A stretch of DNA of 64,000 nucleotides from Cytidiella melzeri (Eukaryota; Basidiomycota; Agaricomycetes; Polyporales; Irpicaceae). The first letter of the stretch is position 1. Every line of letters starts with the position of its first letter. Location of the stretch: positions 1-64,000 of the forward strand of contig JABYQR010000071.1 of assembly GCA_022592445.1 (NCBI GenBank), read 5' to 3'. The translations under genes were made by a program, and so were the position numbers. Of this stretch, positions 1 through 64,000 are shown piece after piece. The notes beneath the pieces were generated by a model. It worked only from the letters and a program-made list of their open reading frames with translations. It ran no database searches and had not been told where the DNA came from.

Positions 1-709
1 TAAACGAGACTTTCCCAATTGCTTTGCAACCCCAGTCTAGGAGTTGCCACTCGCGGTCGGCTGTGACAGGTGCGAGCTCGTCAAGTCGGTTAAGGAAGCG
101 ATTGACTTTATTGACGAGGTGGAGTAGCGCGCGACGATGGTCGGGGTCTGCGCAGTTGAGAAGTTCTTGTAGCTCTGTTAAAGCTTGCAAACGGGTACGG
201 ACAGCGGTAAGCTTCGGCCTGAAGATGCCGATGAGGTCAACCGGTGATAACATCTTGAAGTCTATCAGTACCGGTTTGGGTGCAGCGGGAGCGGGAGTGG
301 GCGGAGGAAGTTTGGCAAGTCGCTCAGCGAGAGTCGGCTTGTGAGTTTGAGTGCGAGCACGTTCCTCGGCTGCACGTTCTCCGTATGCTCGGGCAGAAGC
401 GCGAAGTTGTCGATTTTCCTTGTAAGAGGGGACGGTGAGGGTGATGCCTTTGACAGGCGGCTTCTTTGATACGTACTTCGCGACGTTGACGAGGTCTTTG
501 TCAGACCAGCGATGAGGTTGACCGCTCGTACGCTTGGCAGCGAGAGCGTCGAGGAAAGATGGGGGGAGGCACCTCTTGAGCTGAGGCTCGTTCGTAGAGA
601 GGTCCTTGGAAAAACGGGTGCGCGTGTCCCTAGGCACTGAACAACGCAGGGGGTAGAAACGGACGACGTAAGTAGTAGCTCAATGGTATGGAAAGACCGG
701 AGATGTACT
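1..709 (-). CDS. ORF0 of E1 (partial; extra protein upstream of Gag)
   Basis: Partial family A ORF0; about 29 C-terminal residues lie beyond the edge. The body runs from the TG at 636-635 leftwards. The A of the start codon (709) would be supplied by splicing out 708-637 (donor GTACAT, acceptor CAG). The sequence follows ORF0 of E3 and E6 closely, including a Pro/Ala-rich middle and the VLIDFK segment. It differs by having one internal in-frame ATG (K to M near 252), the only ATG in this leader. Function is unknown and the protein resembles no enzyme family I recognise. Confidence 0.65.
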
Positions 710-770
710 CGTCAAACAGGAATAAACTTTTTTAAACGGTGGGAATGGGGGAACCCAGGGTTTCACAACG

Positions 771-780
771 ATCTCGACCT
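771..780 (-). promoter_or_regulatory. E1 self-priming primer-binding site
   Basis: AGGTCGAGAT on the minus strand, two bases inside the LTR, is the exact complement of ATCTCGACCT at the predicted RNA 5' end (986-995). There is no TGG start as expected for tRNA priming. Tf1/sushi elements are known to prime from their own RNA 5' end. Confidence 0.75.
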
Positions 781-782
781 AA

Positions 783-1537
783 TGACACGGAGACAAGGCT
801 CGACGTGACAAACAGGGACACGAAGTGGATGACGACGAAGTGGTGGTGGTAGGCGTGAAGCTCAATACTCTCACCAGCTATAAACCTTATACAGATGTCT
901 AGCCCAGTAAAGACCAAGTTAGTATTCTGACTACCAGCTATGTAGTACAGAGGGGATTTGCTTACCTAGCCCAGTAAAGACCAAGAGGTCGAGATGGGGG
1001 CTAGGAGCGTACATGCAGCAGTATATATAGACTTCAGGGACCTGCGCACAGACCATGTTGAGGGCAGGCTTTGCAAGAAGCCGTGTGAACAAAGAACAAA
1101 AGAACTACCTAAAGGAGAACAATAGCTATTGTCTAGACCTTGCCAAGAACTCTACCCGTGAGAGAATCTATCTAAAAGGAGACCAACTATTGTATTCCAT
1201 TCCCACACCTGTGAGAACATCCTTCCATAAAGAGAACAATAAGGAAAGAACAAAAGGAGTCCATGTGGACGTCATTTATGACATCAAACCCTAGCTATGG
1301 GCTGAACCATGTGTCTGTAGCCATGTGGTCTTACTTAAGCTAAGTCACATGCCAGTGTGACGTAGTAGCAAGTAATGTGACCGTGTGGAGTGTCTAAGCC
1401 ACGTGATACGGGCGCTTAATAGACGTGCAAAGGAGTTTATGCAGAGAAGGTTGCAACTGAGCTGCAGCCCGGAGTTTTACAGATAAAAACAAGAGGTAAA
1501 TTGCGAAAATTAAGGGCTAGTCAGGCCATCCATGACA
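783..1537 (-). repeat. 5' LTR of E1 (family A)
   Basis: The LTR is 755 bp and close to the 759-bp LTRs of E3 and E6. On the minus strand it holds a TATA-type promoter, then the R start ATCTCGACCT (986-995), then an intron-like segment flanked by two copies of a repeat ending TTTACTGGGCTAG. Donor GTAAGC, branch-like ATACTAAC and acceptor CTAG are all visible. Confidence 0.85.
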
Positions 1538-2806
1538 CCAGCAATGTATGTCCAGTTGTGGTAAATTCTACTTCATCTTGGTTCAAAGCATAGTATTTGG
1601 ATGCTAGTTTGTAATCTGCTGTGTACAGTTATGAACAATGGTATCCATGTGTATTCTGTTAATTATCTCTAAATACAGCATCTGCTAAGAAGGTCTCGAT
1701 ATTAGTGAGGAAAGTGTTTGCAACCAATTTAGTTTGTTGCAGCCGTGACTTCCATTCACGGTTGGACACCGGGGTTGCTGTTCCTTCAACAATGTCCTTT
1801 AATCATTTCTGAAACAAGTCCTCTGCCTCCTGAGACCAAAATCCTACATTGAGCCCTGAGTCAAGCCACATTGTCAAGAGCACAACCAAACTCTATGAAG
1901 AGCGAGGAAGTGACGACAAGGGGGGGAGGAACGACGAGCGGACTCGCGTGGACGATGACGACAGGGGTAATGATGATGAGGAAAGAGGGAGATACGACGT
2001 CAAGGGAGTAGCTAACAGTGAGCTAAAGACCAGGTTATATTAGTACTGTGAAGGACTAGGTACAAGGTGGACGTCACCTAAAGACCAGGAGGTAGACTCT
2101 GAGGTCTTTAGGGAGCTACAGGGTGGGTTTATATACATCTCAGACAAGGACCCCTGGTACCGGGTCTGTACTCCTAACACTGCCGTGGGAATGTATGGTG
2201 TGCTATGGTGCGATGTTCTACAATGTTCCAGCACCTTCTATGATCATGTGACCAGTCTGTCACATGCACTTGATCACATGCAGTAGCCATGTACCATCCA
2301 TAAGATAAGATAGGGAAATTGAAAAGGGAGGATAACGAAAATAAAAGGAAAAGAAAGGAAAAAGTGTGCATGGTCGTGACACACATATTGTGTATTAGCC
2401 ACCATGACACAATTGATCCATGGTCTGCTGCTTGTGCTTGGTAATCAAGTCCGTCTATGTATGACCTCATAAATTGACGTCCCACATATGGGTTTGTACA
2501 CGGTATACACCTGAAATGACATACTACTCCTGCAATGTCAGTGTGGTTTCAGTGTATAATCCCGGTTTGCCATTATCCATTTGAGGTGAGCGTGACCCAA
2601 ACGATTGTTGACAGGTAGACCTTCCAGGACGTTGTTTATGCTACATACTCCCCAAGCTAGACGCCACGCAATGCCACCATGAGTAAGTGCCGTTTGTCCA
2701 GCAACATCTTCCAGCAGGTTGTCTCGGACTTGCATGTATGCCTTATAGTCTTCCATTGTGAGATCAGTGTTGTGTGGTTTGACACAAAGTCCTATGTGAG
2801 CGTTGT
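1538..2806. other. Unassigned 1.27-kb spacer between E1 and E2
   Basis: No recognisable gene or repeat family. The stretch 1900-2000 is purine-rich (GA, GAC repeats) and gives a low-complexity Asp/Arg/Glu-rich frame that I do not believe. A small frame on the minus strand (2538-2756) is listed separately. Confidence 0.5.
2538..2756 (-). CDS. Small hypothetical ORF, possible gene fragment
   Basis: A 72-aa frame starting with ATG and lying just outside E2. It has mixed composition, with a Gly-Gly-Ile-x-Trp-Arg-Leu core, unlike the low-complexity shadows nearby. It could be the remnant of a host gene cut by the E2 insertion 50 bp away. I do not recognise the family, and no splice sites were securely placed. 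Confidence 0.25.
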   Translation of the reverse strand: MEDYKAYMQVRDNLLEDVAGQTALTHGGIAWRLAWGVCSINNVLEGLPVNNRLGHAHLKWIMANRDYTLKPH

Positions 2807-3489
2807 TGTCGTGGAGCGACTGCTGCTATACTACTAAACCCTAAACAAGGGTAGAGAAGGGAGGGAGTGGAAGTGGAAGTGGATCTCCAACGACGACAAC
2901 GAGGTCAAAGTCGATGATGAGCAGGCAAGCAGGCTCAAAGGCCGGATACTGGCAGTGCAAATGACGAAGAGGTCAAGATGCAGAACCAGGGAGGGTAAGG
3001 GGTACTATATATACTGTGTCTGGGTGGTCTGTGCACCAGTTCCCACACTAGGGACTGGAGTAACTGTGGGACTGGAGTAACAATAGAACAATAAGGAACC
3101 CGGGTAACTGTCAAGGACCGGAGTAACTGTCAAGGACCGGAGTAACTGTCAAGGACCTGAGTAACTGTCAAGGACCAGGGTACGTAGAACAATAGAACTA
3201 GAACAATACAACAATGGAACAATAAGACCTGGGGGAATCCCTGGGGAATCCCCATCAATGGAAGAGGAACAATAGAACAATAGCCTAGGTTGATCTGGAA
3301 CCGCTCCAGACTGAGTCTAGGGTTTGGATCTGAACTATTGATAAATAAGGCAGGATGTCACGTGACCCGGGTTAGGGTTAGGTCCGGTAACACTCCTAGC
3401 CGGAAAATAAGCGCTCTAGATAGGCGCCTAAGGCTGTAAACTGGTGACATTATTGGAAAAATCCGGTCTCTGTTGGACTATCCATGTCA
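2807..3489 (-). repeat. 3' LTR of E2 (family B, intron-less form)
   Basis: A 683-bp LTR, TGACATGG to CGACA on the minus strand. It lacks the 61-bp intron present in the 5' LTR; the join is exactly donor-to-acceptor. It keeps the TATA box, the ATCTTGACCT R start, the 19-bp AACTGTCAAGGACC-type minisatellite (four units) and two TTAGGG motifs near the U3 start. Confidence 0.9.
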
Positions 3490-3492
3490 TTA

Positions 3493-3502
3493 CCCCCCTC
3501 CT
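3493..3502 (-). other. Polypurine tract of E2
   Basis: AGGAGGGGGG on the minus strand, followed by TAA and then the 3' LTR start. It overlaps the end of the pol region (stop at 3508-3510). The same tract occurs in E3, E4 and, slightly altered, in E5. This is the expected plus-strand DNA primer. Confidence 0.85.
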
Positions 3503-3507
3503 AAAAT

Positions 3508-6500
3508 TCATCGCCTCGATGAACTAAGACCAGGGACTCTACCATCTGCCCACTCGAGGTCAGATGCAATAGCTTCTGTGATGTTCTCCAACGGTTTCCA
3601 AGGAATGGAGTCGAAGAGTGCTTTGGGTAATTTCTGAGGTGCGTTGGTATGTCTGGCGTGGAACTCTGCAATGCTCTCTTTCGCATTGGTCAGATTTACT
3701 GCAGGTTCCCACGTTACATTGCCTTCTCCATAGCCTTTCCATTTGACTAGGTACTGCATCTGCTTCCGATAGATCCGACTGTCTAGGATCTTTTCAACTT
3801 CATAGACCTGTTGATCATCTACTATGATCGGTGCTGGTGGTTCTGGTATGAGGCCGTTTACTTCGTTTCCTCGATACGGAGATAGCCGTTCAACGTTGAT
3901 GTTGTCGTGAATACGATATCCGGATTTGAGTTTGATCCGATACGTATGTTCACCGGTCTTCTGAAGAACTGTGAAGGGACCAAGCTGTCTAGGCCCTAGC
4001 TTGTCAGACTGCTGATGTACTTTGACGTTCTTGGAAGACAACCACACGAGGTCCCCTTCCTTGAAGACTGGAGTAGCTCTACGGGTATATCCGGAAGCTT
4101 CGGCCATCTTTTCCTTAGAGAGACGCGAGGCAGCTTCGGCTTCTGCCCGAACCTGTCTGAGCTTTTCTAGGCGTGCGTCTAGATTTGGCATACGACTTTG
4201 ACGACCAATAGGAATGGTAAAGTCCGGTAGATACCCGTACATGACTTCAAACGGAGAGTGCTGAGTAGATGAGTTGACCCGGGAGTTGATGGCGAATTCA
4301 GCCACTGGGATGTATTCTGCCCAATCATCTTGTCGTTGGTCAACAAAGAGTCGTAGAATCTTTTCTACCTCTTGATTGGTTCTTTCCGTTTGACCATTGG
4401 CCTGAGGGTGGTAGGCGGTAGTCATGGCGCCAGTGATGCCTAGCCGTTTGTACAACGCTTGCATGACACGAGCTGCAAACTGGGGTCCTCTATCGGATAT
4501 AAACTGTCGGGGAATGCCGTGGAGCCTGAACACCTCTCTGATGTGAAGGTCGGCTATACCGTCTGCTGTGACCGTAGACTGAGTTGGAATTACATGTGTT
4601 TGCTTGCTGTACAAGTCTGTGTACACGGCAATCATGTCAAATCCCTTACTACGTGGGAGTGGTCCGACTAAGTCTACACCGACCACCTGCCAAGGTCCGT
4701 CTGGTACTTCGATAGGCTGTATTGGGGCAACCGGGTGCTGTGCTGATTTGGTTCGCTGACACTTGTCACATCCGAGGACGTATTGTTCTACAAATGATGC
4801 CATACGAGGCCACCAATAGTGCCGTGTTACTAGTTCCAGGGTTGCGTGTTTACCAGGGTGTCCTGCTGGTAGTGCATCGTGGCATCGACGTACAATCTCC
4901 TTTCGGACTTCTCGATCTTTGGGAATGTACAGCTTTCCTTTGTAGTACACCAGTCCGCTGTCTTCTTCCCACTCTAGTCCACCATCTGTCAACTTCCGGG
5001 GTCCGTCCTTCTTTAGCTTGGCTAATCCCTGAACCACCTCTGCTTCTCGAAGGCTGATGTCTCTGATTCGAGCTTCCAATGGGTCTGTTTCTAGAGTACT
5101 TGAGGCAGCTATGGTTTGGAAGTATTCGGGTTTCAGCACAACTTGTTCTTTGTTGTCTGATGCATCTAGCACTTCCAAGGTTCTAACTCTGGACAGCGGG
5201 TCACCTTGAGTAAGGGTCTTTCCGGGCTTGTGTGTTAACACAAAGTCAAACCGACTGAGGTACAAAGACCACCGAGCTTGTCGTCTAGACAGGTCCTGGG
5301 CGGTTCTCCAATACTGCAGATTCTGATGATCTGTGATGATCTCAAAGGGCGCAGGTAATCCTTCTAGGTAGTGACGCCAATCTTCGAGAGCTCTGATGAT
5401 AGCGAGCATTTCTCGATCATAGATCTCGTAGTTCCGTTCGGCTTCGGCCATAGACTGAGACCGAAATGCTACAGGGTGCCATTGTCCATCCTCTAGTTTC
5501 TGCAGTAGAACTCCTCCAGTTGCAAAGCCAGACGCATCGACTTCAATACGTGTGGGACGATCAGGTTCCCATGTTACTAGAATAGGTTCCTGAGTGAACG
5601 CATCTTTGAGCATCTGAAAGGCGTTCTGCTGTGCTTCTCCCCATTTCCAAGGTTGGTCTTTCTTGGTGAGATCATGTAGGGGACGGGTATGCCGTGCAAA
5701 GTCCTTGATGAAACGTCGGTAGAAGTTGGCAAATCCAATGAAGCCGCGCACATCACGGAGGTTCTGTGGTACCGGCCAGTTGGTGATAGCTTCTATTTTA
5801 CCCGAGTCCATACGGATCTTTCCGTTACCAATGATTAGACCTAAGTACTCGACTTGTGACTGTTCAAATTCGCATTTCTCGGGACGAAGGTACAGGTCAT
5901 TGGCTTCAAGTCTTGCTAGTACTTCATGGACAAGTTTACGATGTTCCGTGATGTCTGAGCTGAAGATGAGGATGTCATCCAGGTACACAGAGACCTTTCC
6001 TTCCGCGATGAGATCAGCAAAGATGGAGTTCATCATTGCTTGAAACGTGGCTGGAGAATTGGTCATGCCAAACAACATCACCTTAGGCTCGAACAGCCCT
6101 CGGTTTGTCACAAATGCACCCTTCCATTCGTCATTTTCTTTGATCCGAATGTTATGGTAACCCCATCGTACGTCAAACTTAGTGAAGATTTTGGCTTGAC
6201 GAAGTCGATTGGTAATGTCTGATACCAAGGGGAGTGGGTAGCGGTTTTTGATTGTGATGTCATTCAACCGTCGATAATCCTGAACAAGCCGAAGCTTGCC
6301 ATCCTTCTTCTTAACGAAGAATACCGGTGAGGCCATGGGCGACTTGGATGGGACAATATATCCTTTCGCTAGGTTTTCCTCAATAAACTTGTCTAACTCC
6401 GCTTGTTCATTCGGAGACATGGGGTAGACCTTGGATCTGAACATCTTTGGGTTCTCTGTTAGATCAATCGTGTGATCCCAGGGTTGGTGCTCTGGGAGGC

Positions 6501-7322
6501 GCTGTGATGCTTCTTCGGAAAAGACTTTCTGGTGTCTGCGGTATTCTTCTGGAACCATCTGTTCGAACGTCTGTTGCTCTTTGGATTGATGGGCCTTAGC
6601 CGCAATGTCTGTAGAGTACGTATAGCTAGCACAGGACCAAAGCTCTTCTTTGGTGTCCTGAATGATACCGGCTCTGAGCCAGGCTCGTCTCTGCTTTCGA
6701 TTGGCTGTGATAGACTGGAAGGGTTCGAAGTCTTCTTCGGCTTCCAGTTCCATTTCTCCGGTAGCCCAATTGATCTTGGGGTTTGCTTTGCGAAGCCAGG
6801 GTAGGCCTAGAATGCAATCTTCTGGTCCGATGTCCGTGACCAAAAATGTTGCGTTTTCTTTGATAGCCCCAACTTGTAGTTCGAGCTCTGCTCTGTGTGT
6901 GATACGTCCTCCTTGATTTAGAGTCCCATCGATGTTGTGGAGTGGGATCTGCCTTTCTAAGGGGACTGTACGTACTCGGTGCCGGTTGACAAAGTCTTGA
7001 CTCAGGAATAAAGCGGTGGCTCCTGAGTCAATCATAGCTTTGATGCCCTTTTCTCTGAACACTCCTTTGAGCGTAATTGGAACTCGGAAATGCATGCTAA
7101 GCGGGTCTATTTCAGGCACTATGCAAGACGACAAGGTTTCGTAGTAGTTATACATGTCGTTAAATAAAACTGAAGACTGCGAATTGGGCTGCTGTGCGGG
7201 GCGGGTATTTACTACAGGGGCGTTAAAAACTATGTCCGTGGGGGAATCATCATTGTCCTCCACTTCTTCTATGTAGGTCTTTCTAGAGGGACTCGAGGGT
7301 GCGGTTTCACCTGGAGTCCGTT
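3508..7322 (-). CDS. pol: Pol polyprotein of E2 (PR-RT-RNase H-IN-chromodomain), intact
   Basis: An uninterrupted frame of about 1,250-1,270 aa. Domains in order (residues counted from the GTG at 7263): aspartic protease with IDSGAT near 77-82; reverse transcriptase with FDVRWGYHN near 364 and catalytic YLDDIL near 429; RNase H with EVDASG near 575 and the TDHQNL segment; integrase zinc finger with paired CxxC near 831, then the core with SDRGPQF and a Glu in GQTERTN; a GPF-type module (LGPRQLGPF); and a C-terminal chromodomain (VEKILDSR to WEP). This order is that of a chromovirus, Tf1/sushi group. The frame has no ATG near its start and sits -1 to gag, so expression by frameshift at the gag stop is inferred. 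All catalytic residues I looked for are present. Confidence 0.95.
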
Positions 7323-8579
7323 CTAAAAATCCCTTTGATTACCCAGCTGCTTGACTTGGTCCGTGAGCGATGACATCTGCTTCATAATGGCATCGTAGTC
7401 GAACGGACTTGGTGACGAGGAGCTGGCGACGGAGGCGGCGGGTGGATTAGGCAGGGGCCTTGTAGACAAGGACGACGAGGGAGCCGGAGTTGATGGATCA
7501 AACAGAGTATTTGCAGCCACCTTCTGTTGCCTAGGTGGGTACCCAAGGAATCGACTTTGGCAAACCTGCGTCTGATGGTTGCCACCACAATGTCCGCACA
7601 GTTCATGATCATGTTTTCCGTCCTTCTTCTGATGATCCTTCGATCCGCATCCGTAACATCTGCCGTTCATAGCCTTCATGAAGTCGGCGCGTGTTTTTCC
7701 GTTAGGTCCAACCTTGGTAGCATCGATTTCCATGGCATTGGAGTCACGAGGTGCTTGGACGAAGGGAGCCGGGGACGAGGTGGAGACCGGAGTGGTTTTG
7801 AACAGGTTGGGGACCGTTCGACCTTGTTCACGAGCTTTCTCTTGAGCTCGAACACGAAGACGATTGTCAATGTCTGTAGCAACATTGATCAGGTCTACGA
7901 GAGTGACGTGAGGCCTTGCGGTGTGAACCAGCTCATCCTTGATGGTAGTACTCAGGTGTTCGTAGTACCGATCACGAAGGTCTTGTGTCGAGTAGCCGGT
8001 CCTGTCCATGATTTCCCTGAATCGTGCCGTGTATTCCGGAACCGTTTTCTTGCCTTGCCATAGCTCCCTGAGCTTGGCCTTAGCATCCACCATTTCGTCA
8101 ACTGGTTCAAATCGTGCTTTGAACGCCGCCTTGAAATCGTCCCAATCACCATTGAATGCCATTTGATGGCTGGCAATTAAATCCATGTGGGGCGTAGCCC
8201 AAACTGCTGCATCTTCGGTCATAAATGACAAGGCCGACGAGATCCACAGATGGTCTAACCGGGTCTGACCACCTTGGGCATTGTACGGCGACAGCTTCTC
8301 ATTAAACTGTGCGTACATTGAGAAGGCAGCTAGAAAGCGACGCGCGTCACTACTTGCATTGCCCTTGAAACTCGCGGGTTTCTCTACAACCCTTTCCCTT
8401 GACCTGTTGTTGACCGGTTGCTGGTTTTGAACCAGCGCTGTGATGGCTTGTGTCAGCTGTTGCTGACCGAGGAGTAGCGCATGCAGAAGTTGTTCTGCTG
8501 TGGGGGGCGGAGACGGTTCTTGTGCGGGGGCTGGGGTTGCTGCCCTAGAGGCATGCTGAGACACGTTGGTGGAATCCAT
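7323..8579 (-). CDS. gag: Gag of E2
   Basis: 418 aa from the first ATG (8579) after an ATG-free leader of about 1.4 kb. It begins with a Pro/Gln-rich stretch, has a central capsid-like region with a conserved EKPASFKG block and regularly spaced aromatic residues, and a nucleocapsid part with two zinc-knuckle-like motifs: CYGCGSKDH and CGHCGGNHQTQVC (CX2CX3HX4C). A coiled-coil-like tail (LTDQVKQLG) ends the protein. The frame is open upstream of this ATG back to the ORF0 stop, so an N-extended or ORF0-fused form is possible. Homologous to the family A Gag. Confidence 0.88.
   Translation of the reverse strand: MDSTNVSQHASRAATPAPAQEPSPPPTAEQLLHALLLGQQQLTQAITALVQNQQPVNNRSRERVVEKPASFKGNASSDARRFLAAFSMYAQFNEKLSPYNAQGGQTRLDHLWISSALSFMTEDAAVWATPHMDLIASHQMAFNGDWDDFKAAFKARFEPVDEMVDAKAKLRELWQGKKTVPEYTARFREIMDRTGYSTQDLRDRYYEHLSTTIKDELVHTARPHVTLVDLINVATDIDNRLRVRAQEKAREQGRTVPNLFKTTPVSTSSPAPFVQAPRDSNAMEIDATKVGPNGKTRADFMKAMNGRCYGCGSKDHQKKDGKHDHELCGHCGGNHQTQVCQSRFLGYPPRQQKVAANTLFDPSTPAPSSSLSTRPLPNPPAASVASSSSPSPFDYDAIMKQMSSLTDQVKQLGNQRDF
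7325..7329 (-). promoter_or_regulatory. Candidate -1 frameshift site at the E2 gag stop
   Basis: The gag frame ends GAT TTT TAG. Shifting back one base reads TTT TTA GAA and enters pol. The pol frame is closed by TAA 15 bases upstream, so any shift must occur in this short window. Family A has the equivalent GTT TTT TGA. The T-run at the stop is the only feature shared by both windows. Confidence 0.5.
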
Positions 8580-8885
8580 CTGGTATTGCTCCTGTGTGAA
8601 GGTTCGATCGAAGTCTTCTTCAGGCAAGGGTGGGAGGGATTCAAGGATACGAGCTTCTTGCCAATGATGAATGGGTCGATACTGGTTTGCGTATCGACCG
8701 GGATATGCAATACCGTTGTATCGGTTTGGACAGGGCTGAGTTTCACAGGCTTCGTGTCCTTCTTCTGGGTCGTAACACTCGTCTCTGAGGGTACGGTAAT
8801 TGAAAGCGTGTGGGTAGTTCTCACAGGGGAGATGATCTCTAGACCAAACACTACTTCTGGGACTTTGAGAAGCCACACTGTATTT
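8580..8885 (-). other. Open, protein-like segment between ORF0 stop and Gag ATG (family B)
   Basis: About 102 codons in the gag frame with no ATG and no stop. The protein-like sequence (PCENY, YRPIHHWQEAR, LPEEDFDRT) is well preserved in the decayed copy E4. In E4 the Gag Met itself reads ATA. The segment could be translated by readthrough of the ORF0 UAG or from a non-AUG start, or be leader RNA constrained by other signals. Confidence 0.5.
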
Positions 8886-9713
8886 CTAGAATGATACGAA
8901 GTACTCGTCCGACCAAACTCTGTCTAAAGCTTTGAACACTTGTTCGTAATTCCTTCTTAGACCCTTGAAACTGATTCCTCCTATTGCCTTTAAACCCCAA
9001 TCCAGCAGCTGCCACTCACGCTGAGTGATGACAGTGGCTCGGGTTGGTAGCTCCTCCAGAAGCTTTTCTAACTTCTGTTTCTCTTTCTCAAAGTTACGCC
9101 TCGTGCCTTCGTGAAGCTGTTGGTACTTGTTGATGGTGGGTAGAATCGACAGGCGTTGGAGGGTGGTGGTGAGCTTTGGAGTGAAGATTCCTTGAAGGTC
9201 TTCAAGGGTGTGCTTTTGGAAGTCGATGAGAGTTGGCTTTGCGGCTATGAGGGCTGCACCAGGGTTGGTGGCTGGCCGGGCTGGGAAGCGTTCTGCTAAC
9301 GAAGGCTTCTTAGGAAGACTTGCTAAGGCCTCGGCTCGTTCGCGTGCGGTACGGGCAGCGAACTCTTTGGACTCAGCACGGAGTTTCTCAAACTCCTCTG
9401 CAGTGGGGAATCTGTGTGTGGGGGCAGAACCCTTGGGTTTACGGCGACCGACGTAGGAGGCAATAGCCTTGAGCTTCTTCTCCGTGTACTTGTGGCTCTT
9501 GCCCCGTGCGTGCTCTGCGTTGAGTTGATCAAACACGGCCTGGGGCAAGGCGCGATGGATCTTGACTTCTCGACGCGCTTGGTTCAGATCCTTGTGCAAG
9601 GGATCTGGACGAGCGGTGAAACGGGAGTGGGATTCTTTCGGCACTAAGAATCAACCACGGAAAATGAACGAGTCAGCGATCAAGCACGTCAAGACGGACG
9701 GCGATGGCTTACT
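8886..9713 (-). CDS. ORF0 of E2: methionine-free extra protein upstream of gag
   Basis: 252 aa after splicing. The ATG is split: A at 9713, then the 69-bp intron 9712-9644, then TG. The protein has no Met besides the start. Its N-terminal half is basic and Arg/Lys-rich with a long helical stretch (EEFEKLRAESKEFAARTA); the middle has LIDFQKHTLEDLQGIF; the C-terminus has REWQLLDWGLKAIGGISF. Family A ORF0 shares LIDF, GIF-PKLT, REWQLLDWG-KAIG-xSFK-LR-NY, so the gene is conserved between families. It ends in UAG and the gag frame continues in phase. I recognise no enzyme or domain; a matrix-like or RNA-binding role is only a guess. Confidence 0.8.
9644..9712 (-). other. Intron creating the ORF0 start codon (E2)
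   Basis: A 69-bp intron on the minus strand: exon ...GAGA, donor GTAAGC, branch-like GCTGAC, acceptor TTAG, exon TGCCGAAAG. Joining gives ATGCCGAAAG. The same layout is at 34280-34348 (E4), and family A has equivalent introns at 29585-29657 and 61822-61894. Confidence 0.75.
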
Positions 9714-9804
9714 CTCAAACGTAGGGGGGAATAAACTTTTTAAAACTGGGGGGACAGGAAGACTTGATCCAAGCTAAGGGCAGTCGTGCCGGTAGCTGTG
9801 TGGT

Positions 9805-9814
9805 ATCTTGACCT
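9805..9814 (-). promoter_or_regulatory. E2 self-priming primer-binding site
   Basis: AGGTCAAGAT on the minus strand, two bases from the 5' LTR, is complementary to ATCTTGACCT at the R start (10041-10050 on the opposite strand). Family A differs at one position in both partners, so pairing is kept. Confidence 0.78.
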
Positions 9815-9958
9815 AATGTCGTGGAGCGACTGCTGCTATACTACTAAACCCTAAACAAGGGTAGAGAAGGGAGGGAGTGGAAGTGGAAGTGGATCTCCAA
9901 CGACGACAACGAGGTCAAAGTCGATGATGAGCAGGCAAGCAGGCTCAAAGGCCGGATA

Positions 9959-10019
9959 CTGGCAGTGCAAATGACGAAGTTAATAGCATGCTTATACTAG
10001 GTTACATTGAGTAACTCAC
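9959..10019 (-). other. LTR intron of family B (E2 5' LTR)
   Basis: 61 bp, donor GTGAGT, branch-like CTATTAAC, acceptor GCCAG. It is bounded by two copies of a 21-bp direct repeat ending GCACTGCCAG, one just before the donor and one ending at the acceptor. The same segment is missing from the E2 3' LTR and from the solo LTR at 22256. Confidence 0.7.
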
Positions 10020-10174
10020 CTGGCAGTGCAAATGACGAAGAGGTCAAGATGCAGAACCAGGGAGGGTAAGGGGTACTATATATACTGTGTCTGGGTGGTC
10101 TGTGCACCAGTTCCCACACTAGGGACTGGAGTAACTGTGGGACTGGAGTAACAATAGAACAATAAGGAACCCGG

Positions 10175-10270
10175 GTAACTGTCAAGGACCGGAGTAACTG
10201 TCAAGGACCGGAGTAACTGTCAAGGACCTGAGTAACTGTCAAGGACCTGAGTAACTGTCAAGGACCAGGG
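10175..10270 (-). repeat. 19-bp minisatellite in LTR B U3
   Basis: Tandem units of the type AACTGTCAAGGACCGGAGT upstream of the TATA box. Copy number differs between LTRs: about four in the E2 3' LTR, five here, more with an internal duplication in the solo LTR at 22256 and about two in E4. Possibly a repeated activator site. Confidence 0.7.
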
Positions 10271-10579
10271 TACGTAGAACAATAGAACTAGAACAATACA
10301 ACAATGGAACAATAAGACCTGGGGGAATCCCTGGGGAATCCCCATCAATGGAAGAGGAACAATAGAACAATAGCCTAGGTTGATCTGGAACCGCTCCAGA
10401 CTGAGTCTAGGGTTTGGATCTGAACTATTGATAAATAAGGCAGGATGTCACGTGACCCGGGTTAGGGTTAGGTCTGGTAACACTCCTAGCCAGAAAATAA
10501 GCGCTCTAGATAGGCGCTTAAGGCTGTAAACTTGTGACAATGTTGGAAAAATCCGGTCTCCGTTGGACTATCCATGTCA

Positions 10580-11565
10580 GCAATGAAGGATCTGCTAGTG
10601 TCTGCCTCCAGTCCACGTTCCTCCGCTTCCAGGTTCATGTCACATCTCTCAGCCAGCAGTAACTTGCGCGCCTTGACGTATGCAACAAAATCCGCAGCTG
10701 ATGGCAAGATACTGTTATCAATGCTGTCACATCTCGTCCATAACCCCATTGACCAATAGAGCTTGGCACGATCTTCTTCCGGCAACCAGCTCTGAGCTTC
10801 AGTTTTACGTGGTGTCTATTCTCCATCAGCACAAGTAAATCCATATTTTAAAGTGAGGACTTCGGTTATGGAAGGAGTGATGACTGCTGACAAAGCTTTT
10901 TTATGCAATACATCTCCACTGTTGTCGTCATCTAGCAGCAGTGCCGTTGACTCCTCTTGCAACATGGAAGGTAGTGAATCTTTGGATGTGTGCATGTTGT
11001 CAGGAGTTGTGAAGGGAACCTTTGGATAAGTGTTGCTGTGATATTGAAGACGCAGGAACTCTAGTTTTTCCAAGTTTCTGATTGGCGTGGACACTGTTGG
11101 GAGATGTGTGGTGCTCTGAGCCAACTGTACGGTGACTTATTTGTTGGCAAAGCCAGGGAGGGCACATGCTGAGGTATATGCGCACAGTAAAGTATGCGCA
11201 ACAGGGATATTGAAAGTCAAAACGCGCAATACGTGCAGCAAAAGTACACAACTAAGTAAATGATGAGGGTTGGCGATGAATCCGCTTCCTTGGTGGTCAG
11301 TGCAAGAAGCCTTTGGACACTTTGTAAAGCAGTCACATCAACCGTGCAACTCATTACAACGTGTCTGAGAGTGGCGTTGCCACGAGCAAAGACAAGAGCA
11401 ATGAGGAAAACACACATAATGGTGGGACTCAATGTTATGCAGAGCGGGGAGGAGATGCGTCCAAGTTCTTGTCCAATATGCCAGCATCGTGAACCCATCT
11501 GCTGTTCTGCATTGAATCCCTGTTGGAAGTACAGTCCTCCGCGTTGTGAAGAGCTCCTTGGGCCG
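10580..11565 (-). pseudogene. Host-like coding remnants, function unknown
   Basis: The minus strand has two coding-looking blocks. One (about 10580-10800) reads through a frame with segments such as AADFVAYVKARKL and is cut by the E2 LTR. The second (about 10816-11124) is Ser/Thr-rich (LEFLRLQYHSNTYP). A possible short intron with acceptor GCTCAG near 10798 would join them. The start of the second block has no ATG and follows a CAG, so upstream exons are likely. I do not recognise the protein, and it may be a dead fragment. Confidence 0.35.
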
Positions 11566-12279
11566 TGTTAAGACCGACTATCGTCAAGGGACAAGTTGTC
11601 AGGTCAGAACCCCTCGGTGTAGCTACACTCAAGGTCTGATGATGGTCTAGGCCGCGCGGTCGCTGTCAAGCACAGTGGCAGACAGATGATGGTTCGATAG
11701 AAGGAATATTGATACGAAGTGGATAGACTGAGGTTCTAGCCCCCATGTCTGACGGCTATTTATACATGTTAACCTAACTACTTTTGGACCAGTCCGAGGT
11801 AGTGGTAGCGAATCGGAGGAACAGAAAGGAAGAACAATGCACAGAGAACAGCCATTACTCTGGAAAGCCAATGAGAGAAAAGACCGTCAAGGTGCGGAAA
11901 CAAGGAACAATAGAAAGGTGAAACATGAGACAGGAATCAATAGAGAAGGGGTTGAACCCGAAACAGGGGATAGACGGAGTTGGATCCAAAACAGGGGATA
12001 GACGGGGTTGGACCCGATGGAGTGGTAACGGAGGTATGGAAAGGCCGAGGGTTGAGCCAAAGCAATGGTAACCAGTCGGAGTTAGGTCCGAGGTTTGAAC
12101 GGACATCAGAAGGCAACTGATAACATAATAGTCCGTGTTGAACGGAGGCGATGTGGATCAGGGAATGATGGAGGAAAGGCGAGTTGGATTGTCAAGGCAA
12201 TTGTAAAAGAAGATAACTGGTTATCAAGGTAATCGAAGAAGTAAAGGAAAATAATAGGGTGTGAAGACCGTTCGTAACA
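11566..12279 (-). repeat. Solo LTR, family C
   Basis: 714 bp, minus strand, ends TGTTA...TAACA, flanked by the exact 5-bp duplication GGCCG (11561-11565 and 12280-12284). A TATAAATAG box is present. The second copy is at 50135-50828. No internal region of this family occurs in the window, so its class is not determined. Confidence 0.88.
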
Positions 12280-13781
12280 GGCCGACATAAACGTGATCAA
12301 ACTCAATTGTCACTCTCGGACTTCGACGAAGCAGGATCAACAACCATGTCAAGCTGTTTGCCACTGTCACCCGGAGTCAGTATGCCTCGCTCGTGGAAAT
12401 CTTTCATTGTCAGTTTGCCTTCCTTCCAACTGTGGTGCTTCCAGGAGACGCAAGCAGAAATTCACTTACTGGGAGGCTCCGGCTCAGCTTTGCTGTCACC
12501 CCATCTGGTTTAAACGCCAATTGTATTACTTTAGGGGCACAATTGAGAGTCCTGCTCACGTCTGAGGTGTGTCAAACCCGCGAGCATGTTGATCTATGTT
12601 GACGTCAATGATTACTTCTTCATGTGGCTGCACACCGTTCACTGACCTACCAGATGTACCGGGAGCGTATAGCAACCCCGTTGTCCCCGTCCTCGTCTCG
12701 AGTTGCACCAATCTCCTCAACCTCCTCTGACTCTTTGTTTCCCTCCTCACCATCCCTGTCAATCTTGTTTTGCTCAACTTCCTCCTCAACTCCTTGCGTT
12801 TCCGGAACTGGATCTATTGCAATGTTGGCAAGGGCGACTAGCAGATGGGTGGGTGCTGCAAAGAGCAGCTAAGCATGGTAAGTTGGGTATATCCTCATTG
12901 TTGGCTCACCTCATTGACTTCAGAGCATGCGTAATCACACTTACATCCTCTTCTGATAATGGCGCGCAGAACTGCGTGCCTTGTTCAGAGGAGGATGTAA
13001 TCTCTTTCCTGTCAGCATTGAGTTACGCTTTGTGGCGCATGAGGACAGTGCTCCCTCTGTTTTCCTCCCACCTCTCACCTCCATACGCTTGACCGCTCTC
13101 ACCCCTATATTGTTGCACACATCAATCCTCAAGGTCGGCTTTGTACTTGGTCTTGAAATGACAGAACTGGTGAGTAAATGTTTGTTCCTATTGTTCTATA
13201 CACGCAGGGGTATTTGTCCGTACAATGCGGCATTGGTTTTATTTCTCATAAGTTCACTTTGACTTCACATGTGGTGGATCGACCCCTTTCACACTTCCCT
13301 TCCCTGTCCTCGGCGCTCTCGCTCTTGCCCCTAACCGCCATCCTCTCTCTCTCCCCCCGCTGCTCAGATACCCAGCCCATACACAAACATCATGGTTTGT
13401 GTTGGATTTGACCGTCTCGTGCATAACCTGTTAACGCACATCCCACAGATTCACCACCTCCAGGCAAAATTGTCTCCTCAACTTCAAATACGTTTGATGT
13501 GTTATACCCACAATATATACCTATCATCTGCGCCCAACCTTTGATACTACCTGTTGGACAAGAAGGAGGGCTCGAGGGTGTATACCAGTACATCACGTTG
13601 GGAATCTCAGCGTTCTGCGACGCGTTCTCACAAGTCTAGTAAGCATGACTTCACATAACTGCAGAACTTGTGCCAGGCTTACCTTCCCAAGGGAAATTGA
13701 CCACATTGCACCCCTTTGTCTTCCGTCTCCTCTCTCGCCTTCCCTCAGTAACCCCACGAGAAAACAACAATAAATTGAGAA
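12280..13781. other. Degenerate host-like segment
   Basis: No confident gene. The minus strand around 12680-12870 reads as an acidic, coding-like stretch (Glu/Asp-rich) with a possible 57-bp intron (donor GTAGGT, acceptor CATAG) near 12600-12660. Other frames are short and unrelated. A dead or rapidly evolving gene is possible. Confidence 0.35.
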
Positions 13782-15941
13782 ATGGTGGACAAAGATGTTC
13801 AAGCAGTGGGAAGTCAACGACGTGCTAGAGCTCACGGACGACAAGGGAAACAAGATTTTTTGAGCGACCTTCAGTTGGAATGCGTCTTCACACTTGCCGC
13901 ACTCAAGGTCCTGCATCATCCCATACATCCCAAGCACTTTACAATGTGGGGAAATGACTGGGTGCAGAAAATGGCCGAAAGGGTGCAGAAGGTCTTGCGT
14001 GAGTGCCATGTTCTTGCTCATCTTGTTTTGTCCCATGCGGCATGTATCAGGGCATGTATGTGCGATTACTCTTGGCCAATGCATTGCATAGCTTGTGTGC
14101 CGCGTACAATCAGAGCAACAACATATATGCGTTACTGTTATGCTCAAAAGCGCAAATCCAATTTCTATTTCTGTGTCGCTTTGACCCGCATTTGGAGCGC
14201 ATCTAACACACGTTTCCCCCTAATAAAATTGAACGCCTGCCCCATTGCGTCTTGCTCCAGCTGGATGTCAATAGAGCAATCTCTCTGGTTTGTTGATGCA
14301 GAGCAGGCCAGCGCGTTTCCTTCGAAGAAAGAAGGGAAGAAGGCAAACAACGGGATGCTACTTTGTAAACGCAAGGCTGGTGCTGCCGCACATGTCACGT
14401 TCGATCCACTCGCTGGCGTAGTAGTTGAGGGTGTCACAGACAGCGGTTGGCCAAAGAAGAGGGTGTCACAGAGCAACTGCTGCTATGCTGCTAAACCCTA
14501 AACAAGGGTGGAATGGATCATGGTGGAAAAAGGAAAGGGATCTCCAACGACAACAACGAGGTCAAAGTCGATGATGAGCAGGCAAGCAGGCACAGAGGCC
14601 GGATACTAGCAGTGCAAATGACAGAGTTAATAAGGTATGATACTAAGTTACATGCAGTAACTCACCTAGCAGTGCAAATGACAGAGAGGTCAAGATGCAG
14701 AGCTAGGGAGGGTAAGGTCTACTATATATACTGTGGCTGGGTGGTCTGTGCACAAGTTCCCACACTAGGGACTGGAGTAACTGTAGGGCTGGAGTAACAA
14801 TAGAACAATAAGGGACCAGGGTAACTGTCAAGGACCTGAGTAACTGTCAAGGACCAGAGTAACTGTCAAGTAACTGTCAAGGACCAGGGTACGGAGAACA
14901 ATAGAGCTAGAACACTAGAACAATAGGACAATAGAACCATAGAAACTGGGGGAATCCCTATCAATGGAAGAGGAACAATAGAACAATAGCCTAGGTTGAT
15001 CTGGAACCGCTCCAGACTGAGTCTAGGGTCTGGGTCTGGACTATTGATAAATAAGGCAGGATGTCACGTGACCCGGGTTAGGGTTAGGTCTGGTAACACT
15101 CCTAGCCGGAAAATAAGTGCTCTAGATAGGCGCTTAAGGCTATAAACTTGTAACAATGTTGGAAAAATCCGGTCTGTTGGACTATCCATGTCAGAGGGTC
15201 AGGACGAGTCCAAGGGAGCGGAAAGGCAAAACAAGCAACGCGGCACAGATTCATGAGGTGAACAGAGAGATGCTCCAAGAAATCTCCCTTCTTTGTGTTG
15301 TTGTGTCGCTCGATTGGCCATCATCTAGCTCTTCGTTGACTGCTTTTTCCCCCAGTAGCATACACTCTGGTACTCCAACAAAGGAAATGAAACTGGAGCT
15401 TATGGGTGTTGATGCGCCACCTGCGCCATCCATCACCGCCTCCCCTACATCTGCATCTGTTGCTCAGCTATCTGTGCCAGAACCAAATTGTAGATCTGTT
15501 TGAGAAGCTCACAAACGCGGGGACACCTCCACGCCATCATCCACTGCGCTTAACATAGACCTCAGCTTGCTCACTCCGACCTGGGATATCACGTCTTTAA
15601 CAAATACGCCGTCTGTGCAAGACTCTGCTTTGCCAGCGAGCCAAGAGCAAGACGGTTCAAGGCCGGTGATCACAAGAGCAAGGTTGAGCAGTTTGTTGTG
15701 TGCAAGTGCTGTTACGGTTGTGTCGAACGCCTTGAGTGCGACTACGGTGGTGGACAAAGAGGCAAGTGAGAAGAGCAAGAAGGTTGACAAGGAGGTTGGC
15801 ATGGAAAAGGAGGGAAAGTTGAGGACGAGTGGACGTGCGAGAAAGTCTGCTGCAAAAAATGTGGAGGCTGAAGTTGCCAAGAAGGTGGGAAGTGCACCGA
15901 GGAAAGGGAGGGCGAGGCAGAGGACAGTGGGAAAGAAGTGA
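13782..15941 (+). pseudogene. Host-like gene split by a solo LTR B; function unknown
   Basis: A plus-strand frame starts with ATG at 13782 and runs to 14463, where a solo LTR (14464-15193) interrupts it. Removing the LTR and one GAGGG copy restores the frame exactly (...PKKR then VRTSPRERKGK...). The frame then reaches a TGA at 15501-15503, continues in the same phase, and stops at 15939-15941. The end is Lys/Arg-rich with KLRTSGRARKSAAKN and RKGRARQR, resembling DNA-binding or nuclear-targeting tails. One intron is possible near 13998 (donor GTGAGT, acceptor CATAG). I recognise no family; the TGA plus LTR suggest it is dead. Confidence 0.55.
14464..15193 (-). repeat. Solo LTR, family B, inside a host-like gene
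   Basis: 730 bp, minus strand, flanked by GAGGG (14459-14463 and 15194-15198). It contains the LTR intron (donor GTGAGT, acceptor CTAG), the ATCTTGACCT R start and TATATATA. It would have arisen by LTR-LTR recombination of a full element. Confidence 0.92.
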
Positions 15942-16014
15942 TGCGACCTTACAACTCGGTACTGTCACAGATTTTCAATGTTTCTACAAGACTTGCCTTA
16001 CCAGGCAACGGTAT

Positions 16015-16677
16015 TATTGGGAATATTTAAGCGCTTGACAAGCGCTTATCCAGCGCTTATCCGGCGTCTATTTAGGCGCTTATCCAGCGCTTATCAGGCG
16101 CCTATTCCGGCGCTTATTCTCAGTGCCTATCAATTGATGCGCTGATGCGCCTTCTGTCTCTGATGCGCTGATGCGCTCCTTTCCTTATCTGTGTATCACA
16201 TGATAGAACTCTCTGGAACCTTGTGGAACTTGCTGGAACTATGATGTCATAGTATAGAACATTCCATTAGATGATGTCATAGTTCATAGAACCTTCTGGA
16301 AAAGTCTAGCCTTGTCTTAGAACAAGCTAGAACAAGTCTAGCCTTGGAGCTGGGTCATGGGGTCAGGTCATGGGGACAATTGCTATTGGTTGATTATTGA
16401 AGTGGCACCACTAGGGCATAGGGCATGCTTAGTAAGGTAGATTACTTCGCTTACTCATGTAGGTATTAGGGGTCTTAGGGTAGTACCTGGGGTCCTCCCC
16501 TTCATGTATATATAGAGGCACTCCTGAGGGCATATCCCCTCAGTCTTATCCACTCTGTTGAACCAGGACTACTCAGTACCTCACAGTACTTTGCTCACCA
16601 CACCTCTTACTCTCTATCTTCATCAACTCCCCCCATTTTATCAACTTATCTGGTGAGTAGTAACCTTAACTGTTACA
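16015..16677 (+). repeat. Putative solo LTR of another family
   Basis: About 663 bp between near-matching 5-mers GGTAT (16010-16014) and GGTAC (16678-16682). It starts TATTGGGAATATTT (TG decayed to TA) and ends TGTTACA. It has a TATA box (GTATATATAGAGG near 16506), an array of GCGCTTATCC motifs near its start and a pyrimidine-rich leader. No internal region is present, so this is a structural guess. Confidence 0.42.
16029..16175 (+). repeat. Degenerate GCGCTTATCC / TGATGCGC repeat array
   Basis: About eight copies of GCGCTTATCC or close variants with a 12-14 bp period, then paired TGATGCGCTGATGCGC blocks. LTR B carries a similar GCGC/TAGGCGCC motif near its U3 start, so this may be a shared protein-binding or promoter motif. 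Confidence 0.55.
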
Positions 16678-17070
16678 GGTACAAACAATCCACGGTTCAT
16701 GGTCCTCTCCCCGGAGGAAGATTCTGTCCCAGCATTCCTCATCCCTCATATGTGGTACCTACAAAACTCTTTATCGTCAATCACCCTCAATCCACTTGTA
16801 CAACAAACCAATCATTCATCCTATACATCATTGTTCACAATTGTTTTCCCACTTCGTGGTTGGATCTCACCTGCATTACCACTATATCATCCCATCTACC
16901 TAATCTCTTGTCTTTTCGGATTCCACAGATCCCTCAGTTGTTTCTTGTATATTCTTGTATCCCAACCCTGACAACAGCTTCTCTATCACCCAGTGTACCA
17001 ACCTCATCCATTGTTAGTACTTCTTTGAACCAGACACTGTATTTCTTCTCTCCTGTCCCTAGCCATTGAC

Positions 17071-18827
17071 ATGTCCATCATCCCATTGTATTTGGGTTTT
17101 TATCTCTGCCTTGAGCCCAGCGGAAACGTCCTTAAACCCTCCCTTGACCTCCTGCTCTTCACCTCCCAGCTTTCACATATGCTTGGTGTGCGTGGTACAG
17201 TCCTACTCTTTGTCAACTATCATGAAATGGCGCGCATACTCCGTGCTGTAATACACTCGTTTGGGTGTCTGGCCGCTGTAGAAGCCAGACTGGAGGGCAA
17301 GTATCGCGCTGGGATCATCAGGAAACAAAACAAGGTCTCTGGCAGCTACGGAGCTCTCCGGAGCACTCTATAGCAGCTGGGAGCTTGGGAAGCCTTTGCA
17401 TTGTTTCCTGATGATGGGAAGAGTAGGAAGAGATAGTGAGGAGGTCGCGTTTTACAACGGTGGATCTAGAGAGAGGGACATCCTCTGGAGAGCGTATCTG
17501 AGGCTAAAAAAGCACATAAACTCAATCTACAAGGCAAAACCAAGCATCTTTTCGCTTATGTCTGACAAATGCTGACGCGACTTGTTGCATATATAGATCC
17601 AAATCACCTACGAAAGGACGGAGGACTAGGTGATCAAGTACCTCTTGAGTGCAGCAGGCTACAGATTGATCTCCATTCCTGTATTGCTTACCTGTAGAAA
17701 TCGAAGCATGGGCATACAAGCACCTTCTCCACATGAAGAGCGATCAAATGACGAGGTTGCATATTGCACTGAAAGTACGTTCATTTGAAGAATAACATAT
17801 CCAGCTTAGTGGTAGTTGAACTACTGCTCTTGCAGCCTACATATCATTGAGACGTCTACTTCTGTCCTTGGCGGACGCCGGTGGGCAACTGATGTACGCC
17901 TACAATAATTGCTTGAGCTTGCAGGCCTGACAACGTGTCTGTACACCCTATTGTCAACACTTCATGGCCTCAAACCACTCCCTACCATCACCCCATTGAT
18001 ACAACCACAACCACCCATCATGACCACATCTTCAGTTTTGTCTCCCGCAACGGACCGCTCAACCAACGCAGACAAAGTAGAGCTCTCTCACGTCAATGTC
18101 TTCGTCCCACAAAGCATTGTGACCACCAATGTCCTGCTCATTCTTGTCCGCAACCTCTCTCTTTCTCTCAGACCCGGCAATCACCTTATGATCACCAGAA
18201 CCAATGGTGTCAGCAAAACAAGCATTGCACGGGTCATTGCCGGTTTATGGGCAGGATGTTCCTACACCTCCAAACTTGCATCCTCCTCCTCCTCGGTCTC
18301 CCGCCCACCAGGGAAGAAAGGCGTGTTTGTTGTGCCGCAGAGGAGCTACATGGTTTCAGGGAGTTTGTTGGACCAGGTGATTTATCCGGACTCGTATGCG
18401 GAGTTTGTGGAGAGTGGGAGCAGGGTGGAGGAGTTGAAAGAGGATTTTGGAGGCAGTGAGCTTGGGGTATTTGTCAGATAGGGAGGGAGGCTGGTTTATG
18501 AGGAAGGAGTGAAGGGATGTGTTGAGTGGGGGTGAGAAGCAGAGGGCACATTTTGGTCCTTTTGTCTGAGTAAATATATTGGGAGTCACTGATGGCGGCG
18601 CTGTAGATGGCCATGGCAAGAGTCTTTCATCATAGGCCCAAGTTTGCTGTCCTTGATGGTATGTGTTCATCTGGCACTCAAACGATGTCTATTGCTGACA
18701 CGTTGGTGCAGAATGTACGAGTGCTGTCTCGAGCGACATGGAAGGGCACATGTATGAGCATGCCAAGTCACTTGGTATAACGGTGACGCCCTCCAAGATC
18801 AGCTCGACCGTCCACTTGACTCTCTGA
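17071..18827 (+). pseudogene. Peroxisomal ABC half-transporter (ABCD/PXA-type), degenerate
   Basis: Order matches the ABCD family, which imports long-chain acyl-CoA into peroxisomes. About 17110-17320: membrane-domain stretch (SLDLLLFTSQL, AAVEARLEGKYRAG). About 17420-17560: EEVAFYNGGSRERDIL, like the conserved EEIAFY region. About 17615-17700: VIKYL-SAAGY-LISIPVL, interrupted by TAG. 17909-18480: nucleotide-binding domain with damaged Walker A (RTNGVSKTS where GPNGxGKS is usual) and VPQRSYM Q-loop. About 18515: LSGGEKQR signature in another frame. About 18640: FAVLD Walker B, then a normal intron, then ECTSAVSSDMEGHMYEHAKSLGIT. Nonsense, frameshifts, a damaged P-loop and a missing 5' part show it is dead. 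Confidence 0.82.
18659..18711 (+). other. Intron in the ABCD pseudogene
   Basis: 53 bp, donor GTATGT, branch TGCTGAC, acceptor TGCAG. Splicing restores ...FAVLDECTSAVSS..., the Walker B/D-loop region. A good local example of host intron size and signals. Confidence 0.85.
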
Positions 18828-19110
18828 GTGAGGTCATAAACCTCAAGCGATGCCGCATTCACCCGTGCAAGTCTAATCAACATGCCAGACTCACCCCAGA
18901 CAACTGTACGTCTTTGCCCCACACCCTGTCGCCATATGCTGACTCTTTGCATTGGCAATAGTACTCAGGTCCATTTTTGTTGTAAGTACACGTTCACCTT
19001 GCCGGTAGAAGGTACACCTGACCCTGACCACGGATGTATTCATCAATGTGCAAGTGCAACCGAGGAAGCTTTGTCAATGATTGCTTCAACCACTAATTGT
19101 TGTCATGCAG

Positions 19111-20545
19111 ACGCCATCGTTGTTTGAGACTGGGCCATAGCACTGCCTAGAGAATATCATTTTGTGAGTAGCACAGTAGCTTATTGCCTGACGCACGTAC
19201 ACGACGCTGACAATGCTCCCAGGTATGGAAGGTGCATTGGACGCCGGTCAAAGTTGCGTACTTGATCTGTTGGTAAGCGCTTGAAGTCATGTGTGAATTT
19301 TACTTGAAGCTAACAAACTCCCATCCACCAGCTATTGGGTCATTGCTGTGGTAGCATACCTTCTATGGGCCTTCTGCACGAACCACACCGTTGAGGAGTG
19401 CGAGAAGATCTATTGTGTGAGTAGTTGAAGTCTTGTGGACCTGATAGTGTTAGAGTATTCAATGTGTATCGATCAGATTCCCATTGCACTTGCAATGTGG
19501 AATCAAGTCACCTCAGAGATCATCCTGGTCATCCGAACCTATGCAATTTTCAATTACAACAATTATATTCTAACCCTTCTAGTCGTTGCCCTGGCCGATG
19601 TGGTCGACTGCCAACTATATGTGGATACCTCTGAAATGCTACGTACGCACACCATTTTTTTTGCGCATACAGTTGCATTTAATGGATTTGGTCAGTACTC
19701 CCCTTCTACAAGAGACAGGGCCATGCCTTCCAATGTCCAAGTCTTATTTGGTGCATCTACTAGGTTAGCGGTTCTGCTGGCCAGATTCTTTTTCCGGATT
19801 CTGACGTTTTCCTGTTAGGTTTCTTTGTGAGTGCAGTGTTGCTTGAAACTGGGTCTCGCTCACATTGCTTTCTCATCATCCAGATTGCCCCGCTACTTTA
19901 CAATACTATCTTCACCGTCATGACAGTTGTTAAAGCCATCACCATCCGCCGTAGGAGCGGTGGCCCAAGCAGCCAACTTATCCAGAGATTTCTTTGCAAG
20001 GGTATCAAGGGTGTCTTTTATTATCTGATGATATAAATTGCCCATCTTGTACGTATTGTATTCATACTATTTGCACCGGCAATCACTCTGTCCTCCAGAT
20101 CAATGGGATATTTTACTTGCAGTACGTATTATCTACGGCATCTTTGATATGAAATAAGCTAATATTCCATAGGCCACGCCAATCCATCTCTGCTATATGC
20201 ATTCCTCTCAGCGTTATGATGTTCCCAGTGCTTGCTTGCCGCTTGGTAGTGGAGTTGCGCAAGCGCGGCGCTCAAACAGTGGCACAGTTGACGGGTGCAA
20301 TGGCATTCACTGCTGGAGTCAGCTACTCAAAGTCGAGTCCCAGCTCTTCGTTCTCAGGTGGTTTTGGATTCATTAGCAATAGAACAGGAGCCAGGATCAT
20401 TATGCAACCTCAGAGAGAGGTGCTGAGCACTCTGGGAAGCATTCCAGGTGATGTGTTGGCCAGCACAGGTGTATATTCTCACTGTTACTACTTTACATAC
20501 CTCGCAATTGTTACTGTAAACCTCAATTTGAGAGTAATTGCCTGA
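19111..20545 (+). CDS. Multi-exon membrane protein, DUF6533-like
   Basis: Exons joined by eye. 19111-19163 gives DWAIALPREYHF; intron 19164-19222; 19223-19272 gives VWKVHWTPVKVAYLI; intron 19273-19331; 19332-19416 gives a membrane segment and FCTNHTVEECEKIYC; intron 19417-19476 or nearby; then IPIALAMWNQVTSEIILVIRTYAIF and a hydrophobic helix. Further exons carry APLLYNTIFTVMTVVKAI and PVLACRLVVELRKRGAQT. This pattern (DW..LP.EY..VW, RTYAI, final membrane helix with arginines) is that of the DUF6533 family, multi-span proteins of unknown function expanded in Agaricomycetes. A TGA precedes DWAIA, so either an upstream exon joins differently or the 5' end is broken. Exon ends after 19640 are approximate. 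Confidence 0.6.
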
Positions 20546-21029
20546 TACCCATGCATGGTATAGCAATATAAAGGCGTGTGATTGTTGTTGCAACATCATG
20601 CAAACCACGCATGCAATATCATGCAATTTAACTGATGATTGGGTGTGTAACATTGAGACATAGTGTGATATAGACTACAGGTGTCGTATGATACTGCAAT
20701 GTAAACTACAGGTGGGCATACAATATTGCGCCATTATGCAATGTGAATTTGAGCGTGGAGCATTGTTAACTCGTCAGGTGCAAGATCAATTTTTTATAAA
20801 CTGATATTCAATCCTTCAAACATTATATTGCAAGTCGGACTTTACATTGGTAGGTGAACTAATATAGCTTTTTTGTGATTTTCCAGACGACTGTACCACC
20901 CCAAGAACTCGAACCAGTTCGCTCTGAGTTCTAAAAAGACGGGCAGAGGCCAACCTATGTTCGTGTAAAACATTGACATGCTGTGCCGAGTCCAGAGCTC
21001 TATGGGAGGAGACAGGTGGGCATGTTCAG
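20546..21029. other. No feature recognised
   Basis: AT-rich sequence with short imperfect repeats of CTACAGGTG and GCAATGTAAA near 20675-20740. A 73-aa minus frame (20842-21063) has no recognisable content. Confidence 0.4.
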
Positions 21030-21074
21030 AGAAGGAGGCGAGAGTTGTTGATGGACTGAACACAAAGAATGTTT

Positions 21075-21761
21075 AAAAGCCGCGTGTTACCATAAAGGGA
21101 TAAAAAATTGCTGCCACTAGCAGAGATTGTAATAGTAATACTATTAGTTTGTAATATATAGAATCCATCTAGTTTGATTGGTATTGGCGGCAAAGTTAGT
21201 TCTACAAACAACACATCTAATGTACTGTGATTTGCCTCTACAGGCTTAGATTTCCATCCAACTACAACAACTTCTGCTACATCATTTACACAACATTCTG
21301 TTGCTTTGTTCTATTTACTTATAATAGGCATTCCTATACAAATACCTAATTTGCCAGGATGGTTTCCATTGTTGCTTGGAGGCAATAATCAAAACACAGC
21401 TTGATTATGTGGACGAAGGCAGTCAGTATTTGGTGATAGATCTGCTTCTATTTTACAGATCTTTTCAGAAAGCTTTGTCTCATCATTGTTGGAGCTATCA
21501 TAATCCACAGAGTAAAAAATAACTCAGATGTTGATGGGCCTCTTGCAAGAATTGCTCTGCTTGTCTGTCATTGAGTTTATCTCTACTTGCATTGTAAGAT
21601 GTTATAGTCTACACATTACGGAACACAGTAATTAACCACATTGGTCAACTTTTTGAAATACCAGCTATTCTAGTTTTCAGAAAAGTAACATCTTCTTTGG
21701 TACAAGACTTGTATCCTAGCAAAGTGCAGAATTGTGCATCTTCATCTGTCTGTGTTTTGTA
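21075..21761 (-). pseudogene. Pif1-like helicase, C-terminal part (Helitron-type)
   Basis: In N-to-C order (right to left): TQTDEDAQF, YKSCTKEDVTFL, an ITSYNASRDKLN block, LCIGMP-like GICIGMPII, NKATECCVNDVAEVVVGW, LDVLFVELTLPPIPIKLDG. These correspond to the C-terminal RecA-like half of the Pif1 helicases encoded by fungal Helitrons, which unwind DNA during rolling-circle transposition. Several stops and frame changes break it, and it ends before the usual final motifs. Confidence 0.72.
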
Positions 21762-22814
21762 TTACAATTCCTGAAGAATGAAGAAGAATTGTTCCAGTGT
21801 GCTCCAGCACATTGATGCCTTTTCAGATGTGACCTTTTTGTCCCCCAAAGTGTGGGAATCTGATGGCAGAATACAGAAAGTAACAGTGTCAATAACAAAA
21901 CAATGAATACAGCTGATGGCACCACATTGGCCTTGTTATCAGCCCTTTATAACTTTGTATCAGATCACTTTTGCAATTAAAATGCAGTTTTAGATTTTTA
22001 CAGACTGCATATGGGTACAAATTTGTACATATAATACACCATTGGATAGCCCTATCTTGTGGCAACATCCTGGTACAAACATCCTGTCAATTGAAGTAGG
22101 ATTGAGCACATTATGGCCAGTCTACTGAAAATGGTCTTCCAGACTCAGATTCAAACTCCACTCCTGCTGGCAATGATGTCAAGGTCTGATCAGGTATATG
22201 TGCAGCAATCTACAGACATTGCTTGCTCTCCAAACAAGGAATACAATTAGAAGACTGTCGCGGAGCGACTGCTGTTATGCTGCTAAACCCTAAACAAGGG
22301 TGGAAGAGGGATGATGGTGAAAGAGGAAAGGGATCTCCAACGACGACAACAGGGTCAGAGTCGATGATAAGCAGGCAAGCAGGCACAGGGGCCGGATACT
22401 GGCAGTGCAAATGACGAAGAGGTCAAGATGCAGAACCAGGGAGGGTAAGGGGTACTATATATACTGGGTCTGGGTGGTCTGTGCACCAGTTCCCACACTA
22501 GGGACTGGAGTAACTGTGGGACTGGAGTAACAATAGAACAATAAAGAACCCGGGTAACTGTCAAGGACCTGAGTAACTGTCAAGGACCTGAGTAACTGTC
22601 AAGGACCAGGGTACCTGTCAAGGACCTGAGTAACTGTCAAGGACCTGAGTAACTGTCAAGGACCAGGGTACGTAAAACAATAATAGGATAAGAACAATAG
22701 AACAATAAGACCTGGGGGAATCCCTGGGGAATCCCCATCAATGGAAGAGGAACAATAGAACAATAGCCTAGGTTGATCTGGAACCACTCCAGACTGAGTC
22801 TAGGGTTTGGGTCT

Positions 22815-23573
22815 TGACACGGAGACAAGGCTCGACGTGACAGATAGGGACACGAAGTGGATATCGACGAGGAGGTGGTGGCAGGCATGTAGCACAGTGC
22901 TCTCACCAGCTATCAGACTTTATACAAGTTGTCTAGCCCAGTAAAGACCAAGTTAGAATTGATACTACCCGCTATGTAGTACAAGAGGGGGTTTGCTTAC
23001 CTAGCCCAGTAAAGACCAAGAGGTCGAGATGGGGGCTAGAAGCGTACATGTAGCTGCTTATATAGACTTCAGGGACCTGCGCACAGACCATGTTGAGGGC
23101 AGGCTTTGCAAGAAGCCGTGTGAACGAAGAACAAAAGAACTACCTAAAGGAGAACAATAGCTATTGTCTAGACTTTGCCAAGAACTCTACCCGTGAGAGA
23201 ATCTATCTAAAAGGAGACCAACTATTGTATTCCATTCCAACACCTGTGAGAACATCCTTCCATAAAGAGAACAATAGGGAAAGAACAATAAGGAGCCCAT
23301 GTGGACGGTATCTATGACGTCAAACCCTAGCTATGGGCTGAGCCATGTGTTTGTAGCCATGTGGTCTTACTTAAGCTAAGTCACATGCCAGTGTGACGTA
23401 GTAGCAAGTAATGTGACCGTGTGGAGCGTCTAAGCCACGTGATACGGGCGCTTAATAGACGTGCAAAGGAGTTTATGCAGAGAGAATTGAAACTAGGTTG
23501 TAGCCCGGAGTTTTACAGATAAAAACAAGAGGTAAATTGCGAAAATTAAGGGCTAGTCAGGCCATCCATGACA
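22815..23573 (-). repeat. 3' LTR of E3 (family A)
   Basis: 759 bp, TGTCATGG to TGTCA on the minus strand. It carries the intron and R start and is nearly identical to the 5' LTR at 29732-30490, with a handful of transitions. Confidence 0.93.
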
Positions 23574-23576
23574 TTA

Positions 23577-23586
23577 CCCCCCTCCT
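23577..23586 (-). other. Polypurine tract of E3
   Basis: AGGAGGGGGG on the minus strand, then TAA, then the 3' LTR. Same as family B. Confidence 0.85.
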
Positions 23587-23738
23587 AAAATCGAGCGTCC
23601 TCGCAAAGCATCACTGTGCTGTGGTGATAGAGGTCTTCTACCCGTCTACAGGGATTCAGCAGAATTGCCCCAATTGTCTAGTCAGAAGGATGCTAGGAAG
23701 TTTCCTCCCTTCTGGTGTTGTTGACTCGACGTTACCCG

Positions 23739-26700
23739 TCAGTGTGATGTTCTTGAGATATCCAGACCAATGTGTTTGCCTTCATCCCAGCTAAGATCGT
23801 ATGTAGATGGATAGATCGTGCGAAGGAAAGCGGGGTCGGTCTGGGTATTGAATTCCCGAAAGTGCGAGCGGAGATCCACGAAGAGTGAAGCTTTGATGAC
23901 CCGGGGCGCTCCGGGGTTTGCTTTGTAGAAGTCGTCAATTGCTTCTTGACTATTCTCGAGGTTTTCTACTGGTTCCCAGCTATTGTGTCCGTCTGAATAC
24001 CCTTCCCATTTGACAAGGAATTGCAATTTCTTCCAACGTCCGTGTAGCCTGCTGTCTAGCACTTTTTCGACGACATACTGTTCTTCTCCTTCTATGACGA
24101 TAGGATCAGGAGGTGGAGGTACATCTTTGCCGTTGTCGTGCCAGGGACTTAGACGGTTGATGTGGAAGACGGGGTGGATTCGGAGATAGCTGGGTAGATC
24201 GAGTTTGTAATCGAGATCGCCAATGCATTCGATGACCTTGTACGGGCCGAGTTGTCGAGGACCGAGTTTAGGGGTAGCCTGGTGGATCTGGACGTTCTTA
24301 GCGTTCAGCCAGACCATGTCCCCTACTTGGAAGACGCGTGGAGAACGCTTCTCAGACTCGTAAAGTTGCTTCATCTTTTCTTTGCTTAGACGAAGAGCTG
24401 CTTCAGTCTCTTTGCGTACTCGAGCCATATTGTCAAGGCGCTCATCGAGTGAAGGGATATTGCTTCGCTTGCCGACTGGTATGGTGAAGTCGGGGCGATA
24501 TCCATAGATGACTTCAAACGGTGTTTGGGAGTTACCCGCGTGTACTCGCGAGTTGAGTGCAAACTCAGCCGCCGGTAGATGATCGACCCAGTCGTCTTGT
24601 CGTTGCTGACAGAATAGACGCAGATACTGTTCGATATCCTGGTTTTTGCGTTCGACCTTGCCATTTCCTTGCGGATGATAGGCGGTCGTAAAACCAGTCT
24701 CTATGCCTAGGCGGTGATAGAGCGCACGCATGAAGCGCGCTGCAAACTGGGGTCCTCGGTCAGAGAACACCTTCTTGGGAATGCCGTGAAGTCGGAATAC
24801 TTCTTTGTAGTGTAGATCGGCAATCCCCTCAGCGTTAACCCTAGTGGTAGTAGGGATGATGTGCGTTTGATCGGAGTAGTGGTCAACGTAGACCGCGATC
24901 GAATCAAATCCCTTAGAGGGTGGCAGCTGAGTGATGAGATCTACACCGATGTGTTCCCAAGGTCCGGCCGGAGTTTCCTGAGGCTGTAGTACTGCTTTAG
25001 GATGTGGAGCTGACTTGTAACGCTGACAGCGATCACAGCCTAGTACGTAAGTCTCTACAAAGGCATTCATCTTCGGCCACCAATAGTGTCGTGAGACTAG
25101 CTCTATGGTGCCGTGTTTGCCCGGATGACCAGTCGCGGGTGTGTCATGGCAAGATTTGACAATTTCATGACGGAGCTCTTTGTTGTTAGGGATATAGAGT
25201 TTTCCCTTGTAGTAGATGAGTCCGTCACTCTCTTCCCATTCGAGTAATCCGCCGACAAGTTTGCGAGGACCCTTCTTTCGAAGGGTAGCCAGAGCTTGTG
25301 CGACTTCTGCTTCTTGCTCCGTGCATTCTCGGATCTTTGATTCGAGTGGAGAAGCAGTGGCAAGTGCGCTGGTAGCGAGGATCCGGAAATGTTCCGGTTT
25401 TAGTACCACCTGATCCTTGTTGTCTTCTTCGTCCGTGACAGCGTGAGAGTGAAGACGAGAGAGAGGATCAGCGTGTATCATGGTACTGCCAGGCTTGTGT
25501 ACCAACACGAAGTCGAAGTCAGCCAAGAGTAGTGACCAACGTGCTTGACGTCGAGTGAGGTGTTGCGCAGTCTTCCAGTACTGCAGGTTCGCGTGATCTG
25601 TCCAGATCTCAAACGGTTCCTTGAGCCCCTCAAGGTAATGGCGCCAATCTTTGAGAGCCTCGGTGATGGCTAACATCTCCCGGTCAAAGATTTCGTAGTT
25701 ACGCTCAGCTTCAGTCATGGATGCGGACCGGTAGGCGATAGGGTGATAGAATTCATCTTCCTTTGATTTCTGGGAGATGATTCCTCCGGTCGCATAGCCC
25801 GAAGCATCGACTTCTAGACGTGTAGGGAGTTCGGGGTCCCAGACTGCCAAGATAGGCTTAGTGGTAAAGGCCTTCTTTAGCAGCGTGAAGGCAGTCTCTT
25901 GTGCTGGACCCCAGACAAACGGTACATCCTTCTTAGTCAGGTCGTGTAGAGGCCGTGCGTGCTTTGAGAAGTCTTGAATGAAGCGGCGTTAGAAGTTGGC
26001 AAACCCGATGAATCCTCTGACTTCTTTGAGGTTCTTGGGTGTGGGCCACGTAGAAACTGCTTGGACTTTGACAGGGTCCATAGCTACTTCGCCGGCGCGA
26101 ATGATCAATCCAAGGTACTCGATCTCAGATTTCTCAAACTCGCACTTTTCCGGACGAAGATACAGATCGTGCTGCTGAAGTCGCTCGAGGACTTCATGAA
26201 CAACCTTGCGGTGCTCTGTCAGGTTGTTACTCCAGATCAAGATGTCATCTAGATAGACAGCCACCTTGCCCTCGGCCACGAGGTCGGCGAAGATGTTGTC
26301 CATCAGAGCTTGGAAGGTAGCGGGTGAGTTCGTGAGACCGAAGAACATGACTTTAGGTTCGAAGAGTCCTCGGTTGGTAACGAAAGCCGCTTTGTACTCG
26401 TCTCCTTCTTTGATACGGACATTGTGATATCCCCAACGAACATCGAATTTGGTGAAGATCTTTGCACCCTTGAGCTTGTTGATGATGTCGGTGGCAAGCG
26501 GTAGAGGGTAGCGGTTCTTCACAGTGATGTTGTTGAGTTTTCGATAGTCCTGAATAAGTCGGAGTTTGTTATCCTTCTTTTTGATGAAGAAGACTGGAGA
26601 AGCCATCGGAGACTTAGAAGGCGTGATGTAACCTTTTGCTAGGTTCTCCTGGATGAATTGTCAAGCTCGGCTTGTTCATTCAGGGGCATAGGATAAACTT

Positions 26701-27540
26701 TCGATTTGATAGTCTCAGGAGCGTCTGGTTTGAGATCAATCAAATGGTCCCAGGGCTGATGCTGGGGTAGTCGGTTAGACTCTTCCTCAGAGAAGACTTT
26801 AGCGTGTTTGTGATACTCTGATGGAACGATGTCTTCGAAGGAGCGTTGAGCTTTAGCTTCGTTTGCTTCGGCCGTCAGCTTAGTGGAGTAGGTGAAGCCG
26901 GCCATACACCAGACTTCGTCAGTGGTGTCTTGGATAATACCGGCTTTGACCCACTGCCTACGTTCTTTGCGATTACCGTCAACCTTCTGGAAAGGTTCAT
27001 CAGGAGATTCTTCCGAGCCACTCGGAATTGTCATTTCTCCTTTTTCCCAGTTAACGGTAGGGTTTACGCGTTGAGCCATGGTAGCCGAAGAATGACGTCT
27101 TCTGGACCTAAGTCCGTGACGAGAAACTCTGCCTTTTCCGTGTGATCTCCGACTGTGAGTGTAAGGCGAACGAAGTGCGTTAATCCGCCAGCTTTATTCT
27201 TAGTTCCGTCAATGTTATGCAATGAGATGACCCTTTGAGCGGGTGCTGAATAATCTTATGCTTCTTGACGAACTGGTGACTGATGAATAAAGCCGTAGCT
27301 CCTGAATCGATCATAGCAGGAACGCGAATGCTTCTATTCAGACCTTTAACTAGTACATGTACACGGAAATGAGACGATAACCGATCTAGCACGATATAGT
27401 ACACGAGGAGATAGTAGACGATGGGCATGGAGTAGACGTTGTACACGAAGAAACGAGGCAGAAGACGAGGACGACGAAGGAGGCAAGGACAGGGTATCTG
27501 GGGGACTCGCAGCTGCGGCTGTGTCACGAGTCCGCTTCAA
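23739..27540 (-). pseudogene. pol: Pol of E3, broken by frameshifts and a stop
   Basis: Pol starts in the -1 frame at the gag stop (KRTRDTAAAASPPDTLSLPP) but changes frame within the Ser-rich linker. Protease IDSGATALF is at about 27300. Further one-base shifts occur near 27240, 27075 and 26650. Reverse transcriptase with YLDDILIW is open (25989-26606) and ends at a TAA in place of Tyr in FANFY. RNase H, integrase (CDRCQ finger, SDRGPQF, GKVERKN) and chromodomain (YVVEKVLDSR to SWEP) are open from 25850 to 23739. With almost identical LTRs, the damage is either very recent, was inherited from a template moved in trans, or is partly sequencing error at short runs. Confidence 0.9.
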
Positions 27541-28784
27541 AAAACCGCATTAATCTTTGCTGCCATCTCATCCATTTGCTTCTTCTGGATGTCAAGCATG
27601 TCCTTGAGCGCAGCAATTTTAGCATCCTTGTCGTTGGACGCGTCTTGCTTGGTTGCAGTAGTAGTCGACGATGTCGACGAGGTAGCGGCAACCTTTTGTC
27701 CCTTAGGGACGCCTTGGAGCCGTTTTAGGCAAACTGCCCCCCAGTGACCGGTGCCACCGCAGTGGTTGCAGACCGGGTCGTCTGGGTGCTTCGAGTCCCT
27801 CTTCTTGTGACTCTCAGATCCGCAAACCGAGCAGCGCTTGCTCATCTCCTTCTTCCATTTCTGGAAGATCTCCTGTTTGCCCAGACCCGCAAAGAGCGAG
27901 TCAAACGAGGCGGAGAAACGGGAGGCATCGATCTCCATAGCATTGGGATCGCGGAACGCCTGCTGATGGGACTTGCCGTGCCCTGACGAGCTGTCCACCA
28001 TGACCTTGCCGGTGCTGTTGCGAAGATCGGCAAGTTGAGCATCGACCGCTTTGCATTGGTCTTTGAGTGCGTCATAGGTGGCGGCACGGGTTTGAAAGTA
28101 CGAGACACGTTGCAAGTACTCGGTGCTCAAGCTCGACTTGAGGCGGTCAAAGAGGTCCTGCTGGCTCCAGCCAGTGCGAGGGGCCCATGTCTCAAACTCG
28201 GAGATGTGGGCGGCGAAGGTCTTGTTGCCTTGCTTCATGTTGGCGACTTTCGTCTTGGCCTCCATGACAGCATCTATAGGCTCAAATTTGGCTTTAAAAG
28301 CCTCGATAAATGTGTCCCAGTCATTTCCAAATGCTGGTTTGCTATTGGCTAACTCCTCAATGTGAGGGCGAGCCCAATCAGCGGCGTCCTCCTGCATGAA
28401 GGACAGGGCGCTTGTGATGAGTTTATGAGGATCAAAGATCCTCGCGCCGTTGTTGTCCACCCGGACCTGGCCTTGCGCGTCTTGCTGGAAGAACACTTTT
28501 CCTTGATTTTGCGCCCATACTATGAACGCGTGGCGGAAGAGTCGGGCTTCCGACGATGTTTTCCCCTTGAAGGAGACTGGTTTCTCAACTATGCTTCTTT
28601 CCCGAGAAGCGTGGGTAGCAGCGGCAACCGCTGGTGTCTGTGCAGCTGCAAGTGCAGCCACCTGATTGGTCAGGTCTACCATCTTTTGTGTCAAGACGCC
28701 CAACATATTCAGGACGTCTTGCTGGCTCAGGTTGGCGACTGGGGCAGCTGGGGCAGCAGGGGCGGCGGGCTGGTTGGGGTCCAT
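27537..28784 (-). CDS. gag: Gag of E3
   Basis: 415 aa from ATG (MDPNQPAAP). Pro/Ala-rich start, predicted coiled-coil-like LTQKMVDLTNQVAALAAA, the EKPVSFKGK block shared with family B, a capsid-like centre and two zinc motifs: CSVCGSESH and CNHCGGTGHWGAVC (CX2CX4HX4C). The C-terminus is helical (DKDAKIAALKDMLDIQKKQM). This is the first ATG after the RNA start in this copy. Nearly identical to E6 Gag. Confidence 0.93.
   Translation of the reverse strand: MDPNQPAAPAAPAAPVANLSQQDVLNMLGVLTQKMVDLTNQVAALAAAQTPAVAAATHASRERSIVEKPVSFKGKTSSEARLFRHAFIVWAQNQGKVFFQQDAQGQVRVDNNGARIFDPHKLITSALSFMQEDAADWARPHIEELANSKPAFGNDWDTFIEAFKAKFEPIDAVMEAKTKVANMKQGNKTFAAHISEFETWAPRTGWSQQDLFDRLKSSLSTEYLQRVSYFQTRAATYDALKDQCKAVDAQLADLRNSTGKVMVDSSSGHGKSHQQAFRDPNAMEIDASRFSASFDSLFAGLGKQEIFQKWKKEMSKRCSVCGSESHKKRDSKHPDDPVCNHCGGTGHWGAVCLKRLQGVPKGQKVAATSSTSSTTTATKQDASNDKDAKIAALKDMLDIQKKQMDEMAAKINAVF
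27539..27544 (-). promoter_or_regulatory. Candidate -1 frameshift site at the E3 gag stop
   Basis: The gag frame ends GTT TTT TGA. The -1 frame reads TTT TTG AAG and continues as pol with a sequence alignable to the family B pol start (both have R-T, then T-A-S-P). The -1 frame is closed by TAA 12 bases upstream, so the shift window is tiny. Confidence 0.5.
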
Positions 28785-28856
28785 GTCGTCTGTGACCGTG
28801 CTCGAATTGAAGAAGTGTATGTAATTGTAATGTGGTGGGCAAAACTGGGGACGTGT

Positions 28857-29658
28857 CTAGATCCACTCAAAGTAGCTATCACTATTGACTACGTTAAGTT
28901 GTGCTAAAACTCTATCGTAGTTTTTACGAAGCTGCTTGAAGGAAACTTTCCCGATTGCTTTACAACCCCAATCCAAGAGCTGCCACTCGCGGTCTGTTGT
29001 GACGGGAGCGAGATCGTCGACTCGGTTGAGGAAACGATTTACTTTGCTGACAAGGTGAAGCAACGCGCGACGGTGGTCGGGGTTGGCGCGGTTCAGGAGT
29101 TCTTCAAGCTCCGTGAGAGCTTGCAAACGAGTGCGGACAGCGGTGAGTTTTGGCTTGAAAATGCCTACGAGATCAACCGGTGACAACTTCTTGAAGTCGA
29201 TCAACACCGGCTTTGGTGCAGCGGGGGCGGGAGTTGGTGCAGGGAGCTTTGGTAGTCGCTCTGCAAAGGTGAGCTTGTGGGTCTGTTGCTCAGCTAAGGT
29301 GCGGTCACGCTCCTCAGCAGCTCGTTCTCCGTATGCTCGTGCAGAGGCGCGGAGTTGGCGATTTTCCTCGTATGAGGGGACGGTGAGGGTAATGCCTTTA
29401 ACAGGCGGCTTCTTGGACACGTACTTCGCGACAGTGACCAGGTCCTTGTCAGACCAACGATGAGGTTGACCACTCTTGCGCTTTTCAGCGAGAGCGTCGA
29501 GGAAAGATGGTGGAAGAGACCTTTTGAGCTGAGGCTCAGTGGTAGGGAGGTTCTTAGAGAAACGGGGGCGCGTGTCTTTAGGCACTAAACAACGCGCAGG
29601 GGGTAGAAACGGACGACGTAAGCGTAGCTCAACGGTATGAAGAGACCGGAGACGTACT
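28857..29658 (-). CDS. ORF0 of E3: methionine-free extra protein
   Basis: 242 aa after splicing (A at 29658, intron 29657-29585). Basic N-terminus (MPKDTRPRFSKN), a helical RASARAYGERAAEER stretch, a Pro/Ala linker (PAPTPAPAAPKP), VLIDFKKLSPVDLVGIF, a leucine-rich helical segment and REWQLLDWGCKAIGKVSF near the end. No internal Met. It ends UAG; the frame stays open for 24 codons and joins gag in phase. Homologous to family B ORF0, with highest conservation in the C-terminal half. Role unknown. Confidence 0.82.
29585..29657 (-). other. Intron creating the ORF0 start codon (E3)
   Basis: 73 bp; exon ...GACGA, donor GTACGT, acceptor GTTTAG, exon TGCCTAAAG. Joined: ATGCCTAAAG. Identical length in E6. 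Confidence 0.72.
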
Positions 29659-29719
29659 CGTCAAACAGGAATAAACTTTTTAAAACGGTGGGAATGGGGG
29701 ACCCAGGGTTTTCACAACG

Positions 29720-29729
29720 ATCTCGACCT
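29720..29729 (-). promoter_or_regulatory. E3 self-priming primer-binding site
   Basis: AGGTCGAGAT (minus strand), complementary to the R start at 29938-29947. Two bases separate it from the LTR. Confidence 0.78.
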
Positions 29730-29731
29730 AA

Positions 29732-30490
29732 TGACACGGAGACAAGGCTCGACGTGACAGATAGGGACACGAAGTGGATATCGACGAGGAGGTGGTGGCA
29801 GGCGTGTAGCACAGTGCTCTCACCAGCTATCAGACTTTATACAAGCTGTCTAGCCCAGTAAAGACCAAGTTAGAATTGATACTACCCGCTATGTAGTACA
29901 AGAGGGGGTTTGCTTACCTAGCCCAGTAAAGACCAAGAGGTCGAGATGGGGGCTAGGAGCGTACATGTAGCTGCTTATATAGACTTCAGGGACCTGCGCA
30001 CAGACCATGTTGAGGGCAGGCTTTGCAAGAAGCCGTGTGAACGAAGAACAAAAGAACTACCTAAAGGAGAACAATAGCTATTGTCTAGACTTTGCCAAGA
30101 ACTCTACCCGTGAGAGAATCTATCTAAAAGGAGACCAACTATTGTATTCCATTCCCACACCTGTGAGAACATCCTTCCATAAAGAGAACAATAGGGAAAG
30201 AACAATAAGGAGCCCATGTGGACGGTATCTATGACGTCAAACCCTAGCTATGGGCTGAGCCATGTGTTTGTAGCCATGTGGTCTTACTTAAGCTAAGTCA
30301 CATGCCAGTGTGACGTAGTAGCAAGTAATGTGACCGTGTGGAGCGTCTAAGCCACGTGATACGGGCGCTTAATAGACGTGCAAAGGAGTTTATGCAGAGA
30401 GAATTGAAACTAGGTTGTAGCCCGGAGTTTTACAGATAAAAACAAGAGGTAAATTGCGAAAATTAAGGGCTAGTCAGGCCATCCATGACA
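29732..30490 (-). repeat. 5' LTR of E3 (family A)
   Basis: 759 bp. TATATAAG-type box, R start ATCTCGACCT about 30 bp downstream, intron 29850-29917 (68 bp, donor GTAAGC, branch TTCTAAC, acceptor CTAG). The intron is bracketed by a repeat ending GGTCTTTACTGGGCTAG. No ATG lies between R and the Gag start. Confidence 0.93.
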
Positions 30491-30839
30491 GGTCTGGACT
30501 ATTGATAAATAAGGCAGGATGTCACGTGACCCGGGTTAGGGTTAGGTCCGGTAACACTCCTAGCCGAAAAATAAGCGCTCTAGATAGGCGCCCAAGGCTG
30601 TAAACTTGTGACATTGTTGGAAAAATCCGGTCTCTGTTGGACTATCCATGTCAAAGACATGCCACACATAGTGATGGCTCTGAGCAAGAATTACCAGTAC
30701 TTTGGAAGCTAACTACAAATTCTTAATCCCTACATTCTTCGACAATGTGAGTTTGTGGCTGCATTAGTAGTGAGTACTGTATCTGATTGTTCCAAAAATT
30801 TTCACAACTGTTAGTTAATTTCTAAGCAGGAGTCAAAAT

Positions 30840-31740
30840 CAGAACACAGCCTGTGGCAGTTCCAATGGAGGTGAGGCAGTTCAGACGTTAACAGTACATG
30901 GTTGCATCAGCAGCAAGCACTGCATTGGATTGTTGCACAAATGTTCACAACCATTAGTTGCTCTCTAAGGAGGAGTTCCAATCTAAACACAACCTGGGGA
31001 AGTTCTAGTGGGGCTGATACAGTTGAGACATCAACAAGATGTGGTTTTATCAACATAGAGCACTGCCTTTGATTCTTCCATACAGTTTCACAACCACCGG
31101 TTGCTCTACAAGCAGGAGTTACAATCAGAACACAGCCTTTGACAGCTCTATTGGGGGTGAGGTAGGGCAGATGTCAGCCGGACGTGGGTTTATCAGCAGC
31201 CAGCGCTGCATTCAATTGGTCCATTAAGTTTCACAACCACTACTTTCTCAGCAAGAGTTACAACTGTGGCAGTTCCAATGGGGGTGAGGCAGTTCAGACA
31301 TCAACAGTGCATGGTTGCGTTGGCAGCAAGCACTGCATTCAATTGGTCACAAGGTTTCACAAACACTTCTCCCTAAGCGGGAGTTACAATCAGAACACAG
31401 TCTGTGGCAGTTCCAATAGGGGTGATGCAGCTCAGACCGTGGTTGCATCAGCAGCAACCACTGCATCAGATTGTTCCACAAAGTTTTACAACCATTAGTT
31501 GCTCTCTAAGGAGGAGTTGCAATCCCAACACAGCCTGTTGCAATTCTAGTGGGGCTAATGCAGTTCAGACATCAACAGGACGTGGTTGCATCACCATAGA
31601 GCACTGCCTTTGATTCTTCCACACAGTTTCACAGCCACTAGTTGCTCTATAAGCAGGAGTTAAAATCAGAACCCAGCTTGTGGCAGCTCCAATGGGGGTT
31701 GAGGCAGTGCAGACATCAACAGGACACATGTAACATGTCT
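30840..31740 (+). repeat. Internal tandem array of H1
   Basis: Imperfect units of about 125-150 bp, each with CAGTTCCAATGGGGGTGAGG-like, ACATCAACAGGACATGG-like and TTACAATCAGAACACAG-like parts. The same array occurs in H2, H3 and H4. Frames inside it are not coding. Confidence 0.8.
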
Positions 31741-32653
31741 CAGCAATTGATCCAATGAGACACCCTCTTTTTTTTATTTTTTTATTTTTTTTCCAATAAT
31801 TATTGAAAGGCGCCAGCAAAAGCCAGGGGCGCACGACAGCCAAACATACACCACTAGAGCTAACTACAAACCATCACACCGCATAAGCAACGTGGATTGA
31901 GAGACACCCTCAAGCCCTTCATTCTTGAAGCAAGTAGTTTTCTAGAATCAGCAGTGAACACTACACTAGATTAATGACAAGATAGATGGAGCTCCTTGCT
32001 AACATTGGTGACTACCTTCATCAATGTATGGCTCCTGTTCCCGCAACCAAATTTATCAATTGTAGTACAGTCACTTTATCCCAGATTAAGTTCACTATCA
32101 AAGGTGTCACCAAAAGCAAATGCCCATATATCGTCAATATTCATGACCAGATGGCTGGCAAGGTCCTTATCAGGCACAGAATTGTTTACTGAGGTTCTTT
32201 GTGATAACAAAGTCACAGGTGCCATTAACCATTTCATGCTATGTGATTTATTCAATTTGCTATCAATAACAAAATCACTTGTGGCTCTGCTCCTGCAGTT
32301 TACCAGATTGTATCCAGATCTTCTAACATAGTTCTACACCATCAAGAAGAAGACACATGTCAAACAATCTTCATCTCCATGCTCTACTCCACAAACTTGT
32401 TTCAATTCTGTACTCACACCCATTGTTGCACTTCAAACAATACAGCATAGTCCCTCTTTTTTCATGAAAGATTGTGTGCTCCAGTGAAGACAAACCACCA
32501 GCTTACTATACATTACTCAAAGCTATTCCCAACAAAATTACTTGTTCAGGCTTCTACCAGCACCAAGTTTACTTACAAATCTTGCTCAAAAAGTAATATT
32601 TCATTCAATCCTCAGGAATTGTACTTGTCGCTTGCCGGCCTTGCTAACGCTAG

Positions 32654-32990
32654 TCATGTTGCTGTGTAAGGTGACAGGAGTGGTAAATTGATGCCATATT
32701 GCTTCACTTAAAGCAGTTTGCTGATCTTCATGGGACCGTTTTGTATGGATAATAGACTGAACTATACCTGAATAGAGGGTGTTTCTTGTTGATACTGGGG
32801 GAAGCTGCGCAAAGTCTCCTGCAAAGATGACATGTTTCCCTCCAAACGGTTCACTCTAATTTTCCAAGGCCATACATATTTGCCAGCTAATATTGTCTAA
32901 ATTTAAACAATCAATCATTGATATCTCATCCATCAATAAGTGGTCTACATGCTGCAAGTTACGTTTAACTTCACTTGGAGTACCTAGCTA
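32654..32990 (-). pseudogene. Pif1-like helicase, Walker B region
   Basis: Minus strand reads VDHLLMDEISMIDCLNLD (motif II, DE) and, after one TAG, GGKHVIFAGDFAQLPPVS (motif III, GDFAQLPP), then LHSNM, which would lead into the part at 21761. These are signature motifs of Pif1/Helitron helicases. The Walker A region is missing. H1 inserted just after LHSNM. Confidence 0.78.
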
Positions 32991-33180
32991 TTCAAGGTTT
33001 CAACATGTTATGAATGTTAGTGGATATAATTACATACTGTATGGCCTCATTTACAATGGGAATAGTCACTATACCTCTTGTATAGTAAGTGATAACGGGA
33101 ATTTATAGTTCTACAATGGTATAAGTACAGGTAGACATACTGAATATGACAGAAACATGATTGGTGGAAACTGCAACATG
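32990..33180 (+). pseudogene. Deubiquitinase-like (C19/USP-type) C-terminal fragment
   Basis: Reads VSGYNYILYGLIYNGNSHYT, then a stop, then GISTGRHTEYD. It aligns with the better copy at about 52310-52440 (GYEFNLCGILHYGDNQFT). The H-Y-T box preceded by G-N resembles the catalytic His region of ubiquitin-specific proteases. It lies next to the Helentron 3' end. Confidence 0.4.
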
Positions 33181-33386
33181 TTGGCATAAGCAAAACATGA
33201 TCCGACCAGTTCTGTAGCAATGTATACATGTTGTGATGCTTAAGATACCTGTGTAAGATTTGCTTCTTGATTTATCTATATCTATGATATTGTGAGAAAT
33301 TTATAAGTCTTCAGGAATTGTACTTGCCGCTTGCCGGCCCTACTAACACTAGTCTTTGCTATCAAAAACTCTCATGACTCGCCTAT

Positions 33387-34175
33387 TGACATGGATAGTC
33401 CAACAGAGACTGGATTTTTCCAACAATGTCACAAGTTTACAGCCTTAGGTGCCTATCTAGAGTGCTTATTTTCCGGCTAGGAGAGTTACCAGACCTAGCC
33501 CTAACCCGAGTCATGTGACATCCGGCCTTATTTATCAATAGTCCAGACCCAAACCCTAGACTCAATCTGGAGCAGTTCCAGATCAACCTAGGCTATTGTT
33601 CTATTGTTCAACTTCCATTGATAGGGATTCCCCAGGGATTCCCCCAGTTCCTATTGTCCTATTATCTTCCGTCTATTGTCTTTTGTCTATTGTTAGGGAT
33701 TCCCCCAGTTCCTATTGTTCTATTGTTCCTGATGCTATTGTTCTATTGTCTATTGTTCTAGTCCTATTGTTCTATGTACCCTGGTCCTTGACAGTTACTC
33801 AGGTCCTTGACAGTTAACCTGGTCCGTTATTGTTCTATTGTTACTCCAGCCCCACAGTTACTCCAGTCCCTAGTGTGGGAACTGGTGCACAGACCACCCA
33901 GACACAGTATATATAGTACCCCTTACCCTCCCTGGTTCTGCATCTTGACCTCTTCGTCATTTGCACTGCCAGGTGAGTTACTCAATGTAACCTAGTATAA
34001 GCTTGATATTAACTTTGTCATTTGCACTGCCAGTATCCGGCCTCTGAGTCTGCTTGCCTGCTTATCATCGACTTTGACCTTGTTGTCATTGTTGGAGATC
34101 CACTTCCACTTCCACTCCCCCTCTTCTCTGCCCTTGGTTAGGGTTTAGCAGTATAGCAGCAGTCGCTCTGCGACA
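33387..34175 (+). repeat. 5' LTR of E4 (family B)
   Basis: 789 bp, TGACATGG to GCGACA. TATATATA near 33908, R start 33942-33951, intron 33973-34033. U3 holds runs of CTATTGTTC and CCCTAACC motifs. Confidence 0.93.
33973..34033 (+). other. LTR intron of E4
   Basis: 61 bp, donor GTGAGT, branch-like TATTAAC, acceptor GCCAG, between two direct repeats ending GCACTGCCAG. It contains ATG directly followed by TAA. Confidence 0.7.
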
Positions 34176-34177
34176 TT

Positions 34178-34187
34178 AGGTCAAGAT
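34178..34187 (+). promoter_or_regulatory. E4 self-priming primer-binding site
   Basis: AGGTCAAGAT, complementary to ATCTTGACCT at 33942-33951. Confidence 0.78.
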
Positions 34188-34278
34188 ACCACACAGCTAC
34201 CGGCACAACTGCCCTTAGCTTGGATCAAGTCCTCCTGTCCCCCCAGTTTAAAAAAGTTTATTCCCCCCTACGTTTGAG

Positions 34279-35106
34279 AGTAAGCCATTGCCGTCCGTCT
34301 TGATGCGCTGGATTGCTGACTCGTTCACTCTCTGTGGTTGATTATTAGTGCCAAAAGAATCCCACTCCCGTTTCACCGCTCGTCCAGATCCTTTGCACAA
34401 GGATCTGAACCAAGCGCATTGAGAAGTCCAGATCCACCGTGCCCTACCTCAGGCCGTGTTTGATCAACTCGACGCAGAGCACGCATGTGGCAAGAGTCAC
34501 AAGTACACAGAGAAAGAGCTCAAGGCTATTGCCTCCTATGTTGGTCGTCGTAAACCCAAGGTTTCTGCCCTCACACACAGATTCCCTACAGCAGAGGAGT
34601 TTGAAAAACTCCGTGCTGAGTCCAAAAAGTTTGCTGCCCGTACCGCACGCGAACGAGCACAGGCCTTAGCAAGTCTTTCTAAGAAGCCTTTGTTAGCAGA
34701 ACACTTCCCAGCCCGGCCAGCCACCAACCCTGGTGCAGCCCTCATAGCCGCAAAGCCAACTCTCATCGACTTCCAAAAGCACACCCTTGAAGACCTTCAA
34801 GGAATCTTCACTCCAAAGCTCACCACCACCCTCCAACACCTGTCAATTCTACCCACCATCGACAAGTACTAACAGCTTCACGAAGGCACGAGGCGTAACT
34901 TTGAGCAAGAGAAACAGAAGTTAGAAAAGCTTCTGGAGGAGTTACCAACCCGAGCCACTGTCATCACTCAGCGTGAGTGGCAGCTGCTGGATTGGGGTTT
35001 AAAGGCAATAGGAGGAATCAGTTTCAAGGGTCTAAGAAGGAATTACAAACAAGTGTTCAAAGCTTTAGACAGAGTTTGGTTGGACGAGTACTTCGTATCA
35101 TTCTAG
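34279..35106 (+). pseudogene. ORF0 of E4, nonsense-mutated
   Basis: Split start as in E2 (A at 34279, intron 34280-34348). A CGA-to-TGA change stops the frame near residue 25, and CAG-to-TAG stops it at 34870-34872. Internal ATGs (for example in ACGCATGTGG, where E2 has ACGG) arose by C-to-T change, so the ATG-free state has been lost along with function. It ends UAG in phase with gag. Confidence 0.85.
34280..34348 (+). other. Intron creating the ORF0 start codon (E4)
   Basis: 69 bp; exon GAGA, donor GTAAGC, branch TGCTGAC, acceptor TTAG, exon TGCCAAAAG. The single ATG of this segment is inside the intron. Confidence 0.75.
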
Positions 35107-36671
35107 AAATACAGTGTGGCTTCTCAAAGTCCCAGAAGTAGTGTTTGGTCTAGAGATCATCTCCCCTGTGAGAACTACTTGCACGCTTTCAATCACCAGA
35201 CCATCAGAGACGAGTCTTACGACCCAGAAGAAGGACACAAAGCCTGCGAAACTCAGCCCTGTCTAAATCGATACAACGGTATTACATATCCCGGATGGTA
35301 CGCAAACCAGTATCGACCCATTCATCATTGGCAGGAAGCTCGTATCCTTGAATCCCTCCCACCCTTGCCTGAAGAAGACTTTGATCGAACGTTTACACAA
35401 GAGCAATATCAGATAGATTCTACCAACGTCTCTCAACATGCATCAAGGGTACCCACAACAGCCCCTGTACATGAGCCACCTCCTCCTCCCTCTGCAGAAC
35501 AATTGCTGCAAGCACTCCTCCTTGGTCAGCAACAGCTGACCCAAGCCATCACAGCGTTGATCCAGAATCAACAGCAACCGGTCAACAACAAGTCTAGGGA
35601 AAGGTGGTAGAGAAACCTGCCAGCTTCAAAGGCAATGCCAGCAGTGATGCACGTCGTTTCCTAGCTGCCTTCTCCATGTACGCACAGTTTAATGAGAAAC
35701 TGTCCCCGTTCAATGCCCAAGGCGGTCAGACCCGGTTAGACCACCTTTGGATTTCATCAGCCCTGTCATTTATGACAGAAGACACAGCAGTTTGGGCTAC
35801 CCCCCATATGGACCTGATTGCTAGTCATCAGATGGCATTCAATGGTGACTGGGACGACTTCAGGACAGCATTTAAGGCCCAATTTGAACCAGTGGATGAA
35901 ATGGTAGATGCTAAAGCCAAGCTTCGGGAGCTCTGGCAAGGCAAAAAGATGGTTCCCGAATACACGGCCCGATTCCGGGAAATTATGGACAGGACAGGGT
36001 ACTCAACACAAGACCTTCGTGATCGCTACTACGAACATCTAAGTACAACAATCAAAGATGAATTAGTCGACACCGCGCGACCCTATACCACCCTTGTCAA
36101 CCTCATCAATGTGGCTACAGACATTGACAATCGTCTTCATGTTCGAGCCCAAGAGAAAGCTCGAGAACAAGGTCAAACTGTCCCCAACCTGTGCAAGTCT
36201 ACCCCGGTCTCTACCTCGTTCCCGTCTCCCTTTGTCTAACTATCTCGTGACTCTAATGCTATGGAGATTGACGCAACCAAAGTTGAACCAAATGGAAAGA
36301 CACGTGCCGACTTCATGAAGGCCATGAATGGTAGATGTTACGGATGTGGATCAAAGGAACACCAGAAGAAGGACGGTAAACATGATCGCGAACTGTGCGG
36401 ACATTGTGGGGGCAACCATCAGACGCAAGTTTGCCAAAGCCGGTTCCTCGGGTACCCACCGAGGCAACAAAAAGTGGCTGCTAATACCTTGTTTGATCCA
36501 TCAACTCCGGCTCCTTTGTCGTCCTCGTCCGCGGGGCCCTTACCTACCCCGGCCACCGCAACCGTTGCCAGCTCTTTGTCTTCAACTCCGTTTGACTACG
36601 ATGCCATCATGAAGCAGATGTCATTGCTCACAGACCAAGTCAAGCAGCTGGGAAATCAAAGGGATTTTTAG
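35107..36671 (+). pseudogene. gag: Gag of E4, broken
   Basis: Same protein as E2 Gag including the upstream open segment. The Gag ATG reads ATA, a one-base loss near 35604 shifts the frame, and CAA-to-TAA stops it at about 36238. The zinc motifs CYGCGSKEH and CGHCGGNHQTQVC remain readable downstream. Confidence 0.88.
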
Positions 36672-39600
36672 AAAGGACTCCAGGTGAAACCGCACCCTCG
36701 AGTCCCTCTAGAAAGACCTACATAGAAGAAGTGGAGGACGTTAATGACTCCCCCATGGACACAGTTTTTAGCACACCTGTAGTAAATACCCGCCTCGCTC
36801 AGCAACCTGATTTGCTGCCTTCAGCTTTATTTAACAACATGTATAACTACTACAAAACCTTGTCATCTTGCATAGTGCCTGAAATAGACCCGCTTAGCAT
36901 ACACTTCCGAGTTCCAATTACGCTCAAAGGAGTGTTTAGAGAAAAGGGCATCAAAGCTGTGATTGACTCAGGATCCACCGCATTGTTCCTAAGTCAAGAC
37001 TTTGTCAACCGGCACCGAGTACGTACGGTCCCCTTAGAAAGACAGATCCCACTCCACAACATCGATGGGACTCTAAATCAAGGAGGACGTATCACACACA
37101 GAGCAGAGCTCGAACTACAAGTTGGGGCTATCAAAGAAAACGCAACATTTTTGGTCACAGACATCGGACCAGAAGATTGCATTCTAGGCCTACCCTGGCT
37201 TCGCAAAGCAAACCCCAAAATCAATTGGGCTACCAGAGAAATGGAACTGGAAGCCAAAGAAGACTTCAAACCCTTCCAGTCTATCACAGCCAATCGGAAG
37301 CAGAGACGAGCCTGGCTCAGAGCCGGTATCATACAGGACACCAAGGAAGAGCTTTGGTCCTGTGCTAGCTTTATGTACTCCACAGACATTGCTGCTAAAG
37401 CCCATCAATCTAAAAAACAATGGACGTTCAAACAGATGACTCCAGAGGAATACCACACACACCAGAAAGTCTTCTCAGAAGAAGCATCACAGCGTCTCCC
37501 CAAGCATCAGCCCTGGGATCATACGATTGATCTGACCGAGAACCCAAAGATGTTCAGATCCAAGGTCTACCCCATGTCTCCGAACGAACAAGCGGAGCTG
37601 GATAAGTTTATTGAGGAAAACCTAGCGAAAGGATATATTGTCCCATCCAAGTTGCCTATGGCCTCACTGGTATTCTTTGTCAAGAAGAAGGATGGCAAGC
37701 TCCGGCTTGTTCAGGACTACCAACGGTTGAATGACATCACGATAAAAAACCGCTACCCACTCCCCTTGTTATCAGATATCACCAATCGGCTTCGTCAAGC
37801 CAAAATCTTCACCAAGTTTGACGTACAATAGGGCTACCATAACATTCGGATCAAGGAGAATGATGAATGGAAGGGTGCATTTGTGACAAACTGAGGGCTG
37901 TTTGAGCCTAAGGTGATGTTGTTTGGCATGACCAACTCTCCGGCCACGTTTCAAGCAATGATGAATTCCATCTTTGCTGATCTCATTGCAGAAGGAAAGG
38001 TCTCGGTGTACTTAGATGACATCCTTGTCTTCAGTTCAGACATTACGGAACACCGGAAAATTGTTCATGAGGTGCTATCTTGACTTGAAGCCAACGACTT
38101 GTATCTTCGCCCTGAAAAATGCGAATTTGAACAGTCACAAGTCGAGTACCTAGGCTTGATCATTGGTAACGGAAGGATCCGTATGGACTCGGGTAAAACA
38201 TAGGCTATCACCAACTGGCCAGTACCACAGAACCTCCGTGATGTACGCGGCTTCATTGGATTTGCCAACTTCTACCGACGTTTCATTAAGGAATTTGCGC
38301 GGCATACTCGTTCTCTTCAGTATCTCACCAAGAAAGACCAACTTTGGAAGTGGGGAGAAGCACTGCAGAACGCCTTTCAAATGCTCAAAGATGTATTCAC
38401 TCAGGAACCAATTCTAGTCACATGGGAACCCGATTGCCCCACACGTATTGAAGTTGATGCGTCTGGCTTTGCAACTGGAGGAGTTCTATTGCAGAAACTA
38501 GAGGATGGACAATGGCACCCAATAGCGTTTCGGTCTCAGTCTATGGCCGAAGCAGAACGGAACTATGAGATCTATGATCGAGAAATGCTCGCTATTATCA
38601 GAGCTCTCGAAGATTGGCGTCACTATCTGGAAGGATTACCCGTGCCCTTTGAGATTATCACAGATCATCAGAATCTGCAGTATTGGAGAACCGCCCAGGA
38701 CCTGTCATGGATGGCCTGACTAGCCCTTAATTTTCGCAATTTACCTCTTGTTTTTATCTATGAAACTCTGGGCTGCAGCTCAGTTGCAACTCTCTCTGCA
38801 CAAACTCCGTTGCACGTCTATTAAGCGCCCGTATCACGTGGCTTAGACGCTCCACACGGTCACATTACTTGCTACTATGTCACACTGGCATGTGACTTAG
38901 CTTAAGTAAGACCACATGGCTACAGACACATGGTTCAGCCCATAGCTAGGGTTTGATGTCATAAATGACGTCCACATGGACTCCTTTTGTTCTTTCCTTA
39001 TTGTTCTCTTTATGGAAGAATGTTCTCACAGGTGTGGGAATGGAATACAATAGTTAGTCTCCTTTTAGATAGATTCTCTCACGAGTAGAGTTCTTGGCAA
39101 GGTCTAGACAATAGCTATTGTTCTCCTTTAGGTAGTTCTTTTGTTCTTTGTTCACACGGCTTCTTGCAAAGCCTGCCCTCAACATGGTCTGTGCGCAGGT
39201 CCCTGAAGTCTATATAAGCAGCTACATGTATGCTCCTAGCCCCCATCTCGACCTCTTGGTCTTTACTGGGCTAGGTAAGCAACACCCCTCTTGTACTACA
39301 TAGCGAGTAGTATCAATGCTAACTTGGTCTTTACTGGGCTAGCAACTTGAACAAAGTCTGATAGCTGGTGAAAGCATTGTGCTCTACGCCTGCCACCACC
39401 TCCTCGTCGTTTTCCACTTTGTGTCCCTGTTTTCACGTCAAGCCCCGTCTCCGTGTCAGGACCTGTCTAGATGACAAGCTCGGTGGTCTTTGTACCTCAG
39501 CCGGTTTGACTTTGTGTTAACACACAAGCCCAGAAAGACCCTTACTCAAGGGGACCCATTATCCCGAGTCAGAACCTTGGAAGTTCTAGATGCATCAGAC

Positions 39601-41246
39601 AACAAGGAACAAGTTGTACTGAAACCCGAATATTTCCAGACAATAGCCGCCTCAAGTACTCCGGAGTCAGATCCGCTAGAGTCACGAATTAAGGACATCA
39701 GTATTCGAGAAGCAGAGGTAGTCCAGGGACTAGCCAAACTTAGAAAGGATGGACCCCGCAAGTTGACTGATGGTGGACTTGAGTGGGAAGAAGACAATGG
39801 GCTGGTGTACTACAAAGGGAAGCTGTACATTCCAAAGGATCGAGAAGTCCGCAGGGAGATTGTACGACAATGCCATGATGCGTTACCAGCAGGACATCCC
39901 GGCAAACATGCAACCCTAGAACTGGTTACACAACACTATTGGTGGCCTCGCATGGCATCATTTGTAGAACAATACGTCCTCGGATGTGACAAATGTCAGT
40001 GAACCAAACTGGCACAGCACCCAGTTGCCCCAATACAGCCCATCGAAGTACCAGACGGACCTTGGCAGGTGGTTGGTGTAGACTTAGTCGGACCACTCCC
40101 ACGCAGTAATGGTTTTGACATGATTGCTGTGTACACAGACTTGTACAGCAAGCAAACACATGTAATCCCAACTCAGTCTACTGTCACAGCGGACGGTATA
40201 GCCGACCTTCACATCAGAGAGGTGTTCAGGCTCCACGGCATTCCCCGACAGTTTCTATCTGATAGAGGACCCCAGTTTGCAGCCCGTGTCATGCAAGCGT
40301 TGTATAAACGCTAGGCATCACTGGCGCTATGACTACTGCCTACCACCCTCAGGCCAATGGTCAAACGGAAAGAACCAATCAAGAAATAGAAAAGATTCTA
40401 CAACTCTTTGTTGACCAACGACAAGATGATTGGGCAGAATACATCCCAGTGGCTGAATTTGCCATCAACTCCCGGGTCAACTCATCTACTCAGCACTCTC
40501 CGTTTGAAGTCATGTACGGGTACCTACCGGACTTTACCATCCCCATCGGTTGTCAAAGTCGCATGCCAAACCTGGACGCACGTCTAGAAAAGCTCAGACA
40601 GGTTCGGGCAGAAGCCAAAGCTGCCTCGCGTCTATCTAAGGAAAAGATGGCCGAAGCTTCCGCATACACCCGCAGAACTACTCCAGTCTTCAAGGAAGGG
40701 GACCTTGTGTGGTTGTCTTCCAAGAATGTCAAAGTACATCAGCAGTCTGACAAGCTAGGGCCTAGACAGCTTGGTCCATTCACAGTTCTTCAGAAAACCG
40801 GTGAACATACGTATCAGATCAAACTCAAATCCGGGTATCGTATTCATGACAACATCAATGTTGAACGGCTATCTCCGTACCGAGGAAACAAAGTAAACGG
40901 CCTCATACCAGAACCACCAGCACCGATCATAGTAGATGATCAACAAGTCTATGAAGTTGAGAAGATCCTAGACAGTCGGATCTATCGGAAGCAAATGCAG
41001 TACCTAGTCAAATGGAAAGGCTATGGAGAAGGCGATGTAACGTGGGAACCTGCAGCAAATCTGACCAATGCAAAAGAGAGCATTGCAGAGTTCCACGCCA
41101 GACATACCAACGCACCTTAGAAATTGCTCAAAGCACTCTTTGACTCCATTCCTTAAAACCCATTGGAAAACATCACAGAAGCTATTGCATCTGACCTCGA
41201 GTGGGCAGATCGTAGACTCCCTGGTCTTAGTTCATCGAGGCGATGA
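36672..41246 (+). pseudogene. pol: Pol of E4, multiple stops, split by a solo LTR A
   Basis: Protease IDSGSTALFL, then reverse transcriptase, which meets TAG (TGG to TAG) at 37829-37831 and several more stops before RNase H. YLDDILVF is still readable. A solo LTR interrupts the RNase H end at 38703. Integrase resumes at 39464, has a stop in the zinc-finger end, a one-base shift near 40314, then the catalytic Glu region, GPF module and chromodomain open to 41120. Clearly non-functional. Confidence 0.92.
38703..39458 (+). repeat. Solo LTR, family A, inside E4 pol
   Basis: 756 bp, TGTCATGG to GTGTCA, flanked by GGACC (38698-38702 and 39459-39463). Removing it and one GGACC restores the pol reading (QDLS...). 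It has the LTR intron (donor GTAAGC, branch TGCTAAC) and the R start. Confidence 0.96.
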
Positions 41247-41251
41247 ATTTT

Positions 41252-41261
41252 AGGAGGGGGG
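41252..41261 (+). other. Polypurine tract of E4
   Basis: AGGAGGGGGG then TAA and the 3' LTR. Confidence 0.85.
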
Positions 41262-41264
41262 TAA

Positions 41265-42053
41265 TGACATGGATAGTCCAACAGAGACCGGATTTTTCCA
41301 ACAATGTCACAAGTTTACAGCCTTAGGTGCCTATCTAGAGTGCTTATTTTCCAGCTAGGAGTGTTACCAGACCTAACCCTAACCCGAGTCACGTGACATC
41401 CGGCCTTATTTATCAATAGTCCAGACCCAAACCCTAGACTCAATCTGGAGCGGTTCCAGATCAACCTAGGCTATTGTTCTATTGTGCAACTTCCATTGAT
41501 AGGGATTCCCCAGGGATTCCCCCAGTTCCTATTGTCCTATTATCTTCCGTCTATTGTCTTTTGTCTATTGTTAGGGATTCCCCCAGTTCCTATTGTTCTA
41601 TTGTTCCTGATGCTATTGTTCTATTGTCTATTGTTCTAGTCCTATTGTTCTATGTACCCTGGTCCTTGACAGTTACTCAGGTCCTTGACAGTTAACCTGG
41701 TCCGTTATTGTTCTATTGTTACTCCAGCCCCACAGTTACTCCAGTCCCTAGTGTGGGAACTGGTGCACAGACCACCCAGACACAGTATATATAGTACCCC
41801 TTACCCTCCCTGGTTCTGCATCTTGACCTCTTCGTCATTTGCACTGCCAGGTGAGTTACTCAATGTAACCTAGTATAAGCTTGATATTAACTTTGTCATT
41901 TGCACTGCCAGTATCCGGCCTCTGAGCCTGCTTGCCTGCTTATCATCGACTTTGACCTTGTTGTCGTTGTTGGAGATCCACTTCCACTTCCACTCCCCCT
42001 CTTCTCTGCCCTTGTTTAGGGTTTAGCAGTATAGCAGCAGTCGCTCCGCGACA
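41265..42053 (+). repeat. 3' LTR of E4 (family B)
   Basis: 789 bp, with the LTR intron. Same length as the 5' LTR. Confidence 0.93.
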
Positions 42054-42468
42054 CCTGAGTGGAAACAACGGAACACTCTTTGTAATGATTCCAGGTTGTT
42101 TGCTTGTTGTTTTGATCCTACCCATTGTGGAAACTACAAAGGAAACCTTTTGAGAGGTGTCACGACAATCTCCGATAAGTTTTGGCCGGAAACCACAGCC
42201 AATAGGATCTGGAAATGTTGTCGTTGATTCCTCATTGTTTCCTACTGAAACCATCTGGAAGCACACTGTCCACTCGGGAAGGAAACAATGATGAAGTTGC
42301 GTGGTGATATTCAGGTGATTTCCGGAGAGTTTCTGGCGGAGATATTTTGTTAACCGGTTTCATTATTTCCATGTTATTGGCGATGGAAACTACGGAGAAT
42401 ACACTTGATTGTTTCTACATATTTACCACATTATTCCTGGAGGAAACAACACCACCGTTACGCTGTGA
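42054..42468. repeat. GGAAAC-rich segment of unknown origin
   Basis: About seven GGAAAC motifs, often as GGAAACTAC or GGAAACAAC, with several GTTTCC on the other strand. It sits between the E4 3' LTR and the truncated start of E5. No coding frame. A short palindromic or foldback element is possible, but no clear ends were found. Confidence 0.45.
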
Positions 42469-42726
42469 CCCCAGTTTGCAGCTCGTGTCATGCAAGTGTT
42501 GTACAAACAGCTAGGCATCACTGGCGCTATGACTACCGCCTACCACCCTCAGGCCAATGGTCAAACAGAAAGAACCAATCAAGAGGTAGAAAAGATTCTA
42601 CAACTCTTTGATGACCATTGACAAGATGATTGGGGAGAATACATCCCAGTGGCTGAATTTGCCATCAACTCCCAGGTTAACTCATCTACTCGGCACTCTC
42701 TGTTTGAAGTCATGTATGGGTATCTA
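42469..42726 (+). pseudogene. pol: Integrase core fragment of E5
   Basis: Reads PQFAARVMQVLYKQLG, then the QTERTNQEVEK Glu region, with a TGA in place of an Arg or Gln codon in the VDQRQDDW equivalent, and ends at FEVMYGYL where H3 inserted. Confidence 0.88.
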
Positions 42727-44563
42727 CTAGCGTTAGCAAGGCTCGCAAGCAGCAAGTACAATTCCTGAGGATTGAATGAAATATTAATTTTTGAGCAAGA
42801 TTTGTAAGTAAACTTGGTGCTGGTAGAAGCCTGAACAAGTAATTCTGTTGGGAATAGCTTTTCCAATGAGTAATGTATATTAAGTTGGTGGTTTGTCTTC
42901 ACTGGAGCACACAATCATTCATGAAAAAAGAGGGACTATGCTGTATTGTTTGAAGTGCAACAATGGGTGTGAGTACAGAATTGACACAAGTTTGTGGAGT
43001 AGAGCATGGAGATAGAGATTGTTTGACATGTGTCTTCTTCTTGATGGTGTTGAACTATGTTAAATAATCTAGATACAATTTGGTAAACTACAGGAGCAGA
43101 GCTACAAGTGATTTTGTTATTGAGAGCAAATTGAATAAATCATATAGCATGAAATAGTTAATTGCACCTGTGACTTTGTTATCACAAGGAACCTCAGTAA
43201 GCAATTCTGTGCCTGGTAAGGACCTTGCCAAGTTAGCTGGTCATCAATATTGACTGTATTACAGGCATTTGCTATTGTGGCACCTTTGATAGGCAACTTG
43301 ATCTGGGATAAAGTGACTGTACTACAATTGACAAATTTGGTTGCGGGAACAGGAGCCATACATTGGTGAAGGTAGTCACCAATGGTAGCAAGGAACTCCA
43401 TCTATCTTGTCATTAATCTTGTGCAGTGTTCACTGCTGATTCTAGAAATTTACTTGCTTCAAGAATGAAGGGCTTGAGGGTGTCTCATTGGATCAATTGC
43501 TGAAACATGTTACATGTGTCCTGTTGATGTCTGCACTGCCTCACCCCCATTGGAGCTGCCACAGGCTGGGTTCTGATTGTAACTCCTGCTTATAGAACAA
43601 CTAGTGGTTGTGAAACTGTGTGGAAGAATCAATGGCAGTGCTCTACGGTGATGCAACCACGTGCTGTTGATGTCTGAACTGCATCAGCCCCACTAGAACT
43701 GCCACAGGCTGTGTTGTGATTGTAACTCCTCCTTAGAGAGCAACTAATGCCTGTGAAACTTTGTGGAACAATCTGATGCAGTGGTTGCTGCTGATGCAAC
43801 CATGGTCTGAGCTGCATCACCCCTATTGGAACTGCCACAGACTGTGTTCTGATTGTAACTCCCGCTTAGGGAGAAGTGTTTGTGAAACCTTGTGACCAAT
43901 TGAATGCAGTGCTTGCTGCCAACACAACCATGCACTGTTCATGTCTGAACTGCCTCACCCCCACTGGAACTGCCACAGTTGTAACTCTTGCTTAGAAAGT
44001 AGTGGTTGTGAAACTTAGTGGACCAATTGAATGCAGCGCTGGCAGCTGATAAAACCGCGTCCGGCTGATATCTGCACTACCTCACCCCCATTAGAGCTGT
44101 CAAAGGCTGTGTTCTGATTGTATCTCCTACTTGTGGAGAAACTGGTGGTTGTGAAACTGTATGGAAGAATCAAAGGCAGTGCTCTATGCTGATGCAACCA
44201 CGTCCTGTTCATGTTTGAACTGCCTCAGCCCCATCAGAACCACCACAGGCTATGTTCTGATTGTAACCCCTCCTGAGAGAGCAATTAATGGTTGTGAAAA
44301 TTTGTGGAACAATGCGATGCAGTGCTTGCTGCTGATGCAACCATGTCCTGTTGATGTCTGAGCTGCCTCACCTCTATTGGAACTGCTACAGGTTGTGTTC
44401 TGATTGTAACTTCTGCTTATAGAGCAACTGGTGGTTGTGAAACTGTATGGAAGAATCAAAGGCGGTGCTCTACGGTGATGCAACCACATCCTGTTGATGT
44501 CTCAACTGTATCAGCCCCACTAGAACTTCCACAGGTTGTGTTTAGATTGGAACTCCTCCTTAG

Positions 44564-45111
44564 TAACAAAGTGGAATATGTGTGCGAGGGGTAGAGGCTG
44601 TTAAGCTTCGAAGATGAGTCTTTTTATTCTTGCTGCTTCAGCAGCTCTGCTTATATACATGTCTGTATCTACTTATGTAAGCGACTACTATACATGTCTA
44701 CTTCAGCTATTCTACTGTATTACTAAGTGCATGACTCATGCATGACTCATGCTATGCATGCATGACTCATTGTATGACTAGGCTCAGCACTTGTACCAGA
44801 GGCGTACATAATGAGTAAATGACTCATGCTAGTACTTGTCCTCAGATGTATGCTTTAGGCATCCTCTGGAGTCATACGTGCTTTCCATGTCATTTCCTAT
44901 GCTACTAGAACACAGGCGTACATATATGTATAGTACTACTACAACCCATATCTGTACGTCTCAGCTAATGTGATGGTTACTACTTGAGTTTCCATATACG
45001 GCTGCATAATTCCCATATCAAGACTGTGGGAACTCTGCTACCTTAAAGCGTCCTTGTAATAAGGCGTGGGAAACTACATATCATATTATATTATATTATA
45101 TAGTTTTAACA
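44564..45111 (-). repeat. Solo LTR, family D
   Basis: 548 bp, flanked by CTTAG (44559-44563 and 45112-45116), interrupting an H3 repeat unit. Minus strand starts TGTTAAAACTATATAATA and has TATATAAG and AATAAAAA signals near the other end. The end is TTGTTA rather than CA. Class unknown; a Copia-type LTR is plausible. Confidence 0.8.
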
Positions 45112-45493
45112 CTTAGAGAGCAACTAATGGTTGTGAACATTTGTGCAACAATCCAATGCAGTGCTTGCTGCTGATGCAACTATGTACTGTTAATGTCTGA
45201 ACTGCCTCACCTCTATTGGAACTGCTACAGGCTGTGTTTTGATTTTAACTCCTGCTTCGAAACCAACTAACAGTTGTGAAACTTTGTGGAACAATCAGAT
45301 ACAGTACTCACTACTAGTGCAGCCACAAATTCACATTGTCGAAGAATGTAGGGATTAAGAATTTCTAGTTAGCTCCCAAAGTACTGGTCATTCTTGCTCA
45401 GAGCCAATACTATGTGTGGCATGTCTTCTAATTGTATTCCTTGTTTGGAGAGCAAGCAATGTCTGTAGATTGCTGCACATGGACCTGATCAGA

Positions 45494-46889
45494 CACTACG
45501 TCAAATACAGGATTTTCCAGCGTCAAAACAGTTGAAAAAAGCGTGAACTATTGCACGACCAGATCTAAGACTGGATGAGTCAGAAAATAATGTAAAAATT
45601 CAGTTTGTGGGTTCTGGATTTCAACCGTTGAAAAATCATGCAGTAAAGCGTTGTGAGGTGCCAAGTTCAGTGATTTAATCTTGTCCAGGATTTGTGAGGT
45701 AGCAAAATTGTGACCGTCAGCATGATTTTACTTACTTCAGAAATTTGTAATGATTTTGAAGTTAGCAAAATGCTGCACTATTATGCAATAGCAGCAAGAT
45801 TTTGCAAGTTGAACAAATGTGGTTCAATGCTACTGCCAAGAGCTCAAAGTTGTCCTAGGCTTTTTCTGCTTTCAAATTCAATGTACTATTCATACCTCAA
45901 ATCCTATGCAGAGTACAGAGTTTTGCAGCTGACAAATCTGCAAGAAAATTAATCCAAAAATTTTGAATCTAAAGGCAGCATTTTGTGGTCAAGAAAACCG
46001 TTGATCAATGCATCCATGATTGGTATGGTTTTGTAGCATGTAAAATCCTGTGTCGAACTGTACATACAGACAAAGTAATCCTTAGTCCCTAGTCGTTGGT
46101 CGTTAGTCGTTAGTCCCTAGTCTGCAGGCTGTCTGAAGTCGAAAATGAACATGTGCTGTGCCAAGTACTACGGTCAGTACAAACTACGGCCTAGGACTAC
46201 GGACTACAGGAAACAGACTACGGACTACGGACTAAGGACTACGGACCAAGGGCAAAGGACTAGTTAGTCTGTATGTACGTTTAGGAGCAGAATTTCCATG
46301 CTCCGAAATCTTACTAATGATGCATGTGTTTCACCAACGGTTTTGTCAACTGCAAAATGCTGACTTTGTATTCAGAATTTTGGAAATAATTCCCTCAAAT
46401 ATTCATCAGCCCAAAAACTCTGCGCTCTGCATAGGATTTAAGGCATGGATAGTACATCAGATTTGCAAGCAGAAAAAGCCTACTGCAAATTGTGAGCTCT
46501 CAGCACTAGCATTGAATCATGTTTGTTTAGCTTGCAAAATCTTGTCGCCAGAGCAAAATTAGTGCAGAATTTTGCTCACTTGAAAAGAGAAATCACAATT
46601 CTGACCTCAGTCACGCATTGTACAAAGATTGAAGTGTATATAAAACCCAGCTGAGAGTCACGGTTTTCATACCTCATAAATTGTATGCACCAGCAACATT
46701 CTTTCAGCTACTAAATCTCGCACCTTACAAGGCTTTACTGCATGATTTTTCCAACGGTTCAAATCCAGAACCCACAAACTAAATTTTTGCATCATTTTCT
46801 GACCCATCCAATCTTAGATCTGGTCGTGCGATAGTTCACGCTTTTTTCAACCATTTTTGATGCTGGAAAATCTGGTATTTGACGTAGTG
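45494..46889. mobile_element. Non-autonomous CACTA element with foldback structure
   Basis: 1,396 bp, ends CACTACGTCAAATA and its inverse, flanked by the 3-bp duplication AGA (45491-45493, 46890-46892). CACTA ends and 3-bp duplications define the CACTA superfamily. The arms are similar over several hundred bp on each side, with a 219-bp centre (46060-46278). No transposase. Confidence 0.82.
46060..46278. repeat. Short inverted-repeat unit at the foldback centre
   Basis: Perfect 12-bp ends GTACATACAGAC / GTCTGTATGTAC. The left half has repeated CTAGTCC and CGTTAGTC; the right half has GGACTACGGACTAC repeats, so the inside is also inverted. Confidence 0.7.
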
Positions 46890-47316
46890 AGAATTTGACA
46901 TCATTTGCCAGCAGGAGTGGAGTTTGAATCTGAGTCTGAAAGACCATTTTCAGTAGACTGGCCATAATGTGCTCAATCCCACTTCAATTGACAGGATGTT
47001 TGTACCAGGATGTTGTCACAAGATAGGGCTATCCAATGGTGTACTATATGTACAAATTTGTACCCATATGCAGTCTGTAAAAATTTAAAACTGCATTTTG
47101 ATTGCAAAAGTGATCTGATACACAGTTATAAAGGGCTGATAACAAAGCCAATGTGATGCCATCAGCTGGATTCATTGTTTTGTTATTGACACTGTTACTG
47201 TCTGTATTCTGCCATCAAATTCCCACACTTTGGGGGACAAAAAGGTCACATCTGAAAAGGCATCAATGTGCTGGAGGACACTGGAACAATTCTTCTTCAT
47301 TCTTCAGGAATTGTAA

Positions 47317-48054
47317 CCGGACTTTACTATCCCCATGGGTCGTCAAAGTCGCATGCCAAACCTGGACGCACGTCTAGAAAAGCTCAGACAGGTTCGGGCA
47401 GAAGCCAAAGCTGCCTCACGTCTATCTAAGGAAAAGATGGCCGAAGTTTCCGGATACACCCGTAGAGCTACTCCAGTCTTCAAGGAAGGGGACCTCGTGT
47501 GGTTGTCTTCCAAGAACGTCAAAGTACATCAGCAGTCTGACAAGCTAGGGCCTAGACAGCTTGGTCCTTTCACAGTCCTTCAGAAAACCAGTGAACATAC
47601 ATATCAGATCAAACTCAAATCCGGATATTGTATTCACGGCAACATCAATGTTGAACGGCTATCTCTGTATTGAGGAAACAAAGTAAACGGCCTCATACCA
47701 GAACCACCAGCACCAATCATAGTAGATGATCAACAAGTCTATGAAGTCGAGAAGATCCTAGACAGTTGGATCTACCGGAAACAAATGCAGTACCTAGTCA
47801 AATGGAAAGGCTATGGAGAAGGCGATGTAACGTGGGAACCTGCAGTAAATCTGACCAATGCAAAAGAGAGCATTGCAGAGTTCCACGCCAGACATACCAA
47901 TGCACCCCAGAAATTGCCCAAAGCACTCTTTGACTCCATTCCTTAAAAACCATTGGAAAACATGACAGAAGCTATTGCATCTGACCTCGAGTGGGCAGAT
48001 CGTAGAGTCCCTGTTCTTAGTTCATCGAGGCAATGAATTTTAGGAGGGTGGTAA
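47317..48054 (+). pseudogene. pol: Integrase end and chromodomain of E5
   Basis: From PDFTIPMGRQSRMPN, through KLGPRQLGPF, to the chromodomain VEKILDSWIYRKQMQYLV and WEP. A TGA follows SLY (47671-47673) and Arg-to-Trp alters the chromodomain. The polypurine tract is changed to AGGAGGGTGG. Confidence 0.9.
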
Positions 48055-48313
48055 TGACATGGATAGTCCAACAGAGACCGGATTTTTCCAACATTGTCAC
48101 AAGTTTATAGCATTAGGCGCCTATCTAGAGTGCTTATTTTCCAGCTAGGAGTGTTACCAGACCCAACCCTAACCTGGGTTACATGACATCCGGCCTTATT
48201 TATCAATAGTCCAGACCCAAACCCTGGACTCAATGTGGAGCAGTTCCAGATCAACCTAGGCTATTGTTCTATTGTTCCCCTTCCATTGTTAGGGATTCCC
48301 CCAGCTCTTATTG

Positions 48314-51056
48314 TGACAATTCCCCAAGAATAAAGAAGAATTGCTCCAGCGTGCTCCAGCACATTAATGCCTTTGCAGATGTGACCTTTTTGTTCCCCAA
48401 AGTGTGGGAATTTGATGGCAGAATACAGAAGGTACCAGTGTCAATAGCAAAACAATGAATACAGCTGATGGCATCACACTGGCCTGGTTATCATTGCTCT
48501 ATAACTTGTATCAGGTCACTTTTGCAATCAAAATGCACTATTGGATTTTTACAGACTGAGAATGGGTACAAATCTGTACATATAATACACCATTGGATGG
48601 CGCTATCTTGTGGCAACATCCTGGTACAAACATCCTGTCAAATGAAGTGGAATGTGCAAGTTATGGCCAGTCTACTGAAAAAGGTCACTCAGACTCAGAT
48701 CCAAACTCCACTCTTGCTATGATGTCAAATTCTGGTCAGGTACATGTGCAGCAATCCACAGACATTGCTTGCTCTCTGAACAAGGAATACAATTAGAAGA
48801 CATGCCACACATAGTATTGGCTCTGAGCAAGAATTACCAGTCTTTTGGAGGCCAACTACAAATTCTCAACCCCTACATTCTTGGACAATGTGGGTTTGTG
48901 GCTGCATTAGTAGTGAGTACTGTATCTGATTGTTTCACAAGGTTTCACAACTGTGAGTTGCTCTTGCTCTCTAAGCAGGAATTACAATCAGAACACAGCC
49001 TGTGGCAGTTCCAATGGGGGTGAGGCAGTTCAGACATCAACAGTACATGGTTGCATCAGCAGCAAGCACTGCATTGGATTGTTGCACAAAGTTTCACAAG
49101 CATTAGTTGCTCTCTAAGGAGGAGGTAAAATCAGAACATAGCCTGTGGCAGCTCTGATGGGGGTGAGGCAATGCAGACATCAGCTAGACATGGTTTCATC
49201 AGCAGCCGGCGCCACATTCAATTGGTCCACAAAATTTCACAACCATTTGTTGCTCTCCGAGGAGGAGTTACAATCAGAGCACAGCCTGTAGCAGTTCTAG
49301 TGTGGCTGTGGCAGTTAAGACATCAACAGGACATAGCTGCATCAGCAGCAGCAAGCACTGCATTTAATTGTTCCACAAAATTTCACTACCACTAGTTGCT
49401 CTATAAGCAGGAGCTACTATCAGAACACAGCCTGTGGCCGTTTTGATAGAGATGAGGCAGTTCATACATCAGGCAGTTCTAGTGGGGCTGAGGCAGTTCA
49501 GACATCAACAGGACGCGGTTGCATCACCATAGAGCACTGCCTTTTATTCTTTCACACAGTTTCACAACCACTAGTGGCTCTATAAGCAGGGGTTACAGTC
49601 AGAACACAGCCTGTGGCAGTTTCAATGGAGATGAGGCAGTTCATACATAAACGGGACAAATGTAACTTGCTGTGGGAGTCAATCTAATGAGACAGCCTCA
49701 AGCTCTTTATTTCTTACGCAAGCAATTTTCTGTCATCAGCAGTGAACACTGCACAAGATTAATGACAAGATAGATAAAGCCCCTTGCCACCATTAGTGAC
49801 TACCTTCATCAATGTATGGCTCCTGTTCCTGCAACCAAACTAATCAATTGCAGTACAGTCACTTTATCCCAGATCAAGTTGCCTATCAAAGGTGTCACCA
49901 ACAGCAAATGCCTGTAATACAGTCAATATTCATGACAAATGGCTTGGCAAGATCTTTACCGGGAACAGAGTTGTGTACTGAGTTTGTTTTTGGTAACAAA
50001 GTCACAGGTGCAATTAACTATTCCATGCTATATGATTTATTCAATCTGCTATCAATAACATAATCACTTGCAACCCTGCTCCTGCAGCTTATCAAATTGC
50101 ATTTAGGTTATTTAACATAGTTCAACACCATTAATGTTACAAACGGTCTTCACCTTTTCTTCACTTCTTCAATTATGCTGATAACTGGTTATCTTCTTTA
50201 CACTTGCCTTGACGATCCAACCTGTCCTTCCTCCCTCATTCCCCGATCCACATTGCCATTGTTCAACACGGACTATTATGTCATTGGTTGTCTCCTTGTG
50301 GTCATTCAACCCTCGGACCTAACTCCAATTTGTTACCATTGCCTTGGTGCAACCCTTGGCCTTTCCATACCTCTGTTACCACTCCATTGGGTCCAACCCC
50401 ATCTATCCCCTGTTTCAGGTCCAACCCCGTCTATCCTCTGTTTTGGCTTCAACCCCTTCTCTATTGATCTTTGCCCCATGACTCCCCTTTCTATTGTCCC
50501 TTGTTTCCGCACCTTGACGGTCTTTTCTCCCATTGACATTCCAAAGCAGTGACTCTTCTCTGTGTGTTGTTCTTCCTTTCTATTCCTCCGATTTGCTACC
50601 ACTACTTTGAACTGGTCCAAAAGTAGTAAGGTCAACATGCGGTAGACATGGGGGCTAGAACCTTGGTCTATCCACTTCGTATCAATATTCCTTCTATCAA
50701 ACCATCATCTGTCTGCCACTGTGCTTGACAGCAACCGCGCGGCCTAGACCATCATTTGACCTTGTGTGTAGCTACACCCAGGGGTTCTGACTTAACAACT
50801 TGTCCCTTGACAATAGTCAGTCTTAGCAATTAAGAAAAAGTCGCATGTCAAACAATTTTTATCTCCATGCTCTACTCCACAAACTTGTACATGTTTTAAT
50901 TCTGCATTCCCACCCATTGTGGCACCTCAAACGATATTGTGCTCCAGTGGAAACAAACCACCAACTTACTATACAATACAAATCTGGCTTGAAAAGTAAT
51001 ATTTCATTCAATCTTCAGGAATTGTACTTGCCGCTTGCCGGCCTTGCTAACGCTAT
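48314..51056 (+). mobile_element. H2: Helentron-like element in the E5 LTR (holds solo LTR C)
   Basis: 5' TGACAATTCCCCAAG (variant of TTACAATTCC), 3' subterminal TTCAGGAATTGTAC, GCCG/CGGC hairpin and CTAT in place of CTAG. Host joins as ...TTATTG|TCTATTG. Tandem array at 48950-49640. Confidence 0.78.
50135..50828 (+). repeat. Solo LTR, family C, in H2
   Basis: 694 bp, TGTTA to TAGCA (TAACA in the other copy), flanked by ATTAA (50130-50134, 50829-50833). The unoccupied site is seen at about 57684 (ACACCATTAAGAAGAAG). Confidence 0.9.
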
Positions 51057-51546
51057 TCTATTGTCTTTTGTCTATTGTCTCCTCTCTATTGGTAGGGATT
51101 CCCCCAGTTTCTACTGTTATATTGTGCCTATTCTATTGTTCTATTGTTCTATTGTTCTAGCTCTATTGTTCTACGTACCCTTGTCCTTGACAGTTACCCT
51201 GGTCCCTTATTGTTCTATTGTTGCTCCAGCCCCACAGTTACTCCAGTCCCTAGTGTGGGAACTTGTGCACAGACCACCCAACCACAGTATATATAGCAGA
51301 CGTTACCCTCCCCAGCTCTGCATCTTGACCTCTCTGTCATTTGCACTGCTAGGTGAGTCACTGCATGTAACTTGGTATCATACCCTATCAACTCTGTCAT
51401 TTGCACTGCTAGTATCCGGCCTCAGTGCCTGCTTGCCTGCTCATCATCGACTTTGACCTCGTTGTCGTCGTTGGAGTTCTACCCCCTTCCTCTTTACTTC
51501 ACTGCCTGGTTAGGGTTATCAGCATAGCAGCAGTCGCTCCGCAACA

Positions 51547-51840
51547 AACTGTTATCTAAGCAGAAGTTACAATAAGAACACAGCCTGTGGCAGTTCCAAT
51601 GGGGGTGAGGCAGTTCAGATATCAACAGGACATGGTTGCATCAGTAGCAAGCACTGCATTGGATGGTTGCACGAAGTTTCACAACCATTAGTTGATCAGA
51701 ACATAGCCTGTGGCAGTTCTAATTAGGCAGAGGCAGTTCAGACATCAACAGGACGTGGTTGCATCAGCATAGAGCACTGCCTTTGATTCTTCCATACAGT
51801 TTCACAACCACCAGTTGGTCTATAAGCAGGAGTCACATTT
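51547..51840 (+). repeat. Helentron tandem-array fragment
   Basis: Two to three of the about 140-bp units described for H1, directly after the E5 LTR and running into the deubiquitinase-like relic. Confidence 0.75.
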
Positions 51841-52521
51841 TGTGATGTCTTTAATGATCTGTTTTTTGACAATGATAATTTAGAAGATGGTAGAACAATC
51901 ATTCAAAACTGTCTGCATCAGGGTATACCAGATATATTTTCCATAGATGCAACTGGTAATGATGTAAGAGAACTTTGTGGGTATATGCTTTCAACAGTTG
52001 CAACTTCAACGTTGAAAGTATCATACTGTAATAAATGCAAATGTGAAATAATATCTGTGCCATATGCAAGATCTACTATATGGCGGTGTACAAAGAATAC
52101 CTGGAAAAATAAAGTCAAATGTATTGGCTTGTGTAATGAACAAACAATTTCACAGTGGATGAACACATTAATGCACATCAAATCCAAGAAAAAGTGTACT
52201 ACATGTCACACAAATACAGAATTACTGTACTGGTTTTCAACTGCACCTTCATTGATAGCAGTAATATTAGAAGATGAAATTGTCTTCAAGTCTGAACGTA
52301 CCATGCAGGCTAGTGGATATGAGTTCAACTTATGTGGAATTCTTCACTATGGTGACAATCAATTCACTTGCTGCACCATTAATAACAATGGTCATATATG
52401 GTTTCACAATGAAATACATACTGGTAGACATACTGAGTACAATGGTCATATATGGTTTCACAATGAAATACATACTGGTAGACATACTGAGTACAATGGT
52501 CATATTACAGAAGTTTCTTAA
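51841..52521 (+). pseudogene. Deubiquitinase-like (C19/USP-type) fragment of a Helentron
   Basis: About 226 open codons with no credible start. Features: DVFNDLFFDN, two zinc-ligand pairs (YCNKCKC near 52030, KKCTTC near 52195), a hydrophobic strand (PSLIAVILED) and the box GILHYGDNQFTCCTINNNGHIWFH. Paired CxxC and a G-x-x-x-Y/F-T box followed by N-G-x-I-W are the arrangement of ubiquitin-specific protease domains, but the usual catalytic Cys block is not visible and the His is replaced by Gln (DNQFT); the copy at 33060 has His. A Helentron 3' end-like sequence follows at about 52638. The family call is tentative. Confidence 0.45.
52387..52505 (+). repeat. 54-bp in-frame tandem duplication
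   Basis: Units 52387-52440 and 52441-52494 are identical, with the start of a third. 54 is divisible by 3, so 18 residues around GHIWFHNEIHTGRHTEYN are doubled without shifting the frame. Confidence 0.9.
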
Positions 52522-52975
52522 TAACTGTTGAACAAGGACGCAGATGTTCAGTTGCAATATATACATGCTCTACTGACTAAACACCTCTTCTTATTCAACA
52601 TGTACAACATATTTGTAGCATAGATTACATTTTAGACTTCAGGAATTGTATCTTGCCACTTGCTGGCCCTACTCCCGCATACATGTACTGTACCTAACGT
52701 CTAGAGGCTTCACTGAGTTAAATTTAGGTATATACACAATGTATTGCTACTTAACATGAATTGAAAGGTGCGATACACAAACCATGGTGGACAGTAGGGA
52801 ATAGAGGCTGCAAAGTTCTTCATACAAAGTGTCTGATATTCATGATGAAGTATGTAGATGATTTTATTTGAGGGGAATTGAAGCTCTACTGCCCCAGTTA
52901 CATGAAAATGCTCTGAGATCCAAGTTGTTAGAAACACTCCAGAGTATACATGAGATCTAGAAAAATGCCAAATTT
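52522..52975. other. Spacer with a Helentron 3' end-like sequence
   Basis: At about 52636-52680 there is TTCAGGAATTGTATCTTGCC and a degenerate hairpin without CTAG. The rest (52690-52970) shows no feature. Confidence 0.45.
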
Positions 52976-54080
52976 TACTTCATGAGGCAGGCCTGCTGTC
53001 CTTGTGCCTCTGCCCTTTCCACGCCCCACACCCCATTAAAGTTATCCATCAATTTTGTGCAAATGTTATAGCAGCCCTTAAGCATGTCCTCTGTGTCTTT
53101 CCCCTGTTTGATGCCTTGTTTGAGGCGCACGGACACGTGGCCCTGGCCACCTATTAAAGACCAAGACCAATTCTTGTACTTCTGGAATCCTAATCGGGAA
53201 CCCCTTTTCGCAATGATACTTTATCATTGTCCACACAGCTGCTTTGATTGGGTCCCCAGGCTTCTCCAAGTTATGATTTCTGAAGATCTGCTCATACATA
53301 TTGTTGTATACAGCAGCCTGATCATCAAGATGTTCGGTGAGAAATCTTCTGGCGCGGGAGTATTCCTCCATTGTAACATCTGTCCGCTTCATGATATGAT
53401 TTTGATGAGAGACATGCAGAAAATAGCCGGTGCCTGGTTGTTCTAATGTTTCAAAGTTGCCAGATTTGGAGAGAGTCTGATAATGGAATAGTGCATTGCG
53501 GTGTGGGGTGGCAGACGCAGTTGCCGTATGGAATGTTCTGGTGACAACAGTGGCAAGCAAAACATAAGAGGTGAGGAACTGCACGACCAGCATAAGGAGA
53601 GGACGTTTATGAGAATGAAAGGTTCAAGAATGGCAGTAGGCAGCTAGATGTAAGAGCAATTTTAGTACAGTAACCCAAGCCCAATGTAAATGGTGATTTA
53701 CTCACTAACCAGTGCTGAAGCAAGGAGAAGATCTAGGGCTGGGCTGGATGACAAAGGGTGATGGAAGGTTTGAGAAGGTAGTAAGACAGCTAGCTAGCTA
53801 GCTATGGGGAAAGTTTCAGTACAGTGCCCTGAATGCAATGTGAACAGCAATGTACTGACCAACCAGTACTGAAGCAATGAAAACAACCTGGGATTGGGCC
53901 AGATGTTGAAGCACAGAGAAGCTACTGGTAAGATCCAATTTAGTACAGTGACCCACAGATGAGTGCATCATGAATGGCAATGTACTCACCAACCAGTGCT
54001 GAGGCAACAGTGGAAAGATGTGAAGGAATAGGGGTTGAGTGCTGCTGAGGGTTAGTGGTATGAGAGGTAACAAAAAGCTT
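52976..54080 (-). CDS. Unrecognised multi-exon gene or pseudogene
   Basis: The best part is 53078-53593: ATG, a hydrophobic start (MLVVQFLTSYVLLATVVT, possible signal peptide), then MKRTDVTMEEYSRARRFL and AAVWTMIKYHCEKGFPIRIP. Near 53150 the frame changes: a shift of one base opens GQGHVSVRLKQGIKQGKD... to a stop at 52976, so either a short intron or a frameshift lies there. Upstream on the same strand are three direct repeats (about 53700, 53860, 53990) of 130-155 bp, each with CAGTACTGGTTGGTGAGTAC-like sequence that looks like an exon end with a GTGAGT donor. Possible exon triplication. No family recognised. Confidence 0.45.
53690..54012 (-). repeat. Three direct repeats upstream of the unrecognised gene
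   Basis: Copies near 53707, 53861 and 53990 share AACCAGTGCTGAAGCAA and CAATGTACTCACC-like blocks on the plus strand. Confidence 0.65.
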
Positions 54081-54291
54081 TATATACTTATTCTGTGGCT
54101 TGGCTCATGTGCTGTGCTGATACAACAGTGCACAAAGCAGAGGCAAAATAGGAGTTGCAGTGATGCATATGTAGCAATGGTTACAGTGGGCTGTGTGATC
54201 CAGTACATTTCCTTGCCAACACATATATTGCCCCTCTAAATATGCTTGATATATCACACTCTCCCAAAACATGTTACAACCAGTTCCATTC
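54081..54291. other. No feature recognised
   Basis: About 210 bp between the repeats and H4. Nothing identified. Confidence 0.4.
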
Positions 54292-56427
54292 TTGCAATCT
54301 CTGAAGATTGAAGAAGAATTGTTCCAGTGTGCTCCAGCGCATTGATGCCTGTTCAGATGTGACCTTTTTGTCCCCCAAAGTGTGGGAATTTAATGGCAGA
54401 ATACAGACAGTAACAGTGTCAGCAACAAAACAACGAATCCAGCCGATAGTGGAACATTGGCCTTGTTATCAGCCCTTGATAACTTTTTATCAGATCACTC
54501 TTGCAATCAAAATGCAGTTTTTTATCTGTACAGACTGCATATGGGTACAAATCCATACATATAATACACCACTGAATAGCCCTATCATGTGGCAACATCC
54601 TGGTACAGACATCCCGTCAATTGAAGTGGAATGTGCAAGTTATGGCCAGTCTACTGAAAAAGGTCACTCAGACTCAGATCCAAACTCCACTCTTGCTATG
54701 ATGTCAAATTCTGGTCAGGTACATGTGCAGCAATCTACAGACATTGCTTGCTCTCTGAACAAGGAATACAATTAGAAGACATGCCACACATAGTATTGGC
54801 TCTGAGCAAGAATTACCAGTCTTTGGAGGCCAACTACAAATTCTCAACCCCTACATTCTTGGACAATGTGGGTTTGTGGCTGCATTAGTAGTGAGTACTG
54901 TATCTGATTGTTTCACAAGGTTTCACAACTGTGAGTTGCTCTTGCTCTCTAAGCAGGAATTACAATCAGAACACAGCCTGTGGCAGTTCCAATGGGGGTG
55001 AGGCAGTTCAGACATCAACAGTACATGGTTGCATCAGCAGCAAGCACTGCATTGGATTGTTGCACAAAGTTTCACAAGCATTAGTTGCTCTCTAAGGAGG
55101 AGGTAAAATCAGAACATAGCCTGTGGCAGCTCTGATGGGGGTGAGGCAATGCAGACATTAACTGGACATGGTTTCATCAGCAGCCAGCACTGCATTCAAT
55201 TGGTCCACAAAATTTTACAACCATTAGTTGCCTTCTAAGGAGGAGTGACAATCAGAGCACACCCTGTGGCAGTTCTAGTGGGGCTGAGGCAGTTCAGACA
55301 TCAACAGGACATAGTTGCATCACCAGCAAGCACTGCATTTGATTGTTGCACAAAGTCTCACAACCACCAGTTGCTACATAAGCAAGAGTTACAATCAGAA
55401 CACAGCCTGTGGCAGTTTCAATGGAGATGAGGCAGTTCATACATCAGGCAGTTCTAGTGGGGCTGAGGCAGTTCAGACATCAACAGGATGTGGTTGCATC
55501 ACCATAGAGCACTGCCTTTGATTATTTAACACGTTTCACAACCACTAGTGGCTCTATAAGCAAGAGTTACAATCAAAACACAGCCTGTGGCAGTTTCAAT
55601 GGAGATGAGGCAGTTCTTACATCCACAGGACACATGTAATTTGCTGTGGGAGTCAATCTAATGAACACCGTCAAGCCCTTTATTTCTTACACAAGCAATT
55701 TTCTGTCATCAGCAGTGAACACTACACTAGATTTATGATAAGATATATGAAGCCCCTTGCTACCATTGGTAACTCCCATCATCACTGTATGGCTCATTTT
55801 CCCACAACCAGACTTATCATTTGTAGCACAGTCACTTTATCCCAGATCAAGTTGCCTATCAACGGTGTCACCAATAGAAAATGCCTGTAATACAGTTGAT
55901 ATTCATGACCAGATGGCTTGGCAAGGTCCTTACCAGGAACAGAGGTGTTTACCCAGGTTCTTTTTGGTAACAAAGTCACAGGTGCAATTAACTATTTCAT
56001 GCTATATAATTTATTCAATTTGCTATCAATAACATAATCACTTGCAACCCTGCTCCTGCAGTTTACCAGATTGTATCTAGGAAATCTAACATAGTTCAAC
56101 ACCATCAAGAAGAAGACGCACGTCAAACAATCTTTATCTCCATGCTTTACTCCACCAACTTGTACATGTTTTAATTCCGTGTTTACACCCATTGTTGCAC
56201 TTCAAACAATACAGCACGGTCCCTCTTCTTTCATGAATAATTGTGTGCTCCAGTGTAAACAAATCACCAACTTACTATACATTACTCATTGAAGAGACCA
56301 TTCCTAACATCATTACTTGTTCAGGCTACTACCAGCACCAAATTTACTTACAAATCTGGCTCAAAAAGTAGTATTTTTTTAATCTTCAGGAATTGTACTT
56401 GCTGCTTGCCAGCCTTGCTAACGCTAG
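54292..56427 (+). mobile_element. H4: Helentron-like element, uninterrupted
   Basis: 2,136 bp, the only copy without a nested insertion. 5' TTGCAATCTCTGAAG (decayed TTACAATTCC), tandem array 54970-55620, a 3' unique part including ATGACAAGATAGATG-like and GATTTATTCAATTTGC, then TTCAGGAATTGTAC, hairpin and CTAG. The next base is T. No coding capacity. Confidence 0.78.
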
Positions 56428-57891
56428 TGGATTGTTGCACAAAGTTTCACAACCATGAGTTGCTCTCTAAGGAGGAATTAAAATCAGAACATAGCCTGTG
56501 GCAGTTTTAATGGGGCTGAAGCAGTTCAGACATCAACAGGATGTGGTTGCATCAGCATAAATCACTGCCTTTGATTCTTCAATACAGTTTTACAACCACC
56601 AGTTGCTCTATAAGCAGAGGTCACAATCAGAACACAGTCTGTGGCAGCTCTGATGGGGGTGAGGTAGCGCAGATATCAGCTGGATGTGGTTTCAACAGCA
56701 GCCAGCATTGCATTCAATTGGTCTTCACAACCACTGAGGTCCAAGCAGGAGTTACAGCTGTGGCAGGTTCAATGGGGGTGAAGCAGTTCAGACATCAACA
56801 GTGCATGGTTGCATTGGCAGCGAGCACTGCATTCAATTGGTCCACAAGGTTTCACAATCACTACTCTCTAAGCAGAAGTTACAATCAGAACAAAATCTGT
56901 GGCAGTTCCAATCGGGGTGATGCAGCTCAAACATCAGCAGGACATGGTTGCATCAGCAGCAACCACTGTGTCGGATTGTATCACAAAGTTTCACAACCAT
57001 GAGTTGCTCTCTGAGGAGGAATGAAAGAACATATCCTGTGGCAGCTCCAATGCGGCTGAAGCAGTTCAGACATCAACAGGATGTGATTGCATCAGCATAA
57101 AGCACTGCATTTGATCCTTCCATACAGTTTCAAGACCACCAGTTGCTTGATAAGCAGGAGTTACAGTCAGAACACAGCCTGTGGCAGCTCCAATGGGGGT
57201 GAGGCAGTGCAGACATCAACAGGACACATTTAACATGTTCCACCAATTGATCTAATGAGACACCCTACAGCCCTTCATTCTTGAAGCAAGTAATGTTCTA
57301 GAATCAGCAGTGAGCACTGCACAAGATTGATGACAAGATAGATGAAGCCCCTTGCTACCATTGATGACTACCTTCATCAATGTATGGCTTCTTTTTCTGC
57401 AACCAAACTCATCAATTGTAGTACTGTCACTTGATCCCAGATCAGGTTGCCTATCAAAGGTGTAACCAATAGCAAATGCCCGTAATACAGCCAATATTCA
57501 TGACCAGACCCAAGATCCTTACCAGGAACAGCGTTGTTTACTGAGGTTGATAACAAAGTCACAGGTGCAATTAACTATTTCACCCTATATGATTTATTCA
57601 ATTTGCTATCAATAACATAATCGCTTGTGACCCTCCTCCTGCAGTTTACTGGATTGTATCCAGATTATTTGACATAGTTCAACACCATTAAGAAGAAGAC
57701 GCATGTCAAACAATCTTTATCTCCATGCTCCACTCCACAAACTTGCTTTAATTCTGTGCTCACAGCCATTGTTGTGCTTCAAACAGTACAGCACAGTCTC
57801 TCTTCTTTCATGAATGATTGTGTGCTCCAGTGAAGACAAACCACCAACTTAATCAACATTACTCATTGAAGAAGCTATTCCTGTCAGACGC
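56428..57891 (+). repeat. Helentron fragment after H4, cut by the Copia element
   Basis: Starts inside the tandem array (TGGATTGTTGCACAAAG) and continues into the 3' unique part, ending at GAAGCTATTCC where the Copia LTR begins. The 5' end is absent; H4 may have inserted into this older copy or recombined with it. Confidence 0.75.
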
Positions 57892-58088
57892 TGACCCACT
57901 CATGAGGACGGAATAGGAATAGAGCGGGGCAGGCAACCATTAGTGGACTTAGAATAGGGGTATTCAATCCTCTTTATAAAGTTGAGAATCTGGTACAATG
58001 TTCCCTATTGTTCACCACATCGTACCAGGTATGTTGTATTTGTATCATCTTCCAAATCTATTGTTCACCACGTCATAACAGATTAACA
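57892..58088 (+). repeat. Putative 5' LTR of the Copia relic
   Basis: TGTCAGACG to GATTAACA, 197 bp. The left end is set by the break in the Helentron sequence and the right end by the primer site. It contains two ATTGTTCACCAC repeats. There is no second LTR to confirm it. Confidence 0.6.
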
Positions 58089-58100
58089 GGTTATGAGCCC
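58089..58100 (+). promoter_or_regulatory. Primer site for half initiator tRNA-Met
   Basis: GGTTATGAGCCC is complementary to the initiator tRNA anticodon region (GGGCTCATAACC). Copia-type elements of flies and fungi are known to use such internal tRNA halves. Confidence 0.75.
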
Positions 58101-58177
58101 CAATAGCCTGTAAATACCTCACCAGCGGTTTCTTCATTATCCAGCATTTTCTCACCAACTAACCCCTATCTGTTGCT

Positions 58178-60130
58178 ATGTCCAATTCTGAGAAACCCTC
58201 CTCAAAGGACTACAAGTCAAAGCTTGAGAAACTCCGCAACAACGGAGAAACCAATGACTATGTACAGTTGGCAATGCAGACCAAGATTATCTTCAAAGAT
58301 TTTGACCTATGGAGATACATCAATCCTGATTCTAAAGATGCCACACCACCGGTTGTGCTGAGCCTCAGAATTGCCACGAGACGACTTGCAGGAAACGAGA
58401 TAGAAGTAGAGGAAATGGGGGCACGGGCTTAACCATGGTGGAAGAACAACAAGTACGCGTTATCGCTGCTTGTTTGGGCTATTCCGACGCACAAAGTTCC
58501 TCTCATATCAACGTGCAAGGCTGCAAAGGCTGCTTGGGATGCGCTTCACGACGAATACATGCCTGTCAACAGTCTCCGAGCCTCTGCATTACATCAGGCA
58601 ATTATGGGCTACAAATGTACAAGTACGCTGATTGTATCAAAGTGGACGGAGAAAATCCGCAACATGTATGTCAATCTCATCAATCAAGACAAAGATTGCA
58701 TACCCCATACCTACTTTGCAAAAACACTCGCAAATCTATTGCCTCTCGACGAGCCCTGGAGAGCCTTCACACACACATTGAGAGAGAAATTAGTAACAGC
58801 TGACAAAGCAGGGAATCCTTTGAGCCTGTCTATGGTCATCCAACTTATCAAAGAAGAGGACTGGGCTCAGGATCTTCAGGGACCTGAATATCTTGCACAG
58901 ATCTCTGGCATGAACTCTATCCACAAGAAGAGATCCGCACCCATGGCTGCCACCATCTTGGCTCCACCCGCAAAACGTGCCAGGACTGCTGACTGGGCGC
59001 AGGTTTGATGTGTTAATACTTTGTGTGTGCGTCCTATTGGTCACCTCATCAAAAACTGTTTTGCCTATGGTGGAGGCAAATGCGGCCAATATCCACCCTG
59101 GTGGAAATGGCCCAAGAATATTCACTTGCCACCTTCAGGTGCACCTCCAACCGGCCAACATCAGCTGAGCTACCAGGCACTTCCCATGGCAAACATTGTG
59201 AATGTCAACACCCATGCTGACCATTCCTCCCAACCTACCAACGCTAGGTTGGATACAGACGTGACTGCTGCCTTGACCAATGGTCAATTCGTTTCCCTCC
59301 ATACATTTACAGACCCAATCAAGTATGTGACCTGCAATAGAGCTGCTTTTGAGGCCAAGGCAGTCAATGATGAATGTTACCACAACTCTGGCGTGACTCG
59401 TCATATCTTTGCGCGGCAATCCATCTTTACCAACTACCAAGAAATTACCCCCATCAACGTGAAAGGTTTTGGAACCGCACACACCACTGCAGCCTTGGCG
59501 TTGGTGATATTCATTTCAAAGCTGCCTACAACGGAGTCACTAAGGATTTGAAACTCTCCAATGTCCTTCATGTTCCAACAACACCCTTGAACCTTGTCTC
59601 ACAGGCATGTTTAGAAAGACGAGAAGTCGCTTGTCACTCAGCAAATGGAATCATCCATCTCTCTCTCAATGGTCAAAACATGGTAGAAGGACAATTGTTA
59701 CCGAGCAATCTGTATCTCTTGCATATGCAACCCGTTGTTTCTGTCTCTGACACTGCACCATCTCCCCTATCTCTACGTGATCGTATCTCAGACTTCAACG
59801 ACAACGTTCCCATGGTGTCCCTCTCCAGCAATAATGGGCAGGGTTTTTACACCGCCTGTCAGGTCATATAGGCGTTAAGGGCCTTCATTGTGCAGTTGTC
59901 GGCACACCGCACAATTCATCCTCCCATACTACTTGCCAAGTTTGTGCATGCGCAAACATCAAACACCTGCTGTTTCCTTCCACTTCCGATCTATGCGTCT
60001 TCTCTATAGGATCCATACCAATATCTGTGGCCCATTGCTCAACTGCTATGGGTCCTTCTGGTTTTTCATTCTCTTCATTGACTGCTATTGACGATGGATC
60101 TATGTTGCTCTACTCAAACATAAATTATAC
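58178..60130 (+). pseudogene. Copia Gag-protease-integrase, degenerate
   Basis: Gag starts at ATG 58178 (KSKLEKLRNNGETNDYVQLA), changes frame near 58430 and 58480, continues with AAKAAWDALHDEY and KWTEKIRNMYVNLINQD to 59008. The following CCHC area is damaged. Protease: CYHNSGVTRH, where Asp of the DSG triad is Asn, so inactive; then LKLSNVLHVP and PLNLVSQACL, as in Copia proteases. Integrase zinc region GHIGVKGLHCAV and CQVC (59850-59950) and a core strand RIHTNICGPL...FFILFIDCY in another frame. It stops before the catalytic residues. Confidence 0.82.
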
Positions 60131-60146
60131 CTTAAAGAACTACCCT

Positions 60147-60456
60147 GGTAAGGTTCAGCCTGAGGTTCAGCCTCTGTTTTTGAGGGCCCGTATGGCCTCA
60201 AAAAGCGACTTTGCAGGGGCAGAGGGCTATGAAAAATGGAGGTCAGTATTTTCAGTGCCCAGTGATGTAATTGATGTCATTTTAGCAATTTGAACAATTT
60301 GAGCACAGAGTGCTAATCCGATAAGAAAGTTGTTCACTATTGGAGGCATGGTGCAGGGAGTGTCAAGGGGATTCCCCGATAGCGAGAGTCCGCACTATCG
60401 GGGAAATGAGTACTGAGGGTTTTCTCCGATAGCAGGCTACAACGCTATCGGACTGC
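60147..60456. repeat. Segment with paired CCGATAG / CTATCGG motifs
   Basis: After the Copia break. Contains CCCCGATAGCGAG...CACTATCGGGG and CTCCGATAGC...GCTATCGGAC, two inverted pairs with 12-16 bp between the arms. More CCGATA motifs occur to 60840. Confidence 0.6.
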
Positions 60457-60989
60457 TGGCAGGAGCGGTGGTGCTCCGATAAGAAAACATTGCGCTATTG
60501 GGGGAGGGGCGAGGGGTGGTAGGATAAACATGCTTGCTACAAGCATTACCTTTAACGGGTTACGTTGCAGGGAATGCTTGAAGCCAGCGAGTATATCGGC
60601 GTGTGGCGTGAGTGGGGATCGAACCGAACGCCCTGCACTGGAGGGAGTGCAAGGTCCGATGCGATAACCACTACGCCACTACGCCTTGTGAGGTTAGGCT
60701 TGGTTTTGATCTATGTAGTGTATGTGGGTATTGCTTGTGCAGAGTAGTGGTGAAAGATGGCAGGCTGGTGATCCTGATAGTGAATTACCACACTATCGGG
60801 CTGTTGGGAGGAGGGGTGGTATTCCGATCAGAAAATGTTGCGCTATTGGGGAGGGGCAAGGGCTGGTAAGAAAAACATGCTTGCTACAAGCATTACCTGT
60901 AACGGGTTACGTTGCAGGGAATGCTTGAAGCCAGCGAGCATGTCGGCGTTGTTTGTGTGGCGTGAGCCGGGATCAAACCGAACGCCTTG
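60457..60989 (-). repeat. Duplicated tRNA-related SINE candidate
   Basis: Two similar units (about 60457-60690 and 60797-60989, period about 340 bp) share a GCGCTATTGGGGAGGGGC block, ACATGCTTGCTACAAGCATT and GGGTTACGTTGCAGGGAATG. Both end in a tRNA-like promoter head on the minus strand; the second is cut by E6. Confidence 0.5.
60605..60685 (-). other. tRNA-like head (degenerate A and B boxes)
   Basis: Minus strand: TGGCGTAGTGG fits an A box and GGTTCGATCCC a B box. Acceptor ends (GGCGT / ACGCC) pair and a GCG/CGC D-stem is possible, but the anticodon and T stems do not fold well, so it is not a working tRNA. Typical of tRNA-derived SINEs. Confidence 0.5.
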
Positions 60990-61748
60990 TGTCATGGATG
61001 GCCTGACTAGCCCTTAATTTTCGCAATTTACCTCTTGTTTTTATCTGTAAAACTCCGGGCTACAACCTAGTTTCAATTCTCTCTGCATAAACTCCTTTGC
61101 ACGTCTATTAAGCGCCCATATCACGTGGCTTAGACGCTCCACACGGTCACATTACTTGCTACTACGTCACACTGGCATGTGACTTAGCTTAAGTAAGACC
61201 ACATGGCTACAAGCACATGGCTCAGCCCATAGCTAGGGTTTGACGTCATAGATACCGTCCACATGGGCTCCTTATTGTTCTTTCCCTATTGTTCTCTTTA
61301 TGGAAGGATGTTCTCACAGGTGTGGGAATGGAATACAATAGTTGGTCTCCTTTTAGATAGATTCTCTCACGAGTAGAGTTCTTGGCAAGGTCTAGACAAT
61401 AGCTATTGTTCTACTTTAGGTAGTCCTTTTGTTCTTCGTTCACACGGCTTCTTGCAAAGCCTGCCCTCAACATGGTCTGTGCGCAGGTCCCTGAAGTCTA
61501 TATATACTGCTACATGTACGCTCCTAGCCCCCCATCTCGACCTCTTGGTCTTTACTGGGCTAGGTAAGCAACCCCCTCTTGTACTACATAGCTGGTAGTC
61601 ACAAATACTAACTTGGTCTTTACTGGGCTAGCAACTTGCATAAAGTTTGATAGCTGGTGAGAGCATTGTGCTTCAAGCCTGCCACCACCTCTTCGTCGTC
61701 TTCCACACCGTGTCCCTTTTAGTTGCGTCGAGCTTCGTCTCCGTGACA
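60990..61748 (+). repeat. 5' LTR of E6 (family A)
   Basis: 759 bp, TGTCATGG to TGACA. TATATATA near 61499, R start 61534-61543, intron 61564-61631. The last ATG before the Gag start is near 61514, upstream of the predicted RNA start. Confidence 0.94.
61564..61631 (+). other. LTR intron of E6
   Basis: 68 bp, donor GTAAGC, branch ATACTAAC, acceptor GCTAG. The repeat TTGGTCTTTACTGGGCTAG precedes the donor and also ends at the acceptor. Confidence 0.72.
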
Positions 61749-61750
61749 TT

Positions 61751-61760
61751 AGGTCGAGAT
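61751..61760 (+). promoter_or_regulatory. E6 self-priming primer-binding site
   Basis: AGGTCGAGAT, complementary to ATCTCGACCT at 61534-61543. Confidence 0.8.
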
Positions 61761-61820
61761 CGTTGTGTAAACCCTGGGTCCCCATTCCCACCGTTTTAAA
61801 AAGTTTATTCCTGTTTGACG

Positions 61821-62622
61821 AGTACGTCTCCGGTCTTCTCATACCGTTGAGCTACACTTACGTCGTCCGTTTCTACCCCCTGCGCGTTGTCTAGTGCCCA
61901 AGGACACGCGCCCCCGTTTTTCTAAGAACCTCTCTACAACGGAGCCTCAGCTCAAGAGGTCTCTTCCATCATCGTTCCTTGACGCTCTCGCTGAAAAGCG
62001 TAAGAGCGGTCAACCTCATCGCTGGTCTGACAAAGACCTGGTCACCGTCGCGAAGTACGTGTCCAAGAAGCCGCCTGTCAAAGGCATCACCCTCACCGTC
62101 CCCTCTTACGAGGAAAACCAACAACTTCGCGCTTCTGCCAGAGCATACGGAGAACGCGCCGCTGAAGAACGTGCTCGCACTCTAGCTGAGCAGCGAACCC
62201 ACAAGCCAACTCTTTCAGAGCGGCTCGCCAAACTTCCTCCGCCCACTCCCGCCCCCGCAGCACCCAAACCGGTACTCATCGACTTTAAAAAGTTGACGCC
62301 GGTAGATCTCGTCGGCATCTTCAAGCCAAAACTCACCGCTGTCCGTACTCGCTTGCAAGCTCTCACAGAGCTTGAAGAACTACTGAACCGCGCCAACCCC
62401 GACCACCGTCGCGCCCTGCTTCACCTCGTCAACAAGGTCGATCGTTTCCTCAACCTAGTCGACAATCTCGCTCCCGTCACAGCAGACCGCGAGTGGCAGC
62501 TCTTGGACTGGGGTTGTAAAGCAATCGGGAAAGTTTCTTTTAAGCAGCTCCGTAAAAACTACGACAAAGTTCTTGCGCAGCTTAACGTAGTTAATAACGA
62601 TAGCTACTTTGAGTGGATCTAG
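61821..62622 (+). CDS. ORF0 of E6: methionine-free extra protein
   Basis: 242 aa after splicing (A at 61821, intron 61822-61894, TG at 61895). Same domains as E3 ORF0: basic start, RASARAYGERAAEERA helix, Pro/Ala linker, VLIDFKKLTPVDLVGIF and REWQLLDWGCKAIGKVSF near the end. No ATG in any frame across the whole gene. It stops at UAG (62620-62622). The 14 codons to the Gag ATG are open and in phase; E3 has 24 codons there, a difference of exactly 10 codons, so the frame is kept across an indel. Function unknown. Confidence 0.83.
61822..61894 (+). other. Intron creating the ORF0 start codon (E6)
   Basis: 73 bp; exon GACGA, donor GTACGT, acceptor GTCTAG, exon TGCCCAAGG. Joined: ATGCCCAAGG. Confidence 0.75.
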
Positions 62623-62664
62623 ACAGTCCACAATTTTGTAAACAATTGCATACATTTCCTCGAC

Positions 62665-63912
62665 ATGGATCCCAACCAGCCCGCCGCCCCCGCTGCCCCA
62701 GCTGCCCCCGTCACCAACCTGAGTCAGCAAGACGTCTTAAATATGTTAGGTGTCTTGACACAAAAAATGGTAGACCTTACCAATCAGGTGGCTGCACTTG
62801 CAGCTGCACAGGCACCGGCGGTTGCCGCTGCTACCCACGTTTCTCGGGAAAGAAGCATCGTCGAGAAACCAGTCTCCTTCAAGGGGAAAACCTCGTCGGA
62901 AGCCCGGCTCTTCCGCCACGCGTTCATAGTATGGGCGCAAAATCAAGGAAAAGCGTTCTTCCAGCAAGACGCGCAAGGCCAGGTCCGGGTGGACAACAAC
63001 GGCGCGAGGATCTTTGATCCTCATAAACTCATCACAAGCGCCCTGTCCTTCATGCAGGAAGACGCCGCTGATTGGGCTCGCCCTCACATTGAGGAGTTAG
63101 CCAATAGCAAACCAGCATTTGGAAATGACTGGGACACATTTATCGAGGCTTTTAAAGCCAAATTCAAGCCTATAGATGCTGTCATGGAGGCCAAGACGAA
63201 AGTCGCCAACATGAAGCAAGGCAACAAGACCTTCGCCGCCCACATCTCCGAGTTTGAGACATGGGCCCCTCGCACTGGCTGGAGCCAGCAGGACCTCTTC
63301 GATCGTCTCAAGTCGAGCTTGAGCACCGAGTACTTGCAATGCGTCTCGTACTTCCAGACCCGCGCCGCCACCTATGACGCACTCAAAGACCAATGCAAAG
63401 CGGTCGATGCTCAACTTGCCGACCTCCGCAACAGCACCGGTAAGGTCATGGTGGACAGTTCGTCGGGACATGGCAAGTCCCACCAGCAAGCGTTCCGCGA
63501 CCCCAATGCGATGGAGATCGACGCATCCCGTTTCTCCGCCTCGTTCGACTCGCTCTTTGCGGGTCTAGGCAAACAGGAAATCTTCCAGAAATGGAAGAAG
63601 GAGATGAGCAAGCGCTGCTCGGTTTGCGGATCTGAGAGTCACAAGAAGAGGGACTCGAAGCACCCCGATGACCCGGTCTGCAACCACTGCGGTGGCACCG
63701 GTCACTGGGGGGCAGTTTGCCTAAAACGGCTCCAAGGCGTCCCTAAGGGACAAAAGGTTGCCGCTACCTCGTCGACATCGTCGACTACCACTGCAGCCAA
63801 GCAAGACGCGTCCAACGACAAGGATGCTAAAATTGCTGCGCTCAAGGACATGCTTGACATCCAGAAAAAGCAAATGGATGAGATGGCAGCAAAAATTAAT
63901 GCGGTTTTTTGA
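62665..63912 (+). CDS. gag: Gag of E6
   Basis: 415 aa, nearly identical to E3 Gag. ATG at 62665 is the first ATG after the predicted RNA start, about 1.13 kb downstream. Pro/Ala-rich start, capsid-like centre with EKPVSFKGK, zinc motifs CSVCGSESH and CNHCGGTGHWGAVC, helical end. Stop TGA at 63910-63912 follows a T-run (63905-63910) with pol in the -1 frame. Confidence 0.94.
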   Translation: MDPNQPAAPAAPAAPVTNLSQQDVLNMLGVLTQKMVDLTNQVAALAAAQAPAVAAATHVSRERSIVEKPVSFKGKTSSEARLFRHAFIVWAQNQGKAFFQQDAQGQVRVDNNGARIFDPHKLITSALSFMQEDAADWARPHIEELANSKPAFGNDWDTFIEAFKAKFKPIDAVMEAKTKVANMKQGNKTFAAHISEFETWAPRTGWSQQDLFDRLKSSLSTEYLQCVSYFQTRAATYDALKDQCKAVDAQLADLRNSTGKVMVDSSSGHGKSHQQAFRDPNAMEIDASRFSASFDSLFAGLGKQEIFQKWKKEMSKRCSVCGSESHKKRDSKHPDDPVCNHCGGTGHWGAVCLKRLQGVPKGQKVAATSSTSSTTTAAKQDASNDKDAKIAALKDMLDIQKKQMDEMAAKINAVF

Positions 63913-64000
63913 AGCGGACTCGTGACACAGCCGCAGCTGCGAGTCCCCCAGATACCCTGTCCTTGCCTCCTTCGTCGTCCTCGTCTTCTGCCTCGTCTTC
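63905..64000 (+). CDS. pol: Start of E6 pol (-1 frame), cut by window edge
   Basis: In the -1 frame after the T-run: LKRTRDTAAAASPPDTLSLP, then a Ser-rich linker to the edge. It corresponds to the family B pol start (RTPGETAPSSPSRKTY). No domain is visible yet. Confidence 0.7.

What the first reader, a model, noticed from the sequence alone, without database searches (positions are those of the whole stretch)
61534..62664. A 1.1-1.4 kb stretch with no ATG in any frame runs from the RNA start through a whole gene to the Gag start
In E6 there is no ATG on the coding strand from 61534 to 62664; the first is Gag at 62665. E3 (minus, 29947 to 28785) is the same. E2 (family B, minus, 10050 to 8580) has two ATGs and both lie inside the LTR intron. 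This includes ORF0 itself, a 240-250 aa protein with no Met. At 1 in 64 about 18 ATGs are expected in 1.1 kb. The decayed copy E4 has gained ATGs by C-to-T change. Inference: ribosomes must scan through ORF0 to reach Gag on one RNA form, so every upstream AUG has been removed by selection. I do not know of this being described for LTR retrotransposons.
Basis: partly seen in the sequence, partly recalled or inferred. Interest (0 to 1): 0.95.

Follow-up and report, generated by a model that had tools for sequence, protein, structure and literature searches.

The report
Splice-made start codon behind AUG-free leader
In these fungal jumping genes a whole gene sits in front of the capsid gene without a single AUG, and its own start codon exists only after a small intron is spliced out, so splicing most likely decides which of the two proteins one RNA makes.

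Summary
The ATG-free stretches of E6, E3 and E2 are the three longest on either strand of the window. Sense ATG is nearly absent in 30 family-A and 30 family-B copies while antisense CAT is common. Dinucleotide and codon-usage controls do not explain it; decayed B copies regain ATG.

A 73-nt (A) or 69-nt (B) leader intron splits its start codon, A|GT...AG|TGCC giving ATG CC. Seven A copies and one B copy lack this intron and all eight read ATG there. Four of seven ORF0 homologs begin MPK or MSK at that point.

Best explanation: RNA that keeps the leader intron is AUG-free to Gag; RNA that has lost it has one upstream AUG and makes ORF0. Retention, scanning and ORF0 synthesis are inferred; no RNA data were available.

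Precedents in print: AUG-free ORFs I/II of rice tungro bacilliform virus and badnaviruses, and the splice-made AUG of EBV EBNA-LP. I found the combination described for no LTR retrotransposon in my ten searches.

The parts
61534..61563 (+). E6 RNA start (inferred) and exon 1; first 10 nt are the putative self-primer
   Evidence: TATATA about 30 nt upstream in the copies shown; nt 1-10 complementary to 61751-61760
61564..61631 (+). E6 LTR intron (68 nt) whose 3' end repeats exon 1 from nt 11 on
   Evidence: GT..AG; precisely absent in L045, L056, L068, L070 (A) and L029, L030 (B); repeat exact in 27 of 27 A copies with the donor
61751..61760 (+). E6 putative primer-binding site, complementary to the RNA 5' end
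61822..61894 (+). E6 leader intron, 73 nt, splits the ORF0 start codon (A at 61821, TG at 61895-61896)
   Evidence: seven A copies lack it; 6 of 6 matched places where the 17-nt donor flank is not followed by G continue as TGCC
61895..62622 (+). E6 ORF0 after the junction, 242 aa with the split Met, stop TAG 62620-62622
   Evidence: variable sites by codon position 44/35/137 over 30 A copies
62665..63912 (+). E6 Gag, first ATG after the RNA start in the DNA
   Evidence: Pfam Retrotrans_gag
29850..29917 (-). E3 LTR intron, 68 nt
   Evidence: by homology and GT..AG
29585..29657 (-). E3 leader intron, 73 nt (A at 29658, TG at 29584-29583)
28857..29584 (-). E3 ORF0, 242 aa, stop TAG
27537..28784 (-). 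E3 Gag
9959..10019 (-). E2 LTR intron, 61 nt, holds the only two upstream ATG (10007, 9989)
9644..9712 (-). E2 leader intron, 69 nt (A at 9713, TG at 9643-9642)
   Evidence: one B copy (L083) lacks it precisely: 63 of 63 bases upstream and 75 of 78 downstream match E2
8886..9643 (-). E2 ORF0, 252 aa, stop TAG
   Evidence: 40% identical to the E6 ORF0 protein
8580..8885 (-). E2 spacer: 102 codons, no ATG, in frame with ORF0 and Gag, with a coding signature
   Evidence: against one B2 copy (L082): differences by codon position 11/6/35, 30 synonymous and 15 non-synonymous codons
7323..8579 (-). E2 Gag
3508..7338 (-). E2 Pol: protease, RT, RNase H, integrase, chromodomain
   Evidence: Pfam scan in two pieces

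Best explanation
Ty3/Gypsy chromoviruses of a Polyporales-like fungus make two proteins from one leader by splicing. The start codon of ORF0 is split by a roughly 70-nt leader intron: A ends one exon, TG begins the next. SHOWN from DNA: excision yields ATG CCN AAR, the only AUG between RNA start and Gag in E2, E3 and E6 once the LTR intron is out too; copies that lost this intron exist in both families; leader and ORF0 are depleted of ATG in all frames; ORF0 has a protein-coding signature. INFERRED: RNA that keeps the leader intron is scanned for about 1.1-1.4 kb without meeting an AUG and initiates at Gag; RNA that has lost it initiates at ORF0. An AUG inside ORF0 would poison Gag on the unspliced form, so selection removes it, internal Met included. 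The LTR intron can hold ATG (two in E2) because it is removed from both forms.
For: (1) Eight junction copies. In one search, 6 of 6 matched places where the 17-nt donor flank is not followed by G continue as TGCC, against 211 exact intron-bearing places. (2) Several origins: five full-length intronless A copies need 4 changes on the tree, well-supported branches force at least 3; L073 is 99.7% identical in ORF0 to intron-bearing L054. (3) Donor A|GT and acceptor AG|TG stand in 30 of 30 A and 29 of 29 B copies that hold the region. (4) ORF0 proteins of A and B are 40% identical and their homology begins at the junction. (5) P0002-P0005, four of seven homologs, begin MPK/MSK there; P0002-P0007 hold 2 internal Met in six proteins of 254-298 aa. 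(6) ORF0 recoded with the elements' gag/pol codon usage expects 4.6, 4.6 and 3.0 out-of-frame ATG, plus about 5 Met each; observed 0. (7) ATG-creating changes outside the LTR intron, seen/expected: 4/13.1 in 30 A, 3/9.2 in 24 young B, 13/11.0 in the 6 set-aside B copies L033-L038. (8) Of copies with ORF0 open, 20 of 21 A and 13 of 18 B have no ATG outside the LTR intron; of copies with it broken, 4 of 6 A and 3 of 10 B. (9) One copy of a third family, B2 (L082), has the same plan, with 1408 nt free of ATG before Gag.
Against: No RNA or ribosome data, so ORF0 and Gag synthesis from the two forms is inferred. Only one B junction copy was found. Intronless copies are a few per cent and could partly spread by gene conversion. 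The B spacer between the ORF0 stop and the Gag AUG looks coding and is in frame with both, which scanning to the Gag AUG does not explain. Five of 18 B copies with open ORF0 carry one or two upstream ATG. P0001, P0006 and P0007 do not begin at the junction motif, and P0001, P0004 and P0006 hold one internal Met each. Permuting ORF0's own synonymous codons is a weak test: 0 ATG in 440, 329 and 843 of 5000. In one search other trinucleotides of the same make-up are low too in B (young: GTA 3/9.1, GAT 1/7.8, AGT 5/10.3, TAG 4/9.8; set-aside copies likewise), so there the ATG figure is told apart mainly by its return to expectation in decayed copies; in A no other trinucleotide tested falls below 0.6 of expectation against 0.3 for ATG. 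Tolerance of ATG in the LTR intron of A rests on one distinct change seen in 4 copies.
Confidence: 0.86

Rival explanations
1. ORF0 starts at a near-cognate codon (the genomic GTG at the acceptor, or an upstream CUG/ACG) on unspliced RNA, as ORF I of RTBV starts at AUU; leaky scanning then reaches Gag, and the spliced copies are by-products.
For: GTG stands at the exact place in A and B; RTBV precedent (PMC5902531 passages).
Against: Splice sites and the A|TG split stand in every copy read that holds the region; splicing makes an AUG in the ORF0 frame in A, B and B2; four of seven homologs begin MPK/MSK.
Confidence: 0.06
2. ORF0, spacer and Gag are one reading frame; stop-codon readthrough makes an ORF0-Gag fusion and is the main way to Gag.
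For: Same frame with one stop in E2, E3, E6 and L082; the B spacer looks coding in that frame.
Against: In ten of the 29 A copies whose ORF0 end was found, the first ATG after the ORF0 stop is out of frame with ORF0. Eight of these were read on: Gag is open for 415 codons from its own ATG in four, open to the end of the sequence held in two, and stops at 242 and 355 codons in two; of the four, L055 and L067 also have ORF0 open, L041 and L043 do not. The stop is TAG in B1 and TGA in B2. Readthrough may still act in B beside scanning.
Confidence: 0.1
3. ATG depletion is a by-product of base composition, codon usage or a Met-poor protein.
For: The leader is C-rich (32% C in E6); own-codon permutation expects only 1.4-2.1 ATG in ORF0; other trinucleotides are also low in the B mutation test.
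Against: Dinucleotide and gag/pol-usage controls; gag and pol of the same elements carry 11-24 ATG per kb; depletion covers non-coding leader; ATG returns in decayed B copies.
Confidence: 0.02
4. Gag is reached by an internal ribosome entry site, shunt or reinitiation, and ATG absence reflects another pressure.
For: Not tested here; 1.1-1.4 kb is a long scan.
Against: Such routes do not need ATG-free sequence in all frames over the whole leader (reasoning).
Confidence: 0.04

Closest known systems
Rice tungro bacilliform virus and badnaviruses (Caulimoviridae), ORFs I and II before ORF III
   Same: Long ORFs kept free of internal AUG so that scanning ribosomes reach the main polyprotein, over 900 nt in RTBV (PMC5902531, passages).
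   Different: There ORF I starts at AUU on the same RNA after a shunt; here an ORF0 AUG exists only once the leader intron is gone.
Epstein-Barr virus EBNA-LP/EBNA2 transcripts
   Same: [quoted passage not shown] That EBNA2 is favoured when the AUG is not made is recalled.
   Different: There alternative splice sites decide; here intron retention against splicing is inferred. No AUG-free ORF is described in the passages seen.
Tf1/Tj1 self-primed retrotransposons of fission yeasts
   Same: The PBS complements the RNA 5' end (PMC4600332, passages).
   Different: No ORF0, LTR intron or leader intron is described in the passages seen.
EVD and other Ty1/Copia elements with a spliced short GAG mRNA
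   Same: Spliced and unspliced RNA divide protein products (PMC8892269, passages).
   Different: There the spliced RNA makes Gag; here it is inferred to make an upstream protein and the unspliced RNA Gag.
Retrosat2 of rice, an LTR retrotransposon with an ORF0
   Same: Extra ORF named ORF0 of unassigned function (PMC3485330, search listing and start of abstract only).
   Different: Sequence relation not tested; no splice-made AUG is mentioned in what I saw.

Membership tests
Ty3/Gypsy chromovirus | gag, protease, RT, RNase H, integrase and a chromodomain, in that order | tested here: met
   Pfam hits in E2; E3 and E6 scanned in part
Self-primed (Tf1 type) element | RNA 5' end complementary to the PBS | tested here: met
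   nt 1-10 complemented downstream in 27 of 27 A and 26 of 26 B copies that keep the LTR intron donor, with a family difference matched on both sides; the RNA start itself is inferred
Self-primed (Tf1 type) element | RNase H cleavage of the RNA to make the primer | not testable with these tools
   needs biochemistry
RTBV-type leaky scanning | long upstream ORF devoid of internal AUG | tested here: met
RTBV-type leaky scanning | upstream ORF started at a weak or non-AUG codon on the same RNA | tested here: inconclusive
   a splice-made AUG is shown in DNA copies; non-AUG use is not excluded
EBNA-LP-type splice-made AUG | start codon assembled at an exon junction | tested here: met
   DNA copies without the intron; in-silico splicing
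EBNA-LP-type splice-made AUG | alternative splicing decides whether the AUG is made | not tested
   no RNA data; retention is inferred from 211 exact intron-bearing places against 6 exact intronless ones

The most novel reading that the evidence does not exclude
The element runs a two-intron programme. The LTR intron is spliced from all RNA, yet rewritten at each round, because self-primed strong-stop cDNA ends exactly at nt 11 and so pairs with the exon-1 copy at the intron's 3' end plus exon 2 in the 3' LTR. The leader intron is a toggle for the ORF0 AUG, and the basic ORF0 protein (pI about 10) feeds back on splicing or export of its own RNA, as Rev does in HIV.
Probability: 0.2. Interest if true: 0.92.

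Novelty: new variant of a known kind. Interest (0 to 1): 0.8.

Why it matters
It would be an LTR retrotransposon that separates an accessory gene from Gag by a start codon that exists only after splicing. It would explain how an element can carry a whole gene in its 5' leader without blocking Gag. Intronless copies in the genome record the splicing without any RNA data. It makes testable how a retroelement balances intron retention, packaging and translation, and it warns that gene finders can miss such starts: the annotated Cytidiella model P0001 has a different N-terminus.

Tried and rejected

Literature: searches listed nothing that I recognised as an LTR retrotransposon with a splice-made AUG or an AUG-free upstream ORF; of these I saw listings and abstract starts only, plus passages of PMC5902531, PMC8892269, PMC4600332 and PMC12451641.

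Full report
What is there. The elements are Ty3/Gypsy chromoviruses: Retrotrans_gag, protease, RT, RNase H, integrase, SH3_Tf2-1 and chromodomain in E2, with parts scanned in E3 and E6. The genome is 49.7 Mb in 731 contigs. The only ORF0 match of a single-sequence search, 86% identical over 47% of the query, is a Cytidiella melzeri gene model, so the host is probably that Polyporales fungus or a near relative; this is inference.

Observation. All three ATG-free stretches are as stated and are the three longest of both strands. In 30 A and 30 B copies ATG totals 7 and 64 against 434 and 552 CAT. Outside the LTR intron it is 3 and 29, and 21 of the 29 are in five decayed B copies, L033-L037. Against the majority of the young copies those 21 came from ACG (14), GCG (3), AAG (2), TCG (1) and CTG (1), and C>T and G>A are the commonest changes in all five. 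These 60 copies are the best-scoring loci of two searches, not a random sample of the genome.

Controls. Dinucleotide shuffles expect 5.3, 7.3 and 11.4 ATG against 0, 0 and 2. ORF0 recoded with gag/pol codon usage expects 4.6, 4.6 and 3.0 ATG (none in 12, 16 and 98 of 5000), and about five Met each at the gag/pol rate of 2.1%; none are seen. Gag and pol carry 11-24 ATG per kb. Permuting ORF0's own codons expects only 1.4-2.1 and is a weak test, because those codons are already chosen. ATG-creating changes outside the LTR intron, seen/expected, are 4/13.1 in A, 3/9.2 in 24 young B copies and 13/11.0 in the 6 B copies set aside (L033-L038); in the LTR intron 1/0.7 in A and 0/0.6 in young B. Against this: in B other trinucleotides of the same letters are low as well (young GTA 3/9.1, GAT 1/7.8, AGT 5/10.3, TAG 4/9.8; set-aside GTA 3/11.2, GAT 4/9.3, AGT 7/13.1, TAG 3/12.0), so the B result leans on ATG alone returning to expectation in decayed copies. 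Of copies with ORF0 open, 20 of 21 A and 13 of 18 B have no ATG outside the LTR intron; of those with it broken, 4 of 6 and 3 of 10.

The missing start codon. Protein homology of ORF0 between A and B begins at VPK, at an AG|TGCC sequence. About 70 nt upstream both families have A|GTACGT or A|GTAAGC. Joining them gives ATG CC. The genome holds this joined form: seven A places with 0-1 mismatch and one exact B place. The A copies align to E6 up to the donor (one, L075, to 2 bases before it) and again from the acceptor, and the B copy matches E2 at 63 of 63 bases upstream and 75 of 78 downstream. Five of the seven A copies have an open ORF0 of 242-243 aa beginning MPKDT; L069 and L075 are broken. 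I see no direct repeat flanking this intron, unlike the LTR intron, so slippage is unlikely. Exact intron-bearing places number 211 against 6 exact intronless ones. Among five full-length intronless copies the tree needs 4 changes, at least 3 forced by well-supported branches.

Conservation elsewhere. A profile search gave seven proteins. P0002-P0005 begin MSK or MPK at the same point; P0006 and P0007 (Phanerochaete carnosa) and P0001 have other N-termini. Internal Met: 0, 0, 1, 0, 1, 0 for P0002-P0007, and 1 for P0001. One copy of a third family, B2 (L082), repeats the plan: two ATG in the LTR intron, then none for 1408 nt to Gag. Note that align_proteins writes the window's GTG as M; that M is a display rule, not evidence.

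How it works. In silico, RNA with the LTR intron removed has 0 AUG before Gag in E2, E3 and E6, and removing the leader intron too gives exactly 1, the ORF0 start. Its -3 base is A in A and G in B; the Gag AUG has G (E6, E3) or C (E2) at -3. I infer that splicing chooses ORF0 or Gag. ORF0 looks coding: variable sites by codon position 44/35/137 in A and 57/32/79 in B. Its function is unknown; it is basic (pI about 10) and predicted helical.

LTR intron. Nucleotides 1-10 of the RNA complement a site near the LTR end; the LTR intron ends with an exact copy of exon 1 from nt 11 in 27 of 27 A and 19 of 26 B copies, the other seven B copies differing by 1-2 bases. Five of 60 copies (L032 lacks its 5' end) and L070 lack this intron precisely; slippage between the repeats would give the same product. 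ATG per kb inside it is 2.1 in A (one distinct change, in 4 copies) and 21.5 in B (26 copies), against 0-0.18 and 0.14-1.0 in the later regions. As the repeat begins where a self-primer would be cut, cDNA from spliced RNA would land on the intron's 3' end and restore the intron. This is inference.

Unsolved. In B the 102-codon spacer between the ORF0 stop and the Gag AUG has no ATG in E2 but differs from B2 as protein-coding sequence does. Among 24 young B copies minority states by codon position are 15/7/14, a weaker sign. Readthrough, a near-cognate start or another junction could read it. In A, ten of 29 copies have the next ATG out of frame with ORF0; of the eight read on, four have Gag open for 415 codons, so Gag does not generally depend on ORF0's frame.

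Known or new. AUG-free long ORFs with leaky scanning are in print for RTBV and badnaviruses (PMC5902531, passages), and splicing that generates an AUG is in print for EBV EBNA-LP (PMC12451641, passages). Within the searches listed under Tried and rejected I found neither for an LTR retrotransposon. I rate it a new variant of a known kind.

Noticed in passing
window 61534-61631; 10050-9959 (-); 29947-29850 (-): The LTR intron ends with a copy of exon 1 that begins at nt 11, exactly after the 10-nt self-primer complement, in both families; this could regenerate the intron during self-primed strand transfer.
   Followed up: partly
window 8580-8885 (-); L082 1286-1600: ATG-free, in-frame, protein-like spacer between the ORF0 stop and the Gag AUG in B1 and B2; L072 of family A carries a related ECDEQPCPNRY stretch.
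   Followed up: partly
window 61793-61811 (+); 29668-29686 (-); 9728-9746 (-): GTTTTAAAAAGTTTATTCC, 19 nt, is shared by families A and B in an otherwise diverged leader, 10-15 nt upstream of the leader intron donor; role unknown.
   Followed up: partly
L070: One copy lacks both the LTR intron and the leader intron.
   Followed up: partly
window 30818-57159: Arrays of a repeat with 143-nt spacing, not examined.
   Followed up: no
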